A model generated the notes under the pieces. The model was given only the letters and a program-made list of their open reading frames with translations. It searched no databases and was not told where the DNA came from. Positions 1 through 64,000 of a DNA stretch of 64,000 nucleotides are shown here, piece by piece. The first letter of the stretch is position 1; every line of letters begins with the position of its first letter. The stretch is from contig JACPYM010000033.1 of NCBI GenBank assembly GCA_016196035.1, positions 62,001 to 126,000 on the forward strand, written 5' to 3'. The stretch comes from Acidobacteriota bacterium (GTDB taxonomy: Bacteria > Acidobacteriota > Blastocatellia > RBC074). A program made the translations under genes and the position numbers.

Positions 1-31
1 CCCTGATTCTGCTGGCGAACCCAGAATGTCT

Positions 32-115
32 GACAAGCTGCCAGCTTGTCGGCGGCTTCGACGGTTCCCAGCGCCGGGTTTCTGCCACGCTTACGACAAG
101 CTGGCATCCTTGTCA
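32..115. repeat. Inverted-repeat element with near-palindromic ends
   Basis: A near-perfect 19-bp palindrome (GACAAGCTGCCAGCTTGTC, 32-50) is followed by GGCGGCTTCGA and then, at 94-115, by a degenerate copy of the same palindrome. The same arrangement, better preserved, occurs at 43763-43852 just before trpE, so this is a dispersed element and not a gene-specific hairpin. Confidence 0.75.
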
Positions 116-132
116 TTACCCACATTTTCCGG

Positions 133-352
133 ATTTAGCGGTCTTTGCTTTTGGCCCTGAAAGGGCCGTGGATATTAGCCGGTGGTGAAACCACCGGGAA
201 CGAGTGGCATAACATTGCACCCCGGCAGGGGTGCCGGACGTAGCGTCAGGTCACGAAATCCACTGCCGGTCATGTCTCGTCCCGCGCCCCTGCCGGGGCG
301 CAAAGGCAATAACGACAAGCCTCCGGTGTTTTCACCACCGGCTAATATCCGC
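133..352. repeat. Composite nested inverted-repeat element
   Basis: Outer arms at 171-190 and 330-349 pair (GATATTAGCCGGTGGTGAAA against its complement). Inside are hairpins such as GCACCCCGGCAGGGGTGC near 218-235 and a related one near 284-301, and GGCCCTGAAAGGGCC lies at about 152-167. Related hairpins (GCCCTGAAAGGGC, CCCAGGG..CCCTGGG) recur at 4898-5193 and 55187-55417. Nothing coding is supported in 1-367. Confidence 0.65.
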
Positions 353-367
353 CGCGCCTCGGCACTC

Positions 368-1776
368 CTATTTCAACATTGCCTCGCGCCAGCGCCGCAC
401 GCTCGTCATATCCAACCGCTCGCCTTTGAATTCGATCTGCTTGACCGCTTTCTTGCCGCCATCGCTTTCGCGTTGCAACACGCTGCTGATTTCCATCCAG
501 CGCACGTCGGCGAATTCCAGCTTGTCTTTGCCGAGGGAGCGTTCCTCGTCTGTCGCAAACGTCCCAATGACTAGCATCACGGGATGCGGTTGTTTCAGCC
601 AGTAATCCACCCAGCGCGGTTCCTTGATCTTGAACATCTCGCGGCCATCTTTGTTTTTCCGCAACCACGAATTGCCGCATTTGAGTTGCAGGTAGAGCCG
701 CCGCCCGGTGCCTTTGCCGTCGTCGTCGGTGAACTCCAATTCCATGTCAATGCCTTCGTCTTCGGTCGCCGGAATCTCGAAGCATTTCTGGTCGGCGCTG
801 GCGATGCGGGCGGCGACTTCGAGCGCGAGCAATTTGCCCTTGCGGCGTGAATCCAACCGACTAGCATCCACGGCTTGCAATACCTCAACCTGCTCCCGCA
901 CCTCCGCACTGGCGAACAATCGTTCCAGGTTATCCCACAGCTTGAATTGCGTATCGCACACATCACAAACCACCGTAGCCTGATCCCGCTTGGCGAGCAG
1001 CTTTTGCATCTGCGCTTGCGGGTTTCCCTTCGGCGTGTGGCACTTGGGACAAACGTAATGTCTCAGCCGTTGCACCGCTTCGCACTTGCCTTGCAGGTGC
1101 GCGTCAATGTAGTTGGCGAAAATTACCTGTTCCTGTTTGGTCACGCCCGGCGCGAAATAGACGCTGATGTCGCCGTGGCTGGCGGCTGCGCGGGTGAGCT
1201 TGATGCCCATGTGATGCGCTCCGGCGAGCGTCGCAAAGTCCGCCGCATCGCGCCACAGTTCCTTGAGCTTGCCCAAGGTTTGGAAGACTCGCTGTCGGCC
1301 AGCTTGACCACCAGCGTGGCATAAATGTCATCCAGATAGCCTTGCACCGCGTAGCTCACAAACACCGCCGGATGCTCGACGACCGCCGGGCGTTCGCGTC
1401 CGCAATGGCTGGGGAAGACGAGTTTGTCGCCCTGGCGCAAACACAGGCCGCGTTCTTCCAGTTGCCGTTCCATTTCGCGCAACACGACGCGTTCGTCGGC
1501 TGCGTCCAGGCGTTTCATTTCCGCGATGTTGCCGTCGCGTTCGACCGTCTGAAACAGCAGCCGCCCTTCGGCGATGCTGCGCAACGGCAAGCAGCCCAGT
1601 TCGGTCGGGTCTTGGCGCAGCGTGCGGATCACCGCCTGCGCGTAGGCATTGACCCACTCCGGTTGCAGCAGGACGAACGTGCCGTAATCCAACTCCTTCA
1701 CCGCGCCGGGGCCGTCCAGCAAGCCGATCACCGTTTGCAGCGTCGCGTCATCAAAGCCATGCAGCCATCTTCTTCG
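368..1776 (-). pseudogene. Roco/COR-domain protein with DUF4365-like C-terminus, 5'-truncated and frameshifted
   Basis: The reading frame opens right after a TAG at 1777-1779 with residues LHGFDDATLQTVIGLL, which look like the inside of a COR domain of bacterial Roco GTPases. It therefore lacks the Roc GTPase and everything upstream. At about 1289-1291 the frame breaks; restoring one G gives LADSGVF followed by the second frame (LGKLKELWRDAADFATLAG), the expected COR continuation. The C-terminal ~130 residues contain an acidic-rich block, a QLKCG motif and WVDYWLKQPHPVMLVIG, as in DUF4365, a PD-(D/E)xK-like fold. A CPKC/CDVC pair of knuckles lies between. Truncation plus a frameshift argue that it is dead, although the frameshift alone could be a sequencing error. 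A TIR fragment lies upstream on the same strand at 3526-3927. Confidence 0.75.
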
Positions 1777-1829
1777 CTATTTCGTAACTATCTGGTTAGC
1801 ACTGTTGATGTATCGGCCACTGGTGTTGA

Positions 1830-2732
1830 TCATTGCAGAGTGAAATTAAAGCTTAGGATTCCCTGTACTCCCACCAATACCCCGTCTACTTTAGTAGGTT
1901 TAAACATCCACTTCCTAGCTGCTTCCAATGCTGCGTTTCGTAATAGCGGATGACCGCTAATGATTGAGGCATCAAGAACATCTCCTTCATCAGAAACTAA
2001 CAATTGCACTTGGACTAAACCTTGAACTCTGGCGGATTTGGCAATTGTCGGAAATTGGGGCTGCACTTTCTTAATCGCACTGTCCTGTAGGACATCACTG
2101 GAAACTTGAATGATGAGATTTTGTTCGCGTAGCTTCTTTATCTTTCGTTCTCTTCTTATTGGTTCTTCGGCTTCAGCCTTCGCCTTAGCCGCTTCTCTTC
2201 TTATTGCTTCTTCAGCTTCAGCCTTCGCTTTAGCCGCTTCTCTTCTTATTGCTTCTTCAGCTTCGGCCTTTGCTCTGATCTCCACTCGAGTCATTTGAAC
2301 GCGCCCGTTGCCCTTGCAAGTTTGACAGACGTTGGTTACGTCGTAGCTTTTATCCTCGCTCCTCGTTCCGCTGCCGCCACATACAGAACAATTTTTCCAA
2401 CCCGTGCCTTTACATAGCTCGCAATTGAATGAATCCGAACGATTATGAGGAAACCCAACAGGAAATGAATATTTACCAGTACACTGTACAATCCCGCGCC
2501 CAGCGCAGTTGTAACACCTGACTTCCTCATATTTGGAGACGTGCTCATGGGTTTTGCCAGAGCCATTGCAGACGGGGCAGGTTTTGAACTGCGCCGCCGG
2601 TTGAGCTGCTCTTGGAGCACTGCCGCCTGTCCTTCTTTTTTGGGCGTTCGTTGAACTGCTGAGGATGAGCAGGCTCGACAAAAGAAGTAGAAAGCCTGTC
2701 ATCACAACGATCTTGGTTTTGCGAATGGTCAT
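1830..2732 (-). CDS. Secreted TonB C-terminal-domain protein with DnaJ-like CxxCxGxG knuckles
   Basis: The start at 2732 is chosen because GAGGGAACT precedes it; the frame stays open upstream but without such a site. Residues ~1-30 form a signal peptide or anchor. Residues ~50-150 carry four or five CxxC knuckles, mostly CxxCxGxG (CPVCNGSG, CYNCAGRG, CELCKGTG, CSVCGGSG, CQTCKGNG), as in the DnaJ zinc domain. A charged helix follows, built from nearly three copies of a 15-residue repeat (AEAEEAIRREAAKAK), with matching 45-bp DNA repeats at 2148-2272. The last ~80 residues (KKVQPQFPTIAKSARVQG ... KWMFKPTKVDG) are a TonB-C fold. Proteins ending in TonB-C are common in acidobacteria, but the zinc-knuckle fusion is unusual. 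The partner is unknown. Confidence 0.8.
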   Translation of the reverse strand: MTIRKTKIVVMTGFLLLLSSLLILSSSTNAQKRRTGGSAPRAAQPAAQFKTCPVCNGSGKTHEHVSKYEEVRCYNCAGRGIVQCTGKYSFPVGFPHNRSDSFNCELCKGTGWKNCSVCGGSGTRSEDKSYDVTNVCQTCKGNGRVQMTRVEIRAKAEAEEAIRREAAKAKAEAEEAIRREAAKAKAEAEEPIRRERKIKKLREQNLIIQVSSDVLQDSAIKKVQPQFPTIAKSARVQGLVQVQLLVSDEGDVLDASIISGHPLLRNAALEAARKWMFKPTKVDGVLVGVQGILSFNFTLQ

Positions 2733-2876
2733 AGTTCCCTCAATGAGCACCAAGTGAAAAGCGAAGTTGCGGCTATGATGCCAACCCCTTCCAAATAGTT
2801 TTTGATTACTGCATGCCACACACGACAGTGAAGCGCTGAGCGTTTGACGGCTTCTCTCAGCGCCAGCGGCGCGGCA

Positions 2877-3004
2877 TGTTTATAGCTGCGGTGCCGCGTA
2901 GCCCCCAAGCTCCGTAGGAGCGGCATCTGCGGCACATTTCGCTCCTACGGAGCTTGGGGAAGCTTCGTGCCTCGTGGCTATAAACATTTGGCTCCTACGG
3001 AGCC
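2877..3004. repeat. REP hairpin cluster at the 3' end of the Y1 transposase gene
   Basis: Outer arms TGTTTATAGC (2877-2886) and GCTATAAACA (2977-2986) enclose a large hairpin with 20-bp arms (2903-2922 and 2940-2959, core GCTCCGTAGGAGC). A third copy of the core lies at 2990-3004. The core holds the GTAG tetranucleotide typical of REP sequences served by REP-associated tyrosine transposases. The transposase stop codon (2995-2997) is supplied by the last REP core. Confidence 0.8.
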
Positions 3005-3477
3005 GGGGGTGCGCCGTCCTCAAGGAAATCGAAAACGTATTTATCCTCAAACGCGATGTCGAAATTGCGCAGCAATCCCAGATATTCATTCTTGAACGAC
3101 TTCTGCTGATGGTGGCTTTCCTGATTCTGGATATAGCGAATCACCGTATCCAACTGCGAATGCCCGTAGGAAAAAGCGCCAAAGCCTTCCTGCCAATGAA
3201 ACTTGCCGCGAATCCAACCCTGTTCGTTGATGAACTTCGATGAACCGGCTTTGATGTCTCTGACCAAATCAGACAACGCGATGCTGGGTTTCAAGCCGAT
3301 TAGCAAATGTACGTGATCGGCTACGCCATTGATTTGCAGCAGCTTCTGCTCTTGATTGGTAACGATGCCGGTCATGTATTTGTAAATCTCTTCTTTGTGT
3401 TCAGGCTGAATCAGGCATTGCCTGCCTTGCACGGCAAAGACTACCTGAATGTAAATCTGCGTGTAGGTGTTAGCCAT
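2995..3477 (-). CDS. REP-associated tyrosine transposase (IS200/IS605-like Y1 HUH family)
   Basis: 160 residues, the usual size of Y1 single-strand transposases. The HUH motif is DHVHLL (H55, H57), and the catalytic tyrosine is probably Y115 in VIRYIQNQESHH. AAAGGAG lies 10 nt before the ATG. The enzyme is expected to nick and join single-stranded DNA at REP hairpins. Three REP cores at its 3' end, one of them forming its stop codon, support a RAYT role over a free insertion sequence. The last residues (GAPPAP) come from the repeat. It lies between a truncated TIR gene and the rest of the broken Roco region. Confidence 0.9.
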   Translation of the reverse strand: MANTYTQIYIQVVFAVQGRQCLIQPEHKEEIYKYMTGIVTNQEQKLLQINGVADHVHLLIGLKPSIALSDLVRDIKAGSSKFINEQGWIRGKFHWQEGFGAFSYGHSQLDTVIRYIQNQESHHQQKSFKNEYLGLLRNFDIAFEDKYVFDFLEDGAPPAP

Positions 3478-3525
3478 CTCGTCGTTGCTCCTTTCGTTGG
3501 CAAGCTGTCGAGTGAATACCTGTCG

Positions 3526-3927
3526 TCAGCGCGAAGAAATATACACCGCTTTGGTGGGAGCGTGAACGGTGCAAGCACGTTCGATGTACGGCAATTCCGC
3601 CAGCGACTCTTTGATGGGGGCCGCGTCGAGCCGCAGCGGAATGAAGCGGCGCGCCTGGTTCAGCGGGTCGCGAAACCGGAACGTGCCCGCTTCCAACTGC
3701 GCCCAGTCGGAGCCGAACGCCTGCGCCGACATGCACAGCACCAGCACGCGGGACTGCTCCAACCCTTCCTCGATCTTCGCCGGAATGCTGTCGCCGGGCT
3801 TCAATATCCATTCATCGAACCACACGCGCAGCCCGTCCGCCCGCAACCGCTCGGCGACGGCGCGCACGATGTCTTTGTCTTTTGCACTGTGGCTCAGGAA
3901 TACGTCGTAGTTGAAATCATCGGCCAT
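3526..3927 (-). CDS. TIR-domain protein, apparently truncated
   Basis: 133 residues, nearly all one TIR domain: YDVFLSHSAKD at the N-terminus, VWFDEWILKPGDSI (BB-loop region), then SDWAQLEAGTF with the conserved Glu (E79) that serves catalysis in NADase TIRs. In related bacterial proteins the sequence after RRFIPLRLD..PIK continues through a last helix into another large domain. Here it dissolves after PYI into about 17 unrelated residues and stops 49 bp before the Y1 transposase gene. I infer the N-terminal remnant of a bigger TIR sensor. It may have been joined to the COR-DUF4365 remnant at 368-1776, same strand and downstream. A stand-alone TIR protein is possible but less likely. Confidence 0.75.
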   Translation of the reverse strand: MADDFNYDVFLSHSAKDKDIVRAVAERLRADGLRVWFDEWILKPGDSIPAKIEEGLEQSRVLVLCMSAQAFGSDWAQLEAGTFRFRDPLNQARRFIPLRLDAAPIKESLAELPYIERACTVHAPTKAVYISSR

Positions 3928-4042
3928 TGGTTTACCTGGGAATGCGAGCGTCCCGCCCGCTGGGAAACAAAGTTGTGGCGCGCTCCTTTGGTAGAAAACG
4001 AAATTGGGAAACTACTGGGAGCACGGGAAGGCATCAGTACTG

Positions 4043-4140
4043 TACGGGGAGCGTGAGCGACCTGCACTTTGGCGCGCTCACGACTTGGCGTTCTCTCAGC
4101 CCGTCTCTGACCGAGGCGCAGGTCGCTCACGCTCCCCGTA
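4043..4140. repeat. Inverted repeat, 22-bp perfect arms
   Basis: Arms at 4043-4064 (TACGGGGAGCGTGAGCGACC..) and 4119-4140 are perfect complements, with a 54-bp loop that itself repeats CGCTCACGA-like sequence. The right arm contains the stop codon of the neighbouring amidotransferase gene, so the element replaced the original gene end. The rest of 3928-4042 shows nothing else. Confidence 0.8.
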
Positions 4141-4855
4141 CCGTAGCCTGGCGCAAAAACACCGCGATCCATTGCATGATGACGGCTTCATCGGTCGGCT
4201 GGCCCAGGCTGTCCAGCGCCTGTTGCGCACGTTCATCGCCAATGCGCGCGCGGCGGTCGTGCAAGAGGGCGCGGCTGTAATCCGCCGTGAATTCGGGGTG
4301 CGCCTGGATGCCAAGCATGTGTGGGGCAGCGCGAAACATGGCGACGGGGCAATGGGCGCTGCGGCCGAGCACGACGGCGTGGGCGGGCAGTTCCAACACT
4401 TGATCTTGGTGCATGTATTGCAACCAGCATTGGCGTTGCGGCGGCTGCATCCATATTTCAGGGGACTCGGCTTGCGTGATTTCGCAGGCGTGCACACCCA
4501 CACCCCAGCCGCTCGGAGCTTTGGCTACGCGGCCACCGAGTGCTTCGGCCAGCATCTGGTGCCCGAAGCAGATGCCGACATACGGCTTGCCCGCCTCGTG
4601 TATCTGGCGCACAAACGCTTTCAGCCGGTGAATCCACGGCACATCGTCATAGACCGAAAAGCGCGAACCGGTCGTGATGTAGGCCGCGCATTCATTCAAC
4701 GCCGCAGGCCATTCGTCAGCGCACACGGCAAACGGCGTCAGCGTGATTTCCGGCGCATGGCGTTGGAACAGCGCGCCAAACATTGCTGGATAATCGCCCG
4801 CGCTGTGCTGGAAGCGCTCGGCAACGTGGTCGCATTGGAGCAAGCCGATGTTCAT
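4127..4855 (-). CDS. Class I glutamine amidotransferase-like protein
   Basis: 242 residues from the ATG at 4855 (MNIGLLQCDHV); the frame extends a few codons further upstream without a better start. The fold is a class I GATase: nucleophile C96 in GICFGHQ, and the His/Glu pair of the triad in AHPEF (H186, E188). Such stand-alone proteins resemble the GMP-synthase amidotransferase subunit and hydrolyse glutamine or gamma-glutamyl compounds; the real substrate cannot be read from sequence. No synthetase partner is adjacent. The last residues (ATVRGA) and the stop lie inside an inverted repeat (4119-4140), so the native C-terminus may have been slightly changed. Confidence 0.85.
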   Translation of the reverse strand: MNIGLLQCDHVAERFQHSAGDYPAMFGALFQRHAPEITLTPFAVCADEWPAALNECAAYITTGSRFSVYDDVPWIHRLKAFVRQIHEAGKPYVGICFGHQMLAEALGGRVAKAPSGWGVGVHACEITQAESPEIWMQPPQRQCWLQYMHQDQVLELPAHAVVLGRSAHCPVAMFRAAPHMLGIQAHPEFTADYSRALLHDRRARIGDERAQQALDSLGQPTDEAVIMQWIAVFLRQATVRGA

Positions 4856-4897
4856 AAAAAATTGTCCGGCGTTATTAACCAATCAGAGCGTGATTTT

Positions 4898-5193
4898 CAG
4901 CCCCAACGGGGCGCGATAGGAAAGCCCAGGGCATCGCCCTGGGAAAACTCGTGGCGGCGGACAAACCCTGACAGGGCGAAATACGAGTTGACGTGTTGAG
5001 TGAATCTGAAAGCGACGTAGCCACAGCGTCTCAGTGTCTGAAAGAGCTCCGCCGGTGCCACAAATTTCAATTCTTCCTGGTCAACTATGCGCATCAACCT
5101 TGGCGATTATTGCGCCCTTTCAGGGCTTGTCTTGTTGGCGGTTGCGTTCCCAGGGCGTTGCCCTGGACTGTCCTATGACGCCCCGTTGGGGCT
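4898..5193. repeat. Composite nested inverted-repeat element
   Basis: The ends pair (GCCCCAACGGGGC near 4900 with GCCCCGTTGGGGC near 5180). Inside are CCCAGGGCATCGCCCTGGG near 4926-4944, CCCTGACAGGGCG, GCGCCCTTTCAGGGC and CCCAGGGCGTTGCCCTGG. It is the same hairpin vocabulary as at 55187-55417. The gap 4883-5213 holds nothing else that I can support. Confidence 0.7.
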
Positions 5194-5213
5194 TGCACAG
5201 ACGGTGTCGAGAC

Positions 5214-6611
5214 TTACAACTTCAAGCGCAGATGGAATGACTTGGGCCGCGTGAACGAATCAAACCCCAGCCGCGATAATGTGCAACCGCGCCCCGAATC
5301 TTTGACGCCTGCCCACGCCAGCGCCGGGTCTAGGTAATCGCAGCGGTTCATATACCAGGTGCCCGTTTCGATCTGATCGCCGATGCGTAGGGCGGCTGCG
5401 ACATCCGCTGTCCAGATCGAAGCCGTCAGGCCATAGCGGCTGTCATTCATCAACCGGATTGCCTCTGCGTCATCGCGCACTGCCAGGATGCCGACGACGG
5501 GGGCGAAGGTCTCTTCGGCCATCACCAGCATCGTGTGATCTACGTTGACCAAGACTTGCGGCGCCAGATACGGCGTGCCGGGTTGGCTGGCAGAGAAGTC
5601 GCGCTCGTCAATCAACGCCTGCGCGCCTTTTTGTACGGCGTCGGCGATGTGGGCGCGCGCCTTGTCGGCGGCTTCAGTGCGCACCATTGGCCCCAGCGTC
5701 GTCGCGGGATCGAGCGGGTTGCCGAGTTTGTATGCCCGGGTCAATTCGACAAAGCCCGCGGCGAACTGGTCGTAAACATCCTGCTGCACATAGATGCGTT
5801 CGATGGCGCAGCAGGACTGGCCCGAATTGAACAGCGCGCCATCCACCAGATTTTCAATCGTCGCGTCGAGTTGCGCATCGGCGCGCACATAGGCTGGGTC
5901 TTTGCCACCCAGTTCCAGGCCCGTCCCGATGAAGCGCGTGCTGGCTGCGCGTTGCACCGCGTGGCCGCCCGCAACCGAACCCGTGAAGGCGACAAAATTG
6001 ATGCGCGCGTCGGCGATGACTTCGGCGACTTGCGCGTGGTCAATGTGCAGATATTGAAAGACGCCGTCGGGCAAGCCGGCGGTGGCGAAGGCTTCGGCGT
6101 AACGTTCGGCGACGAGCGGCGTTTGCGGCGCGATTTTCAGAATCACACTATTCCCAGCCAGCAACGCGGGCACGACCGCATTGACCGACGCCAGCCAAGG
6201 GTAATTCCACGGCGCAAGCACAAGCACCGTGCCGAGCGGCGCGCGGCGGATGAAGCGCTGGAAATTCTCTTTGGGTTCAATGGCGATGTCGGCGAGTTCG
6301 TGTTCGGCGATGTCGCACAGGTACCGGATGCGCTCGTTGAAGCCGCGCCGCAATTCAAAGGGCGCATAGACGATGGGACGGCCAATCTGGCGCGTCAACT
6401 CTTCGCCCAACACATCGGCGTGTTCGACGCACCAGGCGGCCATGCGGCGGCAAATGGCGGCGCGTTCGGTGATGGGGACGTGCCGCCATTCGCGTTGGGC
6501 AGAGACGGCTTTGGTCAGCGCGGCATCAATTTCCGCGCTTGAGGCCAGTGGGCGTTCGACATAAAGGGTGCCATCAATTGGGCTAATCGTTTGTTGAATG
6601 GGTTGGTTCAT
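5214..6611 (-). CDS. NAD(P)-dependent aldehyde dehydrogenase
   Basis: 465 residues from ATG 6611 (MNQPIQQTISPIDG), the usual family length; upstream codons of the open frame lie in a repeat and are not counted. ALDH signatures appear in order: PWNYPW (134-139), FTGS (209-212), LELGGKDP with the general base E233, and FNSGQSC with the catalytic C267. It oxidises an aldehyde to a carboxylic acid in the cytoplasm. The amidotransferase next to it on the same strand recalls gamma-glutamyl-type polyamine catabolism, in which an ALDH and a class I amidotransferase cooperate; that link is an inference from neighbourhood only. A REP-like element lies between them. Confidence 0.9.
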   Translation of the reverse strand: MNQPIQQTISPIDGTLYVERPLASSAEIDAALTKAVSAQREWRHVPITERAAICRRMAAWCVEHADVLGEELTRQIGRPIVYAPFELRRGFNERIRYLCDIAEHELADIAIEPKENFQRFIRRAPLGTVLVLAPWNYPWLASVNAVVPALLAGNSVILKIAPQTPLVAERYAEAFATAGLPDGVFQYLHIDHAQVAEVIADARINFVAFTGSVAGGHAVQRAASTRFIGTGLELGGKDPAYVRADAQLDATIENLVDGALFNSGQSCCAIERIYVQQDVYDQFAAGFVELTRAYKLGNPLDPATTLGPMVRTEAADKARAHIADAVQKGAQALIDERDFSASQPGTPYLAPQVLVNVDHTMLVMAEETFAPVVGILAVRDDAEAIRLMNDSRYGLTASIWTADVAAALRIGDQIETGTWYMNRCDYLDPALAWAGVKDSGRGCTLSRLGFDSFTRPKSFHLRLKL

Positions 6612-6643
6612 GATGGTGATGTTTGAATATTGACGCGCAGCGT

Positions 6644-6746
6644 CTTTGGAGTGCGTGCGGCACAGGCCGCCGCTTTGGTACCTCCTTGGCACACCACAAG
6701 ACAAAGGAGTGCCAAAGCGGCGGCCTGTGCCGCACGCACTCCAAAG
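6644..6746. repeat. Inverted repeat with 35-bp perfect arms
   Basis: Arms at 6644-6678 and 6712-6746 are exact complements (outer CTTTGGAGTGCGTGCGGCAC, inner GGCCGCCGCTTTGG), with a 33-bp loop. The element fills the divergent gap between the aldehyde dehydrogenase and the sugar-binding lipoprotein gene. The left arm lies about 33 bp upstream of the dehydrogenase start, so it must affect the promoter context. Confidence 0.85.
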
Positions 6747-6889
6747 GCTTCGCCATGCTTGTGTACAAAGAAAACGCGGTGATTATCCAATGCGCCGCCT
6801 TGTCCCGCAATTGACGGCGTACTCACGAGCGGTTATGTTGCGCGCGTTTTGCACCACAATCCCAAACAAATCCACTGACAGATCAAGCT

Positions 6890-7840
6890 ATGAAAAAACT
6901 CTGCCTCTTCATTCTTTGCGTGAGCGTCTTGCTCGCCTGCAAACCCGCCGCCGACAACGCCAGCAAAAAGCCGGTCATCGCCGTCATTCCCAAAGGCGTT
7001 TCCAACTTCTTTTGGCAAGCCGTCAAAGCAGGCGCGGAAGCCGCAGGGCAAGAAACGGGCGTGACGATTTATTGGAAAGGCCCTTCGAACGAAACCGATG
7101 TGACCAGCCAGGTCAACGTCGTCGAAGACGCTATCACCAGCCGCGTCAGCGCCATTATGATCGCGCCCTCGCATCGTGACGCGCTGGTGCCGGTGGTCGA
7201 ACGCGCGCAACGCGCCGGCATTCCCGTGACGATTTTTGATTCGGGTATCGGCACTGAAAATTATGTTTCGTATGTCTCGACCGACAACGTGCAGGGCGGC
7301 GTGATGGCGGCGGAGCGCATGGCGGCGAAGCTGGGCGGCAAAGGCAAAATTGCGGTCTTAGGATTGAAAGCTGGTTCCGTCTCGACCGATGAGCGCGAAC
7401 GTGGTTTTCAGGATACGATCAAACAGAAATTCCCTGGCATTCAGATCGCGGCCTTTCAATACGGCGAAGCCGACCGCGCCAAATCGCTGGATCGCGCGAC
7501 CGACATGCTGAACGCACAGCACGATCTGGCCGGCTTTTTCTCTTCCAATGAACCCGCCACGGTGGGCATTGCGCAAGCGGCCAAGCAACAAAACAAGACC
7601 GGCAAGCTGACCATCGTTGGTTTCGATTCCAGTCCGAACTTGATTGAAGACTTACGTGTCGGGGCGCTTGATGCGTTGATCATTCAAAACCCGTATCGCA
7701 TGGGTTATGACGGCGTGAAAACGCTGGTCGAAAAGCTGCATGGCAAAACGCCCGTGCGCCGCATTGATACGGGCGTGAAGCTGGTGACGAAGGAAAATCT
7801 GGAGACGCTGGAGATTCAGCAATTGCTGGGGCCGAAGTAA
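6890..7840 (+). CDS. Sugar-type ABC transporter substrate-binding lipoprotein
   Basis: 316 residues. The N-terminus [17 protein letters not shown] is a type II signal with lipobox LLAC (C17), so the mature protein is membrane-anchored. The rest is a periplasmic-binding fold of the ribose/galactose class (Peripla_BP_4): [40 protein letters not shown], a hinge near VSTDNVQGG, and [14 protein letters not shown]. It should deliver a sugar or a related small polar ligand to an ABC importer. No ATPase or permease gene is nearby, so the partner transporter is elsewhere or the protein acts as a sensor. A hairpin follows its stop. Confidence 0.88.
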
Positions 7841-7851
7841 GTGCTGTGGCC

Positions 7852-7885
7852 GCGAGTGCGGCGCAATCGTCTGCGCCGCACTCGC
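7852..7885. terminator. Hairpin between convergent genes
   Basis: GCGAGTGCGGCGCA (7852-7865) pairs perfectly with 7872-7885 across a 6-nt loop. It sits between the convergent substrate-binding and SDR genes. There is no clear U-tract, so termination in either direction is an inference from position and stem strength. Confidence 0.5.
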
Positions 7886-7900
7886 TCACGTGATGCTTGG

Positions 7901-8674
7901 TTATTCCGGCGTGACATACGCCGCCGTGATGCCGCCATCCACCAAAAAGTCCGTGCCCGTCACATACGACGACTCATCCGATGCCAGATAGAGCGCGGCG
8001 TAAGCAATCTCCTTCGCTTCGCCAAAGCGTCCCATCGGAATGTGCACCAGCCGCCGCTGCTTCTTTTCATCCGTATTCAGATAGCTCATCAGCAATTCGG
8101 TGCGCAGCGGCCCCGGGCAGAGCGCATTGACGCGGATGTTTTCGCGCGCGTGGATGACGGCCAATTCGCGCGTCAGCGCGAGCACCGCGCCTTTGCTGGC
8201 GGTGTAAGCGACCTGCGGTGTGGCCGCGCCCAACACCGCGACAAAGGAAGCCGTATTGATGATCGAACCGCCACCTGCGCGCCGCAGCGCCGGGATGCCG
8301 AATTTGCAGCCCAGAAAGACGCCCTTGGCGTTGATGTTCATCGTCAAATCCCAGATGGATTCTTCGGTGGTGACGGCGTTGTCATCGCTGTGATGCATGA
8401 TGCCGGCGTTGTTGAACAGAATGTTGAGTTGGCCGAATTCGCTTTCGGCAAATTCGACCATGCGGGCGCAGTCGGCGGCTTGTGACACATCGGCGTGGAT
8501 GTAGGCCGCATTGCCGCGCGCCGCTTGAATCAGTCTGACGGTTTCCGCGCCTTCGGCATCGTTGACGTCAACGCACACGACAGCGGCGCCTTCACGCGCA
8601 AAGAGCAGCGCTGTTTCGCGGCCAATGCCGCCACTGGCGCCGGTGATGAGGGCGACTTTGTTTTGTAAGCGCAT
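7901..8674 (-). CDS. Short-chain dehydrogenase/reductase (SDR)
   Basis: 257 residues, the classical SDR length. Cofactor motif TGASGGIG (11-18), NNAG (88-91), catalytic Ser in INTASF (S143) and YTASK (Y157, K161). The conserved Asp after the second beta strand (VVCVDVND) favours NAD over NADP. C-terminal VTGTDFLVDGG is typical of sugar- or polyol-oxidising and 3-oxoacyl-reductase-like SDRs. It is convergent with the sugar-binding lipoprotein, consistent with but not proof of a role in sugar use. The true substrate is unknown. Confidence 0.9.
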   Translation of the reverse strand: MRLQNKVALITGASGGIGRETALLFAREGAAVVCVDVNDAEGAETVRLIQAARGNAAYIHADVSQAADCARMVEFAESEFGQLNILFNNAGIMHHSDDNAVTTEESIWDLTMNINAKGVFLGCKFGIPALRRAGGGSIINTASFVAVLGAATPQVAYTASKGAVLALTRELAVIHARENIRVNALCPGPLRTELLMSYLNTDEKKQRRLVHIPMGRFGEAKEIAYAALYLASDESSYVTGTDFLVDGGITAAYVTPE

Positions 8675-8771
8675 TTTGGATGATACCTTTCGTTACCTTT
8701 AGGAGTTGGTTTACACTGCCAGCGGCATTGTTATCACTGCTGATGGAATCAAATCAATGAGGACAGCCACA

Positions 8772-9500
8772 ATGGCACACGCACTTGCACAGCAATCTTA
8801 CGATTATCAAGACATCCTCGAAACTATTGTCACGGAGGACGATGAACCGGTGGACAATCTATTTTCAGCCAAACAGCAACGGTTGCTGGCGCGCACGCTT
8901 TATGCTTCGTGGACGCCGCAGCCCAACGAAGAAAAGCCGAAACAGCGCCGCAAATTTCTGGCCGATGTGAACGTCGGTGTTTTTTTCGCCTTGCACGAAC
9001 CGCCGCTCGTGCCGGATTTCTTTCTCAGTCTGGATGTGCAACCGCATAAGAACTGGTACGCCAAAGCGCATCGCTCCTACTTCGTCTGGGAGTTCGGCAA
9101 AGTCCCCGAAGCCGTCATCGAAATCGTATCCAACCGCAAGGGCGGCGAACTGACCGGCAAGCTCAAGGACTACGCGCGTATGGGCGTGACCTATTATGTG
9201 GTTTATGACCCTGAGCAGCAGTTGAGCAAAGACGTGCTGCGCGTTTATGAAATCGGCTTCGGCAAACGCTACCGCTTGCGCGAAGACAACCAGTTGCCCG
9301 AACTCGGCTTGGGCCTGACGCTGTGGCGCGGTGTTTTTGAAGCTCAGCCTGACACTTGGTTGCGCTGGTGCGACGCCACCGGCAAATTGATTCCGACTGG
9401 TGAAGAGCGCGCTCACACTGCCGAAACCGAAGTCGAAAAGTTGCGCGCCGAACTCGCCCGCCTCAAACGCAAACCCGCCAAGAAACGTGCCGCGAAGTAG
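8772..9500 (+). CDS. Uma2 family (DUF820) putative endonuclease
   Basis: 243 residues from the ATG at 8772, chosen because GAGGACAG lies about 8 nt before it; a longer start at 8706 or 8757 is open but weaker. The Uma2 core follows the PD-(D/E)xK pattern: VPDFFLSLDV, then AVIEIVSNRKGGE with a downstream Lys, YARMGVTYYVVYDP. The C-terminus is a short coiled coil ending in a Lys/Ala-rich tail (KRKPAKKRAAK). These genes are multiplied in acidobacteria and cyanobacteria and their biological role is unproven. Two more copies lie at 53157 and 55949. Confidence 0.85.
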   Translation: MAHALAQQSYDYQDILETIVTEDDEPVDNLFSAKQQRLLARTLYASWTPQPNEEKPKQRRKFLADVNVGVFFALHEPPLVPDFFLSLDVQPHKNWYAKAHRSYFVWEFGKVPEAVIEIVSNRKGGELTGKLKDYARMGVTYYVVYDPEQQLSKDVLRVYEIGFGKRYRLREDNQLPELGLGLTLWRGVFEAQPDTWLRWCDATGKLIPTGEERAHTAETEVEKLRAELARLKRKPAKKRAAK

Positions 9501-9515
9501 TCACCAGTCTTTTGT

Positions 9516-12500
9516 CTAATTTTCCCGCGCCATTGGACGTGTCGGACAACCCGCATAAAAACGTTTGGGCAGCAAACTCTCGCGCTTCATCACGACGCTG
9601 TGCGCGGCGACCTGTGTGTAAGCGCCGATGTCCGCGCCATACAGCAACACGGCGTTGTGCGACACGGTGCTGTGCGGGCGTAGCCAGACGTGATCAATTT
9701 TCAGCACGCGATCTTCAAAGGTGTGCGCCTGGAACTGGCAACTCACGGTCGCGCCGTCCTCGAAATGCAGCATGTCGGGATCAACGACGTGCGTGAAGCC
9801 GCGCCCCATCAAAACACCGCGCCCGATGTGCATGCCCATCGCGCGCAAGTACCACGCCAGCCACAACGTGCCTTCGAGCGGCGCTAGCAACGGGCTGGCG
9901 AGAAAGGCCCAAGCTACATACAGGAAATCCCAGCGGCTGCACCAACACGACCAGAGCGGATGCACGCCGGGCTGCACGCGCGCGAGCAGCAACCATTTGA
10001 GCAACAGCACAAAGACACAGAAAAGGCCCGCCGTCCCCAGGCTCGCCAGCGGGACGGCCGCCAAACGAAAAACGGGGCGTGAGACCAGTTTTTCAGCGAC
10101 CATCAGTAGCCGATACCAAAGCGGCAAGATCAGCACCGGCACGACGGGGACGCCGAAACGCAACAGTTCCCAAAAGACGCGGTTGATGTAGCGGATGAGC
10201 GAAGGATCGTGCGTCAGGCTGCGGTCAACTTCGATGACTTCGCGGCGCGGCAATTCAAAGAGCGGATGGCCGAACCACGAACTGCCGGGGCGAATGACTT
10301 CATCATCCGCGACGCTGCTGACGCCAATCAAGATGTCTTCGGGCAGTTGCTGGCCGGAAGGAATGACGACGTGATTGCCGAGGAAGGTGTTCTGGCTCAG
10401 CCGCGTTTGTTTCAGCGTGACGGTGCCACGCTGAATAACCGGGCCGCTCAGATAAATGCCATCGGCAAAGAAGGTCTCCGGGCCGATTTCGATGTGTTCG
10501 GGCACAACGTCTGTGATCGTGCTGATTTCGCAACCGCGCCCGATGCGCATGCCAGCCAGCCGCAACCAGACCGGCCAAAAGAGCGTGCCGCTCAGCCAAT
10601 TGCTGGCCGATTGCACCAACTCCGTTTTCAGCCAGACGCGAATGTACGCCAGGCTCCAACGGCTGATGACGCCCGTCGGCACGCGGCCCAAGGCGCGTTC
10701 GGCCAGCGCTTCGAGCACTAATGCGCCGGGCACGGGCAAGACGACACAGAGCAACGAGAGCAGCAACACGCGCGCATCAAACGATGGCAACGACAGCCAA
10801 TCCAGCGCGGCCTCGGCGTCGAAGCCATACACTTCGGCCAGAATCACAAAGGGCAATTCCAGCGGCACCGCGATCACCGCAGCCAGCGTCAGACGCGCGA
10901 TCAGCAACGCAATCCCGTGCGCCAACGGCGAAAGGTCCGCTTGATTTGGTGGCAAGGTCGGACGTAGCGGCGCTGTCCCCGCGTGCTGGGCGGGGATGCC
11001 GTCCCACTTTTCGCCGCGCGGAATACGCCCGCCATTTGCCAGCGACGACAGCGAAGTCAGATAGGCTGCGGGTTCGAGCACAGTGTGCTGGCCGACGCCC
11101 GCACGGATTTCGAGCGTGCTGCCCGCGCCGAGCGTGATGGGGCCGATGACAATCTGGCCGTCTTCCAAATCAACCAAGCGCAGATGCGCATCCTGGCTGA
11201 GCGTCACGTCGTCGCCGATGTCGAGCAAATCCCAGCCGCCTTCGGTCAGATTGACGCCGCGATGAATGTGCACACGTTCGCCGATGCGCGCGCCCAACGC
11301 CCGCAGCGCATAGATTTGAAAAACCGTGCCTTCTAACAACGTCCATGGGATGACGCGCACAGCCTGCTGCACCATCCAGTTGCGCACATAAAAACCGCTC
11401 CACGCGGGCGCACTGATTGCTTCGTAACGCCCGATCAAAACGCGTTTGACCAGCACGGCAAACCCGATAGCCAGCGGCGTGTAAAGCAACAAGGTCGCAA
11501 AGAAGAGCACCGGCGAGAGCAGGAAAAACGGAATCACGCCCAGCCGGTGCAGCAAAAACGGCAAGGCGTCGAAGGCGATGAAATAGGCTGCCGAAGCGCC
11601 CACCACCAATTCGGCCAACAGCCAGAGCGTTTGTACAAACGTCGCCAGCACGGGCTTGCCCATAGGCCGGGCGCTGTCAGCAATGGGGATTTGCGCGAAC
11701 TCGGCTTCGTCGTGCGCGCGTTTGGCGAGTTCGGCGATGGTGCGCGCTTCATAAAGATCGCGCGTGTCCACAAACGCCGTCAGCGGATCATCGCGCAGCC
11801 GCGAGACCAGCATCGCCGCGTGCAGCGAATCACCGCCCAACACGTTGAAGAAATCGTCTTCGATAGAAACGGCATCGCTCAGTTGCAAGACTTCGCGGAC
11901 GGCGGCCGCCAGCCGTGTTTCCAATTCGTTGCGCGGCGCGATGGCGGCTCGCGCGCGTTCTTGCGCTTCGAGCACAGGCAGCGCCTTGCGATCCGTCTTG
12001 CCGCTGACCGTGGTCGGAATCGCGTCCAACACGGCGAAACGGTGCGGCACCATGTAAGTTGGCAGCACCGCGCGCAACGCTTCTTTCAACGCTTCAAAGT
12101 CGGGCGTGTGCTCTTGTTCCGGCACGACAAATGCCACCAGCGCTTGTTGCGCGCCCGTGCCTTGCACGCAGCAGGCGGCTTCGCGCACGCCCGCGCATTC
12201 GGCCAGGCGCGCTTCGATGGCTTCGAGTTCGATGCGATAGCCGCGCAGCTTGACCTGGGCGTCAATGCGTCCGTGAAAGATCAGGTTGCCGTCAGGCGCA
12301 CGTTCGACCAGATCGCCGGTGCGATAAATGCGCCCCAGGCGCGGATGCGTGGGGAATTTCTGCGCCGTCAATTCGGGACGATGGCGATAGCCGCGCGCCA
12401 GCCCGATGCCGCTCAAACACAATTCGCCGGATTGTCCGTCGGGGACTTCTTCGAGTTTGTCATTGAGCACCCAGGCTTCAATGCCGCGCACAGGGCGGCC

Positions 12501-13523
12501 AATCGTGATCGGCGCGCCCGGTTGAATAGTGGTGTGCGTCGCCGTCACCGTGCATTCGGTTGGCCCGTAGCCGTTTTCAAAACGTCGCCCTTCAGCCCAA
12601 CGATCCGCCAAATCCTGCGGCAAGACTTCGCCGCCGACATAGAGCAGCCGCAAGTCGGGCAGTTGTTTTTCGGGCGCAGCGTGACCCAGCGTGCGCAACA
12701 TCGTCGGCGGCGGGCACAGCACGGTGATGCGTTCGCGTTGCAGCCACGGCAGCAAATCCGGCCCCAGCCGCGCGGTCTCTTCATCCATCACGACCAAGGC
12801 CGCGCCCACGGCCCAGGCGAACCAGGCTTCTTCCACCGAAGAGTCGTAAGAGGGCGAAGAGTTTTGTGAGACGCGGTCATCCGGCGTCAGCTTGAATTCA
12901 TTGATGTCGTAATCAACCAAATTGACGATACCGCGATGTTCGATCATCACGCCTTTGGGGCGGCCCGTCGTGCCGGAGGTGTAAATGATGTAGGCCAGAC
13001 TTTCGGGCGTAAGCCACGCGGGCGGCGCGGGCGCAGGCAGTTCGCGCGCCTGTGCCAACAACTCGGCAACATCGAATACGCGGCCCGGCAGCAGGTTCGC
13101 CAGCCGCGCGCGCGCAACGCCCGCCTGATTGGTCAGCAAGGCGACGGCATCGGAATCGGTCAGGATGTCGCGCACCTGTTCGTCGGGGAAAGCGCGATCA
13201 ATGCAGGTATAAGCCGCGCCCGCCTTGAGCGTGGCCAACTGGCTGCTGTAGAGAAATTCGCTGCCGCGCGGCAGCAGGATGGCGACAGTGCTTTCGCCCG
13301 TGACAAAACGGTTGAGAAACGCGGCGAGCGTCTCAGCCTGTTGATTGAGTTCGGCATACGTCAGATTGCGGCGCGCGGGGCGTCCCAGGCCCGGCGGGAT
13401 TTCCAAGGCTGGGCGATTTGGCCAACGCGCGGCGGCCTGTTCAAAAAATTGGTGTAGGAAAATGGGAGCGGCGTCAGTCTGTTGCGCCGCACAGTTCAAC
13501 TCAAGTTGAGCGACCTGGCTCAT
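9516..13523 (-). CDS. NRPS-like protein: adenylation, carrier and Pls-type hexapeptide-repeat membrane C-terminus
   Basis: 1,335 residues from ATG 13523 (MSQVAQLELN); 95 upstream codons in frame run through a repeat and are excluded. Adenylation domain ~25-515: YIIYTSGTTGRPKG (178-191), NGYGPTE (317-323), YRTGD (400-404), KLRGYRIE (425-432), SGKTDRKALP (507-516). Carrier domain ~530-600 with LGGDSLHA (phosphopantetheine Ser566). From ~630 on, blocks of hydrophobic membrane segments alternate with three left-handed beta-helix acyltransferase-like segments, as in the C-terminal region of poly-epsilon-lysine synthetase-type enzymes (TIGR02353). There is no condensation or thioesterase domain. 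It should activate one amino acid and pass it on at the membrane; the product (homopolymer, short amide or envelope decoration) is unknown. It is convergent with Uma2, 15 bp apart. Confidence 0.88.
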   Translation of the reverse strand: MSQVAQLELNCAAQQTDAAPIFLHQFFEQAAARWPNRPALEIPPGLGRPARRNLTYAELNQQAETLAAFLNRFVTGESTVAILLPRGSEFLYSSQLATLKAGAAYTCIDRAFPDEQVRDILTDSDAVALLTNQAGVARARLANLLPGRVFDVAELLAQARELPAPAPPAWLTPESLAYIIYTSGTTGRPKGVMIEHRGIVNLVDYDINEFKLTPDDRVSQNSSPSYDSSVEEAWFAWAVGAALVVMDEETARLGPDLLPWLQRERITVLCPPPTMLRTLGHAAPEKQLPDLRLLYVGGEVLPQDLADRWAEGRRFENGYGPTECTVTATHTTIQPGAPITIGRPVRGIEAWVLNDKLEEVPDGQSGELCLSGIGLARGYRHRPELTAQKFPTHPRLGRIYRTGDLVERAPDGNLIFHGRIDAQVKLRGYRIELEAIEARLAECAGVREAACCVQGTGAQQALVAFVVPEQEHTPDFEALKEALRAVLPTYMVPHRFAVLDAIPTTVSGKTDRKALPVLEAQERARAAIAPRNELETRLAAAVREVLQLSDAVSIEDDFFNVLGGDSLHAAMLVSRLRDDPLTAFVDTRDLYEARTIAELAKRAHDEAEFAQIPIADSARPMGKPVLATFVQTLWLLAELVVGASAAYFIAFDALPFLLHRLGVIPFFLLSPVLFFATLLLYTPLAIGFAVLVKRVLIGRYEAISAPAWSGFYVRNWMVQQAVRVIPWTLLEGTVFQIYALRALGARIGERVHIHRGVNLTEGGWDLLDIGDDVTLSQDAHLRLVDLEDGQIVIGPITLGAGSTLEIRAGVGQHTVLEPAAYLTSLSSLANGGRIPRGEKWDGIPAQHAGTAPLRPTLPPNQADLSPLAHGIALLIARLTLAAVIAVPLELPFVILAEVYGFDAEAALDWLSLPSFDARVLLLSLLCVVLPVPGALVLEALAERALGRVPTGVISRWSLAYIRVWLKTELVQSASNWLSGTLFWPVWLRLAGMRIGRGCEISTITDVVPEHIEIGPETFFADGIYLSGPVIQRGTVTLKQTRLSQNTFLGNHVVIPSGQQLPEDILIGVSSVADDEVIRPGSSWFGHPLFELPRREVIEVDRSLTHDPSLIRYINRVFWELLRFGVPVVPVLILPLWYRLLMVAEKLVSRPVFRLAAVPLASLGTAGLFCVFVLLLKWLLLARVQPGVHPLWSCWCSRWDFLYVAWAFLASPLLAPLEGTLWLAWYLRAMGMHIGRGVLMGRGFTHVVDPDMLHFEDGATVSCQFQAHTFEDRVLKIDHVWLRPHSTVSHNAVLLYGADIGAYTQVAAHSVVMKRESLLPKRFYAGCPTRPMAREN

Positions 13524-13703
13524 GGTGATTTGGGTACCTTGTTGTTGGGATCGCGTGATGTGGTTGCTGCCTTTACAGCGGACAAGACGGTACGCGGCGG
13601 CGTGCTTGCGGTCAAGCAGGCGGTGGCAAAAGCTTTCTCTTGGATGGTGAAGCATCGCTAGCCTAGATTTCACTTCGGTGTATGGCAAAAGCCTGGCGCG
13701 TGC

Positions 13704-13799
13704 GTCAGTAGCCCGCGCGTCAGCAAGGGCTGCGTCTGGGCAACCGAACCCTTTGCGCCAACGGCCACGCCAGCCCTTGCTGACGCGCGGGCTACTGAC
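13704..13799. repeat. Inverted repeat of the CGCGCGTCAGCAAG family
   Basis: Arms at 13704-13732 and 13771-13799 are perfect complements (start GTCAGTAGCCCGCGCG, end CAGCAAGGGCTG). The core CGCGCGTCAGCAAG is shared with the elements at 19525, 26359, 35421, 41098, 42314 and 50774. It sits in the 430-bp gap 13524-13954 between divergent genes; apart from it I see no structure or coding there. Confidence 0.8.
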
Positions 13800-13954
13800 A
13801 CGGCGCACTTGCCCGAATACCCAATTGCAATCTGATCTAAAGTTCGCCGATTCCCGATTCCTGGTTCCTGCTAACCCAACAATCTGCTGCTCAACAGGAC
13901 TCGGGGATCAGGAGTCAGGAAGCAGTTCATTGGCATCAGTATAAGGAAGGCACC

Positions 13955-15422
13955 ATGACACACAAAGCACCCAGACCGCTCACACGGCGCGAGGCGCTCT
14001 GCCAAATGGGCGGTGGATTCGGGATGATGGCGGTTGCCGGAATGGTCGGCGAATCGCTGGCGCACGCGCAAACAAGCGCTGCCGTGCAATCCGCCAGGTG
14101 GCCGAAAGGCGGGGTACATCACGCCGCGCGCCAAGCACGTTATTTTCCTGTTTATGAATGGCGGGCTTTCGCAGGTGGACAGCTTCGATCCCAAACCCAT
14201 GCTCGACAAATATCACGGCCAGCCGCTGCCCGGCGGCACGATTGCGACCGAACGCAAGACGGGCGCGTTGCTACGCTCGCCGTTTACGTTCAAAAAATAC
14301 GGCCAATGCGGCATGGAGGTCAGCGAGTTATTCCCCAACGTCGGCGAGTTGACGGACAGCATTTGTTGGGTGCGTTCAGTGCATACGGACATTCCGAATC
14401 ACGAGCCTTCGATGTTGATGATGAATACGGGCTTTAGTCAGGCGGGGCGTCCTTCGCTGGGCGCGTAGCTGACGTATGGCTTGGGCACGGAGAATAAAAA
14501 CCTGCCGGGTTTTGTCGTGCTGTGTCCTGATGTGCCGACGACGGTTGGCCCGCCGCTGTGGAACAATGCCTTTTTGCCGGCGGTTCATCAGGGCACGTTT
14601 ATTGCCGACAAGCCGGGCGCGAAACAAACGGCGGAGTTGTTGGTAGAACCGGACTTCGATCCGCAAAAATTGATCTCTCACATCCGCAATCAAAAATTTA
14701 CCTTGCCCGAACAACGCCGCGAACTCGACCTGCTGACGCGGCTCAACCGCATGCAAATGGAGCGTGAGAAAACCAATGACCCGCAACTCGAAGCGACGAT
14801 TCAAAGCATGGGAACGGCCTTTCGCATGCAAACGGAAGCGCCGGAGGTCTTTGATCTGCGCAAAGAAACGCCCGCGACGTTGAAGCTTTACGGCCCCGGC
14901 AGCACGGCGCGCGGCTGTTTGCTGGCGGTGCGGTTGATCGAACGCGGCGTGCGCATGGTGCAGGTCTATTACGCCAAAGGCGACCCCTGGGACGCGCATA
15001 CCGACATGCAACAGCATCGCAAGAATGCCAAAGACTCCGATCAACCGTTTGCCGCCGTCATCAAAGACCTCAAATCACGCGGCCTCTTTGACGACACGCT
15101 GGTCGTCTGCGGCTCCGAATTCGGGCGCACACCGGTGGTGGAAACAGGCGGCGGCGCCAGCATCCAAAACGGTCGCGATCACGACCCGTTTGCGTTCACG
15201 ATGTGGCTGGCGGGCGGCGGCGTCAAAGGCGGATTGATTTACGGCGCGACCGATGACTTCGGCTTCAAGGTGGTGGACAAGCCGGTGCACGTGCATGATA
15301 TGCACGCTACCATTCTGCACTTGTTGGGGATTGACCATACGCGGCTGACGTATCAATACAGCGGGCGCGATTTTCGGCTGACGGATGTGGCCGGCAATGT
15401 CATTCACGACCTGCTTGCTTGA
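13955..15422 (+). pseudogene. DUF1501 family secreted protein, broken by a frameshift and a stop
   Basis: The start (TRREALCQMGGGFGMMAVAG) is a Tat-like signal in one frame. From about 14100-14125 the match continues in another frame (KHVIFLFMNGGLSQVDSFDPKP), so one base change is needed there. At 14466-14468 an in-frame TAG interrupts GRPSLGA-LTYGLGTEN; the family has Trp at this point, so TGG to TAG is the simplest event. The rest is a complete DUF1501 protein of ~470 residues (SEFGRTP, GGGVKGG, HDMHATILHLLGIDH). DUF1501 belongs to the alkaline-phosphatase/sulfatase-like superfamily and is usually paired with a DUF1553 cytochrome-like gene, which is missing here. Two independent lesions make a real pseudogene likely. 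Confidence 0.88.
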
Positions 15423-15437
15423 GGGCGCGCAGCGGCG

Positions 15438-15881
15438 TTACGAATCATAGGCGCTCAGGTAAAGCACTTGGTCGTAGTCAATGATGGCGAGCCGCAGGTT
15501 GCGCAGCCAGCCGCGCCGTCCGAGTAGATTGCGTTGCACGCCGGGATATTTGGCAAAGTAAACGATGCTTTGGAAAACCAACTCGCCGGTTTGCAAGGTG
15601 ACTTCGTGGCCGAAAGCTTCGAGCATGCCGGTCAAACCGCTAAGCCTCACGGGAACGCCTGTTTCAATGGGGATGCCCAAATCCAGACCATCTTCGTGAC
15701 TGAAAAAGCAGACGGCAGCGCCTGAGTCTACTTTGGCTGTGACCTCAATGGTTTGGCCGGCGTAAGTCAACACGACGCGGATGGGAATGCCATCGAGGTC
15801 GTTACGACGCGGATGGGAATGCCATCGAGGTCGTTCAGGTAGCGGAACTCTTCGGCGAAGCTGAGTTGTTTCATAATTCAA
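15438..15881 (-). CDS. Retropepsin-like aspartic protease, 5' end remodelled by a tandem duplication
   Basis: The core has the retroviral-type aspartate motif VDSGAAVCFF (D52-S53-G54 in this frame) and the flap-like hydrophobic strands of clan AA proteases; ~120 residues are usual. In this frame only a TTG at 15881 can start, giving an odd N-terminus (RRRVPLPERPRWHSHPRR). A better start exists in another frame: ATG at 15874 reading MKQLSFAEEFRYLNDLDGIP, which joins the protease frame exactly if one copy of the 32-bp duplication (15772-15835) is removed. I infer that the duplication shifted the frame recently, so the gene may be inactive or start poorly. It follows the DUF5678-like gene directly and is probably co-transcribed with it. 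Confidence 0.75.
   Translation of the reverse strand: MNYETTQLRRRVPLPERPRWHSHPRRNDLDGIPIRVVLTYAGQTIEVTAKVDSGAAVCFFSHEDGLDLGIPIETGVPVRLSGLTGMLEAFGHEVTLQTGELVFQSIVYFAKYPGVQRNLLGRRGWLRNLRLAIIDYDQVLYLSAYDS
15772..15835. repeat. 32-bp perfect tandem duplication inside the protease gene
   Basis: Positions 15772-15803 and 15804-15835 are identical (unit begins ACGACGCGGATGGGAATGCC). Thirty-two is not a multiple of three, so the second copy throws the original ATG (15874) out of frame with the DSG motif. Confidence 0.95.
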
Positions 15882-16240
15882 AGGCCCATTGGCAAAGGCT
15901 CATCAGGTGCGGCGATGCGATGAATGAGCGGCAGTTCAACGCCTGCGGCTTTGATGGCGGCGCTGATTTCCAGCCGGTTCGGACTGGCCGCGATCAACCG
16001 GTCGCCTGCGAGCGCTACCCACTGCCCGGCGTATTCGTGCTGATGTGCGGCGAGCCATTGCAATTCGCGCGTCCGGTCTTTCAGCGGCTGGGCGGGCAGG
16101 CGTTTATCGCGCGGTGGTTTTGGCGACGCTGGAGGTTGTCCGGCGCGGCGTGCGGCCAGCAATTGGTCGAACCTGGCTTGTTCGCCTGGCGGCAACTGCT
16201 CGATTTGTTGGAGGATCTTTTCGGCGGTGACGGTTGACAT
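15878..16240 (-). CDS. DUF5678-like small protein, upstream partner of the aspartic protease
   Basis: 120 residues from ATG 16240. The N-terminal half is an amphipathic helix followed by a Pro/Lys/Arg-rich linker. The C-terminal ~50 residues (EYAGQWVALAGDRLIAASP ... AIKAAGVELPLIHRI) match the short DUF5678 type, a small domain often coded next to retropepsin-like proteases in cyanobacteria and acidobacteria. The stop TGA overlaps the TTG and lies 3 bp from the original ATG of the protease gene, so translational coupling is likely. Its function is unknown; an adaptor, substrate or antitoxin-like role is speculation. Confidence 0.7.
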   Translation of the reverse strand: MSTVTAEKILQQIEQLPPGEQARFDQLLAARRAGQPPASPKPPRDKRLPAQPLKDRTRELQWLAAHQHEYAGQWVALAGDRLIAASPNRLEISAAIKAAGVELPLIHRIAAPDEPLPMGL

Positions 16241-16319
16241 TGCCCGTTACTCTCTTTCCTAAACGTTTTGCGCGGCCAGCCTAGCGGTGGCTCACGACAT
16301 TTTCAAGGAGATTTTCCGT

Positions 16320-19300
16320 ATGTCTATTTCGTTTCGCAACTGGTTATTGGGCGTCGGCCTGTTGGGGATGTTGTTGGCTGTACCCGCCTGGCGTTCGCGC
16401 GCCGTCAAGCTGCCGGTTGATCCGCAGTTGTTCAACGGCTTGCGTTATCGTTCCATCGGCCCAGCGCGCGGCGGGCGTGTGACGGCGCTGGCCGGTGTGC
16501 GCAAACAGCCGCACACGTTTTATCTGGGTGCGACCGGCGGCGGCGTCTGGAAGACGACCGATGCGGGCGGCAGTTGGGCGAACGTCTCGGATGGCTTCTT
16601 TGCGACGGGTTCGATTGGCGCCCTGGCCGTGGCCGAATCCGATGCGAATATCGTGTATGCCGGCACGGGCAGCGCGGCCATTCGCAGCAATGTGATTCTG
16701 GGCAAAGGCGTTTATAAATCCGCCGATGCGGGCAAGACCTGGACGCACGTGGGCTTGCGCGAAGTCGGGCAGATCGGCGCAATCGAAGTTGATCCGCGCG
16801 ATGCCAACGTGGCATTTGTCGCGGCGCTGGGCCAGCCGTTTGGCGCGAATGCGGAGCGCGGCGTCTTCAAAACCACGGATGGCGGGAAGACCTGGCGCAA
16901 GGTGCTGTTTATCAACGACCGCACCGGCGTGGTGGCGCTGGCATTGAATCCGGCCAGTCCGCATGAATTGTATGCGGGCGCCTGGCAAGCCGTGCGCAAA
17001 CCGTGGACGATTGTCAGCGGCGGCCCGGCTGCGGAGTGCGGCATTTATAAAAGCACCGATGGCGGCGAGACGTGGACGCACCTGAGCAAAGGCTTGCCGC
17101 CAGGGCTGATTGGCAAAGTCGGTGTCAGCCTCAGCGCCTCAAATCCGCAGCGGGTTTACGCGGTGCTGGAAGCGTCGGAAGGCGCGGGCGGCGTCTATCG
17201 TTCGGATGATGCGGGCGCGAGTTGGACGCTGATCAATAAGCAAGCGGGCCTGATCGCGCGGCCCTTTTACTACACCTACATTGACGCCGACCCGAAGAAC
17301 GCCGATGTCGTTTACGTCAACAACCTCGGCTTTTATAAATCCACCGACGGCGGCAAATCGTTTCGCCCCATGCCCACGCCGCACGGTGACAATCAGGGGA
17401 TGTGGATCAATCCCGACAACCCGGAGATTTTTATTCAATCGAATGATGGCGGCGCGAATGTCACGCTCAACGGCGGGCGTTCGTGGTCGAGCATTTACAA
17501 CCAACCGACGGCGGAGATTTATCAGGTCGCATTGGACAATCAGTTCCCCTATCTGGTTTATGGCGCGCAGCAGGACAACACGACGCTGATTGTGCCGAGC
17601 CTTCCGCCGACGATGGACAGGCCCGATGATCCGATTCAGCTTTGGAAGACGGGGCCGGGTTGCGAGACGGGGCCGATTATGCCCAGCCCGCTCAATCCGC
17701 AAATTGTTTACGGCGTCTGCAAAGGCGAGTTTTACCGCACCAATTTTGCCACCGGGCAGACGGCCAGTTACTGGGTGCATCCGCAAAACCGCTATGGCCA
17801 CAACCCCAAAGACATTCTCTATCGCTTTCAACGTGTCTCGCCGATGGAGATTTCACCTTTCAATCCGCGCGTGCTTTATCACTGCTCGCACGTCGTGCAT
17901 CGGTCGTTGGATGAAGGCGTGACTTGGCAGGTCATCAGTCCCGACCTGACGGCGAATGAGCCGGACAAGCAGGTCATCAGCGGCGAACCGATCACGCGCG
18001 ACATCACGGGCGAAGAGGTTTATTCGACGATTTACGCCTTTCGCGAATCCACGCTGGAACCGGGCGTGCTGTGGGCGGGTGCGAATGACGGGCCGGTCAG
18101 CGTCTCGCGCGACAACGGCAAAACCTGGAAGCGCGTCACGCCCAAAGATCTGCCGCCGGGTGGGCGCGTGCAAAACATCGAACCTTCGCCGCATCGCAAA
18201 GGCGCGGCCTACATCGCGGTCTATCGCTATCTGCTCAACGACTGGCAGCCTTACATCTACGCGACGAATGATTACGGTGCGACGTGGACGCGGCTGACCG
18301 ATGGTAAGAACGGCATCCCGAATGACTATCCGACGCGCGTGGTGCGCGAAGACCCCGACCGCGCGGGCTTGCTATACGCGGGCACCGAATTCGGCATGTT
18401 CGTCTCCTTCGATAATGGCCAGCAATGGCAGCCCTTTCAATTGAATTTGCCGGTAACGCCCGTCACTGACATTCGTGTGCAGCGCAAAGATTTGGTGCTC
18501 TCGACGATGGGCCGCGCGTTCTGGATTTTGGATAACGTGACCCCGCTGCATCAGCTTGGTGAGACGGTGGCGACGCAACTGCTGCAACCACGCATGGCTT
18601 ACCGGACGCGCTATGCTGGTGGTGCCGGACGTTCTGCCGCCGCGCCGGAATATCCACCGCCGGGCGCGCAGCTTGATTATGTGTTGGCCGAAGCCCCGGC
18701 TGGCGAATTGAAACTGGAAGTGTTGAACGCTCTCGGCAAAGTCGTGCGCACGGTGTCCAGCAATGCGGCCGTGCCCGCGCAAACGGAACGCCCGGTGCCG
18801 ACAAGCGGTGATGAAGAAATGCGCGGCCCTGGTTTCGGCGGCTTCGCGGCGCGGCCTTTGACGAAGCGCATGGGTTTGAATCGCTATGTTTGGGATTTGC
18901 GCGTTGATGGCGGCGGGCCGCTGGTCGTGCCGGGCAAATTCACCCTGCGATTGTCGGCAGAGGGATGGAGCAAGATGCAGGCGCTGACGGTCGAACTTGA
19001 TCCGCGCTTGGCGAAAGACGGCGTAACGCTGCTTGACCTGCGCGAACAGTTCAACTTGCTGGTGAACGTGCGTGACACGCTCAGCGATGCGCGCAAGACG
19101 GTGCAAAAGCTGGATACCAGCTTGCGCGAGAACAAAGACGCGGCGTTGACGGCGCAACTGCAAGCCTTGCGCGCGCGCCTGGTCACGGCGGGCGGCACTT
19201 ATCCGCAACCGATGCTGATTGATCAACTCAGCAGCCTCTCGCGCATGGCGGGCGCGGCGGACCGCAAAGTCGGGCGCAGCGCGATTCAGTATTTCGGGGT

Positions 19301-19361
19301 TTTGAAACGGCAATTGACGGAGATCAAAACGGAGCTAGCCAAGCTGGCGCCGGATCAATGA
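16320..19361 (+). CDS. Secreted VPS10/sortilin-like BNR beta-propeller protein
   Basis: 1,013 residues from ATG 16320, preceded by AAGGAGATTTTCCGT; an upstream start at 16287 lacks a site. Signal peptide ~1-30 (LLGVGLLGMLLAVPAW). Residues ~45-760 are propeller repeats with many Asp-box motifs (STDGGETW, SDDAGASW, STDGGKSF, SRDNGKTW, TNDYGATW). Residues ~770-890 form a beta-sandwich-like segment, and the end (~900-1010) is helical, probably a coiled coil. The family (WD40/YVTN/BNR-like sortilin) is common in acidobacteria and is usually called glycosyl hydrolase without direct proof. No catalytic residues are evident; extracellular binding or a carbohydrate role is inferred. Confidence 0.85.
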   Translation: MSISFRNWLLGVGLLGMLLAVPAWRSRAVKLPVDPQLFNGLRYRSIGPARGGRVTALAGVRKQPHTFYLGATGGGVWKTTDAGGSWANVSDGFFATGSIGALAVAESDANIVYAGTGSAAIRSNVILGKGVYKSADAGKTWTHVGLREVGQIGAIEVDPRDANVAFVAALGQPFGANAERGVFKTTDGGKTWRKVLFINDRTGVVALALNPASPHELYAGAWQAVRKPWTIVSGGPAAECGIYKSTDGGETWTHLSKGLPPGLIGKVGVSLSASNPQRVYAVLEASEGAGGVYRSDDAGASWTLINKQAGLIARPFYYTYIDADPKNADVVYVNNLGFYKSTDGGKSFRPMPTPHGDNQGMWINPDNPEIFIQSNDGGANVTLNGGRSWSSIYNQPTAEIYQVALDNQFPYLVYGAQQDNTTLIVPSLPPTMDRPDDPIQLWKTGPGCETGPIMPSPLNPQIVYGVCKGEFYRTNFATGQTASYWVHPQNRYGHNPKDILYRFQRVSPMEISPFNPRVLYHCSHVVHRSLDEGVTWQVISPDLTANEPDKQVISGEPITRDITGEEVYSTIYAFRESTLEPGVLWAGANDGPVSVSRDNGKTWKRVTPKDLPPGGRVQNIEPSPHRKGAAYIAVYRYLLNDWQPYIYATNDYGATWTRLTDGKNGIPNDYPTRVVREDPDRAGLLYAGTEFGMFVSFDNGQQWQPFQLNLPVTPVTDIRVQRKDLVLSTMGRAFWILDNVTPLHQLGETVATQLLQPRMAYRTRYAGGAGRSAAAPEYPPPGAQLDYVLAEAPAGELKLEVLNALGKVVRTVSSNAAVPAQTERPVPTSGDEEMRGPGFGGFAARPLTKRMGLNRYVWDLRVDGGGPLVVPGKFTLRLSAEGWSKMQALTVELDPRLAKDGVTLLDLREQFNLLVNVRDTLSDARKTVQKLDTSLRENKDAALTAQLQALRARLVTAGGTYPQPMLIDQLSSLSRMAGAADRKVGRSAIQYFGVLKRQLTEIKTELAKLAPDQ

Positions 19362-19524
19362 GGTGACAGCGGAGGCAGAGAAGAGAATACGGAACAGACG
19401 GAAATAACTGAACACACGGAAAAGAACCAACCAATCCGGTTCTGTCTGTTCCATTTAGGTAGCTGGCAACTGAGTAACTGAGAAGACGCTGCGGCCATAC
19501 AGCACCGGCGGCTTTTGCGAGCAC

Positions 19525-19707
19525 TTAGACCGGTTTGCAATTGTGTTTACGGGAGCGCGTTGGGCCGGGACAGTACCGCGCGCGTGAGCAAGCGGCGCGT
19601 CAAGTTTACGCCGTTGGCTGAACCGCCCAGGCTCCGCTTGCTCACGCGCGCGGTACTGTCCTGCTGCGCAACTTTTCCCATCCACCGATGTGAAAACCGA
19701 TCTAATA
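19525..19707. repeat. MITE-like element, TTAGA(C/G)CGGTTT family
   Basis: 183 bp. The ends are inverted (TTAGACCGGTTTGCA and complement of TTAGATCGGTTTTCA), and the inside has a long stem with GGGACAGTACCGCGCGCG and GAGCAAGCGG pairing with its complement at about 19639-19662. Full-length relatives lie at 26359, 42314 and 50774. Just before it, 19383-19410 holds another repeat (GAATACGGAACAGACGGAAA) also seen at 26567. Confidence 0.85.
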
Positions 19708-19717
19708 GCCTGCCACT

Positions 19718-19765
19718 AAACGAAAAGGCCACCCGTGGCAGTGCCAACGGGCGGCCTTTTCGTTT
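19718..19765 (-). terminator. Rho-independent-like terminator of the OmpA gene
   Basis: AAACGAAAAGGCCACCCG pairs with CGGGCGGCCTTTTCGTTT around a short loop (one mismatch). It lies 28 bp downstream of the ompA-like stop on the minus strand, and the stem ends in an A/T-rich run on both sides. Position and shape fit a factor-independent terminator. Confidence 0.75.
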
Positions 19766-19793
19766 GGTTGCAGAGGAAAAATCAAGTCGGCAT

Positions 19794-21404
19794 TTATTGC
19801 CCCTTCAACGTGCCAACCGTAAGTTTATCTTTGATGACGATCTCGACGCGGCGGTTCTGCTGACGGCCAGCGGCGGTGTCATTTGAGGCCACCGGTTGCG
19901 ACTTGCCGAACCCCATGCTGGTCAGTTGATTTTGCGGCAGCCCGCAGGAAGACAAATAACTTTGCACCGAACCGGCGCGCTGTTCCGACAGCTTCTGATT
20001 GAATTCCTCACTGCCAATGTTGTCGGTGTGGCCTTCGATACTCAGATCGTAGCCCTGGGCGACGAGCAGGATGCCGCAGACTTTCGAGAGTTTTTCGCGT
20101 GCTTCCGGTTTGAGCGACGATTTGCCGAACTCGAACAGGATGTCAGGCAGGTTGACAATCAGGCCGCGCGCGGTTTCGCGCGTTTCCACCACCACGCTCA
20201 AGGCATCGCGCATGCGTTGGCGCGCGGCGTCACGTTCTTGCTTCGCTTTTTCGGCTTCGCTTTGCGCCGCGCCGGCTTGCAACTGGGCTTTCAACTTTTC
20301 ATCTTGCGCCGCCGCCGCCAGCCGTTTGGCTTCGTCAGATTGCAATTGGGCACGGCGCGCTTGTTCTTCGGCCTCAGCCGCCCGGCGGGCCGCCAGATCG
20401 GCCTGATCTTGCGCGCGTTTGCGCGCGGCCTGTTCCATCTCTAAATCCAGTTCTTTTTGTTTGGCCTGCAAACGCGCGCGTTCAGTATCGGATTCGGCTT
20501 TTTCAATCGAGATTTTCAAGCTCGAGATTTCCTGCTGGCGCGACGCGCGTTCAGCATCCAGCGCGGCTTGCATGGAGCGCTCTTTCGCCAATTTCTCAGC
20601 AGCCACGGCGAGCCGGACGGTTTCGTGCCCCATCGTCATCAGAATGCGTTTGTCCACATTCGCTTCCGCAGCCTCGGCGACTTTTTGGAAAGAGTCTTTG
20701 GCCTTGGCGTAATCATCCGCCGCGAATTTATCGGCCTGGGCGCGTTCCGCCAGCATCAGCGAAACTTTCGCCTGGCGCACGTCAGAGCGCGTTTCGCCTT
20801 TCACTTCGCGGTCATTTTCCAGCGTCTCCTGCGTCGCGTTATAAATGCCGTCATAGCCGTGATATTTGATATTCGAGACATCCAGCATGCGGCCCGTGAT
20901 GTTGTGCTTGGGCCGCGTGTTTTCGAGCACGATGAAGCGGCTGGGCACATCCATCAGGAAATGCGGCTCGGCGGTGACAAACATCCCGAACGTATCCAGC
21001 GGCGTCGAGACGTTCAGTTTGCTACGATTGCCTTGCAAGATGAATTCGCCGACGTTATCGGTGTGCCCTTCGGGTGAGACGACCCAGAGGACATAAGTCG
21101 CGTAATCGCCGCCAAAGAAGGTGGCAGGTTTCATTTCATCAAGTTCGATCTCGATTTCAGTCATGCCCTTTTTGCGTTGCACCTTGGCCTCGCCGGAAGA
21201 TTTTGGCAGCCGCTCAGTCCCTTTGAATTTGACGCTGATGCTGCCGGAACCTTCAGGATAGATAATAGCGAGGGCCGAACGGGTAGCGGTGACCTGTCTT
21301 TCGATTTGCACCTGTTCTTGCGCGCGCGCCAGTACGGCGCTGCCCATCAACAGCGCGGCCCATAGACTTGCGCCTCCGCAGCGTTTTATAACCTTGGTTA
21401 GCAT
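19794..21404 (-). CDS. OmpA-family peptidoglycan-associated outer-membrane protein
   Basis: 536 residues from ATG 21404, with AAAGGAGAAACACG before it. Signal peptide ~1-28 (ALLMGSAVLARAQ). Residues ~30-200 are beta-rich with no recognised domain (EGSGSISVKFKGTERLPKSS). Residues ~215-390 form a long Ala/Glu/Arg coiled coil. The last ~120 are an OmpA C-terminal domain: LSIEGHTDNIGS, NQKLSEQRAGSVQSYL, GFGKSQPVASND, GRQQNRRVEI, with the Asp and Arg that hold diaminopimelate. It should tether the outer envelope to peptidoglycan, the coiled coil spanning the periplasm. Single gene with its own terminator. Confidence 0.92.
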   Translation of the reverse strand: MLTKVIKRCGGASLWAALLMGSAVLARAQEQVQIERQVTATRSALAIIYPEGSGSISVKFKGTERLPKSSGEAKVQRKKGMTEIEIELDEMKPATFFGGDYATYVLWVVSPEGHTDNVGEFILQGNRSKLNVSTPLDTFGMFVTAEPHFLMDVPSRFIVLENTRPKHNITGRMLDVSNIKYHGYDGIYNATQETLENDREVKGETRSDVRQAKVSLMLAERAQADKFAADDYAKAKDSFQKVAEAAEANVDKRILMTMGHETVRLAVAAEKLAKERSMQAALDAERASRQQEISSLKISIEKAESDTERARLQAKQKELDLEMEQAARKRAQDQADLAARRAAEAEEQARRAQLQSDEAKRLAAAAQDEKLKAQLQAGAAQSEAEKAKQERDAARQRMRDALSVVVETRETARGLIVNLPDILFEFGKSSLKPEAREKLSKVCGILLVAQGYDLSIEGHTDNIGSEEFNQKLSEQRAGSVQSYLSSCGLPQNQLTSMGFGKSQPVASNDTAAGRQQNRRVEIVIKDKLTVGTLKGQ

Positions 21405-21830
21405 CGTGTTTCTCCTTTGTTTCTGGTGGACTGGTTTCATTCGCATTGTGCGCGAGCTTGATCCATGAGCTTTATCAAAACGGCGATTGTTCGCCGCGTT
21501 TACGAGCAGGCAGCATTAGTTGGCACCAGGCACTATCGAATTAGATCAAGCTCGCAAAAATTGCTGATTGCCCCAGCTCAAATGTTCGCGAGTCAATCGC
21601 AAATCTTCTTACCCAAAAGCAGTGAGCAAGCGGCAGTCCACACCGTAATTTGACGCTCAAGCGCCTGCCAGATAGATTTAACGCCATTCGGCAGCACGCC
21701 TGATTGCGGCAAAAAAAAGCGCACCGTTCTGTATTTGTGCACAACTGTTCTACTGCCAGACAGCCGCAAGCGGGAATTGGTTAAAGCTGCCTTCTCAGCG
21801 CAATACGCAGATAGAGCCGGATGGAGATGA
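21405..21830. other. Intergenic region between divergent ompA-like and pseudouridine synthase genes
   Basis: 426 bp of divergent promoter region. The only structure seen is a spaced 12-bp inverted repeat (GCGAGCTTGATC at 21452-21463, complement at 21544-21555). It is more A/T-rich than its surroundings; no small gene or recognisable operator can be supported. Confidence 0.4.
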
Positions 21831-22580
21831 ATGACTGAAGAATTGCTACGACTATCTAAACTAATGGCGCAACGCGGCCTCTGTTCGCGCCGCGAAGCGG
21901 ACAGCTATATCGAACAAGGCCTGGTCAAGGTCAATGGCGTCGTCGTCAACCAACTTGGCACCAAGGTCGCGCCCGATGTGCGCATCGAATTGGCGGCGCG
22001 GGCCGTTCAGCAACAACGCCAACTCGTCACGATTCTGCTCAACAAACCCATCGGCGTTGTCTCGGCCCAGCCGGAACCGGGCTACACGCCGGCGATCACG
22101 TTGCTCACGGCGGTCAATCAATTCATCAATCAATCCGGCGCAGGCGGGCCAAAGCTCAAGCCGGAACACCTGCGCGGCTTGGCGGTGGCGGGCCGCCTGG
22201 ACATTGATTCGCAGGGGCTGCTGCTGTTCACTCAGGATGGACGCATTGCCAAGCTGGTCATCGGCGCTGAGGGCAAGCTGGAAAAGGAATACATCGTGCG
22301 CGTGGGCGGCGGTTATTTGGACGAAGCGCGGCTGAAGCTGTTGCGGCACGGGCTGTCGCTGGATGACAAGCCGCTCAAACCGGCCAAAGTGGATTTGCTC
22401 AACAACGAGCAATTGCGCATCGTGCTGACCGAAGGCCGCAAGCGCCAGATTCGCCGCATGTGCGAATTGGTCGGCTTGCGTGTGTTGGGATTAAAGCGTG
22501 TGCGCATCGGCAACCTGCGCCTGGGAAATTTGCCGGAAGGGCAGTGGCGGTTTTTAGCCGATTGGGAAAGACTGGATTGA
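21831..22580 (+). CDS. Pseudouridine synthase of the RsuA/RluB/RluF family
   Basis: 249 residues. N-terminal S4 RNA-binding domain ([29 protein letters not shown]) and a catalytic domain with [17 protein letters not shown], whose Asp is the nucleophile of this class, then KEYIVRV and [23 protein letters not shown]. It should isomerise one uridine in rRNA (23S, or 16S for RsuA). [14 protein letters not shown] and its small size recall RluF, but the exact position is not decided by sequence. The ATG is preceded by GATGGAGATGA. Confidence 0.88.
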
Positions 22581-22735
22581 GGGCTGCGAAAAAAAACAAA
22601 AAAAGATTTTGACGGTGATAGTTCCTGGCGAAGTTCTCCGCCTTAGTGGGTGGGAAGCAATGAGGCTCCCAAAAGAAACGAATTGGCGTTGCGCTGATTC
22701 ACAAACGGAAGATGGTTAGACAAGGAGAATTCATT

Positions 22736-23059
22736 ATGTTCGCCAATACATTCGTCAAAAACGCTTCGTCAAAAATGCTGCTCGCTTGTGCCGCGTTGCT
22801 GCTCGCCGGGTTTGCCACGCTGACGCCCCAACAAACCGCGCAGGCGCAAAGCCGCAGTGATTATCCGGTCGTGAAAGACGCCCAACCGGATGGCAAGGAT
22901 TGCTTCCGGCGCGACGGCAAACGCTATTGCTACAAACCCGAAGGCACGCAGGGCAATTTGAAAGCGGCGCCGAAAGACCCGCAGGAATTGAAGGATTGCT
23001 TCTGGCACGTGGACAAGAATGGCAAAAAGCGCTTGGCGTGCATCTATTACGCGTTCTAA
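22736..23059 (+). CDS. Small secreted cysteine-containing protein of unknown function
   Basis: 107 residues from ATG 22736, chosen for AAGGAGAATTCATT before it. Signal peptide ~1-38 (MLLACAALLLAGFA ... AQAQ). The mature part (~70 residues) is charged and has four Cys in two similar blocks, DCFRRDGKRYC and DCFWHVDKNGKKRLAC, suggesting a duplicated motif with two disulfides. No known family recognised. It is a single gene with a strong terminator. Confidence 0.7.
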   Translation: MFANTFVKNASSKMLLACAALLLAGFATLTPQQTAQAQSRSDYPVVKDAQPDGKDCFRRDGKRYCYKPEGTQGNLKAAPKDPQELKDCFWHVDKNGKKRLACIYYAF

Positions 23060-23096
23060 CGACGGGTTGAATAGCGCCTGGTAATGCGGAAGTAAG

Positions 23097-23130
23097 CAAG
23101 CCCGGCAGCCAACGTTGGCTGCCGGGCTTG
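23097..23130. terminator. Strong hairpin between convergent genes
   Basis: CAAGCCCGGCAGCCAA (23097-23112) and TTGGCTGCCGGGCTTG (23115-23130) are perfect complements with a two-base loop. It lies 38 bp after the small secreted gene and 37 bp before the stop of the VWFA gene on the other strand, so it may serve both. Confidence 0.75.
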
Positions 23131-23166
23131 TGTGTGTGCTTGCAACGCGCGCCAGCGGCGAATCGT

Positions 23167-25338
23167 TCAGCCTTCGACGCCGAAAACGGCCACGCGCTGC
23201 GCCACGCTTTTCTTGCCTTTGACGCGCACCTTGAACCGCAATTCATAAATGCCGTCTTTCAGGTTTAGCAACCGCGTCTGTCCAGCGAGCGTGAGGCCTT
23301 TGTTATCCCGTCCTTGAATGCGGCTGGTGAGCGGAACCCATTCGCCCTGGCCCAGTACTTTGTCGTTTTGCCAGACTTCGGTTTGCAATTCCATGTCCTC
23401 CGCGGGGGCGGCTTGCGCGGCATTTTGGTAAAGACGGCAGTAATAAACAACCGCCTGTTGCCGCTGGAAAAACCGGATGCCCTGGACGATTTTGGCCTGT
23501 GGGGCATTGGCATTCGTATTCGCATTGGCATTCGCATTGGCAGGCTGAGATGCCTGTTCAAACTCTTGCAGTTCGCCCAAGATCACCAGACTGCTGAGCA
23601 GCAGCTTTTTACTTTTGAGATCAGGCACCTCGACGACGGCGCTAGCCGTGCCGGTGTGCTCGGTTTTGGGTTCGTAAACGCCGACGCGGATTTGATAGAA
23701 GCCAGGTTTCAGCGTCAGCCGTTTGTAGTAACTAAAGCCCCCAGCGCGCAGGCGCTGGTAACTTGCGGGGCGCAAATCCCCCTTGATCGTGTCTGCCTGA
23801 TTAAAGGCCAGCTTGCCCACCTTATCGAAAACCATCAAGGCAACTTTCACTTCCATCAACTGGTGATCGCCGGCGCCCGGTTGCGTGGCAATCGTTTGGC
23901 CGTCCAGCGTGACTTTGAGCGTGACTTGGGCGGCGTCGCCTTGATATTCGACATCCTCCGCCGTGGCAAAGACACCCACGTCGGTGACGGCCAGCGGTTC
24001 GACCATCTGCTGGGCCAGGCGCTGTTCGGGCGTCTTGGCCACTTCTTTTTTGTTGCGGGCGAGCGCGCTGGGCAGATAGCCCTTTTGCGTGCGGATGCGG
24101 TATTCCGGATGCCCTTTGACGCGCAAGCTGAGTTTGCGGAATTTGTTGGCGTTGCCCTCTTCCGCCGGGTAATAGGCCAGCGTGTAATAGACCTCGTTCT
24201 CGTCCAACGCTTGTTTGGCCGCGCCCATCAGGTCATTCGTATTGCGAAAGAATTTGCCGCCCGTATCCGCCGCCAAGGCGTTCAGGCCGTCCTGCAAATC
24301 GTGTTCGCCCGCCGAGGCGATGCTGAAGTTGGGCTGCGTGCGGAACTGGACGTCCATGCCGGGCGGGCCGGTCAGGCCGCGTGAATCAATCGTGTAAATC
24401 ACCACGCCGGAGCGCGTGGCGCGGCTGGTCACGGCTTGCAGTTCGCCGCCATCAAAACGGCCCGTGCTGTCGAGCAGGGTGAAGCCATCCGAAAAAATCA
24501 CCAGCAACCGTTGGCCCGGCATCTGCGCCAAACGGTCAATCACCGAACGCAGGGTGAACAAGGTCGCGCGGCTGCGATACGAAGCGATGCCGAGCACTTC
24601 GCTGGCGCGGGCTTTGGCCAGTTGGATCAGCGTGCGGCGGTCTGTTCCCATCACGCCATCTTCCTCGCGCAACAACCGAATGGCTTCGTTCAAACCTTCG
24701 GGATCATCGCGATCCACCAGTCCGGCCAGATAGGGTGTAAAGAGGGAAACGCGTTCGCTGGGGCCGATGCTCAGGCGTTCGGCGGCATAACGCAGCAAGC
24801 GGCGGTCGCGCGTGAACTGCTCGCCCAGGCCGAGCGTGCCGAAGCTGGTAATCAAGGCGGTCAAATCCTGCGTGCTAAGTTTGTCGTCAATAAACTTGCG
24901 CAGCGACTGTTTCAGAAAGAGCAGATTGCCCGCCGCGATGTGCGCGTTGTCGGCAAAGAGCACGATGCTGCGCGCCGGTTTGGCGGTCACGGCATTGGCG
25001 AGCGTCGCCGATGGCGAGGCGGGTTGCTCCGCAGCGGTGTTGCCGTCCGCCTGGCCGGGTACGCGGGTGAAGCTGAAAAAACTGATCTCTTGCGGCTTGT
25101 CATTTTCCAGCAGTTCAAAATCGTCTTTGGTCAGGCCGCTGATCGGATGGCCCGCCTTGTCGGTGACGACGGCACGCACTTCGATCAACTCGGTGGTGAG
25201 TTTGAGCGTCGTCTCGTCTTCTTTTTCTTTCTGCGGTTTGTCCGGTGGTTTATTTTGCGCTGAGGTCTGCGGCAACAACTGCGGATGGGCGAGTGTATAT
25301 AGGCAAATCATTGCCAGCAGGAAGCGGAATTTTGGCAT
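23167..25338 (-). CDS. VWFA-related secreted acidobacterial protein
   Basis: 723 residues with a signal peptide (FLLAMICLYTLAH). Residues ~45-95 are the Acidobacteria-type leader segment (ELIEVRAVVTDKAGHPISGLTKDDFELLENDKPQEI), followed by a von Willebrand A fold ~125-380 (VLFADNAHIAAGN, LLVIFSDGFTLLDSTG, YTIDSRGL). The usual DxSxS metal site is replaced by DNAHIAAG, as often in this family (TIGR03436-like), so metal-dependent adhesion is doubtful. Residues ~400-723 are beta-rich, with an Asn/Ala linker at ~600-615. The role is unknown; surface interaction is inferred. It starts 6 bp after the YihY gene, its GGAG lying over that gene's stop, so the two are translationally linked. Confidence 0.88.
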   Translation of the reverse strand: MPKFRFLLAMICLYTLAHPQLLPQTSAQNKPPDKPQKEKEDETTLKLTTELIEVRAVVTDKAGHPISGLTKDDFELLENDKPQEISFFSFTRVPGQADGNTAAEQPASPSATLANAVTAKPARSIVLFADNAHIAAGNLLFLKQSLRKFIDDKLSTQDLTALITSFGTLGLGEQFTRDRRLLRYAAERLSIGPSERVSLFTPYLAGLVDRDDPEGLNEAIRLLREEDGVMGTDRRTLIQLAKARASEVLGIASYRSRATLFTLRSVIDRLAQMPGQRLLVIFSDGFTLLDSTGRFDGGELQAVTSRATRSGVVIYTIDSRGLTGPPGMDVQFRTQPNFSIASAGEHDLQDGLNALAADTGGKFFRNTNDLMGAAKQALDENEVYYTLAYYPAEEGNANKFRKLSLRVKGHPEYRIRTQKGYLPSALARNKKEVAKTPEQRLAQQMVEPLAVTDVGVFATAEDVEYQGDAAQVTLKVTLDGQTIATQPGAGDHQLMEVKVALMVFDKVGKLAFNQADTIKGDLRPASYQRLRAGGFSYYKRLTLKPGFYQIRVGVYEPKTEHTGTASAVVEVPDLKSKKLLLSSLVILGELQEFEQASQPANANANANTNANAPQAKIVQGIRFFQRQQAVVYYCRLYQNAAQAAPAEDMELQTEVWQNDKVLGQGEWVPLTSRIQGRDNKGLTLAGQTRLLNLKDGIYELRFKVRVKGKKSVAQRVAVFGVEG

Positions 25339-25344
25339 TGCGAA

Positions 25345-26328
25345 CTACTCCGAAGTGGCGGCCAGTTGCCGCTTGAGTTGCGAAAGAACCGAATTGATTT
25401 CGCCGCCCAGCAGAATGGCGACGCCGGTCAAATACAACCAGAGCATCAACACCATCACGCCGCCCAGCGCGCCATAAGTGGCGTTGTAGTTGCCGAAACG
25501 CATGACATAAAACTTAAAACCGAAAGTCACCAGCAACCAGCCGCCCAGCGCAAACAGCGCGCCCGGCAGCGCCTCGCGCCAGCGCTGTTTGAGATTCGGC
25601 GCGATGTAGTAAAGCAATGCCAGCGCCAGCGAAATGAACCCGATGATCCCGGCCCAGCGCGCCAAATTCCAGAACGTCCGAAAGGTGCCGCCGTAACCGT
25701 AAAACTGCGCCAGGCGTTCGCCGATGTGTTCGCCAAAAAAGAGCAGGCCCAGCGCGGTGATGACAAACAGCGCCAGCCCCAGCGTCAATTGCAGCGCCAG
25801 CAAACGTTCGCGCCACCAGGCGCGCCGGGTTTCGACGTCATACGCCGTATTGAGCGCCGTGATGATCGCTTCCATGCCATTGGCCGAAGCCCAGATCGAA
25901 ACGAGGATGCCGAAGCTGAGCAGACCGCCGCGCGGCTGGCTGGTGATTTGCTGAAAGGTCGTGTTGAGCAGCGCGAAGGCGGGCGGCGGCAGCATGCTGT
26001 GCAGATAATCGAAGAGGTTCTCAAAAAAGCGCGGCATCGGCAGATAGGCCAGCAGCGCCGTTAAAAAGATCAGCAGCGGAAAGATCGAGAAGAGCCAGTA
26101 ATAGGCCAGTTGCGCGGCGCGTCCGAAAATTTCGTCCTCGAAGATGCGGCAATAGACCTCCCGCGCGATGGTGCGCCAGTGCTGTAACACGGGGGCCACC
26201 AAGGGCAGTTTTGCCAGCGGGGCCGGGGTAAGAAGATCGGCAGCCGGAGCGGTAGCCAACCGCAGCGATTGCGAGAGCGGCCCAGTGCGCCGCTGTTTTC
26301 CTAAACTCTCTGCCTCGCTGCTTTCCAA
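25345..26328 (-). CDS. YihY/BrkB family inner-membrane protein
   Basis: 327 residues; the start is TTG (26328) with GAGGAAC before it, as no ATG suits. About six transmembrane helices follow a 65-residue cytoplasmic N-terminus: YYWLFSIFPLLIFLTALLAYLP, the family sequence GILVSIWASANGMEAIITALNTAYD, LFVITALGLLFFG, and ALGGWLLVTFGFKFYV near the end. Formerly misnamed ribonuclease BN; the family may be a transporter or exporter, not settled. It is first of a two-gene unit with the VWFA gene. Confidence 0.88.
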   Translation of the reverse strand: MESSEAESLGKQRRTGPLSQSLRLATAPAADLLTPAPLAKLPLVAPVLQHWRTIAREVYCRIFEDEIFGRAAQLAYYWLFSIFPLLIFLTALLAYLPMPRFFENLFDYLHSMLPPPAFALLNTTFQQITSQPRGGLLSFGILVSIWASANGMEAIITALNTAYDVETRRAWWRERLLALQLTLGLALFVITALGLLFFGEHIGERLAQFYGYGGTFRTFWNLARWAGIIGFISLALALLYYIAPNLKQRWREALPGALFALGGWLLVTFGFKFYVMRFGNYNATYGALGGVMVLMLWLYLTGVAILLGGEINSVLSQLKRQLAATSE

Positions 26329-26358
26329 GCAAGTTCCTCTCGTTGCCCTAGACGGTCA

Positions 26359-26540
26359 TTAGACCGGTTTTCACTTCGGTTTACGGGAAAAGCCGCGCAG
26401 CGGGACGATACCGCGCGCGTGAGCAAGCGGTCCGTTGGCAGTTCAGCCAATAGGGCAAGCTCGATGCAGCCGCTTGCTCACGCGCGCAGTACCGTCCCGG
26501 CACAAGCTGCTCCCGTAAACGCGATTGCAAACCGCTCTAG
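26359..26540. repeat. MITE-like element, TTAGA(C/G)CGGTTT family
   Basis: 182 bp with inverted ends (TTAGACCGGTTTTCAC; complement of GCAAACCGCTCTAG) and an inner stem ACCGCGCGCGTGAGCAAGCGG / complement at about 26410-26495. Same layout as at 19525 and 42314. It lies in the upstream region of the YihY gene (gap 26329-26677). Confidence 0.85.
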
Positions 26541-26566
26541 TTGCGTACCCGGTTGGCGGTCTTGGC

Positions 26567-26659
26567 GAGATTACGGAACAGGCGGAAATAACGGAGCAAT
26601 CGGAATTTCTTGCTGGGTCGTTCCGTCTGTTCTGTTATTTCCCTCTGTTCCGTAATCTC
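26567..26659. repeat. Imperfect inverted repeat downstream of the M36 peptidase gene
   Basis: GAGATTACGGAACAG (26567-26581) pairs with 26645-26659, and the inner sequences (CGGAAATAAC.. / ..GTTATTTCC) also pair. A related left half is at 19383-19410, so this is a second dispersed family. Being 19 bp past the stop of the minus-strand peptidase gene, it could also end transcription. Confidence 0.65.
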
Positions 26660-26677
26660 TTTTTCTCGTTTCCGAGA

Positions 26678-29600
26678 CTAGCGAATTTCAATCGTCACAC
26701 GGTTGGCGTTCTCGCCGTTGACGGAAAGTACCACATCCACGTTGCGCCGTCCGCCCCCGGCCAGGCTGGCCGGGAATTCGACGTTGATTTGATCGAGACC
26801 CGCGAAATCGCCTTGTGCTCCGGCAAAGAGCACGCGCGCCGCTTGTCCGCCAATGGTAGCCGTGACCGCTTCGGCCACGCCGTCATCGTCACTGGGATTG
26901 GCCGCCAGCGCCCGCCGGAAGCCGGTGCCAAACAACACCAACACATTCGGGCGGCCATTGGTCGTCACATCAAAGGGCGGCGTCTGAAAGCGTACACCAT
27001 CGGTCGCCAAAGCAAACGCTTCGCCACGCCCTGTTTGATCGCGGGTGAAGAGGGCGGGCACTGCGGGCACAATGCGCGCCGTGGCGACCGCATAAATTCC
27101 ATTTGGCGTGCTGACCACGATGCTTGCCAACCCTTGCGCCGTGTTGGGCGGCACGAGGAAATTGATCTGGCCGGACGAGACGAACAGCAAGCGCGCCGGT
27201 GCGCCGTTGACGGTCACAGTCGTGCCGTTCAAATCAAACGGCAACGGAACCTGCTCAGCCGCCGCCGCGCGCACAGCCAAATCCGTGCCGAACAACGACG
27301 CGATGGAATCCGGCGCGAGTACGTCAGGCCGGAAATCAGCGGCGTTGACCGCCGCCATCGGACGGGCCGTGACGACCCGCAGATTCACCAACCGCGCATC
27401 GCTCGCCAGTCCATCACTGACCGTGAAGCTGAGCAGGAAGTTGCGGCCCGCATCACTGGCTGCGGGCACCCAGCGGAACGTGCCCCGCGTGTTGTTGTTG
27501 GTCGTGACTGTGGTGCTAAAGCTGGCATTGGGCGGCAACCCCGCTGCTGCGATGGTCAGCGGCGCTTCGGAACCCAGATCGTTTGCCAGCACCTCAAAGC
27601 GCACTTCGGCGCCCGCGACGGCCACCACTGTTTCCGGCGCGACCAGCACGGGCGGCACCGGATCGAGCGGTAGCGGATTGAGCGGTACCACGCTGAAGCG
27701 TTCGACCAGCGCGCCCGTCAATGAACTGTTGCTGCCGATGGCGTAAGCAAAGCCATTGACGACCGCGTGGCCCAGGAACAGGCGCGGCGTGGGCATGTTG
27801 AAAGAGTTGTCCAGCACTGTCCAACGGTTGTTGCGCACGTCATAGACTTCAGGCGGCGATATTGTACTGGCGGTCGCCGGGTCTACGCCGCCGACCAGCA
27901 CCCACAACGGATTGCCGCTCAAATCCTGCGTGACGAAATTCGCCCCGGTGTAACGCGGCAATTTGGGCGACGCCAAGGCCGTCCAGCGCCGCGTGTCGAA
28001 ATCAAAAACCTCGGCGGTCAGGTTGGCCGGTGTCGCGCTGCCCAAGCCGCCCGCGACGTACAGCTTGCCTTCGATCAACGCCGCCTCGTGCCCCAGCCGC
28101 AGCGAAAGCATCGTCGGCAGCGCCGTCCAGGTGTTGGTCGCCGGGTTGTAAGTGGCATTGGACACGCCTGTGACGTGATAGACGCCGCGCGCGTCATCCG
28201 CCGTGGCGGCATAGTTGGTTTGCGCAAGGGTCACTGGGGCCGCCGCCGTCCAGACATTCGTCGCCACATCATAAACGTAATGCGCCGTCGTGCTGGCCGT
28301 CGCGCCCGCGCCGCCGGGCACATAGATTTTGCCGCGCAGAAATGCCGCTTCCGCCGCGCTAATTGGCGCGGGCAGCGGTGCGACATTCGCCCAGCCCGCC
28401 GCGACGTTGTTGGTATCCAAACGTTGCACGGTGTCTATGGTGGGAATCGTGCCGGAGATCAGCCGTCCGCCGATGGTGTAAAGGAAGCGGCCATCGCCGA
28501 CCACCGCCGTTTGCCCCAGCGGCGCGGGCAGGGCGCGACTGGTTTCCCAGCGCCGGTTCAGCGTGAAGCCGCCGTTTGAATAGGCTTCGGTCTCGACGCC
28601 TTCGTCATCGGTGGCGATGACGCGAATGCGGTATTCACCATTGGCCAACGTGTTGGGCACCGTCCAGTTGAAGTTGCGCGTGTTGCCCGACAGGTTAGCC
28701 GCGAGGTCGCTGACGAATTGCAGCGTCAGCGTGCCGGGCCGGAAGAGCGAAATACGATGGCTCGCCAGTGCGCGGTTATCCGCCGAATTCCAGCGAATGT
28801 TCAGCAGGCTGCCGACAAAGATGGCGTCGCCGCCGTCGGGTGAAACCACATCCACCGTGGGCGGCGTGGGATTGACGTAATTGAACGCGCTGGGCCGGTT
28901 GTGCGACAACGCGCTATTCGCCACCGTCACATCCGCGCGGCCCGCTTCGCCAAACGGCGTGACGGCGCGCAGTGTGGTCGCATTGACGAAAGTGACGCGC
29001 GCCGCCCGTCCATTAAATGCGACGGTGGTTTCGGGCGTGAAGCCTTTGCCCAACACAGTCACGGTCGTGCCGCCGCGAATCGAACCGAAGTCGGGCAGGA
29101 CGCCTTCGATTTCGGGCCGGACGGGCGTGGTGGCGGCGGTGTAATAAGTAAACCCGCTGGCTGCCGCCGCGCCGCCATTGCGATTGGTCACGCGCACCGT
29201 GACCGCGCCTGCCGCGTGGGGCGGCGCCACGGCGGTCAGCACGCCATTGCTGACGAGCACCACGCCCGTGGCGGACAGACCGTCGAACGTCACCTGCGTG
29301 TCTTCGGCTTCGGTAAAGTTCGCGCCGTAAATGGCCACGCGCGTGCCGCCCGCCGGCGGCCCAAAGGCCGGTTCGACGCGGGCAATCGCCGGGTCGAAGG
29401 CCAGGCCGGGCGGAATGATGGCCGCGCTGACCGAACGGCCCGTGATGCGCAGATCATCCACATACCAGCCGTCTGCGTTGACGCCGCCATCGCTGGTGAA
29501 ACGCAAGCGCACACGCGCGCGCGGCTGGTTATCCAAACCGCGCAAGCGCACCTGGGCCTGCCTGAAATCGGCCTGCGTGCCGGTGTTGGCCGCGATGCGC

Positions 29601-32365
29601 CGCCAGGTTTGGCCATCGTCGGTGGAAACTTCGATGATGCCGAAATCGAAGCCTTCTTCAATCGCGTAACTTTGGGCGAAGCTCAGCGTCACGTTGTTCA
29701 GGCCGGTAAAATCGAATTGCGGCGAGACCAGCGACATGTCCGCGCCGTTGGCGTAATTGCCCGCCGGACTGTCCGTCCACGAACGCGCGGGCGAGGCGGC
29801 GCGCGTGTTGATGATGGCCCACGTTCCGCCCGGCAGCCAGCCGGGATTGCCCGCTTCAACGGTGTCGTCAAAGATGACTTTCTCGCGCGCGATGGGAATG
29901 CTCAGACGCACTACGGCTGTGCCCGCGCCGGTGTTGGCGTCGTTGTAGGTGACGACGATTTCATCGCCCGCTTCGACCGCGCCCTGCACGATGCCATCGC
30001 CGGGCCGGGCGCGTCCGCTGGCGACTTTGAGTTGCGCGTCGAAACTGCCACGGATGTTGCGGTCGGCGGTGAAGACGATGGTTTCGCGGTCGCCGGTGAT
30101 GGTGGTCGTGACGACAGCGCTGATGGTGGCGGGCGCATTGCTGTCGCCCAGATTGATGCGCAGCGTTTCGCCGGAGAGGTAATTCGGTTTGTCGGTGCGC
30201 AAGGAACCGAGCGTCAGGCAATAGGGCGCGCTGGCCAACGCTTCATCAGGCGCGCCGTCGCTGGCGTCCGAAGTGAAAGCGTCAAAGCCCATGCCGCGTT
30301 TGGCGAAGGCTTGCCAGATCAAACATTGATTCGCGCCGCCATTGTTGACGCGGTCGGCCAGCAGGATGGCGTTGCGCGCATCCAGAAACGAGGGCGAGCG
30401 CGGCGTCAGCTTCAACCCATCCACCACGAGTTGAATGGATTGGCGCTGGCCTTCTTTGAAACCAAGTTGCCGAATCAGCGCGGCGCGCATTTCGAGCAGC
30501 GCGTTGCACCAGATTTCGCCGACGTTGTGGACTTCGGTACTCAGCCGAATGTCTTTGAAGGTCAGCGGAAAAACGCTGGGGTTAGTGCTGTACGCATAGC
30601 GGCGCACGCCCTTCGGATAGTTGTTGAGCACCCATTGGCCGGACGGATACGCGCCGTCCAGATCATCGCGTTCATCGCGCAGCAGCACCAGGCCGAAATA
30701 GTCCGACCAGCCTTCGCCCATCCCGCCGGCCTGCATCCCAGTCAGACCGGTGGAGTTGCTGACCAGCCGTTGGCTCAGGCCGTGCGACAATTCATGGTTG
30801 ATGATGCCTTGTTCCAGATCGCCATCGCGGTTCGGATTGGTGATGGTGAAGATGTACATCTGCACGCGCCCCGCTGTGCCGTCGGGCGGCGCGGAGAAAT
30901 TGGCGTTATTGGTGCCGCTGCCGTCCTGCGCATCGGCAAAGATGGCGTCGGCGGCGCGCCCGCCTCGGCCAAAGTTGTCTGTCTGGTAATTGCCGGCGGC
31001 TTCGGTGAAACCGTATTGATAGAGAATGTCGTGGTAGCGGTTGACCCAGTAAAACAGATTGACCTGCACCGCTTTCTGATAGTCGGCGTCGGTCGGCTGT
31101 TTGGTGAAATCGAGTGGGAAGTTGAAATTGCCATCCGCCGCTTCCAGCCGTGGTAAATCGGCTTGGTTGTTGGCGTCGCGATCAAGATGCGCGTCAACGT
31201 TGTTGGTGATGAGGTTATTCGCCGGTTTGCCCGCCCACCAATCGTAGTGCGGATCACTGGCCGGAAAAATCTCCGTGCCGTTGAAGGGCGTCGCGTGGAA
31301 GGGCACGTCTTCGCGCGGCGTGGCGGGCGGCGTCGAAGTCGTGTAAGGCAGACTGTAAAACGGCGAATCTTTGGTGAACACCGGGCCGTGCGGTTTCAAC
31401 GGGTTCTCGTCATAACTGGTGAAATTGTAGCGGAACAGCAGCGTGCCTTTTTCGGCGTCAATCAAGGTCAAATAAACATCCGGCGTCTCCGGCATCCAGA
31501 GCGTGAATTGCCACGCCAGCCGCACCTGTTCGTGCGTGAGCGGGAAGTAGACCAACTGCGCTTCGACATCACGGGCGAAACCCAGCGCGCGGTCAAAGGT
31601 TTGTTTTTGCGCCGCGCCCTGGGGTTGGACTTTTAAGGACACGGTGTCGCTGAGTTCCACTTCGGCCTCGGCGGCGGCCAGGCGCAAGGCTTCGACGGCG
31701 CTCAGATGCGGCTTGCGCGCATTGGCCAGGGTTTCGATATGCGGCAAGGCTTCGCCGCTCAGGGCGACGATTTCGCCGGTTCGCGCGATGTGCAGGGCAA
31801 GTTCGCCCTGAAAGACTTCGATGCCGTCGAGTTGCTGTTGCAGCGTCAGGTGCGTCAGCCCGTTGTGTGCATCCTGATAACGGCGCGCGACCTGTAAGGC
31901 GGCGACATCGTCGCTATCCAGCCGCAGCAAATCGGCGTTGTCATTCAAAAAGCGGCGCGCAATCGTTTCAGCATCCGCATTGCTCGGGCCGCTGAGCGTG
32001 TCTTGAAAGCTCCAGAGGCGGCTGGGCGCCTGGGTGAGCGAACTCCATCTCATTTGCACCGTGGGACGGGCGCGGCGCAGCGCATAAGGCAACTCGCTGC
32101 GGCGTAGTTTGGTTTGTGCGTTGGCCCCAGTTGGCGAAGAAGACGCGGCGAAGGGCACGACGATTTCGGCATCGGCGGGGTCTTTGAGCGTGCGTTGCAA
32201 ACCGGCGCGAATGTCGAAATCGGCTTTGGTTTGCGGCGCGCGGCTGGCGGCGCGCGCGACGGCTTGCAGCCGGTTTAACCAATGGGCGGGCGTCAAAACT
32301 ACGGAGACGAGAAACAAGCTGGCGGCCACGCCCCAGCCTGATAACCAAAGGTGTTTGCGTGTCAT
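26678..32365 (-). CDS. Secreted M36 (fungalysin-type) metallopeptidase with IPT, Kelch and TIGR03437-like modules
   Basis: 1,895 residues from ATG 32365 (AAGGAG 9-14 nt before). Signal ~1-40. FTP-type propeptide ~120-310. M36 catalytic domain ~330-720 with HELSH (524-528) and the third zinc ligand in GEGWSDYF (E551). Then a CBM-like beta domain (~880-1040, VSFAQSYAIEEG.., RLRFTSDGGVNADGWYVDDL). Two IPT/TIG domains (~1060-1240), a spaced Ig-like stretch (~1250-1340), and Kelch-type repeats (~1345-1620: LYTIGG, IYVPGG, LYVAGG, WVLVGG). A cadherin-like domain follows, and finally the Solibacter-type C-terminal module (~1670-1895: SIASLFGTDLA, FVSSGQINFLVPP, ALFGTGFR-like, AGAQGDFAGLDQINVEFP). 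It digests extracellular protein; the C-terminal module may serve secretion or anchoring. Confidence 0.9.
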   Translation of the reverse strand: MTRKHLWLSGWGVAASLFLVSVVLTPAHWLNRLQAVARAASRAPQTKADFDIRAGLQRTLKDPADAEIVVPFAASSSPTGANAQTKLRRSELPYALRRARPTVQMRWSSLTQAPSRLWSFQDTLSGPSNADAETIARRFLNDNADLLRLDSDDVAALQVARRYQDAHNGLTHLTLQQQLDGIEVFQGELALHIARTGEIVALSGEALPHIETLANARKPHLSAVEALRLAAAEAEVELSDTVSLKVQPQGAAQKQTFDRALGFARDVEAQLVYFPLTHEQVRLAWQFTLWMPETPDVYLTLIDAEKGTLLFRYNFTSYDENPLKPHGPVFTKDSPFYSLPYTTSTPPATPREDVPFHATPFNGTEIFPASDPHYDWWAGKPANNLITNNVDAHLDRDANNQADLPRLEAADGNFNFPLDFTKQPTDADYQKAVQVNLFYWVNRYHDILYQYGFTEAAGNYQTDNFGRGGRAADAIFADAQDGSGTNNANFSAPPDGTAGRVQMYIFTITNPNRDGDLEQGIINHELSHGLSQRLVSNSTGLTGMQAGGMGEGWSDYFGLVLLRDERDDLDGAYPSGQWVLNNYPKGVRRYAYSTNPSVFPLTFKDIRLSTEVHNVGEIWCNALLEMRAALIRQLGFKEGQRQSIQLVVDGLKLTPRSPSFLDARNAILLADRVNNGGANQCLIWQAFAKRGMGFDAFTSDASDGAPDEALASAPYCLTLGSLRTDKPNYLSGETLRINLGDSNAPATISAVVTTTITGDRETIVFTADRNIRGSFDAQLKVASGRARPGDGIVQGAVEAGDEIVVTYNDANTGAGTAVVRLSIPIAREKVIFDDTVEAGNPGWLPGGTWAIINTRAASPARSWTDSPAGNYANGADMSLVSPQFDFTGLNNVTLSFAQSYAIEEGFDFGIIEVSTDDGQTWRRIAANTGTQADFRQAQVRLRGLDNQPRARVRLRFTSDGGVNADGWYVDDLRITGRSVSAAIIPPGLAFDPAIARVEPAFGPPAGGTRVAIYGANFTEAEDTQVTFDGLSATGVVLVSNGVLTAVAPPHAAGAVTVRVTNRNGGAAAASGFTYYTAATTPVRPEIEGVLPDFGSIRGGTTVTVLGKGFTPETTVAFNGRAARVTFVNATTLRAVTPFGEAGRADVTVANSALSHNRPSAFNYVNPTPPTVDVVSPDGGDAIFVGSLLNIRWNSADNRALASHRISLFRPGTLTLQFVSDLAANLSGNTRNFNWTVPNTLANGEYRIRVIATDDEGVETEAYSNGGFTLNRRWETSRALPAPLGQTAVVGDGRFLYTIGGRLISGTIPTIDTVQRLDTNNVAAGWANVAPLPAPISAAEAAFLRGKIYVPGGAGATASTTAHYVYDVATNVWTAAAPVTLAQTNYAATADDARGVYHVTGVSNATYNPATNTWTALPTMLSLRLGHEAALIEGKLYVAGGLGSATPANLTAEVFDFDTRRWTALASPKLPRYTGANFVTQDLSGNPLWVLVGGVDPATASTISPPEVYDVRNNRWTVLDNSFNMPTPRLFLGHAVVNGFAYAIGSNSSLTGALVERFSVVPLNPLPLDPVPPVLVAPETVVAVAGAEVRFEVLANDLGSEAPLTIAAAGLPPNASFSTTVTTNNNTRGTFRWVPAASDAGRNFLLSFTVSDGLASDARLVNLRVVTARPMAAVNAADFRPDVLAPDSIASLFGTDLAVRAAAAEQVPLPFDLNGTTVTVNGAPARLLFVSSGQINFLVPPNTAQGLASIVVSTPNGIYAVATARIVPAVPALFTRDQTGRGEAFALATDGVRFQTPPFDVTTNGRPNVLVLFGTGFRRALAANPSDDDGVAEAVTATIGGQAARVLFAGAQGDFAGLDQINVEFPASLAGGGRRNVDVVLSVNGENANRVTIEIR

Positions 32366-32691
32366 CGGTGGTGCTCCTTCAGTAGGCGGATGCCTCCCCG
32401 GACGTGCGAAGCAGGCAGGATTTGCCACAAACGAACGGGGCGGCGCATTTGATCTTCCTACGAGCGCGCAGTGGCGCCCGCGCTAACGGCTCTGTTTGAG
32501 AATGACAACTGAAAACGGCAAAAGCTGAACCGGCTGTATTACTATCTGTTTTTTTTGGTTATTACTCGATGCCCTAAAAAAGCGCGCGCATTGTAGCGCA
32601 AGCCCGGCAAAACCGGTATAGCTGAACGCGGTTAATTGGCAGCCGGTGCAGAGAAAATCCACCTGCCTTCAACACACGAAAATTGTAGCGA

Positions 32692-32845
32692 GCAATGGTA
32701 TTGAATTAAGCCCTACAAACTGCCGTTCAGAGTTCACGCTTCAGCGTGTTGACAAAGTTTAGACACGCTGAAGCGTGAACTCTGAACTTTAATTCAATGC
32801 CATTGCCAGTTGGAGTGCGGCGACGAGACCCCGCACTCCAACTGG
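32692..32845. repeat. Two adjacent inverted repeats upstream of the M36 gene
   Basis: Element 1: ends GCAATGGTATTGAATTAA (32692-32709) and a near-complement (32789-32806), inside which CAGAGTTCACGCTTCAGCGT.. (32728-32749) pairs with 32763-32784. Element 2: CCAGTTGGAGTGCGG (32806-32820) pairs with 32831-32845. The remaining gap (32366-33247, ~880 bp between divergent genes) shows a T-rich stretch near 32540-32570 but no gene I can support. Confidence 0.75.
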
Positions 32846-33247
32846 CATCGGAAGCTGATGCGCGGCGGCCATTCCCTGTAACGATTTCCTTGCATTCCCA
32901 CTTTCGGATGTGACGTGTAATTTTATTGTTGGTGCAAGGAATGGGGCGGCTTTGGCGGCTTAACGCCAAACGCCGCAGGTCGCGGCCTGAAACGAGCAGG
33001 CCCAGAAACGAAGCGCGTCCAACCGGCTTTTTCTCACCCGCGTAAACATATATTCGCCCTGCCCGAACCGCCGCAGGTTGTCCCCTAAGCCATTGTTTCA
33101 ACCGGTGAGAATTGGCCTGACGTTCACTTGACCTACCTTGCTTGTGCCTACTTCCCAGCGCCGCTGCCGCGCCAGCTTACTCTGCTGTTGGCCTCCTTGG
33201 TTGACACACTTGACGCGGGCTGGCGCGAGTCATAAGGAGCTTTAGCA

Positions 33248-35365
33248 ATGCGATCATCCATCATTTTGCTCGAACAGCATTTTAACTATCCCTGGAATTC
33301 GACCCGCCGCCGCGCGCATATTGTCATCAGCATCCTGGCGACACTGCTGGCGCTCGCGATGTGGGCAGTTGCTCCCTTTCAAGCCTCGCTGGCAGCGCCG
33401 GTCAGCCCAAATCCGGAAGTCGCCGCGACCCTGGCCGCCTTGCAGGAAAATGCCGCCGTGTTTGCACTGGTGCCAAGCGGCAACGATCTCTATGTCGGCG
33501 GTTCGTTCACGACGATTGGCGGCCTGAACGCACGGGGCGTGGCGCGCTATAACCTGCAATCGGGCGTCTGGACGGCGCTCGGCGCTGACAATGTCGCGGC
33601 GGGCAATGGCGTCAACGGGTTGATCTCGACCATCCTGGTGGTCGGCAACGATGTTTATGTGGGCGGCAGCTTTACCAAGGCTTACAACAATTCATCCTCC
33701 GCGTTTATCAGCGCCAATTGCATCGCCAAATGGAACACGGTGAGCAAGACCTGGTCGGCCCTGGGGGCGGACGCCGGCCCTGGCGGCAACGGTTTTGATG
33801 GTGACGTAGTGGCGCTGGTCGCGCTCAACGGGTCGGTGTATCTGGGCGGCACCTTTCATAACGCGCATAACGCCAATGGCAATGACGTGGCGGTCAATGG
33901 CATCGCGCGTTGGAACAACGGCTGGTTTGCGCTGGGCAAAGGCACCAGCACCGCCAGCAATGCCGGGGTGGTGAATGACCTGGCCGTGATCGGCAATGAT
34001 TTGTATGTCGGCGGTTCATTCAGCGGCGTGACCAACACCGACAACAGCAAATTGACGGTGGATTGCATCGCGCGCTGGAACACGCTAAGCAGCGCCTGGG
34101 CCGTGCTGGGCGCGGGCAATGGCAGCGGCAACAACGGCGTCAGCGGCGATGTCTTCACACTGACGACCAACGGCACGGAGTTGTATGTCGGCGGCGGTTT
34201 CTCTTCGGTCAACAACAGCACGGCCAACAAAGTCCCGGCCAATCACCTGGCGCGCTGGAACGGCACAAGCTGGGGCGTGGTGGGCAGCGCCGCGACCGCC
34301 AACAGCAACGGCGTGAATGGCAATGTGACGGAGCTTTCTATCAGCAACGGCGTGCTGTATGTCGGCGGCAGTTTTGACAGCACCATCAACAACGGTACGA
34401 CCAGCAGCGCCAATTGCATTGCGCGCTGGACGGGTTCGGCCTGGGAACGTTTCGGCACGGGCACGGGCACGACCGGCAATGGTGTGGATCAGGACGTGTG
34501 GGTCATCGCGCCCATCGGCAACATGATTTATGTCGGTGGGGAATTCACTTCGGCCTATAACAGCAGCGGCAATACGGTGAACGTGACCAAGCTGGCGCGT
34601 TGGAATGGCAGTAGTTGGTCAGGCTTGAGCGCGGCGGCGGTCAAAGCCCTGGCGACCGTCTCTGCCGCCAGTTTCAGCGCGGGCGAATTGACCGCCGAAG
34701 GCATCGTCGCGGCCTACGGCACAGGGTTGGCCACCACGACGCTGGCGGCGACGACTACGCCGCTGCCGACGACGTTGGCAGGCACCAGCGTCGCCGTGCG
34801 CGATAGCGCCGGAGTGACACGTTCGGCTCCGCTCTTTTTCGTCTCGGGCGGACAGATCAACTTCATGATTCCGACGGGCACGGCGGCGGGCGTCGCCAAT
34901 ATCACGGTCACGTCGGGCGACGCTTCGTTGTCGGGCGGCGATGTGACGGTTGCCAACGTCGCGCCAGGCCTGTTCACGATGAATACCAACGGCCAGGGCG
35001 TGGTGGCGGCGGTCGCCTTGCGCACCAAGTCGAACGGCGTGCAAACGTATGAGACGGTCGCTGATTTCAATACCAGCACGCAGCGTTGGGTGACCAAACC
35101 GATTGATCTAGGCCCAGCCACCGATGTGGTTTATCTGATCGCCTATGGTTCCGGCTTCCGCAATCGGTCGGCGCTGGCCAACGTCAGCACGACCATCGGC
35201 GGCACGGCGATGCTCACTGATTTCGCGGGCAAGCAAGGCGGATTGGTGGGCGTAGACCAACTCAACGTCAAACTCGACCGCAGCTTGATCGGGCGCGGCG
35301 AACTGGATTTGGTCTTGCGCGTAGACAACAAACCGGCCAACACGGTGAAGGTCAACATCAAATAA
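33248..35365 (+). CDS. Secreted seven-repeat beta-propeller protein with TIGR03437-like C-terminus
   Basis: 705 residues, ATG preceded by AAGGAGCTTTAGCA. After a 20-residue cytoplasmic head comes a signal or anchor segment (IVISILATLLALAMWAVAPF). Residues ~75-460 contain seven copies of a unit (LYVGGSFT ... IARWNxxxxxWxxLG), fitting a seven-bladed propeller; Asn/Thr/Ser-rich loops (e.g. NNSTANK) vary between blades. Residues ~465-705 are the Solibacter-type module: [65 protein letters not shown]. It is probably exported and surface-displayed. The same module ends the proteins at 26678 and is internal in that at 59507. Confidence 0.87.
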   Translation: MRSSIILLEQHFNYPWNSTRRRAHIVISILATLLALAMWAVAPFQASLAAPVSPNPEVAATLAALQENAAVFALVPSGNDLYVGGSFTTIGGLNARGVARYNLQSGVWTALGADNVAAGNGVNGLISTILVVGNDVYVGGSFTKAYNNSSSAFISANCIAKWNTVSKTWSALGADAGPGGNGFDGDVVALVALNGSVYLGGTFHNAHNANGNDVAVNGIARWNNGWFALGKGTSTASNAGVVNDLAVIGNDLYVGGSFSGVTNTDNSKLTVDCIARWNTLSSAWAVLGAGNGSGNNGVSGDVFTLTTNGTELYVGGGFSSVNNSTANKVPANHLARWNGTSWGVVGSAATANSNGVNGNVTELSISNGVLYVGGSFDSTINNGTTSSANCIARWTGSAWERFGTGTGTTGNGVDQDVWVIAPIGNMIYVGGEFTSAYNSSGNTVNVTKLARWNGSSWSGLSAAAVKALATVSAASFSAGELTAEGIVAAYGTGLATTTLAATTTPLPTTLAGTSVAVRDSAGVTRSAPLFFVSGGQINFMIPTGTAAGVANITVTSGDASLSGGDVTVANVAPGLFTMNTNGQGVVAAVALRTKSNGVQTYETVADFNTSTQRWVTKPIDLGPATDVVYLIAYGSGFRNRSALANVSTTIGGTAMLTDFAGKQGGLVGVDQLNVKLDRSLIGRGELDLVLRVDNKPANTVKVNIK

Positions 35366-35420
35366 GCGCGGTTAAAATTGAAGGTATGAAAGCCAGCCGG
35401 GCATCGCTTGGCTGGCTTTT

Positions 35421-35704
35421 ATTGTGCTGGGACGGCACCGCGCGCGTCAGCAAGCGGCGCAGCAAGCATTGTGCTGGGACAGTACCGCGCGCGTCAGCAA
35501 GCGGCGCAGCAAGCATTGTGCTGGGACGGTACCGCGCGCGTCAGCAAGCGGCGCAGCAAGCATTGTGCTGGGACGGTACCGCGCGCGTCAGCAAGCGGCG
35601 CAGCAAGCATCACCCAGCGGCACAAATGCATCGTCTCCGCTGGCTGACGCGCGCGGTACCGTCCCAGGCCAGCTTTTTACGCCAAAGTGCAAACCGCTCG
35701 AATA
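35421..35704. repeat. Four 47-bp tandem copies of the CGCGCGTCAGCAAG unit plus inverted end
   Basis: Four head-to-tail 47-bp units fill 35421-35608, differing only at one or two bases (GGACGGCACCG, GGACAGTACCG, GGACGGTACCG twice). An inverted copy (GCTGACGCGCGCGGTACCGTCCC) lies at about 35644-35666, then a single MITE end (GCAAACCGCTC) near 35689-35699. Elsewhere in the window this unit occurs once per element. The gap 35366-35738 holds nothing else. Confidence 0.9.
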
Positions 35705-35738
35705 GCCGGACGTGTGCGCTTGTTTTATACTGCGCGCG

Positions 35739-35999
35739 ATGAAACCGCTATCCACTGACACCCCGCCTGAAATCGAAAAGCTGCTTATCGAGGGCTATCG
35801 CCAAATGCCTGAGTGGCGCAAGCTGCATTGCATTGCTGAACTCAATGCCGGTTTGCGAATGATGCAAATGGCGGAAATTCGCCGCCGCCATCCGCAGGCG
35901 GATGAACGCGAACTCAAGTTGCGGTTGGCGGCGCGTTGGATCGAGCCGGAGTTGATGCGCCGGGCCTTCGGTTGGGACCCTGAGCGTGAGGGCTATTGA
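35739..35999 (+). CDS. Small helical protein preceding a nucleotidyltransferase
   Basis: 86 residues from ATG 35739. Sequence features: EKLLIEGYRQMPEWRKLHCIAELN, then MAEIRRRHPQADERELKLRLAARWI and the end LMRRAFGWDPEREGY. Small proteins of this kind, with PxADERE and WDPExEGY, regularly precede AbiEii-like nucleotidyltransferase genes in bacteria; the function is not known. Its TGA overlaps the ATG of the next gene by one base, so the pair is translated together. TATACT lies close upstream (35726-35731), so a very short leader is possible. Confidence 0.75.
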   Translation: MKPLSTDTPPEIEKLLIEGYRQMPEWRKLHCIAELNAGLRMMQMAEIRRRHPQADERELKLRLAARWIEPELMRRAFGWDPEREGY

Positions 36000-36607
36000 T
36001 GTTGCCGGACGTGTTACAACTCATTTGCCGCGTGACACAGGTCTTTGAGGCGTTGGGGATCGCCTATTACATCGGCGGGTCGGTGGCGAGCGGGCAATAT
36101 GGGCTGCCGCGTTCGACGCGCGATGTGGATTTCATTGCCGACCTGCGCGAGAAACAAGTGGCGGCCTTTGTGGTGGCGCTGGAAAATGATTTTTATGTGG
36201 ACAGCAATGCCGTGCTGCGTGCGGTGCGCGGGCTGGGCAATTTCGACCTCATTCATTTTGAAACGGTTTACAAGGTGGACATCTTTGTCGCGGGCCGCGA
36301 TGAATGGGCGCAAGCGAAGCTGTCGCGCCGGCAGGCGAAGCGCTTGGCCGCCGAACCGGATGCGCCGCTGGCTTTTGTTTCGAGCGCCGAAGACACAGTG
36401 TTGCAAAAGCTGCGTTGGTTTCAAAAAGGCGGCGGCGTTTCAGAACGCCAGTGGGATGACGTACTGGGCGTGTTGAAAGTGCAAGCCGGGGCGTTGGATT
36501 ACCCCTACCTGCAACGCTGGGCGGCGGAACTGGGCATAGCGGAGTTGTTACAGAACGCAATGGTGGATGCCGGGTTGACGCCTGACACTGCTGCGGAAAC
36601 ACACTGA
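35999..36607 (+). CDS. Nucleotidyltransferase-fold protein (AbiEii/MNT-like)
   Basis: 202 residues. The nucleotidyltransferase signature is clear: GGSVASGQYGLPRSTRDVDFIADL, with GGS at 26-28 and the acidic pair D42/D44, then a third candidate carboxylate in VDIF. The rest is helical (SAEDTVLQKLRWFQKGGG ... QWDDVLGVL), as in AbiEii-like and DUF6036-type proteins. In AbiE and MNT-HEPN systems such enzymes act as toxin or as antitoxin. Coupled to an 86-residue partner without HEPN motif, it could be a different two-part module, chromosomal or defensive. It follows the 47-bp repeat array. Confidence 0.8.
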   Translation: MLPDVLQLICRVTQVFEALGIAYYIGGSVASGQYGLPRSTRDVDFIADLREKQVAAFVVALENDFYVDSNAVLRAVRGLGNFDLIHFETVYKVDIFVAGRDEWAQAKLSRRQAKRLAAEPDAPLAFVSSAEDTVLQKLRWFQKGGGVSERQWDDVLGVLKVQAGALDYPYLQRWAAELGIAELLQNAMVDAGLTPDTAAETH

Positions 36608-36613
36608 AACACG

Positions 36614-37765
36614 ATGATGCAAGCAAACAAACTTTCTCTGCTTCTTTGCACGCTGCTGCTGAGTCTCAGCGTCTATTCACAACAGGCCGGGCCGCCGCGC
36701 GGCTATACGATCCCGCTGCTTGATCTGGCGGCAGAAACACAGCGGCAGGTCATCGTGGATCGCGAGCCGGGCCAATACCTGGGCCATCCGACGACTGTGC
36801 TGCTCGAAGACAAACGCACGATCCTCGCCGTTTACCCCAAAGGCCACGGCAAAGGCGCGATTCAACTCAAACGCAGCCGCGATGGTGGTCTGACGTGGTC
36901 GGAGCGCCTGCCGACGCCCAGGAGTTGGGAGACTTCACTCGAAACGCCGACGATTCATCGCGTGGTGGATCGCCAAGGCAAGAAACGCCTGCTTGTCTTT
37001 TCGGGCTTATACCCGATTCGGATGTCAGTGTCAGAAGACGATGGCGCGACGTGGAGCGAGTTGAAAGCCATCGGCGATTTTGGCGGCATTGTGGCGATGG
37101 GCAGCGTCGAACGCTTGCGCAATGGCGATTATGTGGCGCTCTTTCACGATGACGGGCGCTTCTTTACCAAAGATGGCAAGCGGTCGCCGGTGATGACGCT
37201 CTATCAGACCTTTTCCAAAGACGGCGGCTTGACTTGGTCGGCGCCGCAGGAGATTTACAAAAACGATCAGATTCATCTGTGCGAACCCGGTTTGATTCGG
37301 TCGCCGAACGGCAGGCAGTGGGCGATGCTGTTGCGCGAAAACCGCCGGTTGCGCAATTCGTATGTGATGTTCAGCGATGACGATTGCCACACCTGGTCGG
37401 CCCCGCGCGAATTGCCGGGCGCGTTGACGGGCGACCGGCACACGGGCAAATACGCGCCCGATGGGCGGCTGTTTATCTCGTTCCGCGACACGACGCACGA
37501 GAGCCCGACCAAGGGCGATTGGGTCGCCTGGGTGGGCCGTTACGAAGACATTGTCCAAGGCCGCGAAGGACAATACCGCGTGCGTCTGATGCAGAACCAC
37601 AAGAACGCCTCAGGCTGGAATGCCGACTGCGCGTATCCCGGCGTCGAGGTATTGCCGGGCGGCGTCTTCGTCACGACGACATACGGACATTGGATCGAAG
37701 GGCGGTTGCCGTATGTGGTAAGTGTGCGGCTGACGTTGGCGGAACTGGATCGCAAGGCAAAATGA
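36614..37765 (+). CDS. Sialidase/BNR-repeat secreted protein
   Basis: 383 residues with a signal peptide (LLLCTLLLSLSVYSQ). Four Asp boxes mark the propeller: SRDGGLTW, SEDDGATW, SKDGGLTW and SDDDCHTW. Arginines at RPxx-like positions (VIVDREPGQYLGHPTTVL; RHTGKYAPDGRLFISFRDT) may form an arginine site, and an E/Y pair could serve catalysis, but I cannot place the full sialidase set. An exo-alpha-sialidase-like or other glycan-active role outside the cell is inferred. It starts 6 bp after the nucleotidyltransferase gene yet has no evident link with it. Confidence 0.82.
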   Translation: MMQANKLSLLLCTLLLSLSVYSQQAGPPRGYTIPLLDLAAETQRQVIVDREPGQYLGHPTTVLLEDKRTILAVYPKGHGKGAIQLKRSRDGGLTWSERLPTPRSWETSLETPTIHRVVDRQGKKRLLVFSGLYPIRMSVSEDDGATWSELKAIGDFGGIVAMGSVERLRNGDYVALFHDDGRFFTKDGKRSPVMTLYQTFSKDGGLTWSAPQEIYKNDQIHLCEPGLIRSPNGRQWAMLLRENRRLRNSYVMFSDDDCHTWSAPRELPGALTGDRHTGKYAPDGRLFISFRDTTHESPTKGDWVAWVGRYEDIVQGREGQYRVRLMQNHKNASGWNADCAYPGVEVLPGGVFVTTTYGHWIEGRLPYVVSVRLTLAELDRKAK

Positions 37766-37807
37766 ATCCGCCTGCTAAACGAATGTGTAACCGGGAAAGA
37801 AATTATT

Positions 37808-37887
37808 GTACAGCAGGCTGCCAGCCTGCTGAGTTCTTCGCCAGACGTACAATGCGCAAGCCGCAGCAGGCTGGCAGCCTGCTGTAC
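37808..37887. repeat. Inverted repeat with 24-bp arms
   Basis: GTACAGCAGGCTGCCAGCCT.. (37808-37831) pairs perfectly with 37864-37887, and each arm is itself a near palindrome. The design matches 43763-43852 (arms built on AAGCTGCCAGCTT) though the bases differ. It ends 20 bp before the STAS gene start. Confidence 0.8.
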
Positions 37888-37907
37888 AGTTTTCAAAGGA
37901 GCACTGC

Positions 37908-38249
37908 ATGGAATTGAATGAACGCAAGGTGGGCAACATCGTCGTGGTGGATTTGAAAATCGGCGTGCAGCAGCGGGGGCAATATGAACCATTGCAGCAA
38001 CTGGTGCGCGGGCATCTGGCGGCTGGCCAATCGCGCTTCATCTTGAATCTGGCGGCGTGTGAATGGATAGATAGTTCGGGCTTGGGCGAATTGATCAAAC
38101 TGTTGGTCGCCGTGATGCGCCAGGGCGGAAATCTGAAATTGGCGGCGGTGCCGCACAAGCTGAAAGGTATCTTGACGGTGACCAATCTGACCCAGGTCTT
38201 TGAGATTTACGATAGCGAACCGGCGGCATTGGCAAGCTTTCCGGCCTGA
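37908..38249 (+). CDS. STAS-domain anti-sigma factor antagonist
   Basis: 113 residues, one STAS domain: VGNIVVVDLKIGVQQ, then FILNLAACEWIDSSGLGELIKL. The DSSG motif (55-58) holds the serine that partner kinases phosphorylate in SpoIIAA/RsbV-type regulators. AAAGGAG lies 8 nt before the ATG. It should bind an anti-sigma kinase and release a sigma factor, or act in a similar switch; no kinase or sigma gene is adjacent. A single-gene unit before the amino acid cluster. Confidence 0.88.
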   Translation: MELNERKVGNIVVVDLKIGVQQRGQYEPLQQLVRGHLAAGQSRFILNLAACEWIDSSGLGELIKLLVAVMRQGGNLKLAAVPHKLKGILTVTNLTQVFEIYDSEPAALASFPA

Positions 38250-38635
38250 GCCAGCGGCTCAAGCAAGCTGATCAATCAACCCACCCTCAGCACAAACAAG
38301 CTGTTTGCAATTTGCGGCCCCGCTCCGTATGATGCGCCTTCGTTTTTGAAGCCTACACTTGCAACGCCCGCGTTCGGCACTCCGCTGCGACCGGCACTGG
38401 CAATCAATTATGATCGGAAAAGAGCGACACAATTTGAGTTTGCCTGTACGCATAGCCACCTGTTTGGATGGTTCAGCCCCGTCCGGTCAGTCATCGTATT
38501 CCTCGTGGCACTGCTCGTGGTGTCGCTCTTATTGATTGGCAAGCGCGCGCGCCACTCCTCCAATTCGTTTTCTTCATCTATTCACTGTTACAATTCATTT
38601 TAGACCCACTTTTAGAAAGGCTGGTTTCATTCCCA
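38250..38635. other. Intergenic region upstream of serA
   Basis: 386 bp that should hold the promoter of the serA-to-tyrS line. I see no repeat element, no T-box or leader-peptide arrangement and no convincing small gene. An open frame at 38346-38603 lacks a ribosome site and family resemblance. Confidence 0.4.
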
Positions 38636-40216
38636 ATGAAAATCTTGATTAGCGACAATCTAGCAAAGGTCGGCGTCGAATTGCTGCAACAACGCGGCAA
38701 GTTCGAGGTGGACTTCAAACCCGGTCTCAAACCCGAAGAACTCAAAGCCGCCATCGGCGATTATGACGGCCTGATCGTGCGCAGCGAATCGAAAGTCACC
38801 GCCGACATCATCGCCGCCGCCGACAAGCTCAAGGTCATCGGACGCGCCGGTTCGGGCGTAGACAACATTGACACGCCCGCCGCCACGGCGCGTGGCATCG
38901 TCGTGATGAATGCGGCGGCAGGCAACAGCGTCACGACCGCCGAACAAACCATCGCGCTGTTGCTGTCGCTGGCCCGCAAAACGCCGCAAGCGCACGCCAA
39001 GCTGAAAAATGGCGTTTGGGACAAGAAGAGTTTCATGGGCACCGAACTGCAAGGCAAAACCCTCGGCGTCATCGGCCTGGGCAACATCGGCAAAATCGTG
39101 GCTTCGCGTGCGCAAGGCCTGGCGATGAAAGTCATTGCTTACGATCCCTTCATCACCAAAGAAGCCGCCGCCAAAGCGGGCATCGAAGTCGGCTCGCTTC
39201 ACGATGTATTCACGCGCGCGGATTTCGTCACCGTACACACGCCGCTCACCGACGAGACACGCGGCATCGTGGGCACGGCGGCGTTTGAAAAGATGAAGAA
39301 GGGCGTGCGCATCATCAATTGCGCGCGTGGCGGGCTGGTGGACGAGACGGCGCTTTACAACGCGATCAAGTCGGGCAAAGTCGCGGGCGCGGCGCTCGAC
39401 GTTTTCGTCAAAGAACCCGTGCCGACCGATCACCCCTTGCTCACGCTGGATGAAGTCATCGTCACTCCGCATCTGGGCGCTTCCACCAACGAAGCCCAGG
39501 ACTCGGTGGCTGTCATCATCGCCGAACAAGTGGCGAATTACCTGGAAACCGGCGCGATTGCGGGCGCGGTCAACGTCTCTGCCGTCAGCGCCGAGGCCTT
39601 GAAAGTCGTTGGCCCCTACCTGACGCTGGGCGAAAAGCTCGGCGGCTTCCAAGCGCAATACTTCGACAAACCGGTGAGCGAGGTTCAAATCAATTATAGC
39701 GGCGAAGTCGCTGACCTGGATGTCAAACCGATCACCCAAGCGATCCTGACGGGCTTGCTCGCGCCCTTCAGCGCCCGCGTCAATCAGGTCAACGCCTCGG
39801 TCATCGCCGAAGAGCGCGGCTTGCGTGTGACCGAAGCCAAAGCGCGCGCGCCGCAGGATTACGCCGCCCTGATCGAAGTCATCGTCAAAGGCGAAGACGC
39901 CCAGGCCAGCGTGGCCGGTACGCTCTTTGGACGCGACGATCTGCGCATCGTCGCGATTGACGATTACCGCGTCGAAGCCCTGCCCAAAGGCAATCTGCTG
40001 CTGATTCGCAACGACGACAAACCCGGCGTTGTCGGGCGCGTCGGCACCTTCCTGGGCGAACATTTCATCAACATCGCGCAGTTGAATTTGAGCCGCAATC
40101 GTGCAGGCGGCACGGCGATGTCGGTGTATCAAGTGGACGAGGCATTGCGCGGTTCGACGTTGCAAGAGTTGGCGCAAGTGCCGTTGGTGTTGTCAGTGAA
40201 GCAGATCAATCTTTAG
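38636..40216 (+). CDS. serA: D-3-phosphoglycerate dehydrogenase
   Basis: 526 residues from ATG 38636 ([17 protein letters not shown]), the length of the long SerA form; 56 upstream codons in frame are excluded because the family starts here. The N- and C-lobes of the D-2-hydroxyacid dehydrogenase fold surround [16 protein letters not shown] (NAD). [13 protein letters not shown] and the catalytic-His region [12 protein letters not shown] follow. The allosteric substrate-binding domain is at ~315-450, and a C-terminal ACT domain ([20 protein letters not shown]) senses serine. It makes 3-phosphohydroxypyruvate, the first step to serine, which TrpB needs, so it fits ahead of the trp genes. Confidence 0.97.
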
Positions 40217-40218
40217 TG

Positions 40219-40304
40219 AAAAAGATGCTAGATGCTGGATGCTAGCGACAATGACGCGCAGCCTCCAGCCCCCAGCATCTAGCATCCAGCATCTAGCATC
40301 TTTT
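40219..40304. repeat. Perfect 26-bp inverted repeat built from ATGCTGG/ATGCTAG heptamers
   Basis: AAAAGATGCTAGATGCTGG.. (40219-40244) pairs exactly with 40279-40304, ending in a T run. It starts 2 bp after the serA stop and ends 3 bp before the hisF ATG, so it occupies the place of any hisF ribosome site and could act as a terminator or attenuator. A relative lies before trpA (52228-52323). Confidence 0.85.
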
Positions 40305-40307
40305 CTT

Positions 40308-41081
40308 ATGCTGGCAAAACGTATCATCCCCTGTCTCGACGTTGACCGTGGCCGCGTGGTCAAAGGCATTAGCTTCGTCAACTTGATTGACGCGGGCGAT
40401 CCCGTCGAACAGGGCGCACGCTATGACCGCGAAGGCGCGGACGAGTTGGTCTTTTTGGACATTACGGCTTCTTCTGACCGGCGCAATACCGTAGTTAAAA
40501 TGGTGCGCCACGTCGCGGACAGCGTCTTTATCCCGTTCACCGTCGGCGGTGGCATTCGCACGGCTGAAGATGTGCACGCGATGTTGAAAGCTGGGGCCGA
40601 CAAGGTTTCGGTCAACACGGCAGCGGTGAAGAATCCGCAACTGATTCGCGAAGGTGCTGAACGTTTCGGTGCGCAATGCATGGTTGTGGCGGTGGATGCC
40701 AAGCGGCGTGCACGGGCGGACGAAAGCGTGCCGTTAAGCTGGGAAGTTTACTTGCACGGCGGGCGCACAAAGACTGGCAAAGACGTGATTGAATGGGTGC
40801 AGCAGGCGGCGGAGTTGGGCGCGGGCGAGATTCTATTGACCAGCATGGATTGCGATGGGCAGCGCGATGGCTATGATCTGGAGTTGACCCGCGCGGTGGC
40901 CGAGGCGGTCAACATCCCGGTCATTGCTTCGGGCGGCGCGGGCGCGTTGCAGCATCTGTATGAAGCCTTCACCATCGGCAAAGCGAGTGCGGTGCTGGCG
41001 GCTTCGATCTTCCACTTCGGTGAGTTTACGATTGGCGCGGCCAAGGCGTATTTGCGCGAACGCGGCATTTTGTTGCGTTGA
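40308..41081 (+). CDS. hisF: Imidazole glycerol phosphate synthase cyclase subunit
   Basis: 257 residues from ATG 40308 ([20 protein letters not shown]), where the family starts. TIM barrel with the catalytic Asp in CLDVDRG and the second in [18 protein letters not shown]; phosphate loops TVGGGIRT and IASGGAG. It turns PRFAR plus ammonia into imidazole glycerol phosphate with HisH, which is not in this window. No clear ribosome site, since a repeat element abuts the start; this may lower translation or make it depend on serA. Confidence 0.97.
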
Positions 41082-41097
41082 GTTTGGTTATGCAGCG

Positions 41098-41192
41098 GGG
41101 CGGTACCGCGGGCGTCGGCAAGCGGAGGCTCTGCCCTTGCACTATTCCGCTAGACTTGACGCACCGCTTGCTGACGCGCGCGGTACCGTCCC
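41098..41192. repeat. Inverted repeat of the CGCGCGTCAGCAAG family, without MITE ends
   Basis: GGGCGGTACCGCGGGCGTCGG.. (41098-41125) pairs with CCGCTTGCTGACGCGCGCGG.. (41164-41192) with two mismatches. The flanking TTAGAGCGGTTT ends seen in other copies are absent, so this is a core-only relative. It separates hisF from the hydrolase gene. Confidence 0.8.
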
Positions 41193-41227
41193 GGTGTTGT
41201 GCCCCCGCTTTTTGTAGGAGTTCATGA

Positions 41228-42310
41228 ATGACATATTTCTTGGTCAAAGCCGGTTGCCGAATGACGCTGCTGGGCATGCTGTGTTGCTTGTCATTGAGCA
41301 CATTGACAACGGCACAACCACCAGCGCAAAAGGCCGCGAAAGCGTCCGTGCTTTCAGGCGTGCGCAGCGAGGAGATCAAATTCGACAGCGCGGGCGTAGC
41401 GTTGGCGGGCACCTTGTTGTTGCCGGAAACCGAAGCGGGCAAACGCGCGCCAGTCGTGTTGTTGCTGTCCAGTTATGGCGAGACGACGCGCGACGGGTTC
41501 AAATTCGGCAATGTCGCCCAGCCGGTTTATCGTGAACTGGCTGAGCATCTGGCGGGCCAGGGCTTTGGCGTGTTGCGCTATGACAAACGCTGCGCGGGCG
41601 CGAGCGGGTGCAAACCGAAAATGCTCTTTGATGACTTGGTGGATGACGCGCGCGAGGCCGTGACGTACTTGCGCAAGCGGCCTGAATTCGAGCCGACCAA
41701 GGTCTTCATCTTCGGTCACGGCGAAGGCGGCTTTATCGGTTCGGTGCTGGGTACCAACGATGACAAATTGGCTGGGATCATTTTGGCGGCTTCGCCGGGG
41801 CGCACTTGGAACAAATTGCTGCGCGACCAATTTCAGCAGCAGTTAAAAGAAGCCGGGAAACCGGCGGCGGAAATCGCCGCCTTCATTGCCAAATTTGACG
41901 GCCTGGTGCGCTTGATGGGATCGGCGGGCGGCGAAGAGTTGAGCAAAGGCTTCGACCCGCAACAGCCGCAAGAGGCCGCCGTGCTCAAACTGGTCGGCCA
42001 TCCGGAATTTGCCATCCCGCTTTTCATCAACGATCCCTTGCAGGTCGCCAACGGCGTCAAAGCGCCGCTGCTGATTTTGCAAGGCGGCAAGGATTTGATG
42101 GTGAGCGTGAAAGATGCGCAGTTCTTGAATGAAGCCATGACCCGCGCCCATCACCGTGACACTACGCTGCAACTGTTCCCGGACGTTGATCACTTGCTGA
42201 AAACCAACCAAGGGTCGGCGACGAGTGCTGCCAACAGCGATGCCGCCCGCCCGCTGGATGCGGCGTTGCTCACCACGCTGACCCAATGGTTGCAAAAACG
42301 GGCGCAATGA
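41228..42310 (+). CDS. Alpha/beta-hydrolase-fold secreted protein lacking the nucleophile serine
   Basis: 360 residues, with GTAGGAG before the ATG and a signal peptide (MLCCLSLSTLTTA). Alpha/beta hydrolase marks: RAPVVLLLSSYGE (oxyanion region), FGVLRYDKRCAGASG, the nucleophile elbow IFGHGEGGFIG, the Asp in LILQGGKDLMV and the His in DVDHLLK. In this family the elbow is GHSEGG; here residue 165 is Gly (codon GGC at 41720-41722), so the normal catalytic Ser is missing. The protein may be a binder, may use another residue, or may be decaying. It is not a his/trp enzyme despite lying between hisF and hisI. Confidence 0.85.
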   Translation: MTYFLVKAGCRMTLLGMLCCLSLSTLTTAQPPAQKAAKASVLSGVRSEEIKFDSAGVALAGTLLLPETEAGKRAPVVLLLSSYGETTRDGFKFGNVAQPVYRELAEHLAGQGFGVLRYDKRCAGASGCKPKMLFDDLVDDAREAVTYLRKRPEFEPTKVFIFGHGEGGFIGSVLGTNDDKLAGIILAASPGRTWNKLLRDQFQQQLKEAGKPAAEIAAFIAKFDGLVRLMGSAGGEELSKGFDPQQPQEAAVLKLVGHPEFAIPLFINDPLQVANGVKAPLLILQGGKDLMVSVKDAQFLNEAMTRAHHRDTTLQLFPDVDHLLKTNQGSATSAANSDAARPLDAALLTTLTQWLQKRAQ

Positions 42311-42313
42311 TGT

Positions 42314-42476
42314 TTAGAGCGGTTTGCAGTTGCGGTTACGGGAGTCAGTTGACGCTGGGACAGTACCGCGCGCGTGAGCAAGCGGAGCTTTGGCAGTTCA
42401 GCTAAGGGGGCAAGCTGGGCGCGCGGTACTGTCCCGCTGCGTGGTTTTCCCGTACCCCGTGGTGAAACCGATCTAG
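42314..42476. repeat. MITE-like element, TTAGAGCGGTTT family
   Basis: 163 bp with ends TTAGAGCGGTTTGCA and GTGAAACCGATCTAG (complement TIR). The inner arms GGACAGTACCGCGCGCG.. and ..CGCGCGGTACTGTCC also pair. It starts 4 bp after the hydrolase stop and its last four bases, CTAG, are shared with the next element. Confidence 0.85.
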
Positions 42477-42581
42477 TACTCCATCAAGCTGAAAATGAGG
42501 GATGTAGGGCGGGATTTAATCCCGCCCTACATCCCGGATGCGCTCTCAGCATCCATCACTTACAGCTTGATGGAGTACTAG
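42473..42581. mobile_element. Second MITE, 19-bp perfect terminal inverted repeats
   Basis: 109 bp: ends CTAGTACTCCATCAAGCTG (42473-42491) and its exact complement (42563-42581). In the middle GATGTAGGGCGGGAT pairs across TTA with ATCCCGCCCTACATC, giving a second perfect stem. It carries no gene and overlaps the end of the preceding element at CTAG, so the two are abutting or nested insertions. It ends 18 bp before the hisI ATG. Confidence 0.85.
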
Positions 42582-42599
42582 GTGCAAAGGCGGCTCAAG

Positions 42600-42941
42600 A
42601 TGTACGAAGCGCAAATTCAAAAACTGAAGTTTGATGAACAGGGCTTGATCCCGGCTATTGTGCAGGACGACGGCAGCAACGAAGTGCTGATGATGGCCTG
42701 GATGAACGCCAAGAGTCTGGCGCGCACGCTGGCGACGGGCGAGACCTGGTTTTGGAGCCGTTCGCGCCAACAGTTGTGGCATAAAGGCATGACTTCGGGA
42801 CATACGCAGCGCGTCGCCAGTGTGCATTACGATTGCGATGCCGACACTTTGCTGGTGCGCGTTGTGCCCAAAGGCCCCGCCTGTCACACCGGCGCCCGCA
42901 GTTGTTTCTATAGGAGTTTGACGGCAAAGGACAATGAGTGA
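42600..42941 (+). CDS. hisI: Phosphoribosyl-AMP cyclohydrolase
   Basis: 113 residues from ATG 42600; an upstream GTG (42582) borders the MITE and is less likely. Typical His[37 protein letters not shown], and the metal-binding [12 protein letters not shown] and [13 protein letters not shown]. It opens the ring of PR-AMP, step 3 of histidine synthesis. Overlaps hisE by 8 bp, so the two are coupled; in many bacteria they are fused as HisIE, here separate. Confidence 0.96.
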
Positions 42942-43344
42942 CGAAATACTGATCGTGGAAAGCAGCATCGAGATCGAACAGGCGCAAATCGGTCTGGTCA
43001 ACGTGGCCGCCATGAACCTGGGCATCTTGCTGCAAGACCTTTATCAACTGATTCTCGACCGCAAAGAACAACGGCCGGAAGGTTCGTATACGACCTATCT
43101 GTTCAACAGCGGCCTCGACAAGATTCTCAAAAAAGTCGGCGAAGAATCCGCCGAGACGATCATTGCCGCCAAGAACGGCAGCAGCGACGAGGCACGCAAG
43201 CTGCTGGCCGGTGAAATCAGCGATTTGCTCTATCACCTGTTGGTGCTGATGGTCGAACGCAACGTGAGTTTGCAAGACATCCTGACCGAGTTGAATCACC
43301 GCGCGGGCAAAGCGGCGAACCAAAAATACAGCAAGCAAGGATGA
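42934..43344 (+). CDS. hisE: Phosphoribosyl-ATP pyrophosphatase
   Basis: 136 residues. A MazG-like all-helical fold: [44 protein letters not shown] with the metal-binding EExxE, and [16 protein letters not shown]. It removes pyrophosphate from PR-ATP, step 2 of histidine synthesis. It has a ~25-residue N-terminal extension relative to short HisE forms. The start lies in the end of hisI. Confidence 0.95.
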
Positions 43345-43354
43345 GCGCGTAACG

Positions 43355-43750
43355 ATGATCGAGCGACTTGACCATATCGCGCTGATGGCAACGGACATCG
43401 AGCGCACTGCACAGTTTTATTGCGACTGGGCCGGGATGGAAATCATTCATGACCGCCGTGACCCGGGCCACACGCACCGCGTCATCTGGGTGCGGCGCAA
43501 AGCTGATCCGGCAGGTTTGATCATTGTCTTGATTGAAAACGAGCGCACGTATCCACACGGCCGGATGGATCATTTCGGCTTCCACATCTCGTCGCGCGCC
43601 GCAGTGGATGCGCTGGCCGAACGCGCCCGCGCCGCTGGCATTTTGGTAGATGCGCCACAATACGCCGGGCCGGTCGTCGGCTATTACTGCATGATCAAAG
43701 ACCCGGACGGCAACCTGATTGAATTTTCGTGCGACCAGTTGAAGGTTTAA
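43355..43750 (+). CDS. VOC (glyoxalase/bleomycin-resistance fold) family protein
   Basis: 131 residues, two beta-alpha-beta-beta-beta units: IERLDHIALMATDIERTAQFY, MDHFGFHISSRAAVDAL and YYCMIKDPDGNLIEFS. Metal-ligand candidates are the His in LDHIA, the His in MDHFGF and the Glu in NLIEF. Members are small-molecule lyases, dioxygenases or binding proteins; the substrate is not evident. It starts 10 bp after hisE. Confidence 0.88.
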   Translation: MIERLDHIALMATDIERTAQFYCDWAGMEIIHDRRDPGHTHRVIWVRRKADPAGLIIVLIENERTYPHGRMDHFGFHISSRAAVDALAERARAAGILVDAPQYAGPVVGYYCMIKDPDGNLIEFSCDQLKV

Positions 43751-43762
43751 TGCTGCCCGGCT

Positions 43763-43852
43763 GTTCGACAAGCTGCCAGCTTGTCGGCGGCTTGGCAGTA
43801 AAACCCAATGTTCGCCAGCCTAGACTTCGACAAGCTGGCAGCTTGTCGAACA
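43763..43852. repeat. Inverted-repeat element before trpE
   Basis: TGTTCGACAAGCTGCCAGCT.. (43762-43785) pairs with 43829-43852, and each arm is a near palindrome. It is the same family as 32-115. It ends 19 bp before the trpE ATG, so no Trp leader or attenuator remains there and the ribosome site is weak. Confidence 0.85.
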
Positions 43853-43871
43853 ATCGTTTGACCACTGCTTT

Positions 43872-45359
43872 ATGTCGCCAGCAACCTACGAAGAATTCCT
43901 GCAACTCGCCGCGCAAGGCACCGTCGTGCCGTTGGTCAAAACGGTGATGGCCGATTTGCTGACGCCGGTGTCGGCTTACTTACGCATCGAACGCCAAGCG
44001 CCGCACGCCTTCCTGCTCGAATCCATTGAGGGCGGCGAGAAGATCGCGCGTTATTCCTTTCTAGGTTGCAGGCCGCATACCATCGTCAGAGCGCGCGGGT
44101 CTGCGGTCACAATTGAAAAGGCGGATGGCAGCAGCGAAACGATCAACGCGCCGATGCTGGAAGTTTTGCGCGGATTGATGCAGCCGCATCGCCCGGTCAA
44201 GCTGCCCGGCTTGCCGCCGTTTTCGGCTGGCGCAGTGGGCTATTTCGGTTACGACGCGGTGCGCTGGTTCGAGCGCTTGCCCAATCAGGCCAAAGACGAT
44301 TTGCAGATGGACACGGCCTGCGTGATGTTCTTTGCCAGCCTGCTGGCCTTCGATCACGTCAAGCACCAGATTCAAATCATCGCCAACGTGTTTACCGAAG
44401 GCGAAACCGACGGCGAACGCTTGCGCGAAAAATACATCGCCGCCTGCACCGAACTGGCGCGTTTGGAAGCCTCGCTGGCCGCGCCCGCTGAATTGCCGCC
44501 CTCGGCGCGCCGGGCGGAACCCCTGCAAATCCGCTCGAACATGACCAAAGAGTATTACGTGTCATGCATCGAGCGGATCAAAGAGTACATCCGCGCGGGT
44601 GACGCCTTTCAGGTGGTGTTTGCGCAGCGCTTCGAGACCGATTTGAAATCGCATCCGTTCCAGGTCTATCGCGCGCTGCGTGTGGTCAATCCGTCGCCGT
44701 ACATGTTTTATTTGAAACTGGGGCAAGACGAGACGCTGCTGGGCGCTTCGCCGGAAATGCTGGTACGCTCGGTCAATCATCAACTCGAATACCGCCCCAT
44801 CGCGGGCACCAACCGGCGCGGCGCGACGGAAGCCGAAGACCATGAACTTGAACAGCATTTGGTGCATGACGAAAAAGAACGCGCTGAACACGTGATGCTG
44901 GTGGATTTGGGCCGCAACGATTTGGGCCGCGTGGCGGAATACGGTTCGGTGCGCGTGGACGGGCTGATGTTCGTCGAACGTTTTTCGCACGTGATGCATT
45001 TGGTTTCGTCGTTGAAAGCCACGCTGCAGCCCGAGTTGGATTGCTTCGACGCGCTGGCCGCGACCTTTCCGGCGGGTACGCTCTCAGGCGCGCCGAAAGT
45101 GCGCGCGATGGAAATCATTGATGAGCTGGAACCGACGCGGCGCGGGGCCTATGCCGGGTCGGTGTTATATTTCGATTACTCCGGCAACCTGGATTCCTGC
45201 ATTGTACTGCGCACGCTGTATGTGAAAGGGCAGCACGCCTATGTGCAGGCGGGCGGCGGCATCGTGGCCGATTCGGCGCCGGAAAGTGAGTTTCAAGAGA
45301 CACTCAACAAATCGCGCGCCTTGGTGCGCGCGATTGAAATCGCGGAGAAAGAGCTATGA
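43872..45359 (+). CDS. trpE: Anthranilate synthase component I
   Basis: 495 residues. The LLES motif (HAFLLESIEGG), which binds Trp for feedback inhibition, is present. The chorismate-binding domain has AFQVVFAQRFE, IAGTNRRGATEAEDHELEQ, DEKERAEHVMLVDLGRNDLGRV, TFPAGTLSGAPKVRAMEII and YVQAGGGIVADSAPESEFQET. With TrpG it makes anthranilate from chorismate and glutamine. The stop overlaps the ATG of the cyclophilin gene (ATGA), so translation is coupled to it. Confidence 0.97.
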   Translation: MSPATYEEFLQLAAQGTVVPLVKTVMADLLTPVSAYLRIERQAPHAFLLESIEGGEKIARYSFLGCRPHTIVRARGSAVTIEKADGSSETINAPMLEVLRGLMQPHRPVKLPGLPPFSAGAVGYFGYDAVRWFERLPNQAKDDLQMDTACVMFFASLLAFDHVKHQIQIIANVFTEGETDGERLREKYIAACTELARLEASLAAPAELPPSARRAEPLQIRSNMTKEYYVSCIERIKEYIRAGDAFQVVFAQRFETDLKSHPFQVYRALRVVNPSPYMFYLKLGQDETLLGASPEMLVRSVNHQLEYRPIAGTNRRGATEAEDHELEQHLVHDEKERAEHVMLVDLGRNDLGRVAEYGSVRVDGLMFVERFSHVMHLVSSLKATLQPELDCFDALAATFPAGTLSGAPKVRAMEIIDELEPTRRGAYAGSVLYFDYSGNLDSCIVLRTLYVKGQHAYVQAGGGIVADSAPESEFQETLNKSRALVRAIEIAEKEL

Positions 45360-46537
45360 AGAGATTGCGGATTGCGGATTGCGGATTGCGGATTGGGTTG
45401 CTGAGTTTCTGCCTGTTGTTCTGTTGCGACGTGTTGGCACAGACGATTCCGCCCGCGCGCAAGAAGAATGCGCCGAAGCCGGAAGCCGAAGCGCCGCCCG
45501 TTTCGCTGGAAGAAGCCGCCAAGCTGGATGCTGTTATTACGACTGAGTTGGGCGTGATTCGTTTCGAGTTCTTCCCGACCAAAGCGCCGAAACACGTGCA
45601 GGCCTTTATCAAAAACGCGCGCGCCGGTTTTTATGACGGCTCGGCCTTTCATCGCGCCATCAGTCGCGGCGTCGTTCAAGGCGGCGACCCGTTGCTGAAA
45701 GATGCCAAAACACCACGTGCGCGCTGGGGCACGGGCGCATTGAATCAACTGCCGGATGAGTTCAGCGAAGTCAGCCATCTGAGCGGCATCGTCTCGACCG
45801 TGCGCCTGCCCGGCAAAGCCAACAGCGGCGGCGCGCAGTTTTTCATCTGCGTTTCAGATCAAACGCAACTCAACGGCGAGTATTCCGCTTTCGGCCAAGT
45901 GACCGAAGGCATGGACGTCGCCACGAAAATCTCGCTGGGTGCGGCGGATGCCGAACAGAAGCTGACCACGCCAATCAAGATCATCAGCATCAAGATCGAA
46001 CCCAAACGCGAAGAGCCGTTCAAGGATGCCAGCGTGAACGATATGCGCCGGGAAGTTTTGCTGATGACTTCGCTCGGCCCGATCACCATTGCGCTTGATC
46101 CCGAACTCGCGCCGGAACACGTGCGCAACTTTTTGAAGCTGGTGCAGAGCGGCTGGTACGATCACACCTCGTTCCACCGCATCGTTTCGGGCTTTGTCGT
46201 GCAAGGCGGCATGGGCGCGACGCGCAACGTCAACGGCCAGCCGCAGAGCCATTACGCCGATCAGTGGGTGCACAATCTCAAAGGCGAATTCAGCCCGGTG
46301 CGCAAACACATTCGCGGCGTGCTCTCGATGGCGCGCACGGACGATCCCAATTCGGCCAACACCTCATTCTTTCTGATGCTGGCGCCAGCGAGTCACTTGG
46401 ATGGCAAATACACGATCTTCGGCAAGATGGTGGACGGCTTCGACACGCTGGACAAGATCGAAAAAGTGTTGCGGCGCGAGGACGGGCAAACGCCGGTGGA
46501 GCGGATTGAATTGATTGAGGCGACGATTAAACCGTAG
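45356..46537 (+). CDS. Secreted double-cyclophilin peptidyl-prolyl isomerase
   Basis: 393 residues: signal peptide (LLSFCLLFCCDVLAQ), then two cyclophilin-type domains. Domain 1 at ~58-215 (VITTELGVIRFEFFP, FYDGSAFHRAI, VVQGGDPL, ANSGGAQFFICV). Domain 2 at ~230-390 (LLMTSLGPITIALDPE, YDHTSFHRIVSGFVVQGG, NSANTSFFLML, IFGKMVDGFDTLDKI). FHR and Q..F active-site residues are present in both. It should fold proline-containing proteins in the periplasm. Its place between trpE and trpG is unexpected; coupling by ATGA overlap means it is made with TrpE. The N-terminus begins with residues coded by a heptamer repeat. Confidence 0.9.
   Translation: MKRLRIADCGLRIGLLSFCLLFCCDVLAQTIPPARKKNAPKPEAEAPPVSLEEAAKLDAVITTELGVIRFEFFPTKAPKHVQAFIKNARAGFYDGSAFHRAISRGVVQGGDPLLKDAKTPRARWGTGALNQLPDEFSEVSHLSGIVSTVRLPGKANSGGAQFFICVSDQTQLNGEYSAFGQVTEGMDVATKISLGAADAEQKLTTPIKIISIKIEPKREEPFKDASVNDMRREVLLMTSLGPITIALDPELAPEHVRNFLKLVQSGWYDHTSFHRIVSGFVVQGGMGATRNVNGQPQSHYADQWVHNLKGEFSPVRKHIRGVLSMARTDDPNSANTSFFLMLAPASHLDGKYTIFGKMVDGFDTLDKIEKVLRREDGQTPVERIELIEATIKP
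45364..45391. repeat. Four ATTGCGG heptamers inside the signal-peptide coding start
   Basis: ATTGCGG repeats four times exactly, followed by ATTGGG. It encodes RIADCGLRIADCGLRI-type sequence, here truncated to RIADCGLRIG. Because seven is prime to three, the repeat can be read through in any frame. It makes up the n-region of the signal peptide. Confidence 0.9.
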
Positions 46538-46552
46538 CAGTTGAGCAAGCTG

Positions 46553-47128
46553 ATGATTCTCGTCATAGACAACTACGATTCTTTCACCTACAACCTCGTG
46601 CAACATCTGGGCGAGTTGGGCGGGCACCTGCACGTCGCGCGCAATGACCAGATCACCATTGCCGAGATTGAACGCCTCGCGCCTGAACGCATCGTTATTT
46701 CGCCCGGCCCCTGCACGCCCAATGAAGCAGGTATCTCGCTCGCCATCTTTGAACACTTCGCGGGTAAGCTGCCTTTACTGGGCGTTTGTCTGGGCCATCA
46801 GGCGCTGGGGCAGGCGTTTGGCGGCAAGGTGATTCGCGCGCCGTACTTAATGCACGGCAAGACCAGCCAGATTTTGCACGATGGCAAGGGGCTGTTTGCA
46901 GGGCTGGACAATCCGTTCACTGCCACGCGCTACCACTCATTGATTGTCGAACGCGAGAGCCTGCCGCCCGTGTTGGAAATAACGGCGACGACTTCGGATG
47001 GCCTGATTATGGGCTTGCGGCATCGCGAATTCGTTTGCGAGGGGGTGCAGTTTCATCCCGAATCCATCATGACTGTGGCGGGCAAACGGCTGCTGCAAAA
47101 CTTTCTCAAGCTGCCGGCGCATTCCTGA
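46553..47128 (+). CDS. trpG: Anthranilate synthase component II (glutamine amidotransferase)
   Basis: 191 residues from ATG 46553 ([17 protein letters not shown]), the family start; a TTG four codons earlier is open. Class I GATase: oxyanion site [12 protein letters not shown], nucleophile Cys in [15 protein letters not shown], and His/Glu in [11 protein letters not shown]. It feeds ammonia to TrpE. HGKTSQI near the middle is characteristic of TrpG/PabA. Fifteen bp after the cyclophilin gene and 7 bp before trpD. Confidence 0.97.
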
Positions 47129-47135
47129 TTCAACC

Positions 47136-48146
47136 ATGCTCCAACCGCTGCTCAACAAATTGATGACGGGGGCCGACCTCGCCCAAACCGAAGCGGCGCA
47201 GCTGCTGGACGCGCTCTTGGCTGATGACGTCACCGACGCGCAAATCGCGGCGGCGCTGATTGCCCTGGCGCTCAAGGGAGAAACGGCGGAAGAGTTGGCG
47301 GGCTTTGCCACGACCATGCGCGGGCGCGCCGCGCGCATCGTTGCGCCACACGCAAAATTCATTGATACCTGTGGCACGGGCGGCAGTCCGGCGAAGACTT
47401 TCAACGTTTCGACGGCGGCGGCCTTTGTCGTGGCGGCGGCAGGCTTGCCCGTTGCCAAACACGGCAACGTCGGCGTGACTTCCAAAGCGGGCAGCGCCGA
47501 TGTCTTGCGCGCCTTGGGCGTGCGCGTAGACTTGCCGCCCGCCCGCGTCGGCGAAATCTTTGCCGAGATTGGGCTGTGTTTTATGTTCGCGCCCTTGCAT
47601 CACGCGGCGACGAAGCGTGTGGCAATAGTGCGGCGCGAATTGGGTGTGCGCACGATTTTCAATTTGCTGGGGCCGCTGACCAATCCGGCGGGCGCGCCCT
47701 TCCAAGTCATCGGTGTATCGAATGCTGCCGCCGTTTCAAAGGTCGCGCACGCCTTGGCGCATCTCGGCACGCAACGCGCCTGGGTCGTGCGTGGCGAAGA
47801 CGGCCTGGATGAAATCACGCTGGCGGGCCGCACGCTGGTTTACGAAGTTGCGCCCGCTGGCGTCGAGCAACTCGACATCACGCCGGGCCATTTCGACGTG
47901 CCGCGCCATTCGCTGGAAACCTTGCGCGGTGAATCCGCCGCCGCGAACGCCGCCACGATCCGCGCCATCTTGCAGGGCGAACTGACGGGCGCGGCGCGCG
48001 ATCTGGTATTGATCAATGCGGCGGCCAATTTATACGTGGCTGAACTGTGCGACAGCTTGCAAGCGGCGTTTGAATTGGCGCGGGAAACGGTTGAATCCGG
48101 CGCGGCGTTGGCGAAGCTGGAAGCGTTGCGAGAGGTGAGTCAGTAA
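47136..48146 (+). CDS. trpD: Anthranilate phosphoribosyltransferase
   Basis: 336 residues, the usual size. Helical N-terminus (LTQTEAAQLLDALL-like), PRPP-binding DTCGTGGSPAKTFNVST, KHGNVGVTSKAGSADVLRALGV, FAPLHHAATKRVAIVRRELGVRTIFNLLGPLTNPA. It joins anthranilate to PRPP. TAATG overlap (1 bp) with trpC. Confidence 0.97.
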   Translation: MLQPLLNKLMTGADLAQTEAAQLLDALLADDVTDAQIAAALIALALKGETAEELAGFATTMRGRAARIVAPHAKFIDTCGTGGSPAKTFNVSTAAAFVVAAAGLPVAKHGNVGVTSKAGSADVLRALGVRVDLPPARVGEIFAEIGLCFMFAPLHHAATKRVAIVRRELGVRTIFNLLGPLTNPAGAPFQVIGVSNAAAVSKVAHALAHLGTQRAWVVRGEDGLDEITLAGRTLVYEVAPAGVEQLDITPGHFDVPRHSLETLRGESAAANAATIRAILQGELTGAARDLVLINAAANLYVAELCDSLQAAFELARETVESGAALAKLEALREVSQ

Positions 48147-48925
48147 TGAGCGATATTCTCGAAAAAATCGTCGCCCGCAAACGTGAGCGCCTCGCTGCCA
48201 GTCAAGCCGCGTTGCCGTTTAGCGAATTGCGCACGTTGGTCGCGCCCCAACCCGGCGAGCGTTTCATCCGCGCCTTGCAAGGTGATGACATCAACATCAT
48301 TGCCGAAATCAAACGCCGCTCGCCTTCCAAAGGTGTCATTCGCGAGAACTTCGACCCGGTGAGCATTGCCCGCAACTACACGGCCAACGGCGCGGCGGCG
48401 CTTTCGGTGCTGACTGAAGAAGACTTCTTCGACGGTTCGCTCGACTATCTGCGTGGGGTGCGCGCAGTGACGCCGCTGCCGCTGTTGCGCAAGGATTTCA
48501 TCTTCGATGAATATCAGCTTTGGGAAGCCGCGCACGCCGGGGCCACTTGCATCCTGTTGATCGCGGCCATGCTGGAACCGGCGCAGTTCAACGATCTGCT
48601 GCAAACGGCCTATGGCTTGGGCCTGGATGTGCTGGTCGAAGTCCATGACCGGGCGGAGTTGGAAAAGGTTTTACCCTATGACGTGCGCTTGCTGGGCATC
48701 AACAATCGCAATCTGCGCACCTTCCACACGACGCTCGACACTTCGTTGCAGTTGGCGGCGGATTTGCCGCAGTCGCTGACGCTGGTTAGCGAGAGCGGGT
48801 TGCGCACGCGCGCCGACTTGGACTTATTACGTGGCGCAGGCTTTCACGCCTTTTTGATTGGCGAAGAATTGATGCGCGCGGCGGATGAAGGCGCAGCGTT
48901 ACGCAGCCTGCTTGAGGCGCAGTGA
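48146..48925 (+). CDS. trpC: Indole-3-glycerol phosphate synthase
   Basis: 259 residues. TIM barrel with IIAEIKRRSPSKG (catalytic Lys), VLTEEDFFDGSLDYLRGVR, LLRKDFIFDEYQLWEA and LGINNRNLRTFHTTLDTS, and SESGLRTRADL near the end. It closes the indole ring of CdRP. The stop lies over the trpF start region. Confidence 0.97.
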   Translation: MSDILEKIVARKRERLAASQAALPFSELRTLVAPQPGERFIRALQGDDINIIAEIKRRSPSKGVIRENFDPVSIARNYTANGAAALSVLTEEDFFDGSLDYLRGVRAVTPLPLLRKDFIFDEYQLWEAAHAGATCILLIAAMLEPAQFNDLLQTAYGLGLDVLVEVHDRAELEKVLPYDVRLLGINNRNLRTFHTTLDTSLQLAADLPQSLTLVSESGLRTRADLDLLRGAGFHAFLIGEELMRAADEGAALRSLLEAQ

Positions 48926-48927
48926 GT

Positions 48928-49554
48928 ATGCAGAAGGTAAAGCTCAAAGTTTGTGGTATCACTTCGTTGCCTGATGCGTTGGCGGCGGTGGAAGCCGGGG
49001 CCGCATACCTGGGCTTTAACTTTTACCAGCCCAGCCCGCGATACCTCGAACCGGCGGCGGCCTGGACGATCATTGCGCAATTGCCGCCGGGCGTGATCGG
49101 CGTCGGCGTGTTCGTGAACGAACTGGAGCCTGACAGCGTGCTTGAATTGATGGAACGCAGCGGCGTGCGGTATGCCCAATTGCACGGCGATGAAGATGCG
49201 GAGTATTGCGCCGAAGTGGGCGCGGCGCGCGTGATCAAAGCGTTGCGGGTGGGCGCAGACTTTGTCGTCCACGACGTGCTGGAATATCCGGCGTCAGCGA
49301 TCTTGCTCGATGCCTACGACAAGAATCTGTACGGCGGCACGGGCAAAACGGCGAACTGGGAACTGGCGCAGAAGGCGGCGCGCCTGACGACAGTTTTCCT
49401 CGCGGGCGGCTTGTCGCCGGACAATGTTGCCGAAGCTGTGCGCACCGTTCATCCTTTTGCGGTGGACGTGAATAGCGGCGTCGAGAGTGCGCCGGGCCGC
49501 AAAGATGCGGACAAGCTGAAATTACTAAGACAAGCACTTGATTCGATCCAATGA
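48928..49554 (+). CDS. trpF: Phosphoribosylanthranilate isomerase
   Basis: 208 residues from ATG 48928; a GTG at 48922, overlapping trpC by 4 bp, is also possible and would add two residues. [34 protein letters not shown] has the catalytic Cys of Trp[12 protein letters not shown] the substrate loop, and [14 protein letters not shown] and [14 protein letters not shown] the phosphate site. It isomerises PRA to CdRP. Overlaps trpB by 4 bp. Confidence 0.96.
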
Positions 49555-50765
49555 ATAACACGATGGATTTTTCTGTTTACCCGGATGCGGGCGGGCACTT
49601 CGGCCTCTACGGCGGCAGCTTCGTGCCCGAAACGCTGATGCATCCGCTCGAAGAGTTGAAGACGGCCTATGCCGTCGCGCGCGACGACGCGGCGTTCCAG
49701 GCCGAATTCCACGCGCTGTTGCGCGATTATGTGGGCCGTCCGACGCCGCTTACTTTCGCCGATCGGCTGACCAATCAACTGGGCGGCGCACGGATTTTTC
49801 TGAAGCGCGAAGACCTCAACCACACGGGCGCACACAAGATCAACAACGCTGTCGGGCAAATTCTGCTGGCCAAACGCATGGGCAAGACGCGCATCATTGC
49901 CGAAACGGGCGCGGGCCAGCACGGCGTGGCGACAGCGACCGTGTGCGCGTTGATGGGTTTGCAGTGCGTCGTTTATATGGGCACCGAAGACATGCGGCGG
50001 CAGGCGTTGAACGTCTTTCGCATGCGCCTGTTGGGCGCCGAAGTCGTCGGTGTGGAATCGGGCAGCAAGACGTTGAAAGACGCTATCAACGAAGCCTTGC
50101 GCGATTGGGTGACCAACGTCGGCGACACGCATTACCTGCTCGGCTCGGTGCTGGGGCCGCATCCGTACCCGATGCTGGTGCGCGATTTTCAAAGCGTGAT
50201 TGGCAAAGAAGCGCGCGCCCAGATGCTGGAACGCGAGGGCCGCCTGCCCGATTACCTGGTGGCCTGCGTCGGTGGAGGCAGCAACGCGATGGGCTTGTTT
50301 CATGCCTTTCTGAACGATGCCGACGTGAAAATGATTGGCGTTGAAGCGGGTGGACGTGGCCTTTCATTGGGCGAACACGCGGCGCGCTTTTTGACCGAAG
50401 GCGGCGGGCGCGTCGGAGTGTTGCAAGGCACGCGCAGCTATGTGTTGCAGGATGAGCGCGGGCAGATTTCGCTGACGCATTCGGTTTCGGCGGGGCTGGA
50501 TTACGCCAGCGTGGGGCCGGAACACGCGCTGTTGCACGATCTGGGCCGCGCGGAATATCACTACGCCAGCGATGAAGAAGCACTAGCAGCGTTTCAAATG
50601 CTGGCGCGGCTGGAAGGCATCATCCCGGCGTTGGAGTCTTCGCACGCGATTGCTGAAGTGGTGAAACTCGCGCCGCGGTTACCGAAAGACGAAATCATTC
50701 TGGTCAATCTCTCTGGCCGTGGCGACAAGGACGTCAACACAGTGATGGAGCAGATTGCGTTGTGA
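49551..50765 (+). CDS. trpB: Tryptophan synthase beta chain
   Basis: 404 residues, TrpB1 size. [10 protein letters not shown] contains the PLP lysine K96; [29 protein letters not shown] (phosphate loop), [12 protein letters not shown] and [13 protein letters not shown] are all present. It condenses indole with serine. trpA is not next but ~1.56 kb downstream, beyond a MITE, a dehydrogenase gene and a heptamer repeat. Confidence 0.98.
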
Positions 50766-50773
50766 ATTTGAAA

Positions 50774-50922
50774 TTAGAGCGGTTTGCAATTTGCGCCAGG
50801 ACAGTACCGCGCGCGTCAGCAAGCGGAGACAGCACGTTTGTGCCGCTGGGCATACTTGCTGACGCGCGCGGTACTGTCCCAAGCCGCGCTTTTCCCGTAC
50901 ATCGAAGTGCAAACCGCTCTAA
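50774..50922. repeat. MITE-like element, TTAGAGCGGTTT family
   Basis: 149 bp, starting 8 bp after the trpB stop. The ends TTAGAGCGGTTTGCA and TGCAAACCGCTCTAA are exact complements, the cleanest pair in the window. The inner arms GGACAGTACCGCGCGCG TCAGCAAG.. pair with 50849-50880 region. It stands between trpB and the dehydrogenase gene. Confidence 0.9.
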
Positions 50923-50943
50923 GTGAACAACGAGAGGAAAACT

Positions 50944-52224
50944 ATGCAGCAAAACTATCGCGGAATGTTTTTGGCAGTCGCAATGCTGGCGGCAGGGTTA
51001 CAGCAGAGCGCTGTCGCACAAACGCAAAAGAATACGCCAGCAGGTAAACCGCAGCGCATCGTCATCAAACCCGATGGCTTGCCCAAACCCTTTGCGACTG
51101 AATCCGTGCGCAATTCGCCTAAGGTCGTCAAGGCTCCGGCGGGCGCGACCTTGAGCGTGCCTGCCGGGTTTGATGTCAGTGTCTATGCCGATGGCGATTT
51201 CAAAGCGCCGCGTTATCTGATCGAAGGCCCGAACGGCGACGTCTTTGTTTCCGATTCGTATGGCGATGTGGTGTACCTGCTGCGCGATGCGAACAAGGAC
51301 GGCAAGATTGACAATGCGACCGAACGCTTCACCTTTGCCACCGGCTTGAAACGGCCCTTCGGCATGGCGATTCAAAAGGTCGGCGCGCAGAACTATTTTT
51401 ATGTCGGCAACACCGATTCCATCGTGCGGTTCAAATACGAAATCGGCGCGACCAAGGTCGAAGGCACCGCCGAAAAGTTAATTGACCTGCCGACCGGCGG
51501 CCACTGGACGCGCACGATTCTGTTCAGCAAAGACGGCAAGAAGATGTACATCGCGGTCGGTTCGGGCAGCAATGTCAATGCGGGCGAACCGGAAATTCGC
51601 GCGGCGATCAACGAATACAACCCCGACGGCAGCGGCCATCGCATCTTTGCGGCGGGCATTCGCAACCCGGTCGGCTTGGCCTGGAACCCCTTCAGCAAAG
51701 CGGCCAACGGCGAGTTGTGGACGGCGGTCAACGAACGCGATTTGTTGGGCGATGATCTGGTGCCTGAATACGCGACCTCGGTCAAAGACGGTGCGTTCTA
51801 TGGCTGGCCGTATGCGTACATGGGTCAGAACGAAGACCCGCGGCGCAAGGGCGAGAATCCAGCCTTGGTCGCCAAGACGATTGTTCCCGACGTCTTGATC
51901 GAACCGCACGCGGCGGCGCTGGGCATTATCTTTTACACCGGCAAGATGTTTCCGAAAGAGTATCAGGGCGATGCCTTCGTCGCGTTGCACGGTTCGTGGA
52001 ATCGCAAAGAGCGCTCGGGTTACAAAATCATTCGCATCCCGTTCGAGAAAGGCAAACCCGAAGGCGGCTACGAAAACTTCCTGACCGGCTGGGTACCCGA
52101 CAAGATGGGATTGGAAGTGTGGGGCCGCCCGGTGGCCCTGGTGATGTTGCGCGATGGTTCGTTGCTGGTGTCGGATGACGGCGGCAACAAGGTGTGGCGT
52201 GTGACCTATGGCGGAAAGAAGTAA
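50944..52224 (+). CDS. PQQ-dependent sugar (sorbosone-type) dehydrogenase-like propeller
   Basis: 426 residues from ATG 50944 with GAGGAAAACT before it. Signal peptide ~1-26 (FLAVAMLAAGLQQSAVAQ). The rest is a six-bladed propeller of the GDH/sorbosone type: DVSVYADGDFKAPRYLIEGPNGDVFVSDS, RPFGMAI, AAGIRNPVGLAWNP, AVNERDLLGDDLVPEY, GAFYGWPYAYMG, ALHGSWNRKERSGYK and LVSDDGGNKVWRV. Family members oxidise sugars or aldoses in the periplasm with PQQ. It has no known part in tryptophan synthesis and separates trpB from trpA. Confidence 0.87.
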   Translation: MQQNYRGMFLAVAMLAAGLQQSAVAQTQKNTPAGKPQRIVIKPDGLPKPFATESVRNSPKVVKAPAGATLSVPAGFDVSVYADGDFKAPRYLIEGPNGDVFVSDSYGDVVYLLRDANKDGKIDNATERFTFATGLKRPFGMAIQKVGAQNYFYVGNTDSIVRFKYEIGATKVEGTAEKLIDLPTGGHWTRTILFSKDGKKMYIAVGSGSNVNAGEPEIRAAINEYNPDGSGHRIFAAGIRNPVGLAWNPFSKAANGELWTAVNERDLLGDDLVPEYATSVKDGAFYGWPYAYMGQNEDPRRKGENPALVAKTIVPDVLIEPHAAALGIIFYTGKMFPKEYQGDAFVALHGSWNRKERSGYKIIRIPFEKGKPEGGYENFLTGWVPDKMGLEVWGRPVALVMLRDGSLLVSDDGGNKVWRVTYGGKK

Positions 52225-52227
52225 GCC

Positions 52228-52323
52228 AGAAGATGCCAGATGCTGGATGTTAGATGCTGGGTTCAATTCCAGTCCCGCACTAACCTCCAGCATCCAGCAT
52301 CCAGCATCCAGCATCCAGCATCT
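52228..52323. repeat. Heptamer-based inverted repeat upstream of trpA
   Basis: AGATGCCAGATGCTGG.. at the left pairs with a right part made of CATCCAG repeated about five times (52288-52321). Same building blocks as 40219-40304. It ends 6 bp before the trpA ATG and masks any ribosome site. Confidence 0.8.
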
Positions 52324-52329
52324 ATTCCA

Positions 52330-53121
52330 ATGACCAGAATTTCAGCCAAGTGGCAACAACTCAAAGCAGAAGGGCGCAAGGCCTTCATCCCTTACATCAC
52401 GGCGGGCGATCCCGATTTGGCGACGACCGAAGCGTTGTTGCTGGCGTTGGCCGACGCGGGCGCGGACATCATCGAATTGGGTGTGCCGTTTTCCGACCCG
52501 ATGGCGGATGGGCCGGTGATTCAACGCGCTTCAGAACGCGCCTTACTGAAGTCGCTTGGAGTCGCCGACATCCTGCCAATGGTCGAACGGGTGCGGCAAC
52601 ACAGCCAGGTGCCGCTCATGCTGTTCACCTACTTCAATCCGCTGCTGCAATTCACCCGCGAGGGCTTGGGCGCGAAGCTCAAAGCGGCGGGCCTTGACGG
52701 CGTCTTGATCACCGACCTGATTCCCGAAGAAGCCGACGCCTTTGTCGCCGAGATGCGCGGTGCTGACATTGACACGATCTTTCTAGCCGCGCCGACTTCG
52801 CCGGATGAACGGTTGAAACTGATTGCGCAGTATTCCAGCGGTTTTGTTTACGTCGTCGCGCGCACGGGCGTGACGGGGATGCGCGAGAGCGTGGCGACCG
52901 AAGCCCACTCGCTGGTCGAACGCGTGCGGCAATATACGCCGTTGCCCGTTGCGGTAGGCTTTGGCATCTCGAAACCGGAGCACGTGCGGGACGTGTGGCG
53001 TTATGCCGATGGCGCGGTGGTGGGGACGCGGCTGGTGTTGGAGATTGAAAACAATCTGGGCGCGCCGGATTTAGTTGAACGGGTAACACAACTTGTGCGC
53101 GAGTTGCGCCAAGCCTATTAA
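52330..53121 (+). CDS. trpA: Tryptophan synthase alpha chain
   Basis: 263 residues from ATG 52330 (MTRISAKWQQLKAEGRKAFIPYITAGDPDL), where the family begins; 30 upstream codons lie in the repeat. ELGVPFSDPMADGPVIQ has the catalytic Glu, and the second carboxylate is in the DGVLITDLIPEEA region. AVGFGISKPEHV and GAVVGTRLV bind phosphate. It cleaves indole glycerol phosphate and hands indole to TrpB. Confidence 0.97.
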   Translation: MTRISAKWQQLKAEGRKAFIPYITAGDPDLATTEALLLALADAGADIIELGVPFSDPMADGPVIQRASERALLKSLGVADILPMVERVRQHSQVPLMLFTYFNPLLQFTREGLGAKLKAAGLDGVLITDLIPEEADAFVAEMRGADIDTIFLAAPTSPDERLKLIAQYSSGFVYVVARTGVTGMRESVATEAHSLVERVRQYTPLPVAVGFGISKPEHVRDVWRYADGAVVGTRLVLEIENNLGAPDLVERVTQLVRELRQAY

Positions 53122-53156
53122 ACCCGGTAACACAAGCCAGTAAAAGGAGGACAGCA

Positions 53157-53789
53157 ATGTCACAAAATCTTGCTTATGTATATTCTGCGCGGATGACGCC
53201 GGAAGAGTATTTGGTGTTTGAGCGCGCGGCTGAATTACGTCACGAATATGCGGACGGGATACTGTATGAAATGAATGGCGCGTCGCGCCAGCACGTGCGC
53301 ATCGTGATGAATGTAAGCAGCGGACTGCTGGTGCAATTGCGTGGTAAGACTTGTGAGCCATACGCCAATGACATGCGTGTGTGGGTGCCGCGTCGGCGCA
53401 CCTATAACTATCCTGACATCGCGGTAGTCTGTGGCGAAGCAAAATTTCTGGATGAGGAATTCGATACCCTGCTCAATCCCGTGCTGGTTATCGAAGTGTT
53501 GTCGCCTTCAACCGAAAGGCGCGACCGGGCGGCAAAATTCCGTGATTACCGCACGCTCGACTCCTTTGCCGAATACGTGCTGATTGCGCAAGACAAGCAG
53601 GAGATTGATCACTATGTAAAACGCGCCGGCCTTTGGACGATTCTGGAAGTCGGTGACGTGCTTGAATTGCAGAGCGTCCAGGTTAAGTTACCGCTCGCTG
53701 AGATATACGCGCGCGTAGAATTTGAGACGACCCAAGCGCCGGACGCGCGCGCCGCAGCGTTGCAGCCGGATGTGAAAACCAATGAATGA
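53157..53789 (+). CDS. Uma2 family (DUF820) putative endonuclease
   Basis: 210 residues, with AAAGGAGGACAGCA before the ATG. Core: MTPEEYLVFERAAELRHEYADGILYEMNGASRQH, YPDIAVVCG, PVLVIEVLSPSTERRDRAAKFRDYRTLDSFAEYVLI, so the PD-(D/E)xK-like D/E..K residues are in place. It is inserted between trpA and chorismate mutase and overlaps the latter by 8 bp, so it is transcribed and probably translated with the aromatic genes. Role unknown; co-expression with amino acid synthesis is striking. Confidence 0.9.
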   Translation: MSQNLAYVYSARMTPEEYLVFERAAELRHEYADGILYEMNGASRQHVRIVMNVSSGLLVQLRGKTCEPYANDMRVWVPRRRTYNYPDIAVVCGEAKFLDEEFDTLLNPVLVIEVLSPSTERRDRAAKFRDYRTLDSFAEYVLIAQDKQEIDHYVKRAGLWTILEVGDVLELQSVQVKLPLAEIYARVEFETTQAPDARAAALQPDVKTNE

Positions 53790-54144
53790 AGCGAAAACCA
53801 GCGAAAAGACAATGGATGATTGGCGTTGCCGGATTGACGAAATTGATCTGCACTTGGTCAAGCTCTTCAACGAGCGCACGCAATGCGCCATCGAAATCGG
53901 CCACATCAAAAAGCGGCTCGGCCTGGAAATCTATTCGCCGACGCGCGAGGCGCAGGTCATCGCCAACGTGACCAACGCCAACCACGGCCCACTGGATGGC
54001 GAAGCGATTCGCCGCTTGTTTGAACGCGTGATTGACGAAGCGCGCCGCATTGAACGCGTCCATGCAGACAATGGGACCGATGGCGGCAAACCGAAAGAAA
54101 CTGATCCGTTGGCACTGATCGAGGAACTGAGCGAGAAAGAGTGA
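53782..54144 (+). CDS. Chorismate mutase, AroQ class
   Basis: 120 residues; ATG 53782 overlaps the Uma2 gene by 8 bp, and ATG 53812 is the next option. One AroQ helical domain: DDWRCRIDEIDLHLVKLFNERTQCAIEIGHIKKRLGLEIYSPTREAQVI, with the usual Arg, Lys and Arg/Glu of the active site. The C-terminal ~20 residues are an extra tail. It makes prephenate for TyrA. The DAHP synthase starts 4 bp later; in Bacillus-type enzymes the two are fused in this same order. Confidence 0.93.
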   Translation: MNEAKTSEKTMDDWRCRIDEIDLHLVKLFNERTQCAIEIGHIKKRLGLEIYSPTREAQVIANVTNANHGPLDGEAIRRLFERVIDEARRIERVHADNGTDGGKPKETDPLALIEELSEKE

Positions 54145-54148
54145 AATT

Positions 54149-55159
54149 ATGATTGTTGTCATGCAGGAAAACGCCACCGAAGACCAGATCACGAATGTCG
54201 TGGATCGGCTGGTGAGTCTGGGTTTCGACATTCACCGTTCGACCGGCGAACGCTACACGTTGCTGGGTGCGGTGGGGGCGCAAATCGCCGATCAGCGCGA
54301 TCTGGAATTGCTGGACGGCGTGCGCGAAGTCGTGCGCATCAGTGCGCCTTACAAACTGGCCTCGCGCGCTTTCAGGCCCGAAGGCACCAAGATCAAGATC
54401 AAAGACGTCGTCATTGGCGGCGAACAAGTCATCATGATGGCCGGGCCGTGCACGCTGGAAAATCGCGAACAAATCGAAGCTGTCGCGGCCTCCGTGGCTT
54501 CGCAAGGGGTTCAAGTGATGCGCGGCGGCGCTTTCAAGCCGCGCACCTCGCCGTATAGCTTTCAGGGTCTGGGCGAACCTGGGTTGAAGATGATGCGCGA
54601 AGTGGCCGATAAACACGGGCTGCTGACCGTGTCGGAGATTATGGAATCACCACAGATTCCGATGTTCATCAAATACGTAGACATCCTGCAAATCGGCGCG
54701 CGCAACATGCAAAATTTCAATCTGCTGAAAGACCTGTCCAAGCTGAACAAGCCGATTCTGCTCAAACGTGGCCCGGCGGCGACGATTGAAGAGACGCTGC
54801 TTTCTGCCGAATACCTCATGTCCGGCGGCAACCACGAAGTCATCATCTGCGAACGCGGCATCAAGACCTTTGAGACGTACACGCGCAACACGCTCGACAT
54901 CTCGGCGATCCCGGTCATCAAGAAACTCTCGCATTTGCCCGTCGTGGTTGATCCTTCGCACGGCACGGGCCGCCGTGACAAGGTGCCGCCGATGGCGCGC
55001 GCGGCGGTGGCGGCAGGCGCGGACGGCTTGTTGATCGAAGTGCATAACGAACCAGAGCGCGCGCTGTGCGATGGCGCGCAGTCGTTGTTGCCGGAACAGT
55101 TTGAAAAGCTGATGGTGCAGTTACGGATGATTGCGCCGGCGGTTGAGCGGAAAATGTAA
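54149..55159 (+). CDS. aroF: 3-deoxy-7-phosphoheptulonate (DAHP) synthase, type I-beta
   Basis: 336 residues. N-terminal ~70 residues are a ferredoxin-like regulatory domain (MIVVMQENATEDQITNVVDRLVSLGFDIH), as in the Thermotoga enzyme, where Tyr and Phe bind. The barrel has MMAGPCTLENREQI, GGAFKPRTSPYSFQG, LLKRGPAATIEE, ICERGIKTFETYTRNTLDI, VVVDPSHGTGRRD and LIEVHNEPERALCDG. It catalyses the first step of the shikimate pathway. The enzymes for shikimate steps 2-7 are not in this window. Confidence 0.96.
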   Translation: MIVVMQENATEDQITNVVDRLVSLGFDIHRSTGERYTLLGAVGAQIADQRDLELLDGVREVVRISAPYKLASRAFRPEGTKIKIKDVVIGGEQVIMMAGPCTLENREQIEAVAASVASQGVQVMRGGAFKPRTSPYSFQGLGEPGLKMMREVADKHGLLTVSEIMESPQIPMFIKYVDILQIGARNMQNFNLLKDLSKLNKPILLKRGPAATIEETLLSAEYLMSGGNHEVIICERGIKTFETYTRNTLDISAIPVIKKLSHLPVVVDPSHGTGRRDKVPPMARAAVAAGADGLLIEVHNEPERALCDGAQSLLPEQFEKLMVQLRMIAPAVERKM

Positions 55160-55186
55160 AGAACAGTGGCGGGTTGTATAGACTTC

Positions 55187-55417
55187 AAGAAAAAGAATTG
55201 CCGTAGCAAGCTCCAACGGAGCATCAGCCAACAGCCTGGGGTGCACAGCCCCAGGAAACACATTGAGTCGTTGTGCGAAGCCCTGAAAGGGCGGCAGCCA
55301 TCGGCTTGGCTGTCGCCCTTTCAGGGTTTCGCACAACCATTTGCACGTTCCCCCAGGGCTTCACCCTGGGCTGTTGGCTGGTCGTCCCTTTGGGACTTTT
55401 CGGAAATTCTTTTTCTT
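55187..55417. repeat. Composite nested inverted-repeat element
   Basis: 231 bp. Ends AAGAAAAAGAATT (55187-55199) and AATTCTTTTTCTT (55405-55417). Within, in mirror order, are GCTCCAACGGAGC, CAGCCAACAGCCTGGG.., TTGTGCGAAGCCCTGAAAGGGCG.. and their complements, so the whole folds into one long branched stem. Relatives at 133-352 and 4898-5193. It interrupts the aromatic gene line after the DAHP synthase. Confidence 0.85.
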
Positions 55418-55474
55418 AAAAACTATAGAAATAATTAGGCAGTCTTACGACCTGAATCTCCGGAGGTTACTCGC

Positions 55475-55708
55475 GTGGATGAGTTAACTGGAAATCTTGG
55501 ACGCGTGCTTGCTGCGATGCTGTTGCTGGTATTCGCCGGAATTGGCGTCGCCCATGTTCTGAACCCCGACCGGTTTATCGCGCGATCTGGGGTACGAAAG
55601 GGTGGCGAATTGCTGACAGCGTGGAATCGGCTCGGGTTTCGCATCTTTGGAGCGTTCTTCACAGGTGGGGCCCTATATATGCTTTACCATGTCATTTCGG
55701 ATCATTAA
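55475..55708 (+). CDS. Small two-helix membrane protein, cassette-like
   Basis: 77 residues from a GTG at 55475, backed by CGGAGGTTACTCGC just before it. Two hydrophobic helices: VLAAMLLLVFAGIGVAHVL and FGAFFTGGALYMLYHVI, joined by LNPDRFIARSGVRKGGELLTAWNRLGFRI, giving a basic loop. Small membrane proteins of this type are familiar from integron gene cassettes and similar mobile units. It is followed at 55791-55891 by an attC-like repeat and preceded by ATTAGGC at 55434-55440, which fits insertion as a cassette. The function is unknown. Confidence 0.7.
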   Translation: MDELTGNLGRVLAAMLLLVFAGIGVAHVLNPDRFIARSGVRKGGELLTAWNRLGFRIFGAFFTGGALYMLYHVISDH

Positions 55709-55790
55709 TGTTTATGAGTGTGATCACAGCAGCTTCGTGCAAGAAAGATTCCTTGACGCTGCTGACTGGAACTCGCTTCAGCCTGCCGCT

Positions 55791-55891
55791 GCCTAACCCA
55801 ACGCTGCAACCGACGAGCGGCGCATTCGGGTTGCGGCTGCTGGCGAGTTTGGCTCACGCGCCGCTCGCGATTGAGCTTTGAGCCGTTGTGC
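55791..55891 (+). other. attC-like imperfect inverted repeat (integron cassette recombination site)
   Basis: Begins GCCTAAC (55791-55797, fits RYYYAAC) and ends GTTGTGC (55885-55891, GTTRRRY with one mismatch). The arms pair over CAACCGACGAGCGGCGC / complement (perfect core 55814-55823 with 55858-55867) with unpaired bases, as in attC hairpins, and the length (101 bp) fits. It lies 82 bp after the small membrane gene. No integrase gene is in the window. Confidence 0.55.
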
Positions 55892-55948
55892 GGCGCGTCG
55901 TGTTATATTGCGTTGGCCCGGCAACATAACCACAGAAAGGCGGTGACC

Positions 55949-56674
55949 ATGTTTCCCAAAGTCGTAACACAAACCTCTGAACCTTTTCCGGCAAGCATGT
56001 CACCCGTGCCGCTGCTGGAAGACGGCGCATACTTGACGCGCGCTGAATTTGAACGGCGTTATGAAGCCATGCCCAGCCACCTCAAAGCCGAATTGATCGA
56101 AGGGAGAGTGTGTATGTCGTCACCCGTGCGCCGGAAAAATCACAGCATCCCTGACAATCATCTCAGCACCTGGCTTGGTGTTTATGCCGCCGTTACGCCG
56201 GGTGTGCTTGCCGGTAACAATGGCACGGTGCGGTTGGATGAGTGGAATGAAGTGCAGCCCGACTCGGATTTGCGCATTGATGAAACGCGCGGCGGCCAGG
56301 CCCTCGTCAGCAGCGACGATTATCTGGAAGGCGCGCCCGAACTCGTCATCGAAATTGCCGCCAGCAGTGCGCCGCGTGATTTACGCGAAAAGTTTACGGT
56401 CTATCAACGCAACGGCGTGCGCGAATACATCGTCTGGGCGGTTGCCGACGGCCAAATCCATTGGTTCAGTTTGGAAGCCGGAACATTCACACCTTTGAAT
56501 CCCGATCCCAATGGTTACTTGTGCAGCCGTGTGTTTCCCGGCCTTTGGCTGGATGTGCAGGCTTTGTTACGTGGTGAGATGGCGCAGGTGTTGCAGGTTT
56601 TGCAGCAAGGCTTGGCCGCGCCCGAACACGCAGAATTTATCACTGCTTTAGCCCGCCGCCACACGCCGCTGTAG
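55949..56674 (+). CDS. Uma2 family (DUF820) putative endonuclease
   Basis: 241 residues from ATG 55949, after GAAAGGCGGTGACC; upstream codons in frame cross the attC-like site. Core: LTRAEFERRYEAMPSHLKAELIEGRVCMSSP, VQPDSDLRIDET, EGAPELVIEIAASSAPRDLREKFTVYQRNGVREYIVW, with D, E-x-E-like and Lys residues of the PD-(D/E)xK pattern. Third Uma2 gene in the window, 17 bp before tyrA. It differs clearly from the copies at 8772 and 53157, so it is not a recent local duplicate. Confidence 0.88.
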   Translation: MFPKVVTQTSEPFPASMSPVPLLEDGAYLTRAEFERRYEAMPSHLKAELIEGRVCMSSPVRRKNHSIPDNHLSTWLGVYAAVTPGVLAGNNGTVRLDEWNEVQPDSDLRIDETRGGQALVSSDDYLEGAPELVIEIAASSAPRDLREKFTVYQRNGVREYIVWAVADGQIHWFSLEAGTFTPLNPDPNGYLCSRVFPGLWLDVQALLRGEMAQVLQVLQQGLAAPEHAEFITALARRHTPL

Positions 56675-56691
56675 CCTCCACAATTTGTCGA

Positions 56692-57606
56692 ATGCTCAAT
56701 CTCCATCACATTGCCATCGTTGGTTGCGGCTTGCTGGGCGGATCGTTTGCGCTCGCCTTGCGTCGCGCCGGATTCAACGGGCGCATCACAGCCTGCGGCG
56801 GCAAGCGTTCGCCGCAATTGGCGATTGAACGCGGTGTGGCCGATGCGCTGGAAGAAAGCTTCGAGCGTGGCGAGGTGTGCGAGGCTGATTTGATTTATCT
56901 GGCCGCACCCATCGGCGGCATCATTGATTTTTTGAAAACGCGTGGCGCACAAATCAAGCCTGGCGCACTGGTCACCGACGCCGGCAGTACTAAGGTTGAA
57001 ATCTGTCGGACGGCACGCGCCGCGTTGCCCCCCGGCGTGCATTTCATCGGCGGTCACCCAATGGCGGGCAGCGAACAGACGGGCGTTGAGTATGCGCGGG
57101 CTGATTTGTTTGATCGCGCAACTTACGCGCTCGTGACTGAACAGGGAACTGACGAGGCTGCGTTCGAGCAGTTCAAAGCTATCGTCGAAGCTGTCGGCGC
57201 GCGCGCCCTACCGGTCGAAGCCGAAGCGCACGATGCCGCTGTCGCATTGATTAGCCATCTGCCGCAATTGCTGGCGAGTACGCTGGCGACGTTGCTCGAT
57301 GCTGAGCACGATGGCCCAACTGGGCGAAATGCCGCCGAGCGCGAACTAGCGCAACGTCTGGCCGCAACTGGTTGGCGTGATATGACGCGGCTGGCCGGCA
57401 GTTCGTGGAGCATGTGGCGCGACATCTGTCTGACGAATCAGCCGAACCTGTCGGTTGCCTTGGGCACGATGATTAGCGAGTTGCAGGCGCTGAAAGAGAC
57501 ACTGGATGGGCGCGATTTCAATGCGGCGCGTGAATTGTTTGCGGCGGCCAATCGCTCGGTCGAAGAGCAGCGCGCCTTGCATTACGGACGGTTTGAAAAG
57601 TTGTGA
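56692..57606 (+). CDS. tyrA: Prephenate dehydrogenase
   Basis: 304 residues. NAD-binding IAIVGCGLLGGSFALALRR, then LIYLAAPIGGIIDFL, DAGSTKVEICRTA and FIGGHPMAGSEQTGVEYA, the active-site stretch with the conserved His. The helical C-terminal dimer domain includes AVALISHLPQLLASTL, and RLAGSSWSMWRDICLTNQ follows. No ACT domain, so regulation is probably at the DAHP synthase. It makes 4-hydroxyphenylpyruvate on the way to tyrosine. tyrS follows 16 bp later. Confidence 0.95.
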   Translation: MLNLHHIAIVGCGLLGGSFALALRRAGFNGRITACGGKRSPQLAIERGVADALEESFERGEVCEADLIYLAAPIGGIIDFLKTRGAQIKPGALVTDAGSTKVEICRTARAALPPGVHFIGGHPMAGSEQTGVEYARADLFDRATYALVTEQGTDEAAFEQFKAIVEAVGARALPVEAEAHDAAVALISHLPQLLASTLATLLDAEHDGPTGRNAAERELAQRLAATGWRDMTRLAGSSWSMWRDICLTNQPNLSVALGTMISELQALKETLDGRDFNAARELFAAANRSVEEQRALHYGRFEKL

Positions 57607-57622
57607 ATCTGGAGAGTATTCG

Positions 57623-58897
57623 ATGAATCTGTTTGAGGAATTGGAATGGCGCGGTCTGGTTTACGACCACACCGAGGGCACAAAAGAAGTGCTCGCCAAA
57701 GAGAAAGTGACCGGCTACATTGGCTTTGATCCGACGGCGGCCAGTTTGCACGTCGGGTCGTTGTTGCCAATGATGGCGCTGGCGCGCTTGCAACGCTGCG
57801 GCCATCAACCCATCGCCATCGCGGGCGGCGGCACCGGTCTGATTGGCGATCCCAGCGGCAAAACCGCCGAGCGCAAGTTGCTGACCACTGAAGACGTCGA
57901 AGCGAACCTCATTGGCATCAAGGAGCAGTTGAGCCGCGTGCTCGACTTCGACGCCAAAACCAATCCGGCGCTGATTGTGAACAATGCCGACTGGTTGACG
58001 GTGATCCCTTTCGTCGAATTCCTGCGCGACATCGGCAAGCATTTCACGGTGAATTCGATGCTCGCGCGCGAATCGGTCAAACGCCGCTTGGAACAGGAAG
58101 AGGGCATTTCGTATACCGAGTTTAGTTATATGTTACTCCAGGCCTACGACTATCTGGTGTTGTACGACCGCCATAACTGCACGCTGCAAATGGGCGGCAG
58201 CGATCAGTGGGGTAACATCCTGAGCGGCATCGAACTGGTGCGCCGGTTGCGCGGCGGCAAAGCCTATGGGCTGGTTTCGCCGTTAGTAACAACCTCATCA
58301 GGCGTGAAGTTCGGCAAGACCGAAGCGGGCGCGGTCTGGCTGGATGCGAAACTGACATCGCCGTACCGCTTCTATCAATTCTGGTTGAATACGACTGACC
58401 AGGATGTGCTGCATTACTTGAAATACTTCACCTGGCTCGGCAAGCTGGAAGTTGGCGAGTTGGCCGAAAAGCTGAAAACACAGCCGGAAAAGCGTGAGGC
58501 CCAACGGGCGTTGGCGCTCGAAGTTACTAACATCGTGCACGGCGCAACAGAAGTGGAAAAAGCCCAACGCGCCTCACATGTGTTATTTGGTGGCGAGCTT
58601 GCTGGATTAAGTGCGGATGAGGTGCTGGATATTTTTAACGACGTACCTTCGAGCGAGTTACAGCTCGAGAAACTCGCAGGCAGCGGGTTGCCGTTGACCG
58701 AAATTTTAGTTACTTCCGGTTTGGCGCCGTCAAAGGCAGAAGCGCGGCGGTTGGTGGGCGGCGGCGGTGTTTATCTAAATAACATTCGTGTTACTGACGA
58801 CAAAACCAGCGTAACTTTGGAGCAGTCGGTCGAGGGGCGCTTTTTTGTATTGCGCAAGGGGCAAAAGCAGTATCACCTGGTCAAGCTGGCCGGCTGA
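57623..58897 (+). CDS. tyrS: Tyrosyl-tRNA synthetase
   Basis: 424 residues from ATG 57623, with GGAGAGTATTCG before it. Class I signature HVGSL (43-47), GGGTGLIGDPSGK, the Tyr pocket YDYLVLYDRHNCTLQMGGSDQWGNI, and the KMSKS equivalent KFGKTEAG. A C-terminal S4 domain (LPLTEILVTSGLAPSKAEARRLVGGGGVYLNN) binds tRNA. It is last in the aromatic line, next to tyrA, linking synthesis and use of tyrosine. No T-box is seen upstream. Confidence 0.97.
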   Translation: MNLFEELEWRGLVYDHTEGTKEVLAKEKVTGYIGFDPTAASLHVGSLLPMMALARLQRCGHQPIAIAGGGTGLIGDPSGKTAERKLLTTEDVEANLIGIKEQLSRVLDFDAKTNPALIVNNADWLTVIPFVEFLRDIGKHFTVNSMLARESVKRRLEQEEGISYTEFSYMLLQAYDYLVLYDRHNCTLQMGGSDQWGNILSGIELVRRLRGGKAYGLVSPLVTTSSGVKFGKTEAGAVWLDAKLTSPYRFYQFWLNTTDQDVLHYLKYFTWLGKLEVGELAEKLKTQPEKREAQRALALEVTNIVHGATEVEKAQRASHVLFGGELAGLSADEVLDIFNDVPSSELQLEKLAGSGLPLTEILVTSGLAPSKAEARRLVGGGGVYLNNIRVTDDKTSVTLEQSVEGRFFVLRKGQKQYHLVKLAG

Positions 58898-58954
58898 GCG
58901 TGCATGCCACGGCCCCTTTTGATTTGGGAATAAAGCTGAGAATGAAAACGCCCT

Positions 58955-59373
58955 TCACTTGATATTCGTCTGCACCATATTCGCCGCCCTACCATCCAGC
59001 GACAACACGATGCCCGCTTCGCCGCGTCCGAGCAGCGCGCGTGGCACGGCTATGTTCACTTGATCCAAGCCGACCAGATCGCCCTGCGCTCCAGCATAAG
59101 AAACTTGCGCACTCAAGCCACCGATCAGCACAGTCGTCGCGGTCAGCGAACTGCCCCCACGCAAGCCCGTGCCGAAGAGCAACAGGGACACTTGTTCGCC
59201 TGTCGGCCCCGAATCCAGCGGCGTGCCGACGAACTGCTGGGTCGTGGTGTCAAAGCGCGCGATCAATTCATAGCTCTGCGCGTCGCCACGGCCACGGTGA
59301 TGTTGCCCGGCGCGATCAAGCGGGCAAAAGCGCGGAAATTGCGCACCTCATTTCGCGTACTTCCATCTTTAGC
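58955..59373 (-). pseudogene. Detached C-terminal TIGR03437-like fragment, rearranged
   Basis: 58955-59266 encodes LIARFDTTTQQFVGTPLDSG.. to TNIK followed by a stop, the end of a Solibacter-type module, and is very similar to an internal stretch of the big protein at 59507. Before it, in another frame (about 59285-59373), comes unrelated EVRNFRAFARLIAPGNITVAVA, so two pieces have been joined by a deletion with a frameshift. A MITE lies directly upstream (59374-59504). I infer the old C-terminus of the 59507 gene, cut off and partly deleted. Confidence 0.8.
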
Positions 59374-59504
59374 AGGACTTACGCAAAGATTTGCCACAGA
59401 GGCACAGAGGCACAGAGGAAAACAGAGAACTCCACCAACACTGTAAAAAAGCTCTGTGTCTCTGTGCCTCTGTGGCAATCTCGCTCGCGTTTTGCGTAAG
59501 TCCT
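59374..59504. mobile_element. MITE with AGGACTTACGCAAA ends
   Basis: 131 bp. Ends AGGACTTACGCAAA (59374-59387) and its perfect complement (59491-59504); next to them GATTTGCCACAGAGGCACAG.. pairs with ..CTGTGCCTCTGTGGCAATC. No coding capacity. It lies 2 bp beyond the stop codon of the giant gene (59507) and separates it from its detached C-terminus. Confidence 0.88.
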
Positions 59505-59506
59505 AT

Positions 59507-62500
59507 TTAGTTTGAAAGCAAAGCCCGCCTCACATTAAATGCGGCAGCGGCGGTTTGTGTGACAGTGAAAGTTATCCCGGCGATGGTCATCGTTCCGCTA
59601 CGCTGGCTGGCGGCGGTGTTGGCGGCGACGGCGAAATTGACCGTGCCGTTGCCGTTGCCGTTGGCACCGCTGGTGATGGTGAGGAAGCCAGCGTTGCTTG
59701 TCGCCGTCCAGGCGCAGCCGCTGGTGGCGGTGACGTTGAGGCTGCCCGTGTTGGCATTGGCGTTGAAGCTCTGGCTGGTGATGGGAATTGAATAAGAGCA
59801 AGGCCGCCCTGTTTGCGTGACGGTGAAGGTTTGTCCGGCGATGGTCAGCGTGCCCGTGCGCTGGCTGCCGGGGTTGGCGGCGACGGTGAAATTGACCGCG
59901 CCGTTGCCCGCGCCGCTCGCGCCGCCGGTGATCGTGATGAAATCGGCGTTGCTCGTCGCTGTCCAGGCGCAACCGTTCTGCGTCGTCACATTCACGCTGC
60001 CCGCGCCGCCGCCGGACGGAACGTTCTGACTCGCCGAGGAAAGGGCGTAACTGCAAGTTTGGCTTCCCGCGAAAGCAACACGCACCGTATTCGCCGTGCT
60101 GCCGTCCACCGTCAACACCAAATCCACCTCGCCGCGTCCAATCAATGCGCGGGGTACGGCTAGGTTCACCTGATCCAAGCCGACCAGATCGCCTTGTGCG
60201 CCGGCATAAGAAACCTGCGCACTCACGCCGCCGATCAGGGCAGTCGTCGCAGTCAGCGAACTGCCCCCACGCAAACCCGTGCCGAAGAGCAGCAGGAAGA
60301 CCTGTTCGCCCGCCGGCCCCAGATCCAGCGGCGTGCTGACGAAGCGTTGCGTGGCGGTGTCGAAGCGCGCGATCAGTTCATAACTCTGCGCGCCGTTCGC
60401 TTTGATGCGCAGTGCGACGGCAGCCGCGACGCCTTGCCCGTTGGCGTTGGCGGTGAACAGGCCCGGTGCCACGTTGGCAATTGTTACGTTGCCGAGCGAG
60501 AGTGCGCCTGCGCCGTTGGTGACCGTGATGGTGGCTGTGCCGTTGGCCGTGCCGGGCGGGATCAAGTAATTGATTTGCCCCGGCGCGACGAAAAAGAGCG
60601 GGGCCAGGCGTGCAACGCCCAGGCTGTCGCGCACTTCGACAATCGTGTCAGCCAGCGAAGCGGGCAAGGGCACTTGATTGGCCGTGACCACGCTGTTTGC
60701 CAGATTCACCCCGAAGGCGGCGACAATGGAATTGGCGGCGAGCGTTTGGCCGGTGAAGCTGGCGGCGGAGACGGTCGCTAACGCATTCGTCGTGGTGGAC
60801 GGCAGAATTTGCGGCGGGAGGCCGGCGAGCGCGCTGCCCGTGTCCGTGCCAAAGGCCGCGCCTGCCAGGATGGGTTGATCCGCGCTGAGCGTGAAATAGC
60901 CAGCGGCTTGCCCGCGCGCGCCACTCACGAGATTGCTCAACAGATCGCCAAAGACCGTGCCAGCGGGCACGTTGACGCTGGTTTGCCCTAACGACGCGCC
61001 GTCCGGGTTGAAGCAGGCGAGTGTGACACGCGCCGCTTGCGCGGACGGATTGAAGAGGCCCAGTTCGGTGAAGGAGCCGGTCACGGTGTTGAGGTGCGCG
61101 AAGAGCAGCCGGTTGGCGGGCGCGCTTTCCAGCGGCAGCGTGGCGCGGAAGGCTTGCGCGCCGGTCGCGTGCAGCAGCGTCACCGCGCCCGCCAGTCCCG
61201 CCAGATTGCTTTCAAGCACGAGCGCGGAACTGGCCGCCGCCGCGCGGTTGAGGTTGAAAAGCTGGTTGAGGTCGCGCTGGAGTTGTTGCCCCGCGTCCAG
61301 CGTCAGGTTGACCGGCGCAGTCACGGGCACACCCGGTTCGTTCACCAGCCGCAGCGTCAGGTTGGCGGTTTGCGCGCTGGGATTGACCAGTGTGAGCCGC
61401 ACCGCCGCCGAGCTGCCCAGCGGCAAATGGGGCGCGTAAAGTTTGGTCGCGCCGCCGCCGAGCGGTTGTGCGTTGAGCGCGCTGATTTCTTTATCCAAAA
61501 CTTGCACTGCCGCCGCCCCCAGATCGCGTTCGCTCAAGATCAACAGGTAGCCGGTGAAAGGCTGCGCGAGATTCGGAAAGATGTCTGGCAGTTGCTCGGC
61601 GAAACGGGCTTTGGCTTCGAGCCGGACTTCTTCACTGCCCGCCAGCCGCCCCGTGGCGTCGTGCAATTCAAGTTGCACCAGGCCAGAGAAGTTGGTGGCG
61701 TTGGCGAGATGCACTTCGGTGGTTTGCGTCGTGTCGTAAACGGCTTCGGGCAGGATGAGCGCGCTGTCGTAACCGCTCAGCGCGTTGAGGCCGTCGAAGC
61801 CGTTGCCGCTCGTCAGCAATTCATAGCCGGCGACCGTGTTGCGATTGGCGCGCGTTTGCACCCAGCCGTCGAGCGGCGTGATGGCTTTGAATAGATCGCC
61901 GATTGAACCGGTCAGCATCCGTGCGGCGGCCAGTGTGGCGGTTAGCGGATTGACCAGATTGGGTGCTTGCAAGTCGGTGCCTGCGTCATCGTAGGCGCGC
62001 AGCGTCAACGCCGCGTCCGTCGTGCCCGCATTCACCAGGTTGAAGCGCGTGCTGAAAGCATTGCCGCTGTGCAGCACGGGGAAATTCAAGCTGCGTTGCG
62101 CAAAGGGGCCGAAGACGCCAAGCGTGTAAAAGCGCGCCAGCCCGTTGACGCGCGCCGTAGCGGTCTTCGCGCTGGTGTTGACCGTGGTCGGATAGCTGAT
62201 CAGTTGTCCGCTGTCGGGATCGAAGGAAGCGACCTTGAGCGCAGCTTCGCTGAAGTTCGGATCGTCGGGCAGCATTTCGGCGTCGTAGTTGAACGTTAGA
62301 TCAGCCACGAAGCCGCCATCGGCGGGGATGGGCGGGGTGAATTCCCAGTAGGCGTTGACGCCGATAAAATCGCGCAGGAGCGAGGCGGCTTCGGCGTAAC
62401 GCAACGCGAACGGCGCTGCGGCATTTGCGCCTCCTTCGAGCTCCGCCCCCAATTTGAGTGAGTCGAGAAAGCCTTTGAACTGGACGCCTTTGCGCGCCAC

Positions 62501-64000
62501 CTTGGTCGTGCGGTTTACGCCATTTTGTAAGAGGTTCGCGGCAACCCCCAACCCGGTGTTGACGGAGGTGATGCCGCCGGGGAATTGCACTTCCTTGGTA
62601 AAGTTGCTGAATTCGATTGCCGGAGTGCTGGCGCGGCGCTCATCCGCAGCGTTGCTCAGATAAAAGTACACTTTCACCACGGTAACTTTGGCATTGTCTG
62701 GAACGCGCACGTCGAAATCCCTGACCGGCGGATTGGCCTCGCTGTGGTCTCCCGCCTTCAGGTCGAGCAGTTTGATGGGCGGCGGCGTTGGCTCGCCGCT
62801 GATCGAGTTGTACTCGGCTTGGGCGAACAACTGGCTCGCGCCCGCACGGGCGACATTGTATTCAAGCGCGCAGCCAATCTTTTCCGTGATGCCACGCTGC
62901 AATTCAATCCCCTTGGGTGGGCGGCACTGCCCGGCCACAATGCGTAAGCGCTCAATCGGCAAGAGCAGCGGCGTCGAGACGAGTTGGTCTTTGCCAGGCG
63001 GTGAGTACACCAGTTTCAGTTCCCATACATCCACGTCGTAGGGCACGTTGTCAGGCAGAAAGATAAAGAAAGCCGGGCGCGGAAGATTGGGGTAAGGGCC
63101 GAGATAAGAGAGTTGCGGGTCTTGGCGGCGGACTGTGCCGTCTTTCAGTTTTTCGGAAAGCACGATACCTACCGGCGTATTCAGCGGCAGATTCAACTCG
63201 TCCTTGACCGTGAGCATCAGCTCTTCAGTGCCTGCGCTGATCAACTCGAAATCACGTCTTACCTTGTCGCCCGCGACCAGCACCGGCAGGGGATTGATTG
63301 CCACAGGCATGGGGTTTTGCAGCAGTGCATAATTCAATTCGATGCGAAACGCGCCACGCCGATAGATCAAGGGCACGGCGCGTTTGAGCACTGTCCCATT
63401 TTCAGCGAGCAACGCCGCCGAAATTCTGACCAGCGGTACATCGGGCGGCACGGCAAATTCAAAGTCGAGCGCAAAGCCCAAAGTCACCGGTTGCGGGGTG
63501 GCAACGACCGTGACCAGGTCTTTGAGCGCAATGGATTGCTCACTGAAGCCGTTGAAGGCTTCCAGCCGTAACTTGCCCCGCACGTCGTTGGTCAGTTGAT
63601 AGCGCAGCCCGCAATCGAACTTGATCTTGCCATCCTCTGGGAACGAACTGCCGTCGGGCGCGGACTTCCCGTTGATGGTGGGATTGCTTTCAAAGGCGCT
63701 GACATCGGGGACGACTTTGTACGTCAGGTCGGCGCGTTTGAAAATACTGTTGGTGGCGGGATCAATCAGCAGCGCCGCGAGCTTCAAGCCGGTCGGTACG
63801 CTGCCGCCGATCAAGGTTGTGAAATCAACGCTGAGCGGTAATAGGTTGAATTCCCTCGTGGGCAGCGGGTTGGGGCAAGACTGCGGCCGCGTGATGTCAA
63901 TTTCGCCCGCAAAAGAGGCGCGTGCGTTGCCGTCTTCGTCGAACAAACTCACCCTCAGCGTGGCGTTCGCGCGGCTTTGCAACAGGTAACGCACCGTGAC
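59507..64000 (-). CDS. Giant secreted protein with TIGR03437-like module and two BACON domains (N-terminus outside window)
   Basis: At least 1,497 residues; the frame runs off the right edge, so the start is missing. Roughly the first 600 visible residues are a chain of beta-rich domains without a known name (many LxLxxDLVTV.. strands and Pro-rich joins). Residues ~600-1080 are repeats of another beta type ([33 protein letters not shown]). About 1090-1320 is a Solibacter-type module ([64 protein letters not shown]). Then come two BACON-type domains of ~80 residues ([17 protein letters not shown] and [17 protein letters not shown], each ending FTVTQT). The last residues [10 protein letters not shown] stop just before a MITE. 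It is likely exported and adhesive. Confidence 0.82.

Follow-up and report, generated by a model that had tools for sequence, protein, structure and literature searches.

What is the small open reading frame (ORF) that lies, with a long inverted repeat behind it, between the DAHP synthase and prephenate dehydrogenase (tyrA) genes of an acidobacterial genome, and how did it come to be there? We analyzed a stretch of 64,000 nucleotides around this locus, referred to as the window herein, for which the initial annotation had proposed an integron-type gene cassette consisting of an ORF plus attC between two crossover points. We found that positions 55435-55885 are indeed one integron gene cassette, with an ORF for a 77-residue, two-helix membrane protein followed by an attC site, and that the attC model, the extrahelical bases and the left border agree on this layout (Table 1). 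Very probably, this one cassette was integrated at a chromosomal site that is not an attI.

Table 1 Features of the cassette locus in window coordinates. A slash marks the crossover point.
Feature	Position	Strand	Basis or remark
DAHP synthase (left flank)	54149-55159	+	Pfam DAHP_synth_1, E 3e-79
MITE-like inverted repeat	55177-55428	+	~250 bp, 6 bp left of the cassette border
Left junction ATTAGGC	55434-55440	+	first base from the target, TTAGGC from the cassette
Whole cassette	55435-55885	+	451 bp, crossover A/TTAGGC to crossover G/TTGTGC; read from sequence
Ribosome-binding site GGAGG	55462-55466	+	from sequence
Cassette ORF	55475-55708	+	GTG start, 77 aa, two hydrophobic helices (read by eye)
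attC site	55791-55891	+	R'' 55791-55797, R' 55885-55891; model R1
Extrahelical bases G 55806 and A 55813	55806-55813	+	left arm, 6 nt apart; arm alignment
Right junction GTTGTGC	55885-55891	+	G from the cassette, TTGTGC from the target; one mismatch to GTTRRRY
Uma2-family gene	55949-56674	+	between cassette and tyrA; Pfam Uma2, E 4e-26
tyrA, prephenate dehydrogenase (right flank)	56692-57606	+	Pfam PDH_N, E 9e-33

The imperfect inverted repeat of 101 bp that had been described behind the ORF is present, with GCCTAAC as R'' and GTTGTGC as R'. Scoring with an attC model had been set as a test beforehand, and for it we used R1, a covariance model made from 39 oriented attC sites with this genome left out; for training, sites were drawn from class 1 plasmid integrons, from a plasmid of Kovacikia and from arrays in further Blastocatellia genomes. 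The repeat gave a clear, correctly oriented match of 26.9 bits (E 1.6e-4, plus strand, model positions 1-91 of 91), and the second-best match in the 64-kb window reached 13.7 bits. Control DNA from the same genome (two 100-kb samples, filters off) gave a top score of 15.4 bits. An integron gene cassette is defined by an attC site that a model recognizes and that has R'' and R' cores with L boxes that match, and this site is of that kind; it scores below most array attC sites and its right spacer is 2 bases longer. Upon alignment of the two arms, we found the extrahelical G and A of the left arm, which read T-N6-C once the bottom strand is folded; the centroid fold of that strand shows both bulges. 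Their spacing is canonical and their register is shared by 30+ attC sites of integrons of class 1 and of other Blastocatellia, a pattern likewise characteristic of a cassette. Sites of the T-N6-C type are recombined efficiently by IntI1 (PMC3053210). Because the arms are asymmetric, the attC can be given a direction, and it is that of the ORF, as cassettes require. The predicted folding energies were -25.3 kcal/mol for the bottom strand versus -22.4 kcal/mol for the top, with z-scores of -1.85 and -0.38, values by which thermodynamic folding on its own does not decide the matter. An Rfam search of the region returned sub-threshold matches only, all of them in the MITE-like repeat; Rfam has no attC family.

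The borders of the cassette could be read from its own R''. The ATTAGGC said to lie left of the ORF is there, and its TTAGGC at 55435 is the sole plus-strand copy in the window (two copies are found on the minus strand) and the only occurrence between the DAHP synthase gene and the attC. Since R'' is GCCTAAC, the circular form of the cassette is expected to carry GTTAGGC. The left border TTAGGC is the core predicted in this way, and a circle closed at the cassette borders would regain GTTAGGC, the exact complement of R'' and a GTTRRRY core of the kind that a gene cassette has. From the left border to the GTG start there are 40 bp, so that the ORF, co-oriented with the attC, follows a short 5' leader as is usual in cassettes. 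A cassette of this kind would be excised and integrated by an integron integrase (IntI).

The ORF, for which a membrane product with two helices and a ribosome site of its own had been claimed, was found as described. It shows weak similarity to DUF4345 (Pfam E 0.0032, under the gathering score), and its occurrence is sporadic: it was found in 1 of 98 genomes in the relatives set, being absent from all 97 relatives searched, and in 2 of 396 genomes across the phylum. Two distant homologues were identified, one in a single Sulfotelmatobacter MAG (63%) and one in another acidobacterium (48%); no attC was found beside either, and a search of plasmids and viral contigs for relatives of the ORF gave none. 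A search for a promoter-like site for the ORF likewise found none, and we infer that it is expressed, if at all, via read-through of the operon.

These results bear on the reading in which the ORF is a small operon gene of vertical inheritance and the hairpin behind it is unrelated, being a terminator, a REP or a chance inverted repeat. As such a gene would, the ORF runs in the direction of the operon and is preceded by a good ribosome site, but none of the 97 relatives carries it and both the attC model and the extrahelical bases fit an attC. The repeat also has no further copy in the genome, which led us to reject a REP, a MITE or any dispersed repeat family, and it has neither a T run nor a terminator-like site, which led us to reject a terminator. 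Given the absence of the ORF from relatives and the attC model match, this reading is largely refuted and we consider it very improbable. The initial annotation had named, as evidence against a cassette, an attC search without a match together with the ORF in fixed order in relatives; neither was seen.

The cassette had been placed between DAHP synthase and tyrA, which holds, but the interval also contains a MITE-like repeat and a Uma2-family gene. The latter lies outside the cassette and is missing from this position in relatives; we rejected it as a second cassette since no attC follows it. The MITE-like family has ~20 copies in the genome, most of them spanning 38-289 of the query, and its ends read TATAG...CTATA (TATAGACTTCAAGAAAAAGAATT...AATTCTTTTTCTTAAAAACTATA). 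That this repeat ends just 6 bp from the cassette border would suit a composite element in which both arrived jointly. However, the ~20 copies elsewhere are without this cassette and the cassette has precise borders of its own, by which we rejected a joint arrival and judge it extremely improbable. The repeat is a separate insertion, tied to the cassette by proximity alone.

Two further features of this repeat family were observed. It holds sub-threshold matches to the Acido-Lenti-1 RNA (RF01687, 28.7 bits versus a threshold of 37), which suggests that certain members of this RNA family may belong to MITE-like repeats. Another copy (locus L047, C11:68340-68592) has flanks that are reverse complementary to one another, as if it had been inserted into a hairpin loop.

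We compared the flanking DNA and neighboring proteins with those of 29-38 relatives. DAHP synthase and tyrA are 18-113 bp apart in three of them (G003, G006 and G008), and in two others (G007 and G010) they are separated by other genes, unrelated to the cassette. This adjacency, or the presence of other genes, implies that the ancestral order was without the cassette. The initial annotation had further expected an empty site joining the sequence left of 55437 to that right of 55885. Gene order without the cassette was seen, but the junction itself could not be found, as the flanking DNA of the 29-38 relatives was too diverged to give an alignable junction.

The initial annotation had described the cassette as one without an integrase, which is not correct for the genome as a whole (9.6 Mb, 139 contigs): it encodes one clear integron integrase, an intact IntI on another contig, C40, that scored 459.6 bits against a cut-off of 265. 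At least four attC sites lie on the 5' side of its gene, each after ORFs on the same strand, and an attI-like GTTCGAC precedes the first cassette (read by eye). Between this attI-like core and the integrase gene (4667-4760 of locus L010), we observed several short direct repeats around TATTAGGCAT, which could be putative integrase-binding or regulatory repeats.

Elsewhere in the genome, the model found single attC sites at C57:79510 and C113:39020, a pair at C57:114317 and 115124, and another pair near the end of C9. The site at C57:79510-79599 (locus L166) belongs to a second solitary cassette, in which the stop codon of the ORF falls within R'' and a GTTCGGC lies 30 bp upstream of the ORF start; the 123-aa product resembles a VOC/glyoxalase fold (by eye). 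On one side of it lies an aldolase-like gene, on the other a gene whose N-terminus is signal-like. Our whole-genome search scored 150 of 7174 candidates with the attC model, and a density scan with default filters covered 1.24 Mb. In ~0.8 Mb of contigs that had not been selected for attC matches nothing scored above 17.3 bits, and cassettes are therefore few and not densely spread. The default-filter scan overlooked the 26.9-bit attC of the window itself, so that weak sites elsewhere may be under-counted. Among the Blastocatellia genomes, we observed many attC sites in G011, G017, G019, G020, G036 and others, often alone on separate contigs, and in G019 they are spread over about a dozen contigs. 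It may be common in this class for cassettes to be dispersed.

No attI, intI or second attC is found at the site of the cassette, the integrase of the genome being on C40, and this is the setting of an attG insertion. In such an event, a circular cassette would have entered the cell or left an array by excision, its attC would have folded, as the bottom strand, into a hairpin bound by an integron integrase, probably that on C40, and a single-strand exchange would have taken place at A/TTGTGC between DAHP synthase and tyrA. This target, which results when the two flanks are joined, differs from GTTRRRY at two positions and is without the G that a GTT or GNT core has at the crossover; a GNT core has been reported for secondary sites (PMC10127599). 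Both junctions had been said to fit GTTRRRY with one mismatch, as expected of a secondary site. The count is correct for the right junction, but with two mismatches in the target that expectation is weaker than it was put. The target is the weakest point of the insertion account, which has to assume that it was an odd one or that a base changed after the insertion. The attC score below those of most array sites, the longer right spacer and the lack of an attC beside the two homologues also weigh against the account. Because no true empty site was found and A/TTGTGC matches GTTRRRY poorly, the insertion route is one that we can only infer.

The same weakness lends something to the reading in which the cassette is the last remnant of an array (a CALIN) that once stood or was rearranged here and has lost its other cassettes, attI and integrase. 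Its left core is without the G and its R' is degenerate, paired cassettes exist at 114-115 kb of C57 and on C9, and loss and rearrangement have been put forward, alongside insertion off target, as origins of CALINs (Cury et al., cited in PMC8618304). However, the window contains no integrase fragment and no second attC, the relatives examined have no integron at the DAHP synthase-tyrA junction, and the MITE-like repeat occupies the interval to the left of the cassette. We therefore regard a remnant array as improbable. Insertion at a secondary (attG-type) site is the most likely route, and the integrase on C40 its probable agent.

Most of what is known about the off-target insertion of cassettes comes from the laboratory and from resistance plasmids. 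The window holds a natural chromosomal example in Acidobacteriota, of a kind already known as the single-cassette CALIN: a solitary cassette in a biosynthetic operon of an environmental acidobacterium, with both borders readable, in a host that has kept its integrase intact together with an array, and whose genome has at least one further solitary cassette. Single-attC sites fall below the usual threshold of two and are probably under-counted. The lineage could serve to measure the rate at which cassettes leave an integron in nature. As a speculation that we hold doubtful at present, the IntI of Blastocatellia might regularly scatter single cassettes into operons, where host promoters would express them and the whole chromosome would act as a cassette platform.

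Acidobacteriota have already been reported as integron carriers (PMC8618304), and the present locus resembles a CALIN in that an attC-bearing cassette stands apart from an integrase. It differs in having one attC only, so that it falls short of the two or more attC sites without integrase that IntegronFinder 2.0 takes as its default, and in that the host keeps an active-looking integron elsewhere; single-attC cases are conceded to be possible true positives (PMC9024848). With the attG insertions of Loot et al. (2024, Nat Microbiol 9:228), which according to PMC12444791 were experimental and made in E. coli, it shares a single chromosomal cassette at a site that is neither attI nor attC. In contrast to those experiments, the cassette of the window occurs naturally, in Acidobacteriota, and its core match is weak. 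Lastly, PMC10127599 cites two reports of the aadB cassette at secondary sites, that of Recchia and Hall (1995) for RSF1010 and that of Segal and Elisha (1997) for a plasmid of Acinetobacter. These cases, as described there, are like ours in the precise insertion of a single cassette at a secondary site, but they are resistance cassettes borne on plasmids, whereas the cassette of the window lies in chromosomal-looking DNA and encodes a membrane protein.
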